DNA from: Christensenellaceae bacterium
Lineage (GTDB): Bacteria > Bacillota > Clostridia > Christensenellales > UBA1750
Length of the DNA stretch: 38,986 nt
NCBI GenBank assembly: GCA_031280685.1
Contig: JAITGM010000014.1
Span: 1-38,986 of the forward strand
Direction: 5' to 3'
In this document: in pieces, positions 1-38,986 of the stretch
How positions within the stretch are numbered: position 1 is the stretch's first letter
Layout: each line of letters opens with the position of its first letter
Notes under the pieces: generated by a model
What the model was told of the DNA's origin: nothing
Database searches by the model: none
What the model saw: only the letters and a program-made list of their open reading frames with translations
Position numbers and translations under genes: made by a program

Positions 1-332
1 GAGTCGATCACCCACTGGTTGTATTGCCCCTTGCGCCCTTCCACCTCGTGGCCGTACTTGAGCAGGGTTTCGTTCAGGTCCGGGCGCGCGGGCACGAAGG
101 TCGCTGTCACCGCGCGGCCGGCGAGCTTCAAATCGGGGTTTGACTTCTGGAAGCCCGTGACGAACTGGCACTTATAGCCCTTCATCCACATGGGGCCCCA
201 GGCTTCCTCGATGGTGATCTTGCGGATGCGCGCGATGACGTCCGCCGAAACCTTCGGGCGCCCGTCGGGGAACCGTTCGCCCTTCCAGTTGGGGGTAAGT
301 TGGATGATGTCTTCCCTTGCCGAATACTTCAT
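1..332 (-). CDS. RraA-family protein, 3' part cut off by window edge
   Basis: The minus-strand reading frame starts at ATG 332-330 and runs open to the window edge, giving about 110 residues. A GGAG ribosome binding site lies 9 bases before the ATG. The N-terminus ([12 protein letters not shown], then [17 protein letters not shown] and MKGYKCQF) and the following stretch with [17 protein letters not shown] fit the RraA-like / HMG-CHA aldolase family. Members include 4-hydroxy-4-methyl-2-oxoglutarate aldolases and RNase E inhibitor-like proteins that form trimeric rings. The catalytic half is outside the window, so the reaction cannot be told; in Clostridia such genes usually sit in sugar-acid catabolism loci. 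It is divergent from ridA and has its own promoter and a palindrome near its transcription start, which suggests substrate-controlled expression (inference). Confidence 0.8.
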
Positions 333-358
333 GCTGCATTACTCCTATGCCTGTTATT

Positions 359-376
359 GTAACGGGAAGCCGTTAC
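359..376. promoter_or_regulatory. Perfect inverted repeat, likely operator
   Basis: GTAACGG-GAAG-CCGTTAC is a perfect 7+7 palindrome with a 4-base centre. It begins 12 bases past the -10 box of the RraA promoter, that is, over or just after the expected start of transcription. That placement suits a repressor site of GntR or LacI type; the regulator is not in the window. Confidence 0.5.
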
Positions 377-388
377 GCTTACCCTTCC

Positions 389-418
389 ATCATACCACAG
401 CGGGACGCGATCTTGCAA
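389..418 (-). promoter_or_regulatory. Promoter of the RraA-family gene
   Basis: On the minus strand, TTGCAA (413-418) and TATGAT (389-394) are separated by 18 bases, with a TG one base before the -10 box (extended -10). It faces the RraA-family gene 57 bases downstream. Box match and spacing fit a sigma-A promoter. Confidence 0.6.
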
Positions 419-509
419 TCGCAAGACGGCAAAAAAGCCAAGCCTCCAAGTGCGCAGGGGCGTTTTTCCGCCCGCCGCGCAAAAACACGGTAAAGCGTAC
501 CCGCCTTCC

Positions 510-538
510 TTCCTTTTTTGGGGCAAAGCTGGTATACT
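510..538 (+). promoter_or_regulatory. Promoter of ridA and the aldo/keto reductase gene
   Basis: An extended -10 (TGGTATACT, -10 hexamer at 533-538) lies 41 bases before the RidA start codon. The -35 position (510-515, TTCCTT) is a poor match, as is common with extended -10 promoters. Confidence 0.5.
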
Positions 539-579
539 GTCTCTTGATCAGCACGAAAACGCAAGGAGGGATCGCTCTG

Positions 580-951
580 ATGAAGACCATCTCCACGGCC
601 AAGGCGCCGGCCGCCATCGGACCCTACTCACAGGCAATCGCGGTGAATGGGTTTTTGTTTTGTTCGGGCCAAATCCCGCTCGTGCCCGAAAGCGGCGCGG
701 TTCTAGAGGGGGACATCAAGGCGCAGACCGAGCAGGTCGTCCGCAATATCGCAGCCGTGCTTCAAGAGGCGGGGACGAGCTTTGCCAAGGTCGTCAAGAC
801 GACCTGCTTCCTCAAGAGCATGGGCGACTTTGCCGCCTTCAACGAGGTTTACGCAGCCGCGTTCAGCTCAAAGCCAGCCAGGAGCTGCGTGGCCGTCGCC
901 GCGCTGCCTCGCGACGTTCTGGTCGAAATCGAGGTCGTCGCGGAGCTTTGA
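580..951 (+). CDS. ridA: RidA family 2-iminobutanoate/2-iminopropanoate deaminase
   Basis: RidA-family enzymes hydrolyse reactive enamines/imines released by PLP enzymes, in the cytoplasm as a trimer. The product is 123 residues, normal for the family. The N-terminus [19 protein letters not shown], the FCSGQIP segment, the run around [11 protein letters not shown] and the C-terminal [18 protein letters not shown] with the conserved Arg are typical RidA sequence. The frame is open upstream to position 190, but ATG 580 is chosen because AAGGAGGG at 563-570 is well placed and the family N-terminus begins here. The aldo/keto reductase gene starts 37 bases downstream on the same strand, so the two are probably co-transcribed. 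Confidence 0.93.
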
Positions 952-988
952 TCCGCGAAAGAATTTAAACAAAACGGAGGGAATCATC

Positions 989-1930
989 ATGCGCTTTAAC
1001 ACTTTGGGCAAGAGCGGCATCCGGGTTTCGGCGGTGGCGCTGGGCACCTGGGCCATGGGCGGGGACTTTTGGGGTGCCATCGACGAGCAGCTCTGCATCG
1101 ATGCCCTGCACGCGGGCCTGGATCACGGCATCAACCTCATCGATACCGCGCCCATCTACGGCAAGGGCTATTCCGAAGAGATCGTTGGCAAGGCCATCAA
1201 GGGCAGGCGCGATCAGCTCGTGCTGGCGACCAAGTGCGGCATCGACATCACCGAAAAAGGCGGCAGGGACGCTTCCCGCAAGGCCATCATCGAAGGTACC
1301 GAAGGCTCGCTCAAACGCCTTGGCACCGATTATATCGACCTGATGCAGATCCACTGGCCGGATCCCGAAACCCCGGTGGAAGAATCCATGGAAGCGCTGC
1401 TCGAGCTCAAAAAACAGGGCAAGATCCGCGCCATCGGCGTTTCGAACTTCGATAACGAGCTCATGAGCCGCTGCCTGGCCCTGGGCCAGCTCGACGCGCT
1501 CCAGCCCCAGTACTCCCTGCTCGAGCGCGAAATCGAAGCCGACATCCTGCCCTTCTGCCGCGAAAAGGGCATCGGCATCCTCTCTTACGGCTCCATCGGC
1601 GCCGGGCTGCTCGCGGGCAAGTTCAGTGAGCCCCCGAAGGTCGAAGGCGGCGACAAGCGCGCGGCTTTCTACCCCTTCTTCAAGGAACCCCTCTTCTCGC
1701 AGGCATTAAGGCTCGTGGATGTGCTCAAGACCATCGCCCAGGCGCACGAAAAACCCGTGGCCCACGTGGCCATCAACTGGGTCGCCCAGCAGGAGGGCAT
1801 GTCCTCCGCCTTGGTCGGCTGCAAAAACCCCGCCCAGGCCATCGAAAACGCGGCCGCCGGCGACTGGGATCTCTCGGCCGCCGAGATCGCGGCCATCAAC
1901 AAGGCCCTTAAAGAGATTTACGGCGCGTAA
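989..1930 (+). CDS. Aldo/keto reductase
   Basis: This is an NAD(P)H-dependent reductase of the aldo/keto reductase superfamily, a cytoplasmic (beta/alpha)8 barrel of 313 residues. The catalytic tetrad can be placed: Asp52 and Tyr57 in IDTAPIYG, Lys82 in LATKCG and His122 in MQIHWPD. The family signature around GVSNFD is present, and the C-terminal ALVGCKNPAQAIENA resembles the cofactor-binding end of AKR proteins. The substrate is not readable; this group often reduces sugar-derived or 2-keto aldehydes. ATG 989 follows ACGGAGGG. It lies just downstream of ridA and is followed by a strong terminator, so ridA and this gene form a two-gene unit. Confidence 0.93.
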   Translation: MRFNTLGKSGIRVSAVALGTWAMGGDFWGAIDEQLCIDALHAGLDHGINLIDTAPIYGKGYSEEIVGKAIKGRRDQLVLATKCGIDITEKGGRDASRKAIIEGTEGSLKRLGTDYIDLMQIHWPDPETPVEESMEALLELKKQGKIRAIGVSNFDNELMSRCLALGQLDALQPQYSLLEREIEADILPFCREKGIGILSYGSIGAGLLAGKFSEPPKVEGGDKRAAFYPFFKEPLFSQALRLVDVLKTIAQAHEKPVAHVAINWVAQQEGMSSALVGCKNPAQAIENAAAGDWDLSAAEIAAINKALKEIYGA

Positions 1931-1940
1931 GCACCCTTTT

Positions 1941-1982
1941 ACACGGGCTGAGGCCGCTTCCGCGGCCCCAGCCCGTGTTTTT
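1941..1982 (+). terminator. Rho-independent terminator after the aldo/keto reductase gene
   Basis: ACACGGGCTGAGGCCGC pairs with GCGGCCCCAGCCCGTGT around a 4-base loop (one mismatch), followed by five T. It begins 10 bases after the stop codon. Confidence 0.85.
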
Positions 1983-2004
1983 AAGCAATGAGGAGGTATT
2001 TTTT

Positions 2005-2472
2005 GTGGAAGGCTTTCGAATCCATCGCGCAGGCCTGAAGGATATGGCCCTGCTCCTTGATCTGCGCGAGGAGATGCTGCGCGCCGCCAACCCGCAATTG
2101 CCGCCTGACTTCGATTTTGGCCCGATTCGCGCCAATTGCCGCGCTTATTATCAAGCCGCGCTGCCGGCGGGCGAGCACATCGCTCTCGTGGCCTTCGTGA
2201 GCGGGGAAGCGGCGGCCTGCGGAGGGCTATCCCTCTATTCTGTGCTGCCAAACGGCGAAAACCCCAACGGCAAGCGGGGCTATATCGCGAATATCTACAC
2301 GCGGGAGGCCTTCCGGCGGCGGGGCCTTGCGCGGGCGATCATGCGGGAGCTCATCGCGGCTGGCCGCGAACTGGGCGCGGGGCGCTTTGCGCTGAATGCC
2401 AGCGAGATGGGGCGGCCGCTCTATGAAAGCATGGGCTTTGCGCCTATGCCCGATGAGATGGAGCTTCATTGA
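2005..2472 (+). CDS. GNAT family N-acetyltransferase
   Basis: The product is a GNAT-fold acetyl-CoA-dependent N-acetyltransferase of 155 residues, cytoplasmic. The acetyl-CoA binding motif A is clear: the strand YIANIYTREAF is followed by RRRGLARAIM (R-x-x-G-x-A type) at residues 104-113. The C-terminal part GRPLYESMGFAPMPDEMEL matches motif B with the usual Tyr and the MGF turn. The substrate cannot be inferred. The start is a GTG at 2005 preceded by GAGGAGG at 1990-1996; an in-frame ATG at 1975 lies inside the upstream terminator and would lack a binding site. A decayed copy of its 3' end and terminator lies about 410 bases downstream. Confidence 0.88.
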   Translation: MEGFRIHRAGLKDMALLLDLREEMLRAANPQLPPDFDFGPIRANCRAYYQAALPAGEHIALVAFVSGEAAACGGLSLYSVLPNGENPNGKRGYIANIYTREAFRRRGLARAIMRELIAAGRELGAGRFALNASEMGRPLYESMGFAPMPDEMELH

Positions 2473-2507
2473 GCCGCCTCCATACTTCCAAAACGATTTC
2501 TCATCAA

Positions 2508-2534
2508 AAAAGCGCCGGCGTGACCGGCGCTTTT
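2508..2534 (+). terminator. Terminator of the GNAT gene
   Basis: AAGCGCCGG-CGTGA-CCGGCGCTT followed by TT, 36 bases after the GNAT stop codon. The A run before and T run after make it usable on both strands. Confidence 0.7.
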
Positions 2535-2653
2535 CGCTATGCTGAAGGCGCGAGAATGCGGACGTCTAAGAGTTATGGCCAACCCATCACCCATATGGAA
2601 GCCTGACATTCGCCGCCGCGCTTGCAGCGCAGTTCCTCGAATCGCAGCCCTGT

Positions 2654-2718
2654 GAGCCAAGCGAAAGCGAAGCTTCCCAGGCGAGCTATGGCTCGCCAGC
2701 TACGCCGCAGCGTGGCTC
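2654..2718. other. GC-rich nested inverted repeats in the gap between the GNAT and LytTR genes
   Basis: The gap 2473-2967 holds no convincing gene. At 2680-2697 GGCGAGC-TATG-GCTCGCC forms a perfect 7-bp hairpin. It is followed by AGCTACGC-CGCA-GCGTGGCT, and both are enclosed by GAGCCA (2654-2659) pairing with TGGCTC (2713-2718). This could be a small folded RNA or the scar of a repetitive element; nothing identifies a family. Confidence 0.3.
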
Positions 2719-2852
2719 TTGGCCTTGGGCGCGCGAGCGAAGGGAACCGGGATGAAAGGGGAAGCGAGCCGGGTCGTGCCCTTTGGGCATGGTTACGAGG
2801 CGTAAATTGGCGTAAATAGTGCTGCTGCACAAGCCGTAGGCGCGGAGTGCCG

Positions 2853-2949
2853 CGCCCACGCCAGACGAGATGGAGCTTGTTTTGCCACCCGCGCTTCAAA
2901 AACGACCATCCATCGAAAAGCGCTGGCGTGCCCGGCGCTTTTCGATATA
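2853..2949 (+). pseudogene. Decayed duplicate of the GNAT 3' end plus its terminator
   Basis: This stretch aligns along its length with 2441-2540, the last codons, stop region and terminator of the GNAT gene. Read in frame it gives APTPDEMELV against APMPDEMELH of the intact gene. The stop codon is lost, a related spacer follows (AAAACGA and CATC words in the same order), and then a copy of the same hairpin (AAGCGCTGG-CGTG-CCCGGCGCTT). The body of the gene is not recognisable upstream. The hairpin, extended by TCGA on both sides (2913-2945), ends at the TATACT that may be the -10 box for the LytTR gene. Confidence 0.6.
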
Positions 2950-2967
2950 CTTAGGGCGGAAGGGGGA

Positions 2968-3414
2968 ATGGCCGTGAAGATTGAGCTGCTGCTCGACGAG
3001 GGCTGCCAGGAGCTCAGCGTGACGGTACGCGCCAAAGAGATGAACGAGGAAGTGCGCGCGCTGCTGCAAAGGATTTCTCCGCAGGGGCCCGGGCTGCTTT
3101 TAGGCTTTGAGGATGGCGCCGCGACGCCGCTCGAGCCTTCCGAGGTTCTGCGCGCGTACGCATCCGGGCAAAAGGTCTTTCTGGTGGCGCGAAACCGCGA
3201 GTTCTTGGCGCGAATGCGGCTTTATGAGCTTGAAGAACGCCTTTCGCCCTTCGGTTTCATCCGCATTTCGAACTCGGAGCTCGTCAACCTGAAGTGGGTG
3301 CGCGATTTCGACGTTTCCCTGGGCGGAACGATTCGCGTCCGGCTCAAGGACGGCTCCGCCGCCTATGTTTCCAGGCGCTATGTCGCCAAAATCAAAAAAA
3401 CCTTGGGAATGTGA
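2968..3414 (+). CDS. LytTR DNA-binding domain protein
   Basis: This is a stand-alone transcription regulator of 148 residues with a C-terminal LytTR domain, a beta-sheet DNA-binding fold. The domain covers roughly residues 45-148. It shows the typical VFLVARNREFLARMRLYELEE segment, then FIRISNSELVNL (the F-x-R-x-x-x-S/N-x-x-V-N signature) and the end with DGSAAYVSRRYV and AKIKKTLG. There is no receiver domain. The N-terminal 45 residues resemble the extension seen in LytTR proteins that pair with DUF3021 membrane proteins. The ATG follows GGAAGGGGG. The DUF3021 gene starts 19 bases downstream, so the pair is an operon, and in known LytTR regulatory pairs the membrane protein restrains the regulator (family knowledge). 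Confidence 0.9.
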   Translation: MAVKIELLLDEGCQELSVTVRAKEMNEEVRALLQRISPQGPGLLLGFEDGAATPLEPSEVLRAYASGQKVFLVARNREFLARMRLYELEERLSPFGFIRISNSELVNLKWVRDFDVSLGGTIRVRLKDGSAAYVSRRYVAKIKKTLGM

Positions 3415-3433
3415 GGAAAAGGGAGGAAGAAAC

Positions 3434-3895
3434 ATGAAAAAAACGCTTTTACGCGCCCTGCTGGGTTTTCCGCTGGGCATAGCCATCGGCTATACGATCA
3501 CCATCTGCGTTTCCCTCAGCCTGGCAAGAGGCAGCGGCGGGGCCTACCTGCCCACGGCGCCGGGGCTTGCCGAGGATCTGGGCGGCGAGCTCAACGCGGT
3601 CGTGGCGCAGGCGCTGCTTTCGGGCCTGCTGGGCGCTGCCTTCGCCGCGGCCTCGCGCATTTGGGAGATGGAGCGCTGGGGCATCGCCAAGCAAACTGGG
3701 CTTTACTTCCTTGTAACGAGCACCGCAATGCTCCCTATCGCCTTTTTCGCCCGCTGGATGGAACGCTCCCCGCTGGGCTTCGCGCAATACTTTTTGGTGT
3801 TTGTCATCATCTTCGCGGCATTTTGGCTGGGGCAGTACGCCCTCGTGCGGCTTCGCTTGCGGCGCATCAACCGGCGCCTGCCAAAAGGGGAGTGA
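3434..3895 (+). CDS. DUF3021 family membrane protein
   Basis: A small integral membrane protein of 153 residues with four predicted membrane segments: about residues 8-30 (LLGFPLGIAIGYTITICVSL), 52-74, 87-107 and 113-135. The tail is basic, ending in RLRLRRINRRLPKGE on the predicted inside. Length, topology and position right after a LytTR gene match DUF3021 proteins, thought to sequester or inhibit the partner regulator at the membrane. ATG 3434 is preceded by GGGAGGAAGAA. The ORF could extend upstream to 3365, but that would overlap the LytTR gene and lack a binding site. A strong terminator follows, closing the two-gene operon. Confidence 0.82.
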   Translation: MKKTLLRALLGFPLGIAIGYTITICVSLSLARGSGGAYLPTAPGLAEDLGGELNAVVAQALLSGLLGAAFAAASRIWEMERWGIAKQTGLYFLVTSTAMLPIAFFARWMERSPLGFAQYFLVFVIIFAAFWLGQYALVRLRLRRINRRLPKGE

Positions 3896-3919
3896 GCGCC
3901 TCGTTGGCATCGCAAACGC

Positions 3920-3958
3920 AAAAGTGCTGCCCGAACAGAGCGCGGGCAGCACTTTTTT
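3920..3958 (+). terminator. Terminator of the LytTR-DUF3021 operon
   Basis: AAAAGTGCTGCCCG pairs with CGGGCAGCACTTTT around a short loop, and the right arm runs into six T. It lies 25 bases after the DUF3021 stop. Confidence 0.88.
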
Positions 3959-4095
3959 AATGAAAGCTACGTGCGCCGCGCGGCATGGGCCGATGCGGCA
4001 GCCGGCGGGAGGAAAACCGCAAAGCCCGAAATCCGGCCCGGAAACAGCACGTTAGAGAGCAGGTTCAGCAGGCGCAGCGCCGACCATCGAGCAGA

Positions 4096-4470
4096 CTAGG
4101 CCGCCACGGCGGTCTTGCCCAAAGGAGGGCAACGGAAACAGGCCGAAAAGGTGGGCACCGGCCCAGGCTCAGCCAGTCGATTTGTGCGCCGGAGACGCTC
4201 ACGCGGCCCGGCCTGCGTAGCTGCTTGAGCCAGATGGCGCCCATCGCGTCGCGCACCGCGAACTCGAGGCGGCAAAGCAAAACGGCGCCCTGAATCAGGC
4301 TGAATTCGAGCCATTTGGAGGGCCTCTTCTCGTGCCGTGCCAGCGAAAGGGCCAGACGCAGGGCCATGAGCCACATCGCGACGCCGGGCGGCAGCAACGG
4401 CCAGGAACCGGCCGCGCGCGGCAAGCCCAGTAGCAGGGAAGCGCGCTTTTTCGCCTTTTTCGCTTCTCAT
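4096..4470 (-). pseudogene. Frameshifted small membrane-protein gene (remnant)
   Basis: A well-formed start exists on the minus strand: GGAGGG, 7 bases, then ATG at 4470. The frame from this ATG (MRSEKGEKARF...) soon becomes Arg/Ala-rich shadow sequence. The neighbouring frame, joined about eight codons in near a GAAAAAG run, reads like real protein: SLLLGLPRAAGSWPLLPPG, a hydrophobic stretch VAMWLMALRLALSLARHEK, then a region with FAVRDAMGAIWLKQL and GAQIDWLSLG. It also has the high GC3 of local genes. Returning to the first frame near 4150 gives a Cys-x-x-Cys ending (FRCPPLGKTAVAA). The simplest reading is one gene with two frameshifts, decayed or mis-sequenced. No family was recognised. 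Confidence 0.35.
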
Positions 4471-4691
4471 CGTGAATCCCTCCCCCATTTTTATTTAAGC
4501 ATATCCCCTTTGCTTCGCCCTATCCATTGAACAAAACTCCAGTTAATCGTTTCTTTTATATAATCTTTTTCTCATCACTAACGGAAGCAGGCTAACGAAA
4601 AAATTGCTGCCAACACGTCGATTTTCCCTCTATTTTACCCCTTTTATTGGCCTGCTTTCCCTTTAATCACTCTGCAGCCTTTGGTTTTTCA

Positions 4692-4719
4692 TTGACGAAA
4701 CCCCTCTCTTTTATATAGG
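4692..4719 (+). promoter_or_regulatory. Possible promoter of the Cys-rich repeat protein gene
   Basis: TTGACG and TATAGG are 16 bases apart, 57 bases before the start codon. They sit in an AT-rich stretch (4491-4775) that contrasts with the GC-rich surroundings. Nothing else was recognised in that stretch. Confidence 0.4.
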
Positions 4720-4775
4720 CTTTATTTCACCAATATTGCTTATGTTTTTCGTTGTATATAAGGAGGGGTTACGGA

Positions 4776-5321
4776 ATGCGAAAAAACTTGATTGCCGCGC
4801 TGTTCCTATTGGCGCTGTGCTTGCTGCCCGTTCGCGCGCTTGCCGCAGACGACCATCGCTCACAATTCACGCCGTTTGGGTGGAACTGCGCGCCCACTCC
4901 GACGCCCTGCACACCCACTCCCATGCCTTGTAGCCCTACCTCCACGCCCTGTGCGCCTACCCCCATGCCCCCCGAACCTACCTCCACGCCCTGCGTACCC
5001 ACCTCCACTCCTTGCGTGCCTACCCCCACGCCCTGTGCGCCTACCCCCACGCCCCCCGAACCTACCTCCACGCCCTGTGCGCCTACCCCCACGCCCTACG
5101 TGCCTACCCCCACGCGCTGCGCACCCAACCCAAGCCCAGCCCTGCCGCCCGGGGCCTCCTTCCCACCCTCTTCCGCGCCAGCGAAGCCAGCCGTCACGCC
5201 CGGCGTACCCCAAACCGAGGATTCTGCCAGGCCCGCCCTATGGGCCTGGCTGCTGGCCGTCGCGCTGGCCGGGCTCCTCCCCTGCTTTTTCTCGCTCCGG
5301 CACCGCCAAAAGAAGGAATAG
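4776..5321 (+). CDS. Secreted, membrane-anchored Cys/Pro/Thr heptad-repeat protein
   Basis: 181 residues, family not recognised. Residues 1-24 form a signal peptide (MRKNLIAALFLLALCLLPVR, cleavage likely after ALA before ADDH). Residues 39-115 consist of eleven 7-residue repeats of the form x-P-T-x-x-P-C, placing a Cys every seventh residue in eight of them; Pro or Tyr replaces Cys in three. A Pro/Ser/Ala-rich linker follows, then a C-terminal membrane segment (LWAWLLAVALAGLLPCFFSL) and the basic tail RHRQKKE. The expected topology is an extracellular extended Pro/Thr rod held to the membrane from its C-terminus. The Cys residues could cross-link neighbouring chains, bind metal or heme, or carry a thioether or lipid (all inference). 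ATG 4776 follows AAGGAGGGG; an ATG at 4752 lies before that site and is not used. It is monocistronic, with its own promoter region and terminator. Confidence 0.75.
   Translation: MRKNLIAALFLLALCLLPVRALAADDHRSQFTPFGWNCAPTPTPCTPTPMPCSPTSTPCAPTPMPPEPTSTPCVPTSTPCVPTPTPCAPTPTPPEPTSTPCAPTPTPYVPTPTRCAPNPSPALPPGASFPPSSAPAKPAVTPGVPQTEDSARPALWAWLLAVALAGLLPCFFSLRHRQKKE
4890..5120 (+). repeat. 21-bp coding minisatellite, 11 units
   Basis: Eleven head-to-tail 21-bp units of the type GNGCCTACCCCCACGCCCTGT encode the heptapeptide repeats. Units alternate between a few variants, for example GAACCTACCTCCACGCCCTGT and GCGCCTACCCCCACGCCCCCC. The higher-order order of variants (GCG-, GAA-, GTG-type) suggests expansion in blocks of more than one unit. 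Copy number is likely to vary among strains. Confidence 0.9.
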
Positions 5322-5328
5322 CACCTTG

Positions 5329-5374
5329 AGCGGCAAAGGCGGGCACGAAGGGTGCCCGCCTTTGCCGCTTTTTC
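5329..5374 (+). terminator. Terminator of the heptad-repeat protein gene
   Basis: GCGGCAAAGGCGGGCAC pairs exactly with GTGCCCGCCTTTGCCGC around a short loop, followed by five T. Confidence 0.88.
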
Positions 5375-5468
5375 CCTAAAACGAAAGGAGGCCCGGGTTT
5401 TATGCAAAAAGCAGTTTGTGCGCTCAGGCCGCGCTTTGAGCGCAGCCAACATATTTCCATCTTGTAAA

Positions 5469-5493
5469 TATTTCAGCGCTTCGCGCTGAAATA
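5469..5493. other. Perfect hairpin in the gap before the dipeptidase gene
   Basis: TATTTCAGCGC-TTC-GCGCTGAAATA is an 11-bp inverted repeat with no T tail on the plus strand. It lies about 140 bases before the dipeptidase gene and could be an operator or an RNA hairpin. The rest of 5375-5631 shows no gene; an AT-rich ACTATTATAGAATATAGG stretch near 5510-5530 may hold the dipeptidase promoter. Confidence 0.35.
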
Positions 5494-5631
5494 GCTAGTA
5501 AAACACGGCTGACTATTATAGAATATAGGCATGTTATGGGCTTTCAGTCAAAACCTAAAACGACGAAATGCTCTTTTGGCAAGGAGCTCCCTTCGGCCCC
5601 ACGCGATCTTAATTAAGGAAGTGCACTGAAA

Positions 5632-7065
5632 TTGAGCGATGCCTTACTCGCAAAAATGGATGCCTGGATTGACGCCCACCGCGAGGAGTTGATCGGCGAC
5701 CTCATTCGCCTCATCAACGTCAGGAGCGTTTCCGCGCCCCCAGACGATCCCGAAAACCCCTTTGGCCAGGGCTGCGCCGACGCGCTGAGCCTGGCGCTTG
5801 AAATGGGGCAGGAAAAGGGGCTGTATGCCGAGGATTACCTCGGCTATGTCGGCCGGCTGAGCCTTACCGCGGGCGATGCCGATTTGGGCATTTGGGCGCA
5901 CCTGGATGTGGTGCCCGAGGGCGAGAACTGGGTCTACGCGCCCTTCGACGCCCTCTATCAGGATGGTTACGTTATCGGCCGCGGCGCCGCCGATAACAAG
6001 GGCCCACTCATCGCCTCGCTCTATCTGCTCCGGCTCATCAAGGAGCTTGATATCCCCTTCCAAAAGAACCTGGCGCTCTATCTTGGCACCAACGAGGAAG
6101 CTGGCATGGCCGACCTGATCTTCTACAACGACTCAGGCTACCAACTGCCGAAGATCTCCCTGGTGCCGGACTGCGCCTTTCCCCTTTGCCATGCCGAAAA
6201 GGGCATCATCGAGGTCAAGCTCTCGGCCATGCACGCCTTTTCTCCTTCGGTTTTGGGGCTATATGGCGGCCTTGCCACCAACGTCGTGCCCGATTCCGCC
6301 CAAATTGCCATCGCATACGACGAAGCCCTGCTGCTAAAGCTCGACGCGCTGCCCAAAGAGCTAAGTTACGAGGTTGAAGACGGCGCAATCCTCCTGACCG
6401 CGCGCGGGATCACCGGGCATACCGCCTTCCCCCAGGGCAGCCAAAACGCCATCCGCCTGCTCTGCGAAGCCCTGCTAAAGGCCGAGCTTTTGCCACCCGC
6501 GGATCTTGACCTGCTCTATTTCATCAGCCGCATCAACGAAGACGTTTACGGCACGGCCCTGCACATCGACTGCAGCGACGAAATCAGCGGCAGGCTCACG
6601 GCCGTGGGCTCGGTTCTGCGCCTGAACGGCGAGCACTGCGCCGAGCTTATCGTCAATATCCGCTATCCGGTAAAGGCGGCCGGCGATCGGCTCATCGCCT
6701 CCATCAACACCGCCTGCGCGCAAAACCGCTTCCGCATGGAACTTTTAAAAGATAGCCACCCCGCCTTCGTCCCAGACACGACCCCCTTCGTACTCGAGCT
6801 GATGGAGGAATACAAGGCCTTCACGGGCGACGATGCAAAGCCTTATAGCATGGCGGGTGGCACCTACGCGCGCCGTCTGCCCAACGCCGTGGGCTTTGGC
6901 ATGGGCTGGCAGAACCCGCCGCAGCCGCCCTTCCTGCCCGCCGGGCACGGCGGCGCCCACGCCCCCGACGAGGCCGTGGAAATCGACGGGCTGCTGCGCG
7001 CGATGAAGCTCTATGCGCGGGTCTTGCTCCGGCTTGACGCCGCGGGCCAGGCCGCGAAAGAGTAA
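5632..7065 (+). CDS. Sapep/PepV-like M20 metallodipeptidase
   Basis: A metal-dependent (Zn or Mn) cytoplasmic dipeptidase of the M20 family, 477 residues, the usual length for the PepV/Sapep group. Visible ligand motifs are His90 and Asp92 in IWAHLDVVPEG, Asp121 in GRGAADNKGP, the catalytic Glu155 and Glu156 in GTNEEAG, Asp180 in VPDCAFP, and a C-terminal His in the GHGGAHAPDE region. A lid/dimerisation domain lies between, with an ITGHTAFPQGSQNA segment. The start is TTG 5632, with AAGGAAG at 5615-5621 at slightly long spacing; the M20 N-terminus (LLAKMDAWIDAHREELI) begins here. It stands alone between terminators and converges on the RNHCP gene. The likely role is final hydrolysis of imported or turnover dipeptides. 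Confidence 0.92.
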   Translation: MSDALLAKMDAWIDAHREELIGDLIRLINVRSVSAPPDDPENPFGQGCADALSLALEMGQEKGLYAEDYLGYVGRLSLTAGDADLGIWAHLDVVPEGENWVYAPFDALYQDGYVIGRGAADNKGPLIASLYLLRLIKELDIPFQKNLALYLGTNEEAGMADLIFYNDSGYQLPKISLVPDCAFPLCHAEKGIIEVKLSAMHAFSPSVLGLYGGLATNVVPDSAQIAIAYDEALLLKLDALPKELSYEVEDGAILLTARGITGHTAFPQGSQNAIRLLCEALLKAELLPPADLDLLYFISRINEDVYGTALHIDCSDEISGRLTAVGSVLRLNGEHCAELIVNIRYPVKAAGDRLIASINTACAQNRFRMELLKDSHPAFVPDTTPFVLELMEEYKAFTGDDAKPYSMAGGTYARRLPNAVGFGMGWQNPPQPPFLPAGHGGAHAPDEAVEIDGLLRAMKLYARVLLRLDAAGQAAKE

Positions 7066-7087
7066 GCGATTGGGGGGGGCTGTTAAA

Positions 7088-7120
7088 AAAGCCGGGCTGC
7101 CTTTGAGGCAGCCCGGCTTT
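7088..7120. terminator. Bidirectional terminator between dipeptidase and RNHCP genes
   Basis: AAAGCCGGGCTGCC-TTTGA-GGCAGCCCGGCTTT sits between two convergent genes. A run of six A precedes it, giving a T tail for the minus-strand gene and a shorter one for the plus strand. Confidence 0.8.
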
Positions 7121-7148
7121 GCTCTTGCGGCGCGGCCTTCGCCGCCCC

Positions 7149-7475
7149 TTAAAAAGCCCTTGCAGAAACGCGAATGAGCTCGTCGATGCTGTCGGGCTGC
7201 GTCCTTGCGTAGGGAAAGGCCTTGTTTCGCTTGAGCGCGCCGCATTTTTCGCAGCGGTGGGTGAGGATATACTCCCCGCCCTTGAACTCGGTCGCTACGG
7301 GCGCCATCTTCCCCCCGCAGGGATTTTGCCTGTCGCCCGGGTTCAGGTCCACATGCAGGGAGTAGAGGCAGCGCGGGCAGTGGTTGCGCGAGCTTTCGCC
7401 CAGCGGCAGCACCTCGAGCCCACAGTTTTGGCAGACGAAGCCCTCATCCCTCTTCCTAAAACGCTTTTGCTCCAT
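7149..7475 (-). CDS. RNHCP domain zinc-ribbon protein
   Basis: 108 residues carrying the signature that names the RNHCP family, RNHCPRCLYSLHVD at residues 30-43. Cys pairs are at 15/18 (CQNC), 33/36 (CPRC) and 75/78 (CEKC), and a further Cys53 sits in the conserved NPCGGKMAPV segment. These presumably hold zinc. The function of the family is not established; it is a small cytoplasmic protein found in many Gram-positive bacteria. ATG 7475 is preceded on the minus strand by GAGGAG. It converges on the dipeptidase gene and is divergent from the NlpC/P60 gene. Confidence 0.9.
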   Translation of the reverse strand: MEQKRFRKRDEGFVCQNCGLEVLPLGESSRNHCPRCLYSLHVDLNPGDRQNPCGGKMAPVATEFKGGEYILTHRCEKCGALKRNKAFPYARTQPDSIDELIRVSARAF

Positions 7476-7644
7476 GCCTTTTTTCTCCTCTCTTCCCCTG
7501 CCCGGTTCCTCCCCTTAGCATACCCGCAAGCGGCCGGAAGTCAAGCCCACGCAACCGGGTTCGGCCCCGCTTCGTTTATTTATGGGGTGATTTCTCATCC
7601 CCCAACCGAGATGTTAGCGCTTTGTTTCGATTTCCCCCCGGCGA

Positions 7645-7674
7645 TTGACTTTAAAAAGCCGACGGGGCTATACT
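7645..7674 (+). promoter_or_regulatory. Promoter of the NlpC/P60 hydrolase gene
   Basis: TTGACT (7645-7650), 18 bases, TATACT (7669-7674), lying 38 bases before the start codon. This is one of the best sigma-A matches in the window. Confidence 0.7.
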
Positions 7675-7711
7675 TTTTCCGTGAAAGTACGAATTTAAGG
7701 AGTTTTCAACA

Positions 7712-9349
7712 GTGCCCAACATGAACGATAACAGCCCGGTCAACCCGCGGCCTCTCAGGCGGCGGCAAAGGCAGCAGCAGCCCAAAGGTCTTCGCCAAAA
7801 GCTCCTGGCGCGCTTCCCCGCTTACGAAAAATGGCTGCAGCCCAAGGCGTTGATCGCCCTTGGGCTAGGGTTTTTTTTGCTGATCACGGTGCCCATTACG
7901 GTCTTGGCCGTAAACGGCAGCCGAAACCGCGCGGCCGACGCCCAGACGCAGGGCTATTCGAACCTCTCGGGCGAAGGCGCACTGCCCTCGTTCACCCCCG
8001 TCCCCCCCCCGGAGCCCAGTCCCACGCCATCGCCTTCGCCTTCGCCCACCCCGGAACCCCACCCCTCCAACATGGTGCTGCAAAAGGGCATCGACGCCCC
8101 GGTGATCATTGAGATTCAGGCCAGGCTCATGGAGCTTGGCTATATGGAGGCAGACGAGCCTATCTCCAGCTTCGGGCCGATGACGGAAGAGGCCATCCGG
8201 CACTTCCAGCGCCAGCATTCCCTTGCGGAAGACGGCAAAATCGGCATGGAAACCTATACCCTGCTGATGAGCGACCAGGCCACGAAGTACACGGTCTTCC
8301 TAGGCGCAGATGGCACCGACGTGAGCGAGCTGCAAAGCCGCCTGCGCGAGCTGGGCTTCATGGACGACGTGACCGGCCACTTCGGCGAAGCGACCGAAAG
8401 CGCCGTGAAGCGCTTCCAGCAGCTCAATGGCCTGACCGACGACGGCAAGGTCGGCGCGAGGACCCGCGAAGCCCTGTATGCCGACAACGCGAAGGCCAAC
8501 TACCACAAATTCGGCGAAAAGAGCGAGGAAGTCAAGAGCTACCAGAGCCTGCTCAACAAGCTCGGTTACCTGACCACCACGCCGGACGGTAATTATGGCG
8601 CGGACACTACGGCCGCTGTCAAGCGCTTTCAGGAGCTCAACGGCCTGATCCCAGACGGCTTCCTTGGCTACACCACGATTAAGACGCTCAAATCCTCGGG
8701 CGCGGCGCCCAACGCGCTGCAGCTAGGCATGAAGGGCAGCGACGTGGAGCGCGTGCAAAAGCGCCTGAAGGAACTTGGTTACACCAAGAACGTAACCGGC
8801 TACTTTGGCGAAATCACGCAAGAGGCCGTAAAGGCCTTCCAGAAGCGCAATTCCCTGGGGACCGATGGCGTGGTCGGGCGTGTAACCATGGCCAAGCTCA
8901 TCTCCTCCTCCGCCAAAAAGCCGGCCAGCAGCTCTTCTGGCAGTTCCGGCACGCCCAGCGTTCCTTCGGAAGGCTCCGGCTCCGGCGTCGATAAGCTGAT
9001 CTCGGTCGCGGAATCCAAGATCGGAAGCAAATACGTCTTCGCTTCGAAAGGCCCCAATACCTTCGACTGCTCGGGCTTCGTCTATTACTGCCTAAATCAG
9101 GCCGGCGTGAGGATCGGCTACATGACCAGCGCATCCTGGCAGCACACGGATCGTTTCCAGCGCATCTCTTCGATGAGCGATTTAAAGCGGGGAGACATCC
9201 TCTCGTTCGAGGGGCATGTGGGCATCTACATAGGCGGCGGCAAGATGATCGACGCCTCTTCCAGCCAGGGCAAGGTGCGCACGACCAGCGGTATCACCTC
9301 CTCGTCGTACTGGACCTCGCACTTCGTCTGCGGATACCGCGTCTTCTAG
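7712..9349 (+). CDS. Membrane-anchored peptidoglycan hydrolase: four PG-binding domains and NlpC/P60
   Basis: 545 residues. A basic cytoplasmic N-terminus (residues 1-45, rich in Arg/Gln) precedes one membrane segment (46-67, ALIALGLGFFLLITVPITVL). A Pro/Ser spacer follows (about 93-119), then four PG_binding_1 repeats (about 121-187, 193-256, 265-328, 336-398), each with an LGY/F turn and an AVKRFQ-type helix. A Ser-rich linker leads to the NlpC/P60 domain (425-545). Cys453 in FDCSGFVYYC and His502 in GHVGIYIGG are the catalytic pair; the usual third polar position is Asp514 in MIDASS rather than His. NlpC/P60 enzymes cut the D-Glu to diamino-acid peptide bond of cell-wall peptides. The start is GTG 7712, with TAAGGAG nine bases before it; the later ATG 7721 is too far away. 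It is monocistronic, acting outside the membrane in wall remodelling. Confidence 0.93.
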   Translation: MPNMNDNSPVNPRPLRRRQRQQQPKGLRQKLLARFPAYEKWLQPKALIALGLGFFLLITVPITVLAVNGSRNRAADAQTQGYSNLSGEGALPSFTPVPPPEPSPTPSPSPSPTPEPHPSNMVLQKGIDAPVIIEIQARLMELGYMEADEPISSFGPMTEEAIRHFQRQHSLAEDGKIGMETYTLLMSDQATKYTVFLGADGTDVSELQSRLRELGFMDDVTGHFGEATESAVKRFQQLNGLTDDGKVGARTREALYADNAKANYHKFGEKSEEVKSYQSLLNKLGYLTTTPDGNYGADTTAAVKRFQELNGLIPDGFLGYTTIKTLKSSGAAPNALQLGMKGSDVERVQKRLKELGYTKNVTGYFGEITQEAVKAFQKRNSLGTDGVVGRVTMAKLISSSAKKPASSSSGSSGTPSVPSEGSGSGVDKLISVAESKIGSKYVFASKGPNTFDCSGFVYYCLNQAGVRIGYMTSASWQHTDRFQRISSMSDLKRGDILSFEGHVGIYIGGGKMIDASSSQGKVRTTSGITSSSYWTSHFVCGYRVF

Positions 9350-9446
9350 GCGCGAAGGGACGCGGCGTGGAACCCGTTCTTGAGCGGCACGGATCTTGGG
9401 TGCGCGATGCATTTCAAGCTCGCCTACAGCGGCCTATGGGAGCGCG

Positions 9447-9563
9447 ACGGTGGGCGCCAACTGCCCGCTTCGCGGGCTAACCCCGAAAGGCCTTCCGGCG
9501 CAATAAGCGCCGGAAGGCCTTTCGGGGTTCCGGCGGCTTCGCCGCCGAGTTGGCGCCCACCGT
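9447..9563. repeat. Three-armed inverted-repeat element (cruciform / four-way junction)
   Basis: A 16-bp outer stem is formed by ACGGTGGGCGCCAACT (9447-9462) and its exact complement at 9548-9563. Inside are three consecutive perfect hairpins: GCCCGC-TTC-GCGGGC (9463-9477), a 21-bp stem starting CCCCGAAAGG with a 5-base AATAA loop (9481-9527), and CGGCGGC-TTC-GCCGCCG (9531-9547). All but about 17 of 117 bases are paired. It lies between two convergent genes in the gap 9350-9719, which otherwise holds no gene. No known family could be assigned. Confidence 0.75.
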
Positions 9564-9574
9564 TTCCCGGCCCT

Positions 9575-9605
9575 AGTCCAGCCGCGCAAAGCGCGGCCGC
9601 GGACT
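9575..9605 (+). terminator. Hairpin with T-rich tail after the cruciform element
   Basis: AGTCC-A-GCCGCGC-AAA-GCGCGGC-CGC-GGACT is followed by TTCTTTCTTTT. It may be the actual terminator for the NlpC/P60 gene, about 230 bases after its stop. Confidence 0.4.
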
Positions 9606-9654
9606 TCTTTCTTTTGCTGTGCCTGCGTTAAAGATAGGCCCGGCTTCTAAGCGC

Positions 9655-9697
9655 AGAAAAAAAGGGCTTTGCGGCGGATTCCCGCCGCAAAGCCCTT
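9655..9697 (-). terminator. Terminator of the DUF1538-PII genes
   Basis: On the minus strand AAGGGCTTTGCGGCGG pairs with CCGCCGCAAAGCCCTT around a 4-base loop and then runs into about nine T. It begins 23 bases beyond the stop of the PII gene. Confidence 0.85.
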
Positions 9698-9719
9698 CGC
9701 TAATCAGCCTTTATCTTTT

Positions 9720-10424
9720 TTATTCCTCCCCTTCTTCATCGGGGAAGTGCAGCCCGATGGCCTCGCTGACCGGCAGCGAGAACAGCACGGCATGGGCCGG
9801 CGTCTGCGGGCCCGCCTTGGCCAAGATGGCGCGCATCAGCGCCGCCTTGTCGGCCTTGCGAGTGATGATAAAAACCATTTCCTTCTCGCTGACGAGCGAG
9901 AGATTAAAGAATTTCTCGGCATGATCCTGCCCGGTGCCCTTCGCGTGCACAACCGTACCCCCGCGTGCGCCTGCGGCGCGCGCCGCCTCCATTACCAGCT
10001 CAGTATGGCCGTTATTGGCCACGGTCACGATCAGTTCGAAGGGGGTTTCCTGCGCCTCAGCACTCATTTTGCATCCCTCGCTTGGTTTTAATGTCTGCAT
10101 TCCCGCAATTTCAAGGAGCTTTAGCAGATGGCCGCTCAGGCTGCGCATGGGTAGCAACGTCGCCACACCGTTGCCCGGCCGGTCGATTTGAATGTGGCTC
10201 TCCAGCCCGTGAAGCAGGCGGCGAGTCAGCTCCGGCGGAATGATCGAAAAGCTCATTTGCTTTTCGACGCGCTCAAGCCCTAGCATATCCAACACCGCGC
10301 GCTGCGCGGTTCCCCTGCAGGGCAGAGCCAGCACCACGGGGATGGAAAGTTCTTGGCAAAGCTCACTGACCCGGTCGCTCAGGGTCTTTGGGGTGATCGC
10401 AATCAGCACCTGCGGCTGGTTCAT
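9720..10424 (-). CDS. Double PII-like signalling protein partnered with DUF1538
   Basis: 234 residues built of two PII-like domains. The N-terminal one (about 5-95, starting VLIAITPKTLSDRVSELCQ) is diverged. The C-terminal one (about 128-225) keeps PII-like features: FELIVTVANNGHTELVMEAA, then GARGGTVVHAKGTG (the G-G-T-V-x-H/R-x-K-G-T-G pattern, the region of the PII T-loop/B-loop), and EMVFIITRKADKAALMRAI. PII proteins sense nucleotides and metabolites and gate partner proteins by trimer docking. The gene starts 42 bases after the DUF1538 stop on the same strand, and DUF1538 genes are often next to PII genes, so it probably gates that membrane protein. ATG 10424 follows AAAGGAG; an in-frame GTG at 10463 is less likely. 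Confidence 0.85.
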   Translation of the reverse strand: MNQPQVLIAITPKTLSDRVSELCQELSIPVVLALPCRGTAQRAVLDMLGLERVEKQMSFSIIPPELTRRLLHGLESHIQIDRPGNGVATLLPMRSLSGHLLKLLEIAGMQTLKPSEGCKMSAEAQETPFELIVTVANNGHTELVMEAARAAGARGGTVVHAKGTGQDHAEKFFNLSLVSEKEMVFIITRKADKAALMRAILAKAGPQTPAHAVLFSLPVSEAIGLHFPDEEGEE

Positions 10425-10465
10425 GCGCGCTCTAGCTCCTTTGCTGGTGTGCGGCGTCCTCACCG

Positions 10466-12007
10466 CTATAGCTCTATAATATCCTCATCGGCTTGCGAAA
10501 TTTCGCCCGCCTCGGCAATTTCATCTATGGGCTCCGGCAGCTCTTTTGGCTGCTTGCGGGTGTAAATCAGGCCCATGATCTGAATCGTAATCAGCGGCAT
10601 CAGCGCCACCATCGCCACGACGCCGAAGGCGTCTGAAACCACGTTCCCGCCGACCGCCTCGCAAACCCCGATTGAAAGCGGCAGGAGGAAGGTCGCGGTC
10701 ATCGGGCCGGAGGCCACGCCGCCCGAGTCAAAGGCGATGGAAACGAAAATTCCCGGCACGAAGAATGCCAGCGCAAGGGCTATTGTATACCCAGGGATCA
10801 AAAACCACAAGATCGAAATACCCAAAAGGACGCGGATCATGGCCAGGCCGACCGAAAGTGCGATGGCGACGGAAAGGCTCTGCCCCAAGGCCCTGCGCGA
10901 GATCGCGCCCGAGGTGATCTCCTCCACCTGCTTGTTGAGCACGTGCACGGCGGGCTCCGCCTGCACGATGAAATAGCCCATGATCACGCCGATCGGCACG
11001 ATGATCCACTTATAGGGCAGGGCACCGAGCAGCTGGCCGACCAGGTTGCCCACGGGCATGAAGCCAACATTCACGCCGGTCAGGAAGAGCACCAGCCCCA
11101 GATAGGTATATAGAACGCCCACAAAAAGCCGAACCAGCCTGCGAAGCGAGAGACGGCCCGTAAAGGCCTGATAAAGATAGAAAAACGCCACGATCGGAAG
11201 GAGGGCCATCGCCATTTCGCCAAAATAATGGGGGAATTCCGCGAGGAAACTCCAGGCCATCTCGGTAGACTGCGCGGTTTGCGGGAGGGAAATGGGAACG
11301 ATGCTGGCCTCTTCCGCCCGGAAAACCATGCCCAGGATCAAAACCGCCAAAATCGGCCCTATGGAGCCCAGGGCCACGAGGCCAAAGCTGTCGTTTTCCG
11401 CCTGCCCGTCGGCGCGAATGGCCGCGACGCCGATGCCAAGCGCAATGATGAAGGGCACCGTCATAGGGCCGGTCGTCACGCCGCCTGAGTCAAAGGCCAC
11501 GGCCAAAAAGTTGGCGGGCACGAAGGGCACCAATAAAAAGACCAAGAGATAAAAGCCGACGAGGAGCTTCGAGAGCGGGATGCCAAATAGGATGCGAAGA
11601 AGCGCCACCACCAGGAAGAACCCCACGCCGATGCCGACCGAGCCGATCAGGATGAGATTGGGAATCATGGGCACCTGGTTGGCCAAAACCTGCAGGTCAG
11701 GCTCCGAAATCGTAATCGTAAGCCCCATGAAGAAGCTGACCAGCACCACGACCAGGATGCTGCGGGATTTGGTCATCTGCGCGCCCACGCTTTCCCCCAT
11801 CGGGGTCATGGCCGTTTCCGTGCCCAGGGTAAAGAGGGCGGCACCTACCACGAGCAACGCGGCGCCAAACAAAAAGGCAAGGAGGGCACCGCTTTCGATG
11901 GGCGTGACGGTGAAACAAAGAAGCAAAACGATCACCGTAATCGGCAAGACCGAGCGTAGCGCTTCGATGAATTTGTCTTTCAACACCGTGCTGCCCAATG
12001 AGCGCAT
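10466..12007 (-). CDS. DUF1538 multi-pass membrane protein, probable PII-controlled transporter
   Basis: 513 residues with ten or more hydrophobic segments. The protein is internally duplicated. The first half has SEPDLQVLANQV (101-112) and AFDSGGVTTGPMT (171-183); the second has AEPAVHVLNKQV (350-361) and AFDSGGVASGPMT (425-437). Paired acidic and Gly-rich motifs in the membrane, repeated in both halves, are typical of secondary transporters with inverted-repeat architecture (inference). The family is named DUF1538 and its substrate is not established. The C-terminal 30 residues are acidic and cytoplasmic (PEPIDEIAEAGEISQADEDI), a plausible docking tail for PII. ATG 12007 follows GAGGAGG. 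Upstream, 74 bases away, is a small conserved gene on the same strand. Confidence 0.88.
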   Translation of the reverse strand: MRSLGSTVLKDKFIEALRSVLPITVIVLLLCFTVTPIESGALLAFLFGAALLVVGAALFTLGTETAMTPMGESVGAQMTKSRSILVVVLVSFFMGLTITISEPDLQVLANQVPMIPNLILIGSVGIGVGFFLVVALLRILFGIPLSKLLVGFYLLVFLLVPFVPANFLAVAFDSGGVTTGPMTVPFIIALGIGVAAIRADGQAENDSFGLVALGSIGPILAVLILGMVFRAEEASIVPISLPQTAQSTEMAWSFLAEFPHYFGEMAMALLPIVAFFYLYQAFTGRLSLRRLVRLFVGVLYTYLGLVLFLTGVNVGFMPVGNLVGQLLGALPYKWIIVPIGVIMGYFIVQAEPAVHVLNKQVEEITSGAISRRALGQSLSVAIALSVGLAMIRVLLGISILWFLIPGYTIALALAFFVPGIFVSIAFDSGGVASGPMTATFLLPLSIGVCEAVGGNVVSDAFGVVAMVALMPLITIQIMGLIYTRKQPKELPEPIDEIAEAGEISQADEDIIEL

Positions 12008-12081
12008 AAGTCCTCCTCAATGAAAAATCTCCTCGCCTTTTGAAGCCTTTGCGAGGCAAAATCACCTCTTAGAGAGGCAAA

Positions 12082-12378
12082 TTATGAAAAATCGTTGCGC
12101 GGGTCGCGGCTCTTTGCGCCCTCGCGCAGCCATTCAAGCTCCAGGCGATCGAACTCGACGGCTTCGATGAAGTGATCCTGGGTAAAGAAACTTCGCCCAA
12201 ACGCCTCCATGTCGCTTTCGTTCTTCGCAAGCCAGATGGGCCTGGGAATATCGAGCTCCGCGCAGGCGCGCGTCAGCGCCTCACGGACGGCCTCGCAGCC
12301 TTCCGTCTTACCAACCTCCACCACGGCTTGCTTCCATATTTTTTGCTTTCGCCGCAGAACGATCCAAAGCCTGGCCAT
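12082..12378 (-). CDS. Small conserved hypothetical protein
   Basis: 98 residues, no family name recognised with certainty. It starts MARLWIVLRRKQKIWKQAVVE and continues with a helical region (CEAVREALTRACAELDIPRPI) and an acidic, aromatic C-terminus (AFGRSFFTQDHFIEAVEFDRLELEWL). There is no signal peptide or membrane segment. Similar short proteins occur widely in Clostridia as I recall them, but their function is unknown. ATG 12378 is selected because AAGGGGG lies 6 bases upstream; the longer frame to 12459 crosses the promoter. It is the first gene of a possible three-gene minus-strand unit with DUF1538 and PII; a CCTCGC/GCGAGG hairpin in the 74-base gap may reduce read-through. Confidence 0.7.
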   Translation of the reverse strand: MARLWIVLRRKQKIWKQAVVEVGKTEGCEAVREALTRACAELDIPRPIWLAKNESDMEAFGRSFFTQDHFIEAVEFDRLELEWLREGAKSRDPRNDFS

Positions 12379-12408
12379 ACACATCCCCCTTCGCCCAAAA
12401 TCGGTTTT

Positions 12409-12437
12409 ATTATAGTGTGCACAGCAGGAAAAGTCCA
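12409..12437 (-). promoter_or_regulatory. Promoter of the small conserved gene (and possibly DUF1538-PII)
   Basis: On the minus strand TGGACT (12432-12437), 17 bases, TATAAT (12409-12414), 31 bases before the start codon. TGTGCACA, an 8-bp palindrome, lies in the spacer. Confidence 0.65.
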
Positions 12438-12730
12438 GCCTCTTCCTTTCCAAGGGCAAGCCTTTACCGGCCCGCGGGGCCGCATCCCCGCCCCCATGAA
12501 CGCAAGCAGGCCTAAGTGCGCCAAGGTTATCGCTACTTCAGCGCCATTGCGCCCGAACCCTTCTGCCCAGCCTCTTCAGGCTGCGTTTTTGCGTCGATTC
12601 ATTCCCATTTTCATCGATTGAGCGCTGCCTGCGGTTCAATCCCGCCCACGAGCGGCGTGCCCGTTGAATTCGGTCGGTTTTAAGGCGTTTGGTGAAGCAC
12701 TCCTTATTCGAACCCTACCCCTGGGGGAGC

Positions 12731-12785
12731 GCGAGGGGGTTGCCCCCTCGCGGGGGGCGGCGCAACGCTGGACGGCTGCGCCGCC
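12731..12785. repeat. Two adjacent GC-rich hairpins in the gap 12438-12895
   Basis: GCGAGGGGG-TTG-CCCCCTCGC (12731-12751) is followed directly by GGCGGCGCA (12756-12764) pairing with TGCGCCGCC (12777-12785). The region between the small gene and polC (about 550 bases) shows no convincing gene. There is also a weak CAGCCT-CTTC-AGGCTG hairpin with a T run at 12568-12590. Confidence 0.5.
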
Positions 12786-12895
12786 CTGCGCGCAAAAAGC
12801 GATCAAACGGCAAGCGGCGTGAAAGCCCGCATTTATAAGGGCCTGGCAACCCTTTTCGCGCCTTCTTGCACCTTTATTCAAAGGCATTTCGCGTT

Positions 12896-12925
12896 CCAAA
12901 AGCGGCCCCGCCAAAATGGCGAGGG
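12896..12925 (-). terminator. Possible terminator of polC
   Basis: On the minus strand GCCCTCGCC and GGCGGGGC pair with one bulged base around a T/A-rich loop, followed by CGCTTTTGG. It lies just after the polC stop codon. The stem is good but the T tail is short. Confidence 0.5.
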
Positions 12926-12930
12926 CGCAA

Positions 12931-15900
12931 TCAGTCGAAGAAGAGCGAAACTTGGCTGGTTTCGGGCAGGCCGCGCAGCGCGCCCACGGCGCGCAAGGTG
13001 TCGATCACGGCGGAAGAAACCTTCGAGCGCTGCTGCAGATCCTCAACCGAGAGGAAAGGCCCGTCCTCCCTTGCTCGTGTCAAGGCGACGGCGGCTGCGT
13101 CCCCAACGCCCGGCAGGCGGTTGAGCGGCGGGCGAATCTGCCCGCCCTCAATGAGAAATTCATCGCGGCTTGACGCATAGAGATCCACCGGCAAAAAGGC
13201 AAGGCCTCTGGCCCGCATCTCGCGAACGATCTCCAAAAGGGTGAGGGTGCGCTCGTCGCGTGCGGTGATTTCGCTGCGATCGAGCTTTTCGATGCGGCGA
13301 ATCTGCGCGTTTAAGCCCTCCGGGCTGTCGAGCATCACGCTGGCGTCGAATTCAGTCGCACGGACGGTGAAAAAGCTGGCGTAATAGGCCAGCGGCTCGA
13401 AGATTTTATACCAGGCGACGCGAAAGCCCATGGCCACATAGGCGGCTGCATGCGAGCGGGGGAAGAGGTACTCGATCTTATTGCAGGAGGCGATGTAATA
13501 TTCGGGCACGCCGAGGCCGCGCATGGTGCTTTCCATTTCGGGGGTCAGCTTTCTGCCCTTGCGCACGGCCTCCATGGTGGTGAAAGCGAACTTTTCGGCC
13601 GCGCCCTTTGAGATGAGGTAGTTCATCACGTCGTCCCTCGTGCAGAAGCACTCGCGCAGCGTGGCCGTGCCGTCGCGAACGAGATCCTGGGCATTATTGA
13701 GCCAAACGTTGGTGCCGTGCGAAAGGCCCGAGATGCGCACGAGTTCGCCCATGGTCGAAGGCTTTGTATCTTCCAGCATTTGGCGCACGAAGCGCGTGCC
13801 GAACTCGGGGATGCCCAAGGTGCCCGTCGAGCAGCCGATTTCGCCCTGCGCGACCTTCAGCGCTTCCGGCGAGCGGAACAAAGACATGACGCTTTCATCA
13901 TTTAAGGGGATTTCCAGCGCGCGTTTGCCGGTTAGCCTTTCAAGCATGTTGATCATGGTCGGGTCGTCGTGGCCAAGAATGTCGAGCTTCACCAAAATAT
14001 CGTGCAGGGAGCCGAAGTCGAAGTGGGTGGTGATGGTTTCGCTCTCTTTATCGTCTGCCGGGTGCTGGATGGGCGAGAATTGATAGACGCTGTATTCGGC
14101 CGGCACGATGACCATGCCGCCCGGATGCTGGCCCGTCGTGCGCTTCACCCCCGTGCAGCCCTCGACCAGGCGCTGCTCTTCTGCCCTTGTCACCGCGCGG
14201 CCAGTTTCGCTTAGGTATTTCTTCACGTAGCCGTAAGCCGTCTTTTCGGCCAGGGTGCCGATAGTCCCCGCCCGAAAGACATTCCCCTGGCCAAAGATGG
14301 TTTCGACGTATTTATGGGCGGTTGGCTGGTACACGCCCGAGAAGTTGAGGTCGATATCGGGCACCTTGTCGCCATCAAAGCCCAAAAACACCTCAAACGG
14401 AGTATCGTGCCCGTTGTGGGAAAGCGGAGCGCCGCAGATAGGGCAAGGCCTTTCGGGCAGGTCTATGCCGCAGGGGTAAAGGGACTTATCGACCTGAAAG
14501 TCAGAAAAATGGCAGGAGGGGCAAAGGTAGTGCGGCGGCAAGGGGTTGACCTCGCTGATGCCGCAGACCGTGGCCACGAACGAGGAGCCAACAGAGCCGC
14601 GCGAGCCCACCAGATAGCCGTCGTCGTTCGATTTTTTGATGAGCAGGTAGGCGCTGTAATAGAGCGTGGCGAAGCCGTTGCCGATGATGGAGTGCAGCTC
14701 CTTTTCGAGCCTCGTTTGGATCAGCTCGGGCAACTGATCGCCATAAAGGGCCTTGGCTCCCCCTTCGGCGATCTCGCGCACGCGCTCCGCGGCACCCTCC
14801 AGCTCGGGCTGGAAGGTTTCGGCCCCGGTGGGGTGCTTGGGGAACATCGTGATTTCCTCGATCTGGGCCGCGATGGCGCGGGGGTTATCGACCACGACCT
14901 CCTTGGCGCGCTCGCCCAAATAAGCGAATTCATCGAGCATTTCGCGGGTGTTTCGAAAATAAAGCGGCGCCTGCAGGGAAGCGTCCGAAAAGCCCTGGCC
15001 GTGCATCAGGATCTCGCGGAAGATCGCGTCCTGCGGATCCATAAAGTGCAGGTCGCAGGTGGCGCAGACCGGCTTTTTAAGCCCGTCGCCAATGCGAAGG
15101 ATGCGGCGGTTGAGGTTGCGAAGATCCTCTTCCTCGTTCATGGTACCGTTTCGGATCATGAAGGCGTTGTTGCCCGTGGGCTGGATCTCTAAAAAGTCAT
15201 AAAAGCCGGCGATGGCCTCGATCTCGTCGTCGCTCTTGCCATCCAGGATGGCGCGGATGAGCTCACCAGCCTCGCAGGCCGAGCCCAGGATCAGCCCTTC
15301 GCGGTGCCGTTCCAGCTCGCTTCTAAAGATCTGCGGCCTGCGCTCGAAATGATCGAGATGACCGATGGAAACCAGCCTGTAGAGATTTTCGAGCCCCTTT
15401 TGGTTCTTGGCCAAAAGGATGATGTGGTAGGAATCGCCCGAGGCGGCCACGCCCGCGCCCAGGCGGTTCAAATCGCGCAGGGTCTTTGCGCCGCGCTCTG
15501 TTTCCGCGCGCTCGAGCAGCTTCATGAGCATGAAGGCGGTGGCCCTGGTATCGAACAGGGCGCGGTGGTGCTGGCTCAGGGGCACACCGAGCTTTTTGCA
15601 GACCGCGTCGAGCCTGTGGCGCTTGATTTCGGGCACCACGGCTCTGGCCAGGGGCAGGGTGTCGAGGGTCTGCGCGGGCAGGGAAACCCCTGCCTGCCGG
15701 GCGGCGGCGCGCAAAAAGGCCAGGTCGAAGGGCGCGTTGTGCGCGCAGACGCAAAAACCCTCGCAAAAGGCGGCGAGCCGCGGCATGACCTCGCCGATCT
15801 TCGGCGCGCCCTCGACCATATCGTCGCGTATGCCGTTGACCTTGGTGGCGGCTGCGGAAATCCGCATTTGCGGATCCACAAAGCTGCTGAACTCCTCGAG

Positions 15901-17232
15901 AATCGCGCCGTTTTCGATCTTGACCGCGGCCAGTTCGATGATGCGGTCATTCAAGGGGCTAAGGCCTGTGGTTTCCACGTCGAGGACCACATAGCTGCGG
16001 GCGAGGGGGCCATCGTCCGCCCCGGAAACGACGACGCCGCCATCGTTGACCAGGTAGCCCTCCATGCCAGGGATGAGCTTTAAAGTCTTGCCCTCCTTGC
16101 GCAGGGACTTGAGCGTGTCGAAGGCCTCGGGGAAGGCCTGCACCACGCCATGGTCGGTGATGGCCATGGCCTCGTGGCCAAGCTCCGCCGCGCGGCGCAT
16201 GAGCGCGCTGACCGAGCTTACGCCGTCCATGGTGCTCATCTGGGTGTGCAGATGGAGCTCCACGCGCTTCTCAGGCTCATCGTCCCGCTTTCCCTCAGCC
16301 GGCAAAAGGCTCAGATCCTCGATGCTCAGGCTCAGATCCTTGCTGAAGGCGTCAAAAAGGCAGCTTCCGCGCACCTTGATACGGCATCCCTTCCTCACCC
16401 TGTCGAGCCTGGTGAAACTCTCTCTATCCAAGAAGGCCTTGCAGCTAACGGAGCCCGTATAGTCGGTCATGGGGAAGGAAAGCACGAGCATGTTCCCGCC
16501 GCGAACCGGCTTTTTTTCGGGCTCACTCAGGCAGATGCCCTCGACGGTGACGCGGCCGGTTTGCTCGGTCAATTCGCCGATGGGCGAGGTGGCGGAAGCG
16601 ACGATGGCCCTGCCAAGGAGGATCTGCGGGCCCTTTTTGCCCTCGCTTTCGCTCCGCTGAATCGCCTGGGCGGCCAGTTGGCCAGCCTCTTCGTCCATCC
16701 TTGCGCGCTCGCGCAAAAAGGCCTCTAAATTCTCTTCCTTTTCGCGGCAGCGCAGCGCCACCGGCTGCTTGAGCAGGAAGAGCTCGCGCAGCAGGGTTTC
16801 GAGGGCTTCGGGCGCCTTCTTGGCACGGAGCAGTTCCTCGCCCATCGCGGTGGGCACGATTAAAGAGAGCAGCCCGGCCGCCATCTCGAGCGAGGCATCG
16901 GCCAAATAGGGCGAGCATGCGGGCATGCGGGAAGAGAGCAGTTCGAAAAGAATGGGCTGGTATTGGGCGGGATCGTCTAAAAAGCCCTCTTTTAAGCCAG
17001 GGTAGGCGATTTCGACGCGCACGGCAAGGTTCAGCTCGCCCAGCAGCCTGCGAAGGCTTCTGCTGAGCAGGGCGTGCTGGGCCGCGTTTAAGAACGCGGT
17101 GCTGGTGAAGCACAAAACCAGGCTGCCACTTTGGCGCCGCAGCAGCGCCTTTTCGAGTACAAGCCCCTCAAGCGGCAGGGATTCGCCCTCTTTTCGCAGC
17201 GCCTCGCGCCAGTTCCCAAGGATTTGCGCCAT
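12931..17232 (-). CDS. polC: DNA polymerase III alpha subunit, Gram-positive PolC type
   Basis: The replicative DNA polymerase of Firmicutes, with built-in 3'-5' proofreading; 1433 residues, the normal PolC length. Domains in order: N-terminal region (1-220), OB fold (about 225-312, starting GRVTVEGICL), PHP domain split by the exonuclease (HLHTQMSTMDG at 327-337), DnaQ-like exonuclease (412-575, with DVETTG at 418-423, HNAPFDLAF near 498-506 and the last Asp at 561), a four-Cys zinc site (CPSC ... CPIC, about 901-934), and the polymerase palm with PDIDLNFSG near 956-964. The C-terminus carries helix-hairpin-helix sequence (LPGVGDAAAVAL). ATG 17232 is used because CAGGAG lies 8 bases upstream; a GTG three codons earlier overlaps that site. 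In many Firmicutes polC follows ispG; here it lies before frr on the opposite strand. Confidence 0.98.
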   Translation of the reverse strand: MAQILGNWREALRKEGESLPLEGLVLEKALLRRQSGSLVLCFTSTAFLNAAQHALLSRSLRRLLGELNLAVRVEIAYPGLKEGFLDDPAQYQPILFELLSSRMPACSPYLADASLEMAAGLLSLIVPTAMGEELLRAKKAPEALETLLRELFLLKQPVALRCREKEENLEAFLRERARMDEEAGQLAAQAIQRSESEGKKGPQILLGRAIVASATSPIGELTEQTGRVTVEGICLSEPEKKPVRGGNMLVLSFPMTDYTGSVSCKAFLDRESFTRLDRVRKGCRIKVRGSCLFDAFSKDLSLSIEDLSLLPAEGKRDDEPEKRVELHLHTQMSTMDGVSSVSALMRRAAELGHEAMAITDHGVVQAFPEAFDTLKSLRKEGKTLKLIPGMEGYLVNDGGVVVSGADDGPLARSYVVLDVETTGLSPLNDRIIELAAVKIENGAILEEFSSFVDPQMRISAAATKVNGIRDDMVEGAPKIGEVMPRLAAFCEGFCVCAHNAPFDLAFLRAAARQAGVSLPAQTLDTLPLARAVVPEIKRHRLDAVCKKLGVPLSQHHRALFDTRATAFMLMKLLERAETERGAKTLRDLNRLGAGVAASGDSYHIILLAKNQKGLENLYRLVSIGHLDHFERRPQIFRSELERHREGLILGSACEAGELIRAILDGKSDDEIEAIAGFYDFLEIQPTGNNAFMIRNGTMNEEEDLRNLNRRILRIGDGLKKPVCATCDLHFMDPQDAIFREILMHGQGFSDASLQAPLYFRNTREMLDEFAYLGERAKEVVVDNPRAIAAQIEEITMFPKHPTGAETFQPELEGAAERVREIAEGGAKALYGDQLPELIQTRLEKELHSIIGNGFATLYYSAYLLIKKSNDDGYLVGSRGSVGSSFVATVCGISEVNPLPPHYLCPSCHFSDFQVDKSLYPCGIDLPERPCPICGAPLSHNGHDTPFEVFLGFDGDKVPDIDLNFSGVYQPTAHKYVETIFGQGNVFRAGTIGTLAEKTAYGYVKKYLSETGRAVTRAEEQRLVEGCTGVKRTTGQHPGGMVIVPAEYSVYQFSPIQHPADDKESETITTHFDFGSLHDILVKLDILGHDDPTMINMLERLTGKRALEIPLNDESVMSLFRSPEALKVAQGEIGCSTGTLGIPEFGTRFVRQMLEDTKPSTMGELVRISGLSHGTNVWLNNAQDLVRDGTATLRECFCTRDDVMNYLISKGAAEKFAFTTMEAVRKGRKLTPEMESTMRGLGVPEYYIASCNKIEYLFPRSHAAAYVAMGFRVAWYKIFEPLAYYASFFTVRATEFDASVMLDSPEGLNAQIRRIEKLDRSEITARDERTLTLLEIVREMRARGLAFLPVDLYASSRDEFLIEGGQIRPPLNRLPGVGDAAAVALTRAREDGPFLSVEDLQQRSKVSSAVIDTLRAVGALRGLPETSQVSLFFD

Positions 17233-17260
17233 CTTACTCACTCCTGACTGAAGGACTTTG

Positions 17261-17299
17261 CCTTCGCCTATTATATGGGCAAGGCGAAGGGCTCCGCAA
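17261..17299 (-). promoter_or_regulatory. polC promoter with inverted repeat over the -10 box
   Basis: On the minus strand TTGCGG (17294-17299), 18 bases, TATAAT (17270-17275). CCTTCGCCT (17261-17269) and AGGCGAAGG (17282-17290) form a perfect 9-bp inverted repeat that brackets the -10 box, so a bound protein would block the promoter. Confidence 0.6.
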
Positions 17300-17362
17300 G
17301 CCCATCCGGGAGCAAAAAACCGTGGCGGTTTCGCCCATGCGCGCCAAAACCGCCTTGATTCC

Positions 17363-17432
17363 GGCCGAAATTCGGCCTTTTCTTGCCTAAAGATAAGGGG
17401 AGCGTCCGGCTCCTGCTTGCCGAACGCTCCCC
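17363..17432 (-). terminator. Terminator of SBP gene 1, with a second small hairpin
   Basis: GGGGAGCGTCCGGC (17397-17410) pairs with GCCGAACGCTCCCC (17419-17432) with one mismatch, followed on the minus strand by a CTTATCTTT tail. A second hairpin, GGCCGAA-A-TTCGGCC with TTTTCTT on the plus strand, lies at 17363-17384. Confidence 0.6.
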
Positions 17433-17493
17433 GAAGGAATTCTTTTGGTTTTAGGTCTTCCCTAAGCCCCTAGAACCGCTTTTGCCGTGCTTC

Positions 17494-19101
17494 TTAGCTC
17501 AAGTTAGGGAAGTTGGGGTTCTTGGCCATCTGGTCTGCCTTCCAAGCGGCATACGCTTCCTTAACCGCCGGGAAGATGACGGACTCGACGCCGGCATCCT
17601 TATAACCCTGGATGAGCTGCTCAAGGCCGGCCGCGTTCACGCCGCTCATGATGCCGCGCTCCAGCGAATCGGTGACGCTATAGGTCGCCGCGTATTCGTT
17701 GGCGTAGTCGTCCTGCTTGAAGCGGAAGCCCACGGATTCGTGCATCCAGGCTTCGTCGGTCAGAGCCTGCATCTGCTGGTACTTCTCGGGGTCTTCCTGA
17801 TTGGACACGTACTGCTTGAACTGGTCGCCAATCGTCCACTTGCCGCCGTGCGAGTCGGACCAGCCATTCATGTCCTTCTGCACCGCGCGGCCCTGGTCAT
17901 CCAGCGTGTAGTGCACGCCCTCGACGCCCCAGGCCATCAGGTTGATGATCTCGCTGTTGGTGTGCATCTCGTTCAGATACATCATCGCGCGCTCCGGATC
18001 CTTGGAAGAAACCGGAATGCCCAGCATCGAGCCGCCCAAGTGGGTGGTGACGATGACCGAAGCCGAGGTCTGCTGCTCAATGAGCTTCAATTCCGTGTTG
18101 CCAGAGGAGCTCATCAGCTCTTTCGCTTTCACCTGGCCGCCCTTGAGCACCTGGTCAAAGGTGACGAGGAAGTGGCCGGCATAGAGCTCATCGGAGGAGG
18201 CGTAGGTCTTTAGCTGCGAGTCGGGGTTGATGTAGCCAGCTTCAAACCACTTGCCCATCTGGGCGACATGGTTCTTGTAGCCCTCCTGCTCCCAGGTGAG
18301 GACGGGCTCGCCATCGGTCGCGCCCTTCTCGCCGATGAACATGGAGATCGGGTTCATGTTGTTGAGATAGCCCTGAATGAACGGCGAAGCGAAGCTCCAG
18401 CCCGTGGTGACATTCAGCGGATAGTAGCCCGGGTTATCGGCCTTGTATTGTGCCAGATAGGGCTCGATCTCTTCGTAGGTGTCTACCGTGGCGATGTCGA
18501 TGCCATACTTTTCGGCTTCGTTCTGGTTCCAGATCAAGCCGCCAGGCACGCAGAGCTCTTTCTTGGTCGAGATCGCGTACACGTTGCCGTCGATCATGTT
18601 ACCAGGGATGAACGCGCCCAGGTTTTCGATCATCTCGGTGTAGGGCGCGATCAGGCTGCCATAAGGGCCGCTTTCGTCGTTGAGCTTCATCAGCGAGCCG
18701 TTGGCGATGTTGGCCATATAGTACATCCACTCTGGCGTCCAGAAGATGTCGATCTTCTCGCCCGCGCGGAGGGGTACCAGGGCCTTGGTGTCCCAGTCGG
18801 AGCCCGCGATCATGATGAAGTCAATCGTGGCGTTGAACTTGGGCTGAATGATCTTGTTGATCGCCTCTTCCACCACGGTGTCCTGGTCGGAAGCCTTGAT
18901 CGAGTACATGTAGTAGGTGATCTCGTAGGGGGCCAAATCGCTGGCGGCCGGCGCTTCGGACGCTGGTGCTTCAGACGCTGGTGCTTCGGACGCAGGCGCT
19001 TCAGTCACGGGCGCGCTCGTCGCAGGCGTGGGGCTGCCGCAGGCCGCGGCCAGCAAAACCATGCTCAGAGCCAAAACCAACACAACAACTTTTTTAAACA
19101 T
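17494..19101 (-). CDS. Solute-binding lipoprotein (DUF3502 type), copy 1
   Basis: An extracellular binding protein of an ABC importer, anchored by lipid; 535 residues. The signal sequence MFKKVVVLVLALSMVLLAAAC ends in lipobox Cys21. An Ala/Pro/Ser/Glu linker with four repeats of the type APASE follows. The mature domain begins near EITYYMYSIKASDQD and carries KALVPLRAGEKIDI, KKELCVPGGLIWN and NGWSDSHGGKWTIG; the C-terminus (ESVGFRFKQDDYANEYAATY onward) resembles DUF3502. The ligand is unknown; relatives bind oligosaccharides. It is closest to copy 5 at 32567, sharing IQPKFNATI and long near-identical runs. ATG 19101 follows GGAGGAG. It stands alone, between polC and the frr operon, with its own promoter and terminator. 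No permease or ATPase gene is near. Confidence 0.93.
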   Translation of the reverse strand: MFKKVVVLVLALSMVLLAAACGSPTPATSAPVTEAPASEAPASEAPASEAPAASDLAPYEITYYMYSIKASDQDTVVEEAINKIIQPKFNATIDFIMIAGSDWDTKALVPLRAGEKIDIFWTPEWMYYMANIANGSLMKLNDESGPYGSLIAPYTEMIENLGAFIPGNMIDGNVYAISTKKELCVPGGLIWNQNEAEKYGIDIATVDTYEEIEPYLAQYKADNPGYYPLNVTTGWSFASPFIQGYLNNMNPISMFIGEKGATDGEPVLTWEQEGYKNHVAQMGKWFEAGYINPDSQLKTYASSDELYAGHFLVTFDQVLKGGQVKAKELMSSSGNTELKLIEQQTSASVIVTTHLGGSMLGIPVSSKDPERAMMYLNEMHTNSEIINLMAWGVEGVHYTLDDQGRAVQKDMNGWSDSHGGKWTIGDQFKQYVSNQEDPEKYQQMQALTDEAWMHESVGFRFKQDDYANEYAATYSVTDSLERGIMSGVNAAGLEQLIQGYKDAGVESVIFPAVKEAYAAWKADQMAKNPNFPNLS

Positions 19102-19260
19102 GCTTGGGTTTCTCCTCCATTTCTCACATTGCAATTGCAAAGCGAACGGCTAAGGGAAAACCGAAACGCAGCGGGCGGCAGCACCATGCAGGTCAGGGAA
19201 GGGCGCTTGCCTACGCGAACTCGGTTTGGCCGGGCGCTTTGGCTGCCAGTAAGACCAGCA

Positions 19261-19280
19261 AAAAACGAAGCTTCGTTTTT
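19261..19280. promoter_or_regulatory. 20-bp perfect palindrome at the SBP 1 transcription start
   Basis: AAAAACGAAGCTTCGTTTTT begins 8 bases after the -10 box, where transcription should start. As DNA it fits a dimeric repressor; as RNA it could form a hairpin with a T tail, so it might also act as an attenuator. Confidence 0.55.
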
Positions 19281-19288
19281 GCCCACTT

Positions 19289-19317
19289 AGTATACAAGGA
19301 TTTTACGTATTATGCAA
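19289..19317 (-). promoter_or_regulatory. Promoter of SBP gene 1
   Basis: On the minus strand TTGCAT (19312-19317), 17 bases, TATACT (19289-19294). The 5' leader before the coding region is about 180 bases. Confidence 0.7.
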
Positions 19318-19634
19318 GGCACTCTTTATATTAATTTTCTTTAATGTTGGGCCTGTTAGAACTTTTTTATGCCTTCAGCAACACGTTAAACTCCATTTTT
19401 GGCTTTTTTCTCGCCTTTTTTGATTAATTTCACGTTAATGCGCGCTCTATAATTTATCCATTTCTCCCGCAGGCGCCGGCTTGGTGCTCCCGATTGGCCA
19501 GAGAGAGTGTTAAGATTTATTCGTTTTTTATGTCTTTTTCTTTACGGACCTGGCGCCCAATTAAGGCGGATTGGCCGCCTCCACCCCAAACCCGCTTTCT
19601 CGCGCTGCGGCGCCGCCCTTTTTGCATTTTTGGC

Positions 19635-19663
19635 TTGTATCCTTCCGCCCAAAAGGCTACAAT
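19635..19663 (+). promoter_or_regulatory. Promoter of the frr-uppS operon
   Basis: TTGTAT (19635-19640), 17 bases, TACAAT (19658-19663), 96 bases before frr. The stretch 19320-19490 between this and SBP 1 is AT-rich with no gene seen. Confidence 0.6.
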
Positions 19664-19759
19664 GGGAATGGCAAGCCTCCTAGCTCAAGACGGCGGAGGG
19701 CTTTGCCCCCTTTGTATCCTTGACCTTGAAAGAAACACGACCGAAGGAGGCGCGTACCC

Positions 19760-20317
19760 ATGCCGGATGAAATCGTCGTTTCCATGCTCGATAAAATGCA
19801 AAAGACCATCGCCAGCCTCAGGCGCGAATATGGTTCCATGCGCGCGGGCAGGGCGACGCCCCAGCTTCTGGATCGCATCACCGTGGACTATTACGGCACC
19901 GAAACCCCGCTCAATCAGGTCGCCAACATCTCCATCCCCGAGGCGCGCATCATCCAGATCGCCCCCTGGGAGCAGAAAATGATCACCCCGATCGAAAAGG
20001 CCATCCAAAAGAGCGATCTTGGCATCAACCCCAATAACGACGGCAAGGTCATTCGCCTAATCCTGCCCGAGCTCACGCAGGAGCGCCGCGCGGATCTGGC
20101 CAAGCAGGCGGCAAAGCTGGCGGAAGAAGCCAAGGTAGCCGTGCGCGCCATCCGCAGGGACGCGAACGAGCTGGTCAAAAAGCAGCTCAAGAGCAACGAG
20201 ATGACCGAAGACGACCAAAAGGACATCGAAAGCGACATTCAAAAATCGACCGATAAGATCATCAAGGAAATCGACCAGGTTGCGGCCGAAAAAGAGAAGG
20301 AGCTCATGAGCATATGA
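19760..20317 (+). CDS. frr: Ribosome recycling factor
   Basis: RRF splits the post-termination ribosome together with EF-G. The product is 185 residues, the usual length. Family blocks are visible: the long helix [21 protein letters not shown] with [16 protein letters not shown], then [15 protein letters not shown], the [21 protein letters not shown] block, and the C-terminal helical domain with [10 protein letters not shown] and DDQKDIE. ATG 19760 follows GAAGGAGG. It is the first gene here of a six-gene operon. In many Firmicutes rpsB-tsf-pyrH precede frr; they are absent, so the operon begins at frr in this genome. Confidence 0.98.
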
Positions 20318-20532
20318 GATCCTTCTGCGGCCTGCCGCTGCAGCAGGCGCTTGACGCCCTCCGCGCGAAGGGCGCCCAGGTCGAGCTTCTCTTCGCGCAG
20401 CCGCCTGGCGGCGGAGTGCCCTTCAACGGCAGTCCCTATGTGGTGCGCCAAGTGCAGGGCGAAGGGGCGGTCATCCTGACCGCCTCCTATTTCGAGACGG
20501 AGGCGAAGCATGGCGAGCGCTCCCCCGATTGA
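20314..20532 (+). CDS. Small conserved-position protein between frr and uppS
   Basis: 72 residues, family not recognised. Its ATG overlaps the frr stop as ATGA, and its 3' end overlaps the uppS start by 23 bases, so it is translationally coupled on both sides. This argues that it is a real gene. The sequence begins [20 protein letters not shown], like a PASTA-type start in which a helix follows G-x-x-x-x-x-A, and continues with a beta-rich part ([20 protein letters not shown]). No signal or membrane segment is present. A role tied to translation or cell-wall lipid synthesis is only guessed from position. Confidence 0.7.
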
Positions 20533-21235
20533 CGCATCCCTGATGCCGCGCCATGTCGCCATCATCATGGATGGCAACGGCCGCTGGGCCAAGGCGCGCG
20601 GGCTGCCGCGCCCCTTGGGGCACAAGGCGGGGGTGGCTGCCTTTCGCCCCATCGTGGAAGCCTGCGGCGAATGGGGCGTCGAAACCCTTTCTCTCTTCGC
20701 CTTCTCGACCGAGAACTGGGCCCGGCCCAAGGAGGAAGTTTCCGCGCTCATGGGCCTGATCGAAGAATATTTCAACAGGGAGCTTCAAAACCTGCTCGAC
20801 AGGAATGTGCGCCTTTCGCTCTTTGGCGATCCTGCCGGCCTGCCAGAGGGCCCGCGCGCCTTCGTGCTCCGCGCGGTGGAAAAAAGCGCCCAAAATACGG
20901 GGCTGCGGCTGAATATCGCCCTAAATTATGGTGCTCGGGCCGAAATCGCCCGCGCGGCGCGGCTTCTGGCCGAGGAAGCGGTGCGTGGCGCGCTTTTGCC
21001 CGATGCAATCGATGAAACCCTCTTCGCCAGCAAGCTCTACAGCGCGGGCCTTCCCGATGTGGACCTGCTCATTCGCACCGGCGGGGAAATGCGGGCGTCG
21101 AACTTCCTGCTCTACCAGATCGCCTACGCGGAATTCCTCTCCCTGCCCTGCTTCTGGCCGGATTTCGGCCGTGAGACCCTCGCCGAAGCCCTGCGGGCCT
21201 ATGCCGGGCGCGAGAGGCGCTTCGGGAAGCTCTGA
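20510..21235 (+). CDS. uppS: Undecaprenyl diphosphate synthase
   Basis: A cis-prenyltransferase making the C55 carrier lipid for cell-wall synthesis from farnesyl and isopentenyl diphosphate; 241 residues, cytoplasmic face of the membrane. Signatures: VAIIMDGNGRWAKARGLPR with the catalytic Asp21, a LFAFSTENWARP block, FGDPAGLP, LNIALNYGARAEI, and the C-terminal DVDLLIRTGGEMRASNFLLY and AYAEF. ATG 20510 is preceded by GGAGG at six bases. Coupled to the small upstream gene; cdsA follows after 66 bases. Confidence 0.97.
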   Translation: MASAPPIDASLMPRHVAIIMDGNGRWAKARGLPRPLGHKAGVAAFRPIVEACGEWGVETLSLFAFSTENWARPKEEVSALMGLIEEYFNRELQNLLDRNVRLSLFGDPAGLPEGPRAFVLRAVEKSAQNTGLRLNIALNYGARAEIARAARLLAEEAVRGALLPDAIDETLFASKLYSAGLPDVDLLIRTGGEMRASNFLLYQIAYAEFLSLPCFWPDFGRETLAEALRAYAGRERRFGKL

Positions 21236-21301
21236 TTTTCCTTCGCCTTTCCCTTTTATCCTTCACTACATATACAAAACCGGGAGGAGGGCTTCGCGCC
21301 G

Positions 21302-22111
21302 ATGCTGAACATGCTCAAAAGGGTCACGACCGGCCTGCTCCTGGGCGCTTACGCCGTCATCATGCTGCTTTGGGGCCGCTACGCGATCCTAATCAACCTT
21401 CTCCTGCTCATGCTCATCGGCGTGTACGAAATCGTTTACGTCCTTAACCGGGCGGGCTTCCGGCCCGTGGCCTGGATCCACTACCTCAGCGCCCTGCTCT
21501 ACATCCCGGCCTATATCTGGCTGCAAGAAAAGGGCCTCATCCTCGTCCTTCTTTGCGGCTTTGCCGCCTGCATGGCCATCGCCTGCCTGACGCGCGCGCC
21601 CGGCAGCAAGGATCTGCTGGCCACGCTACTGCCCAGCATCTACCCAAGCTACGCCTTCGTCGCGTTCGCGATGCTTGCCCTTTCGGCCGCCCCTCATTGG
21701 CGCCTTCTTCTTTGGATGCTGCTGCTCAGCGCGGTGAGCTGCGATGTCTTCGCGATGCTCGTCGGCTCGCGGTTCGGGCGGCATAAGCTCATCCCCAAGG
21801 TCAGCCCCAAAAAGACGGTTGAAGGCGCGGTCGCGGGCTTTTTGGGCGCCTTCCTCTCCATGATCTGCGCCTGGGCCGCGTTTTACGCCTTTGGCGAAGC
21901 CTTTTTCATCGGGCACTTCCTTGCCTTCGGCGTCATCGGCGGCGTCGCCACACAGCTGGGCGACCTCGTCGCCTCCTACATCAAGCGCTTCTGCGGCGTG
22001 AAGGATTACGGCACCATCTTCCCCGGGCATGGGGGCGTGCTCGACAGGCTGGATGGCATCCTCTTCAACGCCATCGCCTTTTGCGTCTACGCCATGTTTT
22101 TTTCGCTCTGA
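21302..22111 (+). CDS. cdsA: Phosphatidate cytidylyltransferase
   Basis: Makes CDP-diacylglycerol from phosphatidic acid and CTP, the branch point of phospholipid synthesis. An integral membrane protein of 269 residues with about seven hydrophobic segments. The CDS family signature is visible at the C-terminal half: SCDVFAMLVGSRFGRHKLIP, VSPKKTVEGAVAG and KDYGTIFPGHGGVLDRLDG, containing the metal-binding Asp residues. ATG 21302 lies downstream of GGGAGGAGGG with slightly long spacing; a Met three codons on is an alternative. dxr follows after 19 bases. Confidence 0.95.
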   Translation: MLNMLKRVTTGLLLGAYAVIMLLWGRYAILINLLLLMLIGVYEIVYVLNRAGFRPVAWIHYLSALLYIPAYIWLQEKGLILVLLCGFAACMAIACLTRAPGSKDLLATLLPSIYPSYAFVAFAMLALSAAPHWRLLLWMLLLSAVSCDVFAMLVGSRFGRHKLIPKVSPKKTVEGAVAGFLGAFLSMICAWAAFYAFGEAFFIGHFLAFGVIGGVATQLGDLVASYIKRFCGVKDYGTIFPGHGGVLDRLDGILFNAIAFCVYAMFFSL

Positions 22112-22130
22112 ATGGGGAATATACTACGCT

Positions 22131-23267
22131 ATGAATAAAAAACGCATCCTGATCCTGGGCTCGACCGGCTCCATCGGCAGGCAGAGCCTTGAGGTGCTGG
22201 CCCAAAGCGAGGCCTTCGAGCTCGCCGGCATTGCCGCCGGCAGCAATGCTGCGCTGCTGCTCGCACAGTGCGCGGCCTTTTCCCCGCGCTTTGCCGCGCT
22301 CTCATCCCCGCCCGAAGGGTTTTCGCCCCCCAAAGGTCTTCGTATGCTCCTGGGGGAAGGCGCGCTGCTCGAAGCCTGCGAGCAGGACGGGATCGACTGC
22401 GCCATCGTGGCGGTGGTCGGCGCCATCGGCCTGCGGGCCGTGCTGCGGCTGCTCGATCGCGGAATTCCCGTGCTCTTGGCCAACAAAGAAACCCTGGTGG
22501 CCGGCGGCGAGCTGGTCATGCGCCTGGCCGTGGAGCGCCGTGTGCCCCTTTTGCCGGTAGACAGCGAGCATTCCGCCATCTTCCAGTGCCTGCGCGGCGC
22601 GGAGGGCAACCCGCCCAAAACGATCTGGCTGACGGCTTCCGGCGGCCCTTTCCGCGCCTGGCCGAAGGCGCAAATCGAGGGCGCGACCCTCGAACAAGCC
22701 CTCAGGCACCCGAATTGGTCCATGGGCCCCAAAATCAGCATCGACTCCGCCAGCATGATGAACAAGGCCCTGGAAATCATCGAGGCAAAGGCGCTTTTTC
22801 AGGTGGAGCCGGATCAAATCGAGGTGCTGGTGCACCCCGAATCCATCGTGCACTCCGCGGTCGAGTTCAGCGATGGCTCGGTGCTCGCCCAGATGGGCCG
22901 GCCCGATATGCGCCTGCCCATCGCTTACGCGCTCTCTTTCCCCAAGCGCATGCCGTTGCCCTACCCCTCGCTTTCCCTCGTCGAAATCGGCGCCCTGCAC
23001 TTTGAAAGGCCTGATTTTGAGCGTTTCCCCGCGCTTCGCCTGGCCTACCGCGCGCTGGAGATCGGCGGCGTCGCCCCGGCCGCGCTGAACGCGGCAAACG
23101 AGGCCGCGGTCGAGCTCTTCATTGCAGGGCGCATTCCCTTTGGCGAAATCGCCAGGCGGGTAGAGAATGCGCTTGAGCGCGTTGGACGGGCGGAGCTGAG
23201 CCTTGCCCACATCGAGCTTGCGGATGCCGAAGCCCGGCGCCTGGCGATGGAGCCCACCGGCCGTTGA
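22131..23267 (+). CDS. dxr: 1-deoxy-D-xylulose 5-phosphate reductoisomerase
   Basis: Second enzyme of the MEP isoprenoid pathway, NADPH- and metal-dependent; 378 residues. The NADPH-binding start is ILILGSTGSIGRQSLEVL. The LLANKETLVAGGELVM block and the metal and substrate region (PVDSEHSAIFQCL, TASGGPFR, HPNWSMGPKISIDSA, MNKALEIIEA) are all conserved. The C-terminal domain includes AALNAANEAAVELF. ATG 22131 is the family start; its ribosome site is weak (GGGGA at a distance), suggesting coupling to cdsA 19 bases upstream. With ispG in the same operon it supplies precursors for UppS. Confidence 0.97.
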   Translation: MNKKRILILGSTGSIGRQSLEVLAQSEAFELAGIAAGSNAALLLAQCAAFSPRFAALSSPPEGFSPPKGLRMLLGEGALLEACEQDGIDCAIVAVVGAIGLRAVLRLLDRGIPVLLANKETLVAGGELVMRLAVERRVPLLPVDSEHSAIFQCLRGAEGNPPKTIWLTASGGPFRAWPKAQIEGATLEQALRHPNWSMGPKISIDSASMMNKALEIIEAKALFQVEPDQIEVLVHPESIVHSAVEFSDGSVLAQMGRPDMRLPIAYALSFPKRMPLPYPSLSLVEIGALHFERPDFERFPALRLAYRALEIGGVAPAALNAANEAAVELFIAGRIPFGEIARRVENALERVGRAELSLAHIELADAEARRLAMEPTGR

Positions 23268-23348
23268 GGCGCCTCCTTTTCCCACAAAAGGGCGCGAAAA
23301 GGGCGCGCTCGCGGCGGCTTTGGCTCGCTGCCGGCCTTTGCGGGGCGA

Positions 23349-23369
23349 GCGGGGAAGCAACTTCCCCGC
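23349..23369. other. Hairpin in the dxr-rseP gap
   Basis: GCGGGGAAG-CAA-CTTCCCCGC, a 9-bp perfect stem, followed by CCCCTTCAAGGGG. It resembles in design the hairpin at 12731. No T tail follows, so it is a poor terminator. Confidence 0.4.
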
Positions 23370-23504
23370 ACCCCTTCAAGGGGAACTAAGAGCCTGTTTG
23401 GCCTTTCAAAACGCTGTTTGGCCGAAGAAAGCTCCACGGGTACGCCGCCTGCGGCGGGCTTTAACCGCAGAAGGCGCTTAACAGGCGAAAACGAGAAGGA
23501 AACG

Positions 23505-23681
23505 ATGCCAATTGATGCAAAGACGCAGCCTGAAAAGGCTGCGCAGCCCAGGCGAGCGGCGCAGGGGCTTGAGTTAAGGCTTCTTGGGCCGGGCCCGGCG
23601 CGCGAGCGCGCCACGCTCGCCTTGCATCTCGCGGTGACGAATCGGCTACGGCTGGAAGCTTACTCGTCAGAAGAGGGATAG
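23505..23681 (+). CDS. Possible 58-residue ORF between dxr and rseP
   Basis: dxr and rseP are normally adjacent; here they are 572 bases apart. The gap contains an ORF starting at ATG 23505, preceded by AGAAGGA at short spacing. The product starts MPIDAKTQPEKAAQPRRAAQ and has a hydrophobic-charged C-terminal half (TLALHLAVTNRLRLEAYSSE). Nothing supports a family or function, and it could be chance in GC-rich DNA. The rest of the gap shows only short hairpins and two GCTGTTTGGCC-like words near 23394 and 23412. Confidence 0.2.
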   Translation: MPIDAKTQPEKAAQPRRAAQGLELRLLGPGPARERATLALHLAVTNRLRLEAYSSEEG

Positions 23682-23839
23682 TCCCCCTCCCTTGCGAAGC
23701 CGCGGAGCGGCATGCCCCGCCTTCCTTCATGAATTGTTTACAGCCTCGGGCTTGCCTGCGGAAACAAAAACCAAGATAATGGGGTTGTTTTCAGAGGGCG
23801 CGGCTGCGACCGCCTCAAATTTTGCCGATAGGAGAAGCC

Positions 23840-24904
23840 ATGAACATCCTGCAAAATCTCTTATACATCCTTTTGGGCCTGCTCATCTTCGAAGTCTGCA
23901 TCACCGCGCATGAATTCGGCCACTATTTCGCCGGCAGAAGGCTCGGCCTGAAGGTGCTCGAGTTCTCGATCGGCATGGGGCCAAAGTTCTGGAGCCGCGA
24001 AAAGAACGGCATCCTCTACTCGCTGCGGGCCTTCCCAATCGGCGGCTACTGCGCCTTCGCGGGGGAAGACGACGGCGATGAAAGCGGCGATTCCATCAAC
24101 CTGCAGCCCGCGTGGAAACGCCTTTTGATGACGCTTTCGGGCCCCTTCATGAACTTCATCCTGGCGGTTTTGCTCGCGGTCGTGATCCTTGCCGCCCTGG
24201 GCGAAATGCGGCTTTCAAACCGCATCACCGTGGTTTCCGAATCCTCCCCCGCGGCGCTGGCCGGCATCGAGGTTGGCGACAGGGTTCTGGGCGTGAACGG
24301 CGAGCGCGGCGATGCCGAATTCATCCTTAACAGCCTGCCCTCGGGCAGCGGCGAGCAGGTTTCGCTGACGCTCGAGCGCGGGGGCAGGGAATTCGAGCTT
24401 GCGGTGCAAAAGCAGGAGGTCGAGCCCGGGGTCTATCGCATGGGCGTAAGCTTTGGCTATGAGCGCCTGCGCCTGCCCTTTTTTGCGGCCGTGGGCAACT
24501 CGCTAAAGCTCTGCGGGCTGATGCTCAGCGAGATGGTCGGCCTGTTGGGCGGGCTGTTTACGCGCGGGGAGGGCCTAAACGAGGTCGCCGGCCCGGTGGG
24601 CATCATCGGCACCATCACCACGGTCGCGCAAGAGAGCTTTGCCCAGTCCTTCTTAAGCGGGCTGGACGCGCTGCTGCGGCTGGCGCTGCTCATCAGCCTG
24701 AACCTTGGCCTGATGAACCTGCTCCCGCTGCCCGCTCTCGACGGGGGCCGTGCGGTGCTTCAAACCATCGAGATGATCACCGGCAAGCACCTACCCCGCA
24801 GGTTCGAGGGCGTGCTGAACATGGTCGCGCTGTTCGCCCTGCTGGGGCTGATGCTGCTGATCTCCGGGCGCGATATTTTGCGCCTGTTTGGGGTGATTTC
24901 ATGA
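23840..24904 (+). CDS. rseP: RIP metalloprotease RseP (site-2 protease, M50)
   Basis: An intramembrane zinc protease that cleaves membrane-bound anti-sigma factors and signal peptide remnants; 354 residues. The zinc motif HEFGH is at residues 24-28 in the first membrane segment. A GGYCAFAGED loop follows, then one PDZ domain (about 125-200, with PAALAGIEVGDRVLGVNG). The third metal ligand lies in NLLPLPALDGGRAV near the C-terminal membrane segments. The ATG at 23840 is preceded by TAGGAG; an ATG six codons upstream has no site. The stop overlaps ispG by four bases (ATGA), so the two are coupled. Confidence 0.96.
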   Translation: MNILQNLLYILLGLLIFEVCITAHEFGHYFAGRRLGLKVLEFSIGMGPKFWSREKNGILYSLRAFPIGGYCAFAGEDDGDESGDSINLQPAWKRLLMTLSGPFMNFILAVLLAVVILAALGEMRLSNRITVVSESSPAALAGIEVGDRVLGVNGERGDAEFILNSLPSGSGEQVSLTLERGGREFELAVQKQEVEPGVYRMGVSFGYERLRLPFFAAVGNSLKLCGLMLSEMVGLLGGLFTRGEGLNEVAGPVGIIGTITTVAQESFAQSFLSGLDALLRLALLISLNLGLMNLLPLPALDGGRAVLQTIEMITGKHLPRRFEGVLNMVALFALLGLMLLISGRDILRLFGVIS

Positions 24905-25965
24905 CGCGCCGCGAAACTAGGGCAGTCACGGTCGGCGGCCTGCGCCTTGGCGGGGAAGCGCCGATCCTCGTGCAGTCCATGACCAACACCGATACCCGCG
25001 ACGCCGAGGCAACCCTCGCCCAGATTCGCGAGCTTGCCGCGCGCGGCGCGGCGCTGGTGCGCGTTTCGGTCTATGATCAAAGCTGCGCCGAGGCCCTGCG
25101 CGCGCTCGTAGATCAAAGCCCTGTCCCCCTGGTGGCCGATATTCACTTTGACCCGGAGCTGGCCATTGCCTCCATCGAAAACGGTGTGCACAAGCTGCGC
25201 CTGAATCCGGGCAATATCGAAAAAAAGGCGGATATTGAACGGGTTGTGGCCTGCGCTAAGACGCACGGCGTGCCCATTCGCATCGGGGTCAACTCAGGTT
25301 CCCTTCCGCGCGACCTAGTGGAGCGCTTTGGCCTGACGCCGGCGGCCATGGTCAAGGCAGCGCTGCGCCACGTCGCCATTTTGGAGCGCCTGGGCTTTTT
25401 CGACATCGTTCTCTCGCTCAAGGCCTCCGATGTGCCCCTCACGGTTGAAAGCTGCCGCGCGCTGGCCAAGCTTTCCCCATACCCGCAGCATTTGGGCGTC
25501 ACCGAGGCCGGAATTCAGGGCATGGGCAACGTCAAATCCGCCATTGGCATCGGCAGTCTGCTGCTCGACGGCATTGGCGATACCCTCCGCGTTTCGCTTT
25601 CTGGCTCCCCCCTGCCCGAGCCCAAGGCCGGCCTTGATATTCTTCGCGCGCTCGGCCTGTTGCGGGATCGGCTCAACGTCGTCTCCTGCCCTAGCTGCGG
25701 CCGCTGCACCTTGGACGTGGCCAAGATCGCAGGGCGTATCGAAGCCGAAACCCAGGGTGAAAACCTGCCCTTCACCGTGGCGGTGATGGGCTGCGCCGTG
25801 AACGGCCCGGGCGAGGCGCGCCGCGCGGATATCGGGGTGGCCGGCGGGGGCGCCAACGCCGTTTTATTCAAAAACGGCCGCTTCGTGCGCGCCGTGCCCG
25901 AGGAGCGCCTCGCGGAGGAGCTCCTGGCTGAAATTCGGCTTTTGAGTGCGCAAAACAAGGGCTAG
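24901..25965 (+). CDS. ispG: 4-hydroxy-3-methylbut-2-en-1-yl diphosphate synthase
   Basis: The [4Fe-4S] enzyme of the penultimate MEP step, converting MEcPP to HMBPP; 354 residues, the short bacterial form. The N-terminal barrel begins with VTVGGLRLGGEAPILVQSMT and contains VADIHFDPELA and LNPGNI. The cluster ligands are Cys263 and Cys266 (SCPSCGRC), Cys298 and Glu305 (GCAVNGPGEA). An extra Cys269 sits where many homologues have Thr. The gene starts within the rseP stop. It ends the operon, followed by a strong terminator shared with the convergent SBP 2. Confidence 0.97.
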   Translation: MTRRETRAVTVGGLRLGGEAPILVQSMTNTDTRDAEATLAQIRELAARGAALVRVSVYDQSCAEALRALVDQSPVPLVADIHFDPELAIASIENGVHKLRLNPGNIEKKADIERVVACAKTHGVPIRIGVNSGSLPRDLVERFGLTPAAMVKAALRHVAILERLGFFDIVLSLKASDVPLTVESCRALAKLSPYPQHLGVTEAGIQGMGNVKSAIGIGSLLLDGIGDTLRVSLSGSPLPEPKAGLDILRALGLLRDRLNVVSCPSCGRCTLDVAKIAGRIEAETQGENLPFTVAVMGCAVNGPGEARRADIGVAGGGANAVLFKNGRFVRAVPEERLAEELLAEIRLLSAQNKG

Positions 25966-25986
25966 ACGGGCCCAAAAGGGACGGAC

Positions 25987-26034
25987 AAAGCCGCGGCCTG
26001 CGCTTTATGCAGGCTGCGGCTTTGTTGCTTTTTT
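25987..26034. terminator. Terminator between ispG and SBP gene 2
   Basis: AAAGCCGCGGCCTGC pairs with GCAGGCTGCGGCTTT (one mismatch), followed by GTTGCTTTTTT. The run before the stem is A-rich enough to serve the convergent gene also. Confidence 0.8.
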
Positions 26035-26037
26035 CGC

Positions 26038-27642
26038 TTAGGAGGGATTTGCCGGGTAGTTGGGGTTGATCGCCTTTTGGTTTTCCTTCCACTTGGCATA
26101 GGCCTCTTTGACCGCCGGGAAGATCACGTCATTCACGCCGGCTGCCTTATAGCCGTCGATCATTTCCTGCAAGCCGGCCGCGTTGACACCGCTCATCACG
26201 CCGCGAAGCATCGAATCGGTGACGTTATAGGTCGCCGAGTATTCGCTGGCATAGTCGTCCTGCTTGAAGCGGAAGCCCAGGGATTCGTGGTTCCAGGCTT
26301 CATCGGTCAGCGCCTGCATCTGCTGGTACTTATCGACATCCTCCTGGTTCGACACGTACTGCTTGAACTGATTGCCGATGGTCCACTTGCCGCCGTGGGA
26401 ATCGGACCAGCCGTTCATCGGCGTCTGGATGGCGCGGCCCTGGTCATCCAGCGTGTAGTGCACGCCCTCGACGCCCCAGGCCATGAGGTTGATCAGCTCA
26501 GGGTTTTGGTACATCTCATTGAGATACATCATGGCACGCTGCGGATCGGCCGAGGTGATGGGGATGCCATACATCGAGCCGCCCAAATGGGTGGTGACGA
26601 TGACCGAGGCCGAGGTCTGCTGCTCGATGAGGCGCAGATCGGGGTTGCCCGAGGAGCTCATGATTTCCTTGGCCTTCACCTGGCCGCCCTTGAGCTGGTT
26701 GTAATAAACGAGGAACTGGCCAGCGTTGAGGGAGTCGGTCATGGAGTAGGTCTTGAGCTGCGCATCAGGGTTGACATAGCCCTTGCCGGCCCATTCGCCC
26801 ATCCATTTGACGTGCTCGAGGGCTTCCGGGCTTTCCCAAACGAGCTCGGGCTCGCCATTGGTGGCGCCCTTTTCGCCGATGCGGATGGAGATGGGATCCA
26901 CGCTGTTCAAAAAGCCCTGAATGAAGGGCGAGATAAAACTCCAGCCCGTGGTGGCCAGAACGGGGTAATTGCCGGGGTTATCTTTTTTGTACATCTCAAG
27001 GTAAGGATCCATTTCCGCGTAGGTATCGACCGAGGCGATGTCGATATTGTATTTTTCGACATATTCCTGGTTCCAGATCAAGCCGCCGGGCACGCAAAGC
27101 TCCTTGATGGTCGAAAGGGTGTAGAGATCGCCGTCCACCAGGTTTGCGGTGATGAAGGCGCCTTCATCCGCGATGGTCTGCGCGTAAGGCTCGACCAGGT
27201 TGCCATAGGGGCCGCTCGGGTCGTTGAGCTTGAGAAGCGAGCCGTTGGCGATGTTCGTCATGAATCCCTTCCACTCGGGGGTGTAGAAGATGTCGATCTT
27301 CTCGCCCGCGCGAAGAGGAACGAGGGCCTTGGTGTCCCAATCGCCGTCGGTGATCATCACGAAGTTGATCGTGGCGTTGAATTTAGGGGCGATCAGCTCG
27401 TTGATTGCCTTTTCCACGATCTCGTCCTGATCGGAAGCCTTCAGCGACCACATATAGTAGGTGATTTCGTAGAGGCTAAGCGCCGCCGCCGTTTCAGCCG
27501 GCGCTTCGGTCGCCGCCGTTTCGGCCGGGGCTGCGCTCTTCGTGCTTTGGGGCGCTTCGCTCGGCGTTGCGGACGGAGAAGCGCACGCGGTCAGCACGAG
27601 CAGCATCAGCGCCAGCAACAGGGCCAGGGTCTTTCTGGTCAT
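26038..27642 (-). CDS. Solute-binding lipoprotein (DUF3502 type), copy 2
   Basis: 534 residues. Signal sequence with lipobox LTAC (Cys20), then an Ala/Thr/Glu-rich linker. The mature domain starts EITYYMWSLKASDQDEIVEKA. Family landmarks are KALVPLRAGEKIDIFYTPEW, KELCVPGGLIWNQEYVEKYN and NGWSDSHGGKWTIGNQF. It differs from copies 1 and 5 in the ligand-facing segments: GFMTNIANGSLLKLNDPSG and SVDPISIRIGEKGATNGEP replace the MSMFIGE-type text. It is most like copy 3. The start ATG has a GGAGG-type site. No clear -35/-10 pair was found upstream; the leader has a GC-rich hairpin, and the gap to copy 3 is 178 bases without a strong terminator, so read-through from copy 3 is possible. Confidence 0.92.
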   Translation of the reverse strand: MTRKTLALLLALMLLVLTACASPSATPSEAPQSTKSAAPAETAATEAPAETAAALSLYEITYYMWSLKASDQDEIVEKAINELIAPKFNATINFVMITDGDWDTKALVPLRAGEKIDIFYTPEWKGFMTNIANGSLLKLNDPSGPYGNLVEPYAQTIADEGAFITANLVDGDLYTLSTIKELCVPGGLIWNQEYVEKYNIDIASVDTYAEMDPYLEMYKKDNPGNYPVLATTGWSFISPFIQGFLNSVDPISIRIGEKGATNGEPELVWESPEALEHVKWMGEWAGKGYVNPDAQLKTYSMTDSLNAGQFLVYYNQLKGGQVKAKEIMSSSGNPDLRLIEQQTSASVIVTTHLGGSMYGIPITSADPQRAMMYLNEMYQNPELINLMAWGVEGVHYTLDDQGRAIQTPMNGWSDSHGGKWTIGNQFKQYVSNQEDVDKYQQMQALTDEAWNHESLGFRFKQDDYASEYSATYNVTDSMLRGVMSGVNAAGLQEMIDGYKAAGVNDVIFPAVKEAYAKWKENQKAINPNYPANPS

Positions 27643-27678
27643 CGTCTTTTGTTCCTCCCAAATCTTTTTTTCGGAAAA

Positions 27679-27702
27679 CGGCGGCCTCTACAGGGGCCGC
27701 CG
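27679..27702 (-). promoter_or_regulatory. Leader hairpin of SBP gene 2
   Basis: CGGCGGCC pairs with GGCCGCCG around an 8-base loop and is followed on the minus strand by TTTTCCG. It lies 37 bases before the start codon, so it could be an attenuator or mRNA stabiliser, or a weak terminator for copy 3. Confidence 0.4.
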
Positions 27703-27820
27703 ACTCCCTTTAGTTATAAAGTTTCGTGTTATTCGTTCATTATCCGTCCTTTATGCATTGTTCGTTTTGTGTTGTTTCCCATTCACAGCGGGGAAAAGCG
27801 TGAGGCTTTGCGGATTAATC

Positions 27821-29446
27821 TCACGAGTTTGCCGGAAAATTAGGGTTTTTCTCCATTTTGTCGGCCTTCCAAGTTGCATAAGCCTCCTGCACGGCGGGCA
27901 AGATTATATCGTATACGCCGGCGTCCTTGTAGCCCTTGATCATCTCCTCAAGGCCCGCCGCGTTCACCCCGCTGAGCACCCCGCGAAGGAGCGCATCGGT
28001 AACGTTATAGGTCGCCGCGTACTCGGTCGAGTAGTTATCCTGCTTGAAGCGGAAGCCCAGGGATTCGTGGTTCCAGGCCTCGTCGGTCAAGGCCTGCATC
28101 TGCTGGTATTTGTCGATATCCTCCTGGTTTGAAACTAGCTGCTTGAACTGGCTGCCCAAGATCGTCCACTTGCCGCCGTGGGAGTCGGACCAGCCATTCA
28201 TCGGCGTTTGGATGGCGCGGCCCTGGTCATCCAGCGTGTAGTGCACGCCTTCGACGCCCCAGGCCATGGTGTTGAGCAGTTCGGTGTTTTGGTACATCTC
28301 GTTGATGAAGCTCATCGTGCGCACGGGATCCTGGCAGGTGATGGGGATGCCCACCATCGAGCCGCCCAGATCGGTAGTGAAGATCGCCGAAGGCGCGGTT
28401 TGCTGTTCGATGAGGCGCAAATCGGGGTTGCCAGAGGAACTCATCAGCTCCTTCGCCTTGACCTGGCCGCCCTTTTGCTGCTCAAAGAGCACTAGGAAGT
28501 GGCCTGCGTTCAACGAATCGGACGAAGAGAAGGTTTTAAGCTGGGCATCCGGGTTTACATAGCCCTTTTCTGCCCATTCACCCATTTGCTTGACGTGGGC
28601 GAGGGCCTCGGGGCTTTCCCAGATGATTTCGGGCACGCCGCCGGTGCCGCCGGGTTCGCCAATGCGGATGGAAATCGGATCCATGCTGTTGAGGAAGCCC
28701 CGCACGAAGGGCGAGATGAAGCTCCAGCTCGATGTGCCCAAAATGGGATACTGCGCCGGATTATCGGCCTTGAACATGGCCAGATAGGGCGCGATTTGCT
28801 CATAGGTGCGGGTATTTGCCACATCAATGCCGTATTTTTCGACATAATCCACATTCCAGATGAGGCCGCCGGGCACGCAGAGCTCCTTTTTGATGGGCAC
28901 ACTATAGTTGTAGCCATCGACCTGGTTGCCGGGGATGAACGGACCCAGATCCTCGACGGTCTTGGGCGCGTACTGGGCAAGCAGGTCGCCATTGGGGCCT
29001 TCCGGGTCGTTGAGCTTCATCAGCGAGCCGTTGGCGATGTTCGTCATGAAATAAAGCCACTCGGGCGTGTAGAGAATGTCGATTTTCTCGCCCGCGCGAA
29101 GGGGAACCAACGCTTTTGAGTCCCAGTCCGCGCTGGTGATCATCACCAGGTCGATCGTGGCGTTGAACTTGGGCTTGAGGATCGCGTTCATCGCTTCTTC
29201 CACCACCACGTCCTGGTCGGATGCCTTGATCGCATACATGTAGTAGACCAAGGTGTAAGGGTCGGGGAACTGCGCATTTTCGCCCGCGCTTTCGCTGGGC
29301 GCCGATTCTGCGGGCGCTACCGTCGCCGCCGGGGACTCGGTGGCTGGGGACGCCGTAGCGGCGGGTTCCGGGCTGGCGCTGTTGCACGCCGCCGTCAGCA
29401 CCAGCAGCGCCAGGGCCAGCAAAAGGCAAAGGCTCTTTTTCAACAT
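27821..29446 (-). CDS. Solute-binding lipoprotein (DUF3502 type), copy 3
   Basis: 541 residues, slightly the longest copy. Signal sequence with Cys21 (VLTAAC) and an Ala/Pro/Glu/Ser-rich linker of about 45 residues ending QFPDP. The mature domain begins YTLVYYMYAIKASDQDVVVEEA. It shares RAGEKIDILYTPEW, KKELCVPGGLIWNVDYVEKY and NGWSDSHGGKWTI with its paralogues. Differences include VGIPITCQDPVRTMSFINEM (a Cys in place of Ser) and an inserted Leu-Gly in WTILGSQFKQL. ATG 29446 follows GGAGGAG. It has its own promoter at 29531-29559 and is followed after 178 bases by copy 2. Confidence 0.92.
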   Translation of the reverse strand: MLKKSLCLLLALALLVLTAACNSASPEPAATASPATESPAATVAPAESAPSESAGENAQFPDPYTLVYYMYAIKASDQDVVVEEAMNAILKPKFNATIDLVMITSADWDSKALVPLRAGEKIDILYTPEWLYFMTNIANGSLMKLNDPEGPNGDLLAQYAPKTVEDLGPFIPGNQVDGYNYSVPIKKELCVPGGLIWNVDYVEKYGIDVANTRTYEQIAPYLAMFKADNPAQYPILGTSSWSFISPFVRGFLNSMDPISIRIGEPGGTGGVPEIIWESPEALAHVKQMGEWAEKGYVNPDAQLKTFSSSDSLNAGHFLVLFEQQKGGQVKAKELMSSSGNPDLRLIEQQTAPSAIFTTDLGGSMVGIPITCQDPVRTMSFINEMYQNTELLNTMAWGVEGVHYTLDDQGRAIQTPMNGWSDSHGGKWTILGSQFKQLVSNQEDIDKYQQMQALTDEAWNHESLGFRFKQDNYSTEYAATYNVTDALLRGVLSGVNAAGLEEMIKGYKDAGVYDIILPAVQEAYATWKADKMEKNPNFPANS

Positions 29447-29525
29447 GGGAACTCCTCCTTCGCTTGCCGCCGAATATCGTTGATCCGCGCGGACGCGCGG
29501 GCAAGGCGGCCATTCATCCTACCTA

Positions 29526-29559
29526 GTTCTATCATACAGAACCCAGGAGCTTTACGCAA
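29526..29559 (-). promoter_or_regulatory. Promoter of SBP gene 3 with an inverted repeat over the -10 box
   Basis: On the minus strand TTGCGT (29554-29559), 17 bases, TATGAT (29531-29536). GTTCT (29526-29530) and AGAAC (29538-29542) flank the -10 box as a 5+5 inverted repeat, a possible operator. Confidence 0.6.
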
Positions 29560-29659
29560 TATATAGCGTTCATTAACTTACGACATAATGGTGCAATTTT
29601 TCCTTCGTTTCATCCATTTTTTTATTAAGCATGCGTAAATCGCCCGCCAAAGGGGCACA

Positions 29660-29694
29660 AAACCGCCGCGCAGGCCTTGCCTGCGCGGCGGTTT
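29660..29694 (-). terminator. Terminator of SBP gene 4
   Basis: AAACCGCCGCGCAGG and CCTGCGCGGCGGTTT pair exactly around a 5-base loop, 39 bases after the stop codon of copy 4 on the minus strand. The T tail is short (TTGTG). Confidence 0.65.
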
Positions 29695-29733
29695 GAGGTT
29701 CGCTCTGCCTTTACCTTTAAGCCATTTTTCAGG

Positions 29734-31341
29734 CTATTTCGTGGTCGGGAAGTTCGGGTTTTGCGCCATTTGCTCAGCCTTCCAAGCAGCGTACTTCTCT
29801 TTAACGGCCGGATAGATCACATCATAGACGCCGGCGGCCTTGTAGCCGTCGATCATCTCCTGCATGCCGGCCGCGTTAACGCCGCTCATCACGCCGCGGA
29901 GCATCGAATCGGTGACGTTATAGGTCGCCGAGTATTCGTTGGCGTACTCGTTCTGCTTGAAGCGGAAGCCCAGGGATTCGTGGTTCCAGGCCGCATCGGT
30001 CAGAGCCTGCATCTGCTCGTATTTGTCTAAATCCTCTTGGTTCGACACATACTGCATGAACTGATTGCCGATCGTCCACTTGCCGCCGTGCGAATCGGAC
30101 CAGCCGTTGAGCTTGCGCTGCACCGCGCGGCCCTGGTCGTCAAGATCGTAATGCGTACCCTCGATGCCCCAGGCCATCAGGTTGATCAGCTCCGGATTCT
30201 GGTGCATCTCGTTGATGTAGAGCATCGCGCGCACGGGATCCTTCGAGGAAACGGGGATGGCCAGCATCGAGCCGCCCAAATGGCTGGTGACGATGATGGA
30301 GGCCGATGTCTGCTGTTCGACAAGCCGAAGATCCGGGTTGCCGGAAGAGCTCATCAGCTCCTTGGCCTTCACCTGGCCGCCCTTCAAGACCTGATCGAAG
30401 GTGACGAGGAAGTTGCCCGCGTACATTTCGTCATTCGTGGAGTAGCTCTTGAGCTGGGCGTCGGGGTTGATGTAGCCCATCTCAAACCACTTGCCCATCT
30501 GGGCGACGTGGTTGTGGGTCTGTTCCTGCTCCCAGACGAGGGCGGGCTCGCCGTTCGTCGCGCCTTCTTCGCCGATGAACATCGAGATAGGCTCCATATT
30601 ATCGAGGAAGTTTTGGATGAAGGGGGAGATGAAGCTCCAACCTGTGGTGACCAGCAAGGGGTAGTTGCCTGGCTTTTCTTCCTTGAATTTGGCCAGATAG
30701 GGGGCGATTTCATCGTAGGTATCCACCGTGGCCACGTCGATACCATATTTGTCGACATAGTCGGCGTTCCAAATGAGGCCGCCGGGCACGCAGAGCTCCT
30801 TCTGCGTGGGAACGGTGTAGTTCCAGCCATCCACCTTGTTGTTTGAGATGAACACGCCGAGGTCTTCGACGGTCTTGGGGGCGTACTGCGCAAGCAGGTC
30901 GCCATAGGGGCCGTCGGGGTCGTTGAGCTTCAAGAAGACGTTATTGGCCACGGTGGTCATGAAGCCGCGCGAAACCGAGGTGAAGATGATGTCGATCTTT
31001 TCGCCCGCGCGGAGGGGAACCAACGCCTTCGTATCCCAGTCGGCGCCGGTGATCATGGTGAACTCTACCGTCGCGTTGAACTTCGGGCCGATGAGCTCGT
31101 TGATGGCCTTAGCGACTACCTCGTTTTGGTCGGACGACTTAACCGAGTAGAGATAGTAAACCAGGTTGTAAGGATCCTTAAAGGGGTTTTCGGTTTCCGC
31201 CGGCTTTTCGGTACCGCCCACGCTCGAAGTGGCGGCAGGAGGCGCCGTGGGCTGCTCTGGCGAGGTAGTTGAGGGGCTTGCGCAGGCGCTCAGCAGCAGT
31301 AGAGCGCACGCAAGGACGAGAGCCAAGCACTTTTTCATCAT
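29734..31341 (-). CDS. Solute-binding lipoprotein (DUF3502 type), copy 4
   Basis: 535 residues. Signal sequence MMKKCLALVLACALLLLSAC with lipobox Cys20, then a Ser/Thr/Pro linker ending ENPFKDP. The mature domain starts YNLVYYLYSVKSSDQNEVVAKA. The usual KALVPLRAGEKIDI and KELCVPGGLIWN are present, but the following segment is IIFTSVSRGFMTTVANNVFL in place of the TPEW-type text of other copies, and WSDSHGGKWTIGNQFMQYV shows small changes. This suggests a different ligand. It is the parent type of the decayed copy just upstream (shared ENPFKDPY and PTQKELCVPGG). ATG 31341 follows GGAGGAA. It has its own promoter. Confidence 0.92.
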   Translation of the reverse strand: MMKKCLALVLACALLLLSACASPSTTSPEQPTAPPAATSSVGGTEKPAETENPFKDPYNLVYYLYSVKSSDQNEVVAKAINELIGPKFNATVEFTMITGADWDTKALVPLRAGEKIDIIFTSVSRGFMTTVANNVFLKLNDPDGPYGDLLAQYAPKTVEDLGVFISNNKVDGWNYTVPTQKELCVPGGLIWNADYVDKYGIDVATVDTYDEIAPYLAKFKEEKPGNYPLLVTTGWSFISPFIQNFLDNMEPISMFIGEEGATNGEPALVWEQEQTHNHVAQMGKWFEMGYINPDAQLKSYSTNDEMYAGNFLVTFDQVLKGGQVKAKELMSSSGNPDLRLVEQQTSASIIVTSHLGGSMLAIPVSSKDPVRAMLYINEMHQNPELINLMAWGIEGTHYDLDDQGRAVQRKLNGWSDSHGGKWTIGNQFMQYVSNQEDLDKYEQMQALTDAAWNHESLGFRFKQNEYANEYSATYNVTDSMLRGVMSGVNAAGMQEMIDGYKAAGVYDVIYPAVKEKYAAWKAEQMAQNPNFPTTK

Positions 31342-31412
31342 AGGGGTTCCTCCTTCGTTTTTTAGCGCATAGGGAAGCGGCTTTTTTTATCTCGCTTCCG
31401 CGCTTCGATATA

Positions 31413-31459
31413 ATTTTATTCTGATTGCGTTTGTGTTGCAAGCATAACTTTCCTTGCAA
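31413..31459 (-). promoter_or_regulatory. Promoter of SBP gene 4 with an inverted repeat at the -35 box
   Basis: On the minus strand TTGCAA (31436-31441), 17 bases, TAAAAT (31413-31418). TTGCAAG (31436-31442) and CTTGCAA (31453-31459) form a 7+7 inverted repeat with 10 bases between; one arm overlaps the -35 box, fitting an operator. Confidence 0.6.
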
Positions 31460-32357
31460 CTATAAGGAAGGGCAGGCCTCGGCAGATCCTTCGAGGAAAC
31501 GGGGGCCAGCCAGCATCGAGGCGCCCAAATGGCTGGCGACGATGATGGAGGCCGAGGTCTGCTGCTCGACGAGCCGAAGATCGAGGTTGCTCGCGTACAT
31601 TTCATCGTTCGTGGAATAGCCCTTGAGCTGGGAATTCGGCTTGATACAGCCCTTTTTAAACCACTTGCCCATCTGGGCGACGTGGTTGCGGGTCTGCTTC
31701 TGATCCCAGACCGGAATCGGCCCGCCGTTCGTCGCTCCGAGCTCGCCGATGACCGTCGAAAGGGGCGCCATGTTGCTCAGGAAACCCTGAATAAACGGGG
31801 AAACGAAGCTCCAACCCTGGGGTATCCGCCTTGAACATGGACTGGACAGATAGGGGGCGATTTCATCGTTGGTATCCACCGCGACCACGCCGATGCCGTA
31901 TTTGTTGACATAGTCCCCGCCGCCGGGCACGCAGAGTTCCTTTTGCGTGGGCAGGGTGTAGTTGTAGCCATCGATCCTGTTGCCGGTGATGGACAACACG
32001 CCAAGGTCTTCGACGGTCTTGGGGGCGTACAGCGCGAGCAGTTCGCTATAGGGTTGAGCTTCAGGAAGAGATTGCTGGCGAGCTGGGTCATCAAGTTGCC
32101 TTCCGAAGTGAAGCTGATGTCGGTCTTGTCGCCCGCGCGGAGAGGAAGCAGCGCCTTGTTGATCCGGTGCCTTGATAGAGAGCATGTAGCAGGTCAGTTC
32201 ATAGGGATCTTTGAAGGGATTTTCGGTTTCCGGCGGCTTTGCCGTTTGGGCCGGGAACGCTGTGCCGCAGGACGCAACAGGGGGAGGGAGAGGGGCTCGC
32301 GCAGGCGCTGCGCAACAGGCCCCACGCGAGGATGAGGGCCAAGCACGTTCTCGCCAT
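31460..32357 (-). pseudogene. Decayed solute-binding lipoprotein gene, closest to copy 4
   Basis: The start is intact: AAAGGAG, then ATG 32357, and a signal-like MARTCLALILAWGLLRSACAS. The linker then shifts frame. Homology resumes as ENPFKDPYELTCYMLSIKAPDQ, then jumps to KALLPLRAGDKTDISFTSEG, a loss of about 32 codons relative to copy 4. Further losses follow: after FLKLNP, after ELCVPGG (the LIWNA part), and in the region before QGWSFVSPF. The last readable part is LDLRLVEQQTSASIIVASHLGASM, lacking the approximately 26 codons before it in copy 4, and the sequence ends shortly after. About the last 200 residues (including the DUF3502-like end) are missing, cut off next to the copy 4 promoter. 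Confidence 0.88.
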
Positions 32358-32382
32358 GTTTTGTTTCTCCTTTGGTCTTCTT

Positions 32383-32415
32383 GAATTGGGAGGGGAAGTG
32401 CATCTCCCCCAATTC
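32383..32415. promoter_or_regulatory. Inverted repeat upstream of the decayed SBP gene
   Basis: GAATTGGG (32383-32390) and CCCAATTC (32408-32415) form an 8+8 repeat, extended imperfectly by GGGGA/TCTCC. It sits 26 bases before the start codon and is probably what remains of that gene's leader or operator. Confidence 0.4.
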
Positions 32416-32464
32416 CATCCCTAATGCATCTTTTTTGCCGTTTTTAAAAGCGGGCGAAGGACGC

Positions 32465-32500
32465 GGATGCGCCGCGACCCCTGCCGGTCGCGGCGCATCC
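32465..32500 (-). terminator. Terminator of SBP gene 5
   Basis: GGATGCGCCGCGACC and GGTCGCGGCGCATCC form a perfect 15-bp stem with a 6-base loop, 67 bases after the stop of copy 5. The region after it on the minus strand contains CTTTTAAAAA but no immediate T run. Confidence 0.55.
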
Positions 32501-32566
32501 ATCAAACGGTAATTGCTAGCCCCTCTAGAGGTTCCCTACGCCCCCAAAAGGGCTTTTGTGCTTTGC

Positions 32567-34171
32567 TTAGTTAGGAAGGGCGGGGAAGTTAGGGTTCTTG
32601 GCCATCTGGTCTGCCTTCCACTTCGCGTAGGCTTCCTCCACGGCGGGCAGAACGACGTCCTTCACGCCAGCATCCTTGTAGCCCTGGATCATCGCCTCAA
32701 GGCCCTTGGCGTTCACGCCGGTGTTCACGGGGCGCTCCTGGCTGTCTTGCACGCTATAAGCTGCGGTGTATTCGTTGGCGTAGTCGTCCTGCTTGAAGCG
32801 GAAGCCCACGGATTCGTGCATCCAGGCTTCGTCGGTCAGAGCCTGCATCTGCTGGTACTTCTCGGGGTCTTCCTGGCTGGACACATACTGCTTGAACTGG
32901 TTGCCAATCGTCCACTTGCCGCCGTGCGAGTCGGACCAGCCATTCATGTCCTTCTGCACCGCGCGGCCCTGATCATCCAGCGTGTAGTGCACGCCTTCAA
33001 CGCCCCAGGCCATCAGGTTGATGATCTCGTCGTTCTGATACATCTCGTTCAGATACATCATCGCGCGCTCCGGATCCTTGGAAGAAACCGGAATGCCCAG
33101 CATGGCACCGCCCAAGTGGGTGGTGACGATGACCGAGGCCGAGGTCTGCTGCTCAATGAGCTTCAATTCCGTGTTGCCAGAGGAGCTCATCAGCTCTTTC
33201 GCTTTCACCTGGCCGCCCTTGAGCACCATATCGCTCACGAGGAACTGGCCGGCATACATCAGGTCTGAGGTCGAGAAGGTCTTGAGCTGCGCATCGGGGT
33301 GAATGTAGCCAGCTTCAAACCACTTGCCCATCCACTCCACGTTCTTCTTGTATGCATCCTGCTCCCAAACGATGACGGGCTCGCCATCGGTCGCGCCGGG
33401 TTCGCCGATGAACATCGAGATGGAGTTCATGTTGTTGAGGTAGCCCTGAATGAACGGCGAAGCGAAGCTCCAGCCGCCGGAAGTCAACCAGGGATAATAC
33501 TGCGGGTTCTCTTCCTTATATTTTACCAGATAGGGCTCGATCTCTTCGTAGGTGTCTACCGTGGCGATGTCGATGCCGTATTTATCAACGTATTCCTGGT
33601 TCCACATCAGGCCGCCAGGCACGCAGAGCTCTTTCTTGATCGAGATCGCGTACACGTTGCCGTCCACCATGTTGCCGGGGATGAATGCGCCCAGATCGGA
33701 GATCGTCTGCGGATAGGGCGCAATCAGGCTGCCGTAAGGGCCGCTTTCGTCGTTGAGCTTCATCAGCGAGCCGTTGGCGATGTTGGCCATATAGAACATC
33801 CACTCTGGCGTCCAGAAGATGTCGATCTTCTCGCCCGCGCGGAGGGGTACCAACGCCTTGGTGTCCCAGTCGGAGCCCGCGACCATGATGAAGTTGATCG
33901 TGGCGTTGAATTTAGGCTGAATGATCTTGTTGATCGCCTCTTCCACCACGGCATCCTGGTCGGAAGCCTTGATCGAGTACATGTAGTAGGTGATCTCGTA
34001 GGGGTCAAGGGCAGGGGCTTCGGGGGCCTCCGTTGGCGCGACCGTGGGCGAGCTCGTAGCCGTGGATGCCGAACTCTGCGGCGGAGCCGATTCCGTGCTC
34101 GCGGGCGGTGTGCAGGCCGTCAGCGCCAGTAGGGTAAGCGCTAAGAGCAAGGCTAGGGTTTTCTTCAACAC
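32567..34171 (-). CDS. Solute-binding lipoprotein (DUF3502 type), copy 5
   Basis: 534 residues. Signal sequence with lipobox LTAC (Cys20), then a Ser/Thr/Pro/Glu linker. The mature domain starts EITYYMYSIKASDQDAVVEEA. Very close to copy 1 through most of its length, sharing KIDIFWTPEWM, LMKLNDESGPYGSLIAPY, VYAISIKKELCVPGG and HESVGFRFKQDDYANEYTAAY. It differs in the C-terminal part, where QDSQERPVNTGVNAKGLEAM replaces TDSLERGIMSGVNAAGLEQL. The start is GTG 34171 with GGAGGG seven bases upstream. It has its own promoter in an AT-rich island. It is the last copy, next to the divergent lipase gene. Confidence 0.92.
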   Translation of the reverse strand: MLKKTLALLLALTLLALTACTPPASTESAPPQSSASTATSSPTVAPTEAPEAPALDPYEITYYMYSIKASDQDAVVEEAINKIIQPKFNATINFIMVAGSDWDTKALVPLRAGEKIDIFWTPEWMFYMANIANGSLMKLNDESGPYGSLIAPYPQTISDLGAFIPGNMVDGNVYAISIKKELCVPGGLMWNQEYVDKYGIDIATVDTYEEIEPYLVKYKEENPQYYPWLTSGGWSFASPFIQGYLNNMNSISMFIGEPGATDGEPVIVWEQDAYKKNVEWMGKWFEAGYIHPDAQLKTFSTSDLMYAGQFLVSDMVLKGGQVKAKELMSSSGNTELKLIEQQTSASVIVTTHLGGAMLGIPVSSKDPERAMMYLNEMYQNDEIINLMAWGVEGVHYTLDDQGRAVQKDMNGWSDSHGGKWTIGNQFKQYVSSQEDPEKYQQMQALTDEAWMHESVGFRFKQDDYANEYTAAYSVQDSQERPVNTGVNAKGLEAMIQGYKDAGVKDVVLPAVEEAYAKWKADQMAKNPNFPALPN

Positions 34172-34209
34172 GAGGGGTCCCTCCTTCTAATAATTTACCT
34201 GGAATGATG

Positions 34210-34243
34210 CTTCGCTCCGAGAAGGTCCTGCCCCCGAGCGAAG
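34210..34243 (-). promoter_or_regulatory. Leader inverted repeat of SBP gene 5
   Basis: CTTCGCTC (34210-34217) and GAGCGAAG (34236-34243) can pair in the 5' leader, enclosing an 18-base loop. It lies between the promoter and start codon and may be an operator or mRNA hairpin. Confidence 0.35.
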
Positions 34244-34260
34244 GGACGGGTCGTGCAATA

Positions 34261-34289
34261 ACTATAGTCCGTTTCGCTCAATTATTCAA
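34261..34289 (-). promoter_or_regulatory. Promoter of SBP gene 5
   Basis: On the minus strand TTGAAT (34284-34289), 17 bases, TATAGT (34261-34266), 90 bases before the start codon. The island 34280-34410 upstream is very AT-rich with A and T runs, resembling an UP element. No gene is seen in 34172-34475. Confidence 0.65.
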
Positions 34290-34475
34290 TCCTAAATGTA
34301 AGTTAAATAAATTTAACAATATTGAAATGCTGGCTTGTTGTTCGATTTTTTTAATTAATTATATGTTAAGTATCAATATTACATTATGTTTGCCTTGTTT
34401 TTAATCTAACATTTCCTATCCCGCACCCCTTTCGGCCCTTTCGAATAGAATAGAGCTTATAAAGGGGGGCTTTCT

Positions 34476-35174
34476 ATGGATTCCAGGCAGATCATCGCCG
34501 CAATGGAGCTTTCCGCCGCAGCGTATAGGGATATCCAGCCCTTGGTCGCGGAGGAAAAGCTGGCGGAAATCAATAGTGAAACGACCGGCGTGCAGTGCTT
34601 TTTGCGCAGGAGGGGGGATCTGCTCAAGGTCACCTTCCGCGGCACCGATTCCATGCGGGATTGGCGCACCGACTTCAAGTTTTGGCGGCGCACCATTCCT
34701 TACGACAACCAGGCCACCAAAATTCGAGTACATACTGGCTTCATCAACGCCTACAAGGCCCAGGGCGTGCGGGATGTAATCCAGGCCGCCGTGGCGGAAG
34801 GCGTTCGGCGCATCTCCATCGCCGGGCATTCTTACGGGGCCGCCCTGGCCGTCCTTTGCGCAGTGGATCTTGAGTATAACTTCCCCAATCGGGATCTCGA
34901 GGTCTTCCTCTTTGGCTGCCCGAGGGTCGGAAACCGCGCCTTTCAAGAATCCTACGACCGGCGCGTCTTCAAAACCCTGCGCATCGAAAACGGGAACGAC
35001 ATCGTCACCCACGTGCCCCTCGCGCTTTGGGGCTACCGGCACGTGGGCAGCAAGCTGCACGTGGGGAAACCGCGCCTGCCTTTCATCCTTTCCGTCAAGG
35101 CGCATCACCCAAATGCCTACTATGCGGCAATTTTGAACGCGCTGCTGCCCAAACTGCCTTACGCACCAAATTAA
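34476..35174 (+). CDS. Class 3 lipase family protein (alpha/beta hydrolase)
   Basis: 232 residues, no signal peptide or membrane segment, so probably cytoplasmic. The nucleophile elbow GHSYG is at residues 117-121 with Ser119. The oxyanion part is FRGTDSMRDWRTD (54-66), a strong lipase class 3 match, followed by VHTGFINAY. The catalytic Asp is probably Asp175 in GNDIVTHVP, and the His 210 or 211 in AHHPNAY. Class 3 lipases hydrolyse acylglycerols or related esters; the intracellular substrate is unknown. ATG 34476 follows AAAGGGGGG. It is divergent from SBP 5 and followed by a perfect terminator. Confidence 0.88.
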   Translation: MDSRQIIAAMELSAAAYRDIQPLVAEEKLAEINSETTGVQCFLRRRGDLLKVTFRGTDSMRDWRTDFKFWRRTIPYDNQATKIRVHTGFINAYKAQGVRDVIQAAVAEGVRRISIAGHSYGAALAVLCAVDLEYNFPNRDLEVFLFGCPRVGNRAFQESYDRRVFKTLRIENGNDIVTHVPLALWGYRHVGSKLHVGKPRLPFILSVKAHHPNAYYAAILNALLPKLPYAPN

Positions 35175-35190
35175 GCCCTGAAAATGGAGC

Positions 35191-35810
35191 GAGGCAAAAG
35201 GGAGGGGATGCAAAGCATCCCCTCCCTTTTGCCCTGCCTTGCCGCTAGCGTCATAAATCGCCCCCATTATGCGCTATTTCGGTTTGTTTTCGTTCGTTTT
35301 TCCCCTTTTTCTCTTTTGCGCCAAGGAAGCGGGCCGAGCGGGTTTCAAACCCTTCCCTTCCTTGACTTCGCCGCACCGTATGCCAGCGCCACGAAAGGCC
35401 TCCATTTTTCCGCCGTTTTCATCCTGTTTTCATTCGGTTTTATGCCTTTTTTCCTTTTCTCTGCGTCAAAGCAACGATTCGGTCGAAGGGCACAAAACCC
35501 TTCCCCCTTCATCGCCGCACGCTAACGTCACGAAAAACCCTCACTTTTGCTCATTTCCGCGCCATTTTTTCCCGTTTTCTGCGCCAAAGCGCTATTTAAG
35601 CGAATTTCCGCCGGATTTCTCACCCTTCTTGGGGAAGTCGTATCATTGCTAAAGCAAAAAAAGAAGGGCTTGTCTTGCCCCTCCCCTCTTTGCTTCACCA
35701 TCCCGCGCACAAGCACCACGAAAAGCCCTCGTTTTCGCCTTGTTTTCGTTCATTTTCGCCCTGTTTTTCGCACCGTTTTTTCTCTTTTTCTGACCTCAAG
35801 CAATTCTGAT
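35191..35810. repeat. Four degenerate tandem repeats, pyrimidine-rich on the plus strand
   Basis: Units begin near 35191, 35339, 35486 and 35666. Each starts with a G-run/C-run hairpin, for example GGGTTT-C-AAACCC and GAAGGG-CACAAAA-CCCTTC. Then come a CCTTCCCTTC-like stretch, CGCCGCAC, a GC(C/T)ACGAAA word, a long tract of TTTTC steps (TTGTTTTCGTTC, TTTTTCGC), and a TCTGCGCCAAAGC-like end. Unit length is about 145 bases; the third is longer. A piece of the third (about 35597-35637) also matches the coding tail of rsmG at 35847-35889, so the repeat family includes the rsmG end. No real gene is seen in 35240-35842. Confidence 0.6.
35193..35233 (+). terminator. Terminator of the lipase gene
   Basis: GGCAAAAGGGAGGGGATGC and its exact complement form a 19-bp stem with an AAA loop. 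The T run lies within the right arm (CCCTTTTGCC), so termination could be less sharp than usual. Confidence 0.7.
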
Positions 35811-35842
35811 CCAGCGCGCCGATGCCACCCTCAAAAATCCGG

Positions 35843-36547
35843 CTATTCGAGCGGGTTTTTCGCCGGAATTCCAGCCTTTCTTGGGTATTTTGCCGGGGTA
35901 ATGGCCTGCTTCTGGCAAACGAGCAGCCGGTGCCCGAGGCAAAAGCCGGGGATCTCATACCCGCGGGGCTCTTGCGCCACGCCGCCAAGAACTCGGGCCG
36001 CGCCTTCGATCCGCTCGCCCTCCAGTGAAGGGCCCTTCCAGCAGACCGCCTTGCCGCCAAGGCGCACAAGGGGCAGAAGGTACTCCAGAAGGGTGGGCCC
36101 GGAGGCAACGGCCCGCGCGCAGGCCAGGTCGAAACGCTCGCGATATTGAGGGTTTTGGCCCAAATCTTCAGCGCGCGCATGGACGAGCTCAGCCTCCAAA
36201 CCCAACTCTTTCAGCGCGTTTTCGATGAAAAGCAACCGCTTTTTGAGGCTATCAGCCAGGGTTACGCGCAGGCTTGGCCTGGCCAGCAATAGCGGCACCC
36301 CCGGGAAGCCCGCGCCGGTGCCCAAGTCGATGAGGGACACGCCTTCCCCGACCAGGCCAAAGCGGAGGGGCGCGAGAGAATCGAGGTAATGCAGGCCTAC
36401 GGCGCGCTCGGGTTCGACGATGGCGGTCAAGTTCATGCGCTCGTTGGCGAGGGTTAGCATGCGATGGAAGGCCGCCATCTTCTCGGCCGCGCTCGCCGGG
36501 AGGGCGATGCCCATTGAGCGAGCGCCATCTTCGATGCGCCGCTTCAT
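35843..36547 (-). CDS. rsmG: 16S rRNA (guanine527-N7)-methyltransferase
   Basis: The GidB/RsmG enzyme methylates G527 of 16S rRNA in the 530 loop using SAM; 234 residues, normal length. The SAM site is VSLIDLGTGAGFPGVPLLLA, followed by VTLADSLKKRLLFIENALKELG; ERMNLTAI lies in the N-terminal helix region and FDLACARAVAS in the core. ATG 36547 overlaps the stop of the small ORF before it (ATGA), and its ribosome site AAGGGG lies inside that ORF. The C-terminal tail (KYPRKAGIPAKNPLE) extends beyond the usual domain and has a decayed copy about 250 bases downstream. In most Firmicutes it follows mnmG directly; here two small ORFs separate them. Confidence 0.95.
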   Translation of the reverse strand: MKRRIEDGARSMGIALPASAAEKMAAFHRMLTLANERMNLTAIVEPERAVGLHYLDSLAPLRFGLVGEGVSLIDLGTGAGFPGVPLLLARPSLRVTLADSLKKRLLFIENALKELGLEAELVHARAEDLGQNPQYRERFDLACARAVASGPTLLEYLLPLVRLGGKAVCWKGPSLEGERIEGAARVLGGVAQEPRGYEIPGFCLGHRLLVCQKQAITPAKYPRKAGIPAKNPLE

Positions 36548-36702
36548 GCCGTGCCACCCCTTTTCGTGCGCGGGTTGCGCTTCAGTTTGACGCGGAAAGA
36601 CGCTTCGCCGGGCAAATGGCGAGGGGCTTTCACCCTTTCGGCCACGCCCACCGAGAAGGAGAGGCCCATTGAGCGAGCGCCCTCTTCGATGCGCCGCCTC
36701 AT
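36544..36702 (-). CDS. 52-residue duplicated ORF B between mnmG and rsmG
   Basis: The ORF begins MRRRIEEGARSMG, which copies the RsmG start MKRRIEDGARSMG. It continues into APRHLPGEASFRVKLKRNPR and ends TKRGGTA, like the end of MnmG (TKGGGTA). Its ATG overlaps the ORF A stop and its TGA overlaps the rsmG ATG, and AAGGGGG before it supplies a ribosome site. The product would be a basic peptide. It is a junction fragment from tandem duplication; whether it is made or useful is unknown. Confidence 0.5.
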   Translation of the reverse strand: MRRRIEEGARSMGLSFSVGVAERVKAPRHLPGEASFRVKLKRNPRTKRGGTA

Positions 36703-36857
36703 GCCGTGCCGCCCCCTTTCATGCGCGGGTTGCGCTTCAGTTTGACGCGGAAAGACGCTTCGCCGGGCAAATGGCGAGGGGCTTTCCTCTCTTTGGAAGC
36801 ATTCGCCGGGAGGACGTTGCCCATTGAATGGGCGCCTTCTTTGATGCGCCGCTTCAT
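36699..36857 (-). CDS. 52-residue duplicated ORF A after mnmG
   Basis: Same length and layout as ORF B: MKRRIKEGAHSMGNVLPANA, then the same APRHLPGEASFRVKLKRNPR block, ending MKGGGTA and TGA. Its ATG overlaps the mnmG stop as ATGA. It keeps its frame although its first part differs from ORF B in many bases, while the 64-bp block is identical. It might act as a spacer tuning translation of rsmG, as a small basic peptide, or be a neutral relic. Confidence 0.5.
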   Translation of the reverse strand: MKRRIKEGAHSMGNVLPANASKERKAPRHLPGEASFRVKLKRNPRMKGGGTA

Positions 36858-38731
36858 GCCGTGCCGCCCCCTTTTGTGCGGCGTCTACGCTCCAGCTCGA
36901 TGAGCAGAACCGCCACGTCGCCAGGCGAAACGCCGGAGATGCGCGAAGCCGCCCCGAGCGTCGCCGGGCGAAAGAGGGCCAGCTTTTGCCTGGCCTCGAT
37001 GCGCAGACCGGTCAGCGCTTCATAGTTGATATCCGCGGGCATTTTTAGATCCTCGGCTTTGCGGAACTGCTCGACCTGCGCCTCCTGGCGGCCCAGATAG
37101 CCCTCGTAACGCACGGAGATCTCGGCCTGCTCAAGCACATCCCGGGGAAAGTCGCCGTTCAAAAAGGGTTTTAGCTCATTCAAGCCGATTCCCGCGCGCT
37201 TTAATAGTTCGTAGGCCGTAAAACTAGCTCTTTCGGGCCTGCCCGTCAGGGTCTCGACCTGCGCGGGGCTTAAGTGCGTAGATTTTAATTTTAAGAGGAG
37301 GGTTTCGGTTCCCTGGCGCTTGGCTTCGGCCTTTTTGAGGCGCTCGTCTGAGGCCAGGCCAATTTGGTGGGAGAGTGCGGTGAGGCGAAGATCCGCATTG
37401 TCTTGCCTGAGCAGCAGGCGGTATTCCGCGCGGGAGGTCATCATGCGATAGGGCTCGTTGGTGCCTTTTGAGGTCAGGTCGTCGATCAGCACGCCGATAT
37501 AGGCCTGTGCGCGGGTTAATATGAAAGGATTTTCGCCGCGCAGGAAGAGTGCAGCGTTGATGCCCGCGTAAATCCCCTGCGCTGCGGCTTCCTCGTAGCC
37601 CGAGGTGCCGTTGATCTGCCCCGCGAAAAAAAGACCCGGATGCGCGCGGCTTTCGAGGTTGGGCTTTAGGCTCAGAGGGTCGATGCAGTCGTATTCTATG
37701 GCGTAGGCAAGCCGCGTGAGCATCGCGTTTTCGAGCCCGGGCATGGAGCGATAAAGCGCGTACTGGACATCTTCGGGCAGGGAAGTGGACATGCCCTGCA
37801 CATACCATTCGTTGGTGGAAAGGCCTTCGGGCTCGAGGAAGAAGGGGTGGCGCAATCGATCGGCAAAGCGGACGACCTTATCTTCGATAGAGGGGCAGTA
37901 GCGCGTGCCGGTGGCGTGGATCGCGCCGGTATACATCGGCGCGCGGTGAAGGTTATGCCGGATGATTTCGCGGGTCCGTTCGGTAGTATAGCCCAGATAA
38001 CAGGGCTTTTGCTCGATGGAAAGTTCCCCGGAGAGGAAGGAAAAGGGCACGATCGGCGTGTCGCCATCCTGCCGTTCGAGCCTGGAAAAGTCGATGCTGC
38101 GGCCGTCTACCCGGGCCGGGGTGCCGGTTTTGAAGCGGCGAAGCGCAAAACCAAGGGCCTGCAGGCTTTGGCTTAGATGATTTGCGGGCAGCAGGCCGGA
38201 TGGCCCCTGAAAAGCCGAGTATTCGCCGATAATGACCCGCGACTTGAGGTAGACCCCGGTGGCGATCACGCAGGCGCGGCAGGAAATTCGGGCGCCCGTG
38301 GCCAACATCACGGAAGAAAGGCCGCTTTGGCCCGTCTCGATGGAAAGCGCCTCGCCCTGGAAGAGCGTCAGGTTGCCACAGGCTTGCAGGGCGCGCAGCA
38401 TTCGAGTTTGGTAGGCCTTTTTATCTGCCTGAGCGCGCAGGGAGTGCACGGCCGGCCCTTTGCCGGTGTTGAGCATCTTGCTTTGGAGGAAGGTATCGTC
38501 GATGACGCGACCCATTTCACCGCCCAGCGCGTCTACCTCGCGTACGAGGTGACCTTTGGCCGTGCCGCCAATTGAGGGATTGCAGGGCATGAGGGCGATT
38601 GCGTCAATATTTAGGGTAAGCAGCAACGTTTTTTGCCCAAGGCGCGCCAAGGCCAGCGCGGCTTCGCAACCCGCGTGCCCCCCGCCGACGACCACTGCGT
38701 CGTAGACCGCTTCATTCGAAAAAAAAGCCAT
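36854..38731 (-). CDS. mnmG: tRNA uridine-5-carboxymethylaminomethyl synthase MnmG (GidA)
   Basis: An FAD-dependent subunit that with MnmE modifies the wobble uridine (U34) of certain tRNAs; 625 residues, normal length. The FAD-binding start is YDAVVVGGGHAGCEAALALARLG. The GidA signatures MPCNPSIGGTAKGHLVREVDALGG and FAGQINGTSGYEEAAAQG are both visible. The C-terminal helical domain includes SRAEYRLLLRQDNADLRLT and INYEALTGLRIEARQKLALFRPATLGAASRISGVSPGDVAVL, binding MnmE and tRNA. ATG 38731 has a weak site (AAAGGCAG). It is translationally coupled to ORF A and through ORF B to rsmG. mnmE, often upstream, is not in the window. Confidence 0.98.
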   Translation of the reverse strand: MAFFSNEAVYDAVVVGGGHAGCEAALALARLGQKTLLLTLNIDAIALMPCNPSIGGTAKGHLVREVDALGGEMGRVIDDTFLQSKMLNTGKGPAVHSLRAQADKKAYQTRMLRALQACGNLTLFQGEALSIETGQSGLSSVMLATGARISCRACVIATGVYLKSRVIIGEYSAFQGPSGLLPANHLSQSLQALGFALRRFKTGTPARVDGRSIDFSRLERQDGDTPIVPFSFLSGELSIEQKPCYLGYTTERTREIIRHNLHRAPMYTGAIHATGTRYCPSIEDKVVRFADRLRHPFFLEPEGLSTNEWYVQGMSTSLPEDVQYALYRSMPGLENAMLTRLAYAIEYDCIDPLSLKPNLESRAHPGLFFAGQINGTSGYEEAAAQGIYAGINAALFLRGENPFILTRAQAYIGVLIDDLTSKGTNEPYRMMTSRAEYRLLLRQDNADLRLTALSHQIGLASDERLKKAEAKRQGTETLLLKLKSTHLSPAQVETLTGRPERASFTAYELLKRAGIGLNELKPFLNGDFPRDVLEQAEISVRYEGYLGRQEAQVEQFRKAEDLKMPADINYEALTGLRIEARQKLALFRPATLGAASRISGVSPGDVAVLLIELERRRRTKGGGTA

Positions 38732-38878
38732 GGAGTTTCACTGCCTTTGCTTAAAATGGCCGATTTATCATAACTGAAAAAGCACGGAAAGACAAGGAAG
38801 GGGATGAGAATATAATGAATGGAACTATTGATGGGATTGGAGGAGGAAAAAAGATTAAAAAAAGAGGAAGAAGGAGTA

Positions 38879-38908
38879 TTGACAAGGGAGGAGGGGATAT
38901 GATAAATT
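38879..38908 (+). promoter_or_regulatory. Possible plus-strand promoter reading out of the window
   Basis: TTGACA (38879-38884), 18 bases, TAAATT (38903-38908), in a purine-rich stretch (38760-38986) that holds no gene. TCAAGCTC (38911-38918) and GAGCTTGA (38975-38982) form an inverted repeat just after it, suggesting a structured leader. Confidence 0.35.
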
Positions 38909-38986
38909 AGTCAAGCTCTCGCGGGAGGCGGCAGGAGCCGCGGAAGGGGGGAGCGAAGGAAAAGAGAGGGAATGGAGCTTGAAAAC

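Follow-up and report, generated by a model that had tools for sequence, protein, structure and literature searches.

Positions 9447-9563 of the window (the whole 38,986-nt stretch of a Christensenellaceae contig that was analysed) comprise 117 bp that, on inspection of the sequence, fold near-completely into an outer stem and three hairpins. The question raised by this locus is what kind of element has such a shape and what maintains it. The element lies between two converging genes, in the following arrangement.

7712..9349, plus strand: upstream gene for a peptidoglycan-binding protein with an NlpC/P60 hydrolase domain (gene call, domains); its stop is 97 bp before the element
9447..9563, minus strand (canonical family orientation): whole three-armed cruciform, type III, with a long central arm (fold and model match)
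9447..9462, no strand: outer stem, left strand ACGGTGGGCGCCAACT, 16 bp, perfect (sequence and fold)
9463..9477, no strand: 6-bp arm GCCCGC-TTC-GCGGGC, canonical arm 3, conserved in the subtype (sequence, fold, comparison)
9479..9529, no strand: central arm of 23 bp with loop AATAA; this part varies within the subtype, and its sequence here occurs in no other copy (sequence, fold, comparison)
9531..9547, no strand: 7-bp arm CGGCGGC-TTC-GCCGCCG, canonical arm 1, conserved in the subtype (sequence, fold, comparison)
9548..9563, no strand: outer stem, right strand AGTTGGCGCCCACCGT (sequence and fold)
9576..9604, no strand: separate neighbouring hairpin GTCC-A-GCCGCGC-AAA-GCGCGGC-CGC-GGAC (read from the sequence)
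9661..9698, minus strand: ordinary intrinsic terminator belonging to the convergent gene (terminator scan)
9720..10463, minus strand: convergent gene with a P-II-like domain, 156 bp to the right of the element (gene call, domains)
10466-12007, minus strand: DUF1538 gene, following the P-II-like gene (gene call, domains)

The architecture is that given by the initial annotation, with a 16-bp outer stem, arms of 6 and 7 bp with TTC loops and a closed four-way junction in which only T at 9478 and C at 9530 are unpaired, except that the central arm has 23 bp and not 21. Folding, which had been advised as a check, yields -76.4 kcal/mol for DNA versus a shuffled mean of -35.8 (z -13.0) and -118 versus -66 for RNA (z -12.1), with 0 of 200 shuffles reaching the fold energy of the element. 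An ordinary terminator is rejected because no T run follows the stem (TTCCCGG on the plus strand, CGCGCTCC on the minus strand) and the terminator scan lists none there, the true terminator being that at 9661-9698; the scan also finds no intrinsic terminator between the NlpC/P60 gene and the element. A tRNA or another known RNA is likewise rejected, given that no tRNA is called in the window and no Rfam family matches at the gathering threshold, the sub-threshold Rfam matches falling mostly on long hairpins, with scores well below gathering. Of the two genes at 9720-12007, the P-II-like one has homologues in relatives that are merely ~28-42% identical to it. A PolC-type polymerase points to a lineage within Bacillota.

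A DNA search detects no near-identical second copy of the element in the genome, and several of its weak matches are three-armed junctions with other stem sequences. A structural scan that looked for k hairpins within an outer stem and covered 834 kb of the 2.24 Mb genome yields 19 three-armed junctions at scores of at least 20, compared with 0.0 per dinucleotide shuffle, whereas two-armed (2 versus 0.4) and four-armed (0 versus 0.4) junctions are not clearly enriched, so that the three-armed topology is non-random in this genome. The short and commonest form, type I, consists of 67 nt, with an 8-bp outer stem and three 7-bp hairpins with triloops, and its junction (8+7+7+7 bp) leaves no base unpaired. 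Covariance-model and pattern searches cover the whole 2.24 Mb: the type I model has 45 matches at E<=1 and 37 at E<=0.001 (best 2e-12), a few palindromic copies being counted on both strands, and this model (R1) matches the window copy at 9454-9556 on the minus strand (45.3 bits, E 8.4e-5). The window element is one of ~40 or more related, sequence-diverged copies in the genus, some of which are identical across at least 100 bases.

The types differ in arm length. Type II and type III, to which the window element belongs, both have a longer central arm, and arm 1 of type II is built on CGGAGGC; units range from 67 to 126 bp across the family, and the outer stems of types I and III from 8 to 16 bp, with at most 1-2 mismatches. 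C(GNA)G caps 72 of ~130 hairpin loops, the element list having been selected partly by fold; these caps are of the d(GCGNAGC) type, which forms very stable DNA mini-hairpins. A fourth subtype (L050:8590-8705, L057:8140-8245, L062:2590-2706 and L073:11820-11929) carries in its central arm a hairpin that is bulged and conserved (GGCCGAACCC..GGGTTCGAAGCC) and resembles the T-arm of tRNA (GGTTCGAA). On contig C36, two cruciforms (L099:1501-1567 and 1697-1763) form a tandem pair 196 bp apart, with flanks in common.

Conservation is stronger for the shape of the element than for its letters. Of the pairs in 24 type I copies, 93% are standard, and two-sided changes occur at 8 pairs (0/500 shuffles; 0-3 in slid structures), so that the advised search for covariation, like that for further copies, gives a positive result. 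The initial annotation had left a chance local inverted duplication for the case that neither copies nor covariation were found; both are present, and the existence of a dispersed family excludes that origin. G-T and A-C mismatches in the copies (2 versus 4) are few and do not separate RNA from DNA. A test independent of the fold used as anchors 25 copies of an outside hairpin, GGCGCGCGAGCGNAGCGAGCGCGCC: directly upstream of it, a three-armed junction is found in 14 of the 25 cases strictly and in ~20 of the 25 when sequences and imperfect folds are inspected, compared with 1 of 125 shuffles. An anchor hairpin match in a viral contig (L161) has no cruciform.

Type III combines a fixed frame with a variable centre. 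Five sites in the genome match a pattern in which arms 1 and 3 alone are fixed (GGCGGCNNNGCCGCC-N40-70-GCCCGCN3-4GCGGGC), namely, the window copy, C9:56670, C19:19389, C19:41418 and C25:9225; the reversed control matches nowhere in the genome, and the pattern itself has no match in 12 related genomes. In all five, the centre is a perfect or almost perfect palindrome of at least 20 bp and a stem encloses the unit, neither of which the pattern demands, and even a 12-bp central stem is found in only 20 of 20000 random segments. In a sixth type III copy (L069, contig C35), one pair in arm 3 is off the pattern. The window copy and C19:19389 agree pair for pair in arms 1 and 3, differ by two-sided changes in the outer stem and have unrelated central arms, from which it follows that the frame was inherited and the central arm replaced; among the type III paralogues generally, the central arms are unrelated in sequence and near-perfectly paired.

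The phyletic distribution of the family is narrow. Out of 248 genomes from the order, model matches occur in only 2, both of the genus, and the single other genome of the genus examined has three; the named genome collection yields no match to the type I pattern, although records very near the genome of the window may be left out there. Relatives with a similar density of long hairpins do not display the three-armed topology in the stretches scanned. In a relative from the same family that lacks the cruciforms (G007), consecutive perfect hairpins of 21, 26 and 11 bp, with triloops of the GNA/TNC type and no real outer stem, occur at L032:1430-1570.

Two orthologous sites retain the element in a second species. 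At one (L079/L168), a short type I copy corresponds to a long-armed type II copy in the sister species, next to the same downstream hairpin, and at the other (L094/L142), both species have type I. At a third site (L100), the cruciform is missing from the sister species, which has a hairpin of terminator form instead. Taken together, these comparisons indicate that the elements persist, switch type, or come and go depending on the site. The sister-species contig L170 stops 27 bp past the predicted NlpC gene, short of the site orthologous to that in the window. The earlier proposition that recent origin or selection must lie behind such perfection is only half right, in that the family persists in two species with its sequence turning over. 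The perfect pairing could stem in part from template-switch correction of quasi-palindromes, and not from selection.

The copies are non-randomly placed with respect to genes, as called by a purpose-built hexamer gene finder. All 39 copies examined are intergenic in a genome in which 85% of the bases are coding; 15 of 38 lie in convergent regions, compared with 20% expected from intergenic length (p 0.004), and 4 of 39, including L079, for which an orthologous counterpart is known, lie in divergent regions, compared with 25% expected (p 0.018). Tandem contexts are overall as frequent as convergent ones, and the orientation bias within them is weak (13 versus 7, p 0.26). Four of the six type III copies, including that in the window, are located between convergent genes and the other two downstream of a gene; accordingly, the barrier between convergent genes that had been suggested fits the window copy and most of its subtype but not all copies. 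In most cases, no terminator intervenes between the gene and the copy. Terminators show no association with the copies (4 of 27 hairpin-side 3' ends versus a 21% baseline), and the orientation of the hairpin caps relative to genes shows no clear bias.

Palindromes are plentiful in the intergenic DNA of this genome, which is a mosaic, given that the neighbours of the cruciforms are other dispersed palindromic modules. Beside some of the other type III copies lie GC-rich hairpins that resemble the one at 9576..9604. A second module, likewise dispersed and palindromic (gggggtaccgcagtacccgcccgcgaaggcccggagggcc), is found in the left flank of L085, at L063:1907, L052:5666, L073:18914 and elsewhere, at the 3' sides of genes, with or without an adjoining cruciform. 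The left flanks of L089, L093 and L104 contain a module like ggattgcttcgtcgcttcgctcctcgcaatgacgg, which is reminiscent of a palindromic repeat found in many unrelated bacteria. Several loci (L086, L087, L088, L090, L092, L093 and L103, on contigs C7, C12, C28, C11, C42 and C25) are contig ends within or next to cruciforms, some of them identical. Because many contigs begin or end at cruciform copies, these repeats probably break the assembly, and the family may help explain where assemblies of the genus break.

In our reading, the window element is a copy with a long central arm from a family of palindromic repeats that are dispersed through intergenic DNA and specific to the genus. What defines these repeats, and is conserved among them, is the shape: an outer stem, exactly three hairpins and almost no unpaired junction bases. 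The copies would have multiplied as non-autonomous, palindrome-based elements of the REP/BOX/MITE-like kind, and the survivors would mostly sit downstream of genes, tolerated or used at gene 3' ends. When transcribed, a copy might fold into a clover-leaf that caps the 3' end of the mRNA, hindering 3'-to-5' exonuclease decay and dampening read-through between converging genes; the window copy would serve the NlpC/P60 gene, itself devoid of a T-tract terminator, whereas the opposing P-II-like gene has one. A role at RNA 3' ends is plausible because the shape is conserved, the copies are located on the 3' side and, mostly, no terminator intervenes; the compensatory changes and this location bear out, in part, the structured RNA that the initial annotation had considered.

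Nevertheless, a dispersed mobile-type repeat with an effect at RNA 3' ends, taken as a whole, seems to us about evenly balanced between right and wrong, because parasites that insert where they do the least harm would be expected at the same places. The four copies between divergent genes, L079 among them, are not explained by a 3'-end role, and the lack of a T-tract after the stem and the weak orientation bias in tandem contexts also count against it. Convergent enrichment is expected of pure parasites as well, as argued for the pneumococcal repeats BOX, RUP and SPRITE (PMC3049150), and REPs show the same location pattern (PMC3733652).

A purely parasitic non-autonomous repeat, with the single-stranded cruciform as the substrate of an enzyme acting in trans, no benefit to the host, and a location that reflects only where insertions are tolerated, is rather doubtful as the full account. 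The dozens of copies, identical ones with their flanks at several contig ends, the L100 site that is element-free and has another hairpin in the sister species, the confinement to one genus across the 248 genomes from the order and the predominance of C(GNA)G caps all agree with it, and the dispersal agrees equally with the non-autonomous mobile element proposed from the outset. However, neither a mobilizing partner from the four enzyme classes searched nor defined ends came to light. The Y1/RAYT transposase (PF01797), a link to which had been suggested, is absent from the 97% complete assembly, with positive controls, and so are TnpB, IS110 and group II maturase; no shared short target duplication is seen by eye at the flanks, which are themselves repeats and, therefore, leave the ends of the element undefined. 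Retention at two orthologous sites, along with turnover of the central arm and outer stem under preserved pairing, also speaks against pure parasitism.

A DNA landmark appears improbable. Under this model, the four-way junction would be extruded under supercoiling and bound by a junction- or palindrome-binding protein, serving as a chromosome-organizing or topology-relief site between convergent genes. The fully paired type I junction would suit such a site, as would the convergent setting, where positive supercoils meet, of four of the six type III copies, and GNA-capped hairpins are especially stable as DNA; conversely, arms so rich in GC should be slow to extrude, and tandem copies are overall as common as convergent ones. 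Neutral self-perfecting palindromes, in which template switching during replication would perfect quasi-palindromes and swap arm sequences, with the shape as a by-product, could account for the abundance of intergenic palindromes and for unrelated yet almost perfectly paired central arms in paralogues, but not for an arm number fixed at three, with two- and four-armed forms not clearly enriched, type III arm lengths of 7 and 6 with mostly GNA caps, or scanned relatives with similar hairpin density that lack the topology, and are very improbable.

It is unlikely that these repeats represent a new class of elements in which the four-way-junction shape, and not the sequence, is inherited and recognized. 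In such a class, a fixed three-armed frame would carry a freely replaceable central arm, and at one orthologous site the whole junction has changed type beside an unchanged anchor hairpin; together, these features would imply an enzyme, of the host or of a mobile element, that recognizes the geometry of the junction in either DNA or RNA.

With its dozens of natural variants, the family lends itself to the question of whether selection acts on shape alone and where it does so: at the 3' ends of RNA, on the single-stranded DNA of transposition or on DNA junctions. Dispersed bacterial palindromes are known mostly as units of one or two hairpins, from which a constant, near-gap-free three-armed junction differs; no dispersed three-armed family was found in the literature searched, which was limited in extent, so that the novelty is provisional.

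Among known systems, tRNA and other clover-leaf RNAs share the outer stem with three arms, and type I, with its 67 nt, is of this form, but unlike in tRNA-like RNAs, the loops have three bases, and there is neither a tRNA call in the window nor an Rfam match at the gathering threshold. MITEs, including ERIC, similarly are small, dispersed and non-coding, with terminal inverted repeats that correspond to the outer stem; here, in contrast, no target duplication was seen by eye and no mobilizing transposase was found among the four enzyme classes searched, and ERIC folds as a single long hairpin (PMC2267715) as opposed to three arms. REP and BIME are extragenic GC-rich palindromes that form mosaics, occupy convergent and tandem locations and keep their pairing through complementary changes (PMC2817692, PMC3733652), and in all these respects the cruciforms, of which there are dozens, are alike. 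REPs, however, are palindromes of 20-40 bp headed by GTAG or CGTC and in many cases accompanied by a RAYT, whereas the cruciform, at 67-126 bp, is a closed three-armed junction; the aligned flanks of 30 copies contain no such head, the left flank ending in ...gcctgcagcctcgg and the right beginning with cc-GGCGCGCG, and with neither RAYT nor head motif, a REP proper is rejected. BOX, RUP and SPRITE are short repeats dispersed between genes, for which strong RNA structure is predicted and which show a convergent bias, and BOX has a variable middle module that folds separately from its frame (PMC3049150). The cruciforms resemble these pneumococcal repeats in being dispersed, intergenic, structured and convergent-biased, with no sequence relation apparent, but the middle module of BOX is one repeated sequence whereas the middle arm of type III is a unique palindrome in each copy. 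We read the family as REP/BOX/MITE-like in kind, with an unusual four-way-junction shape.
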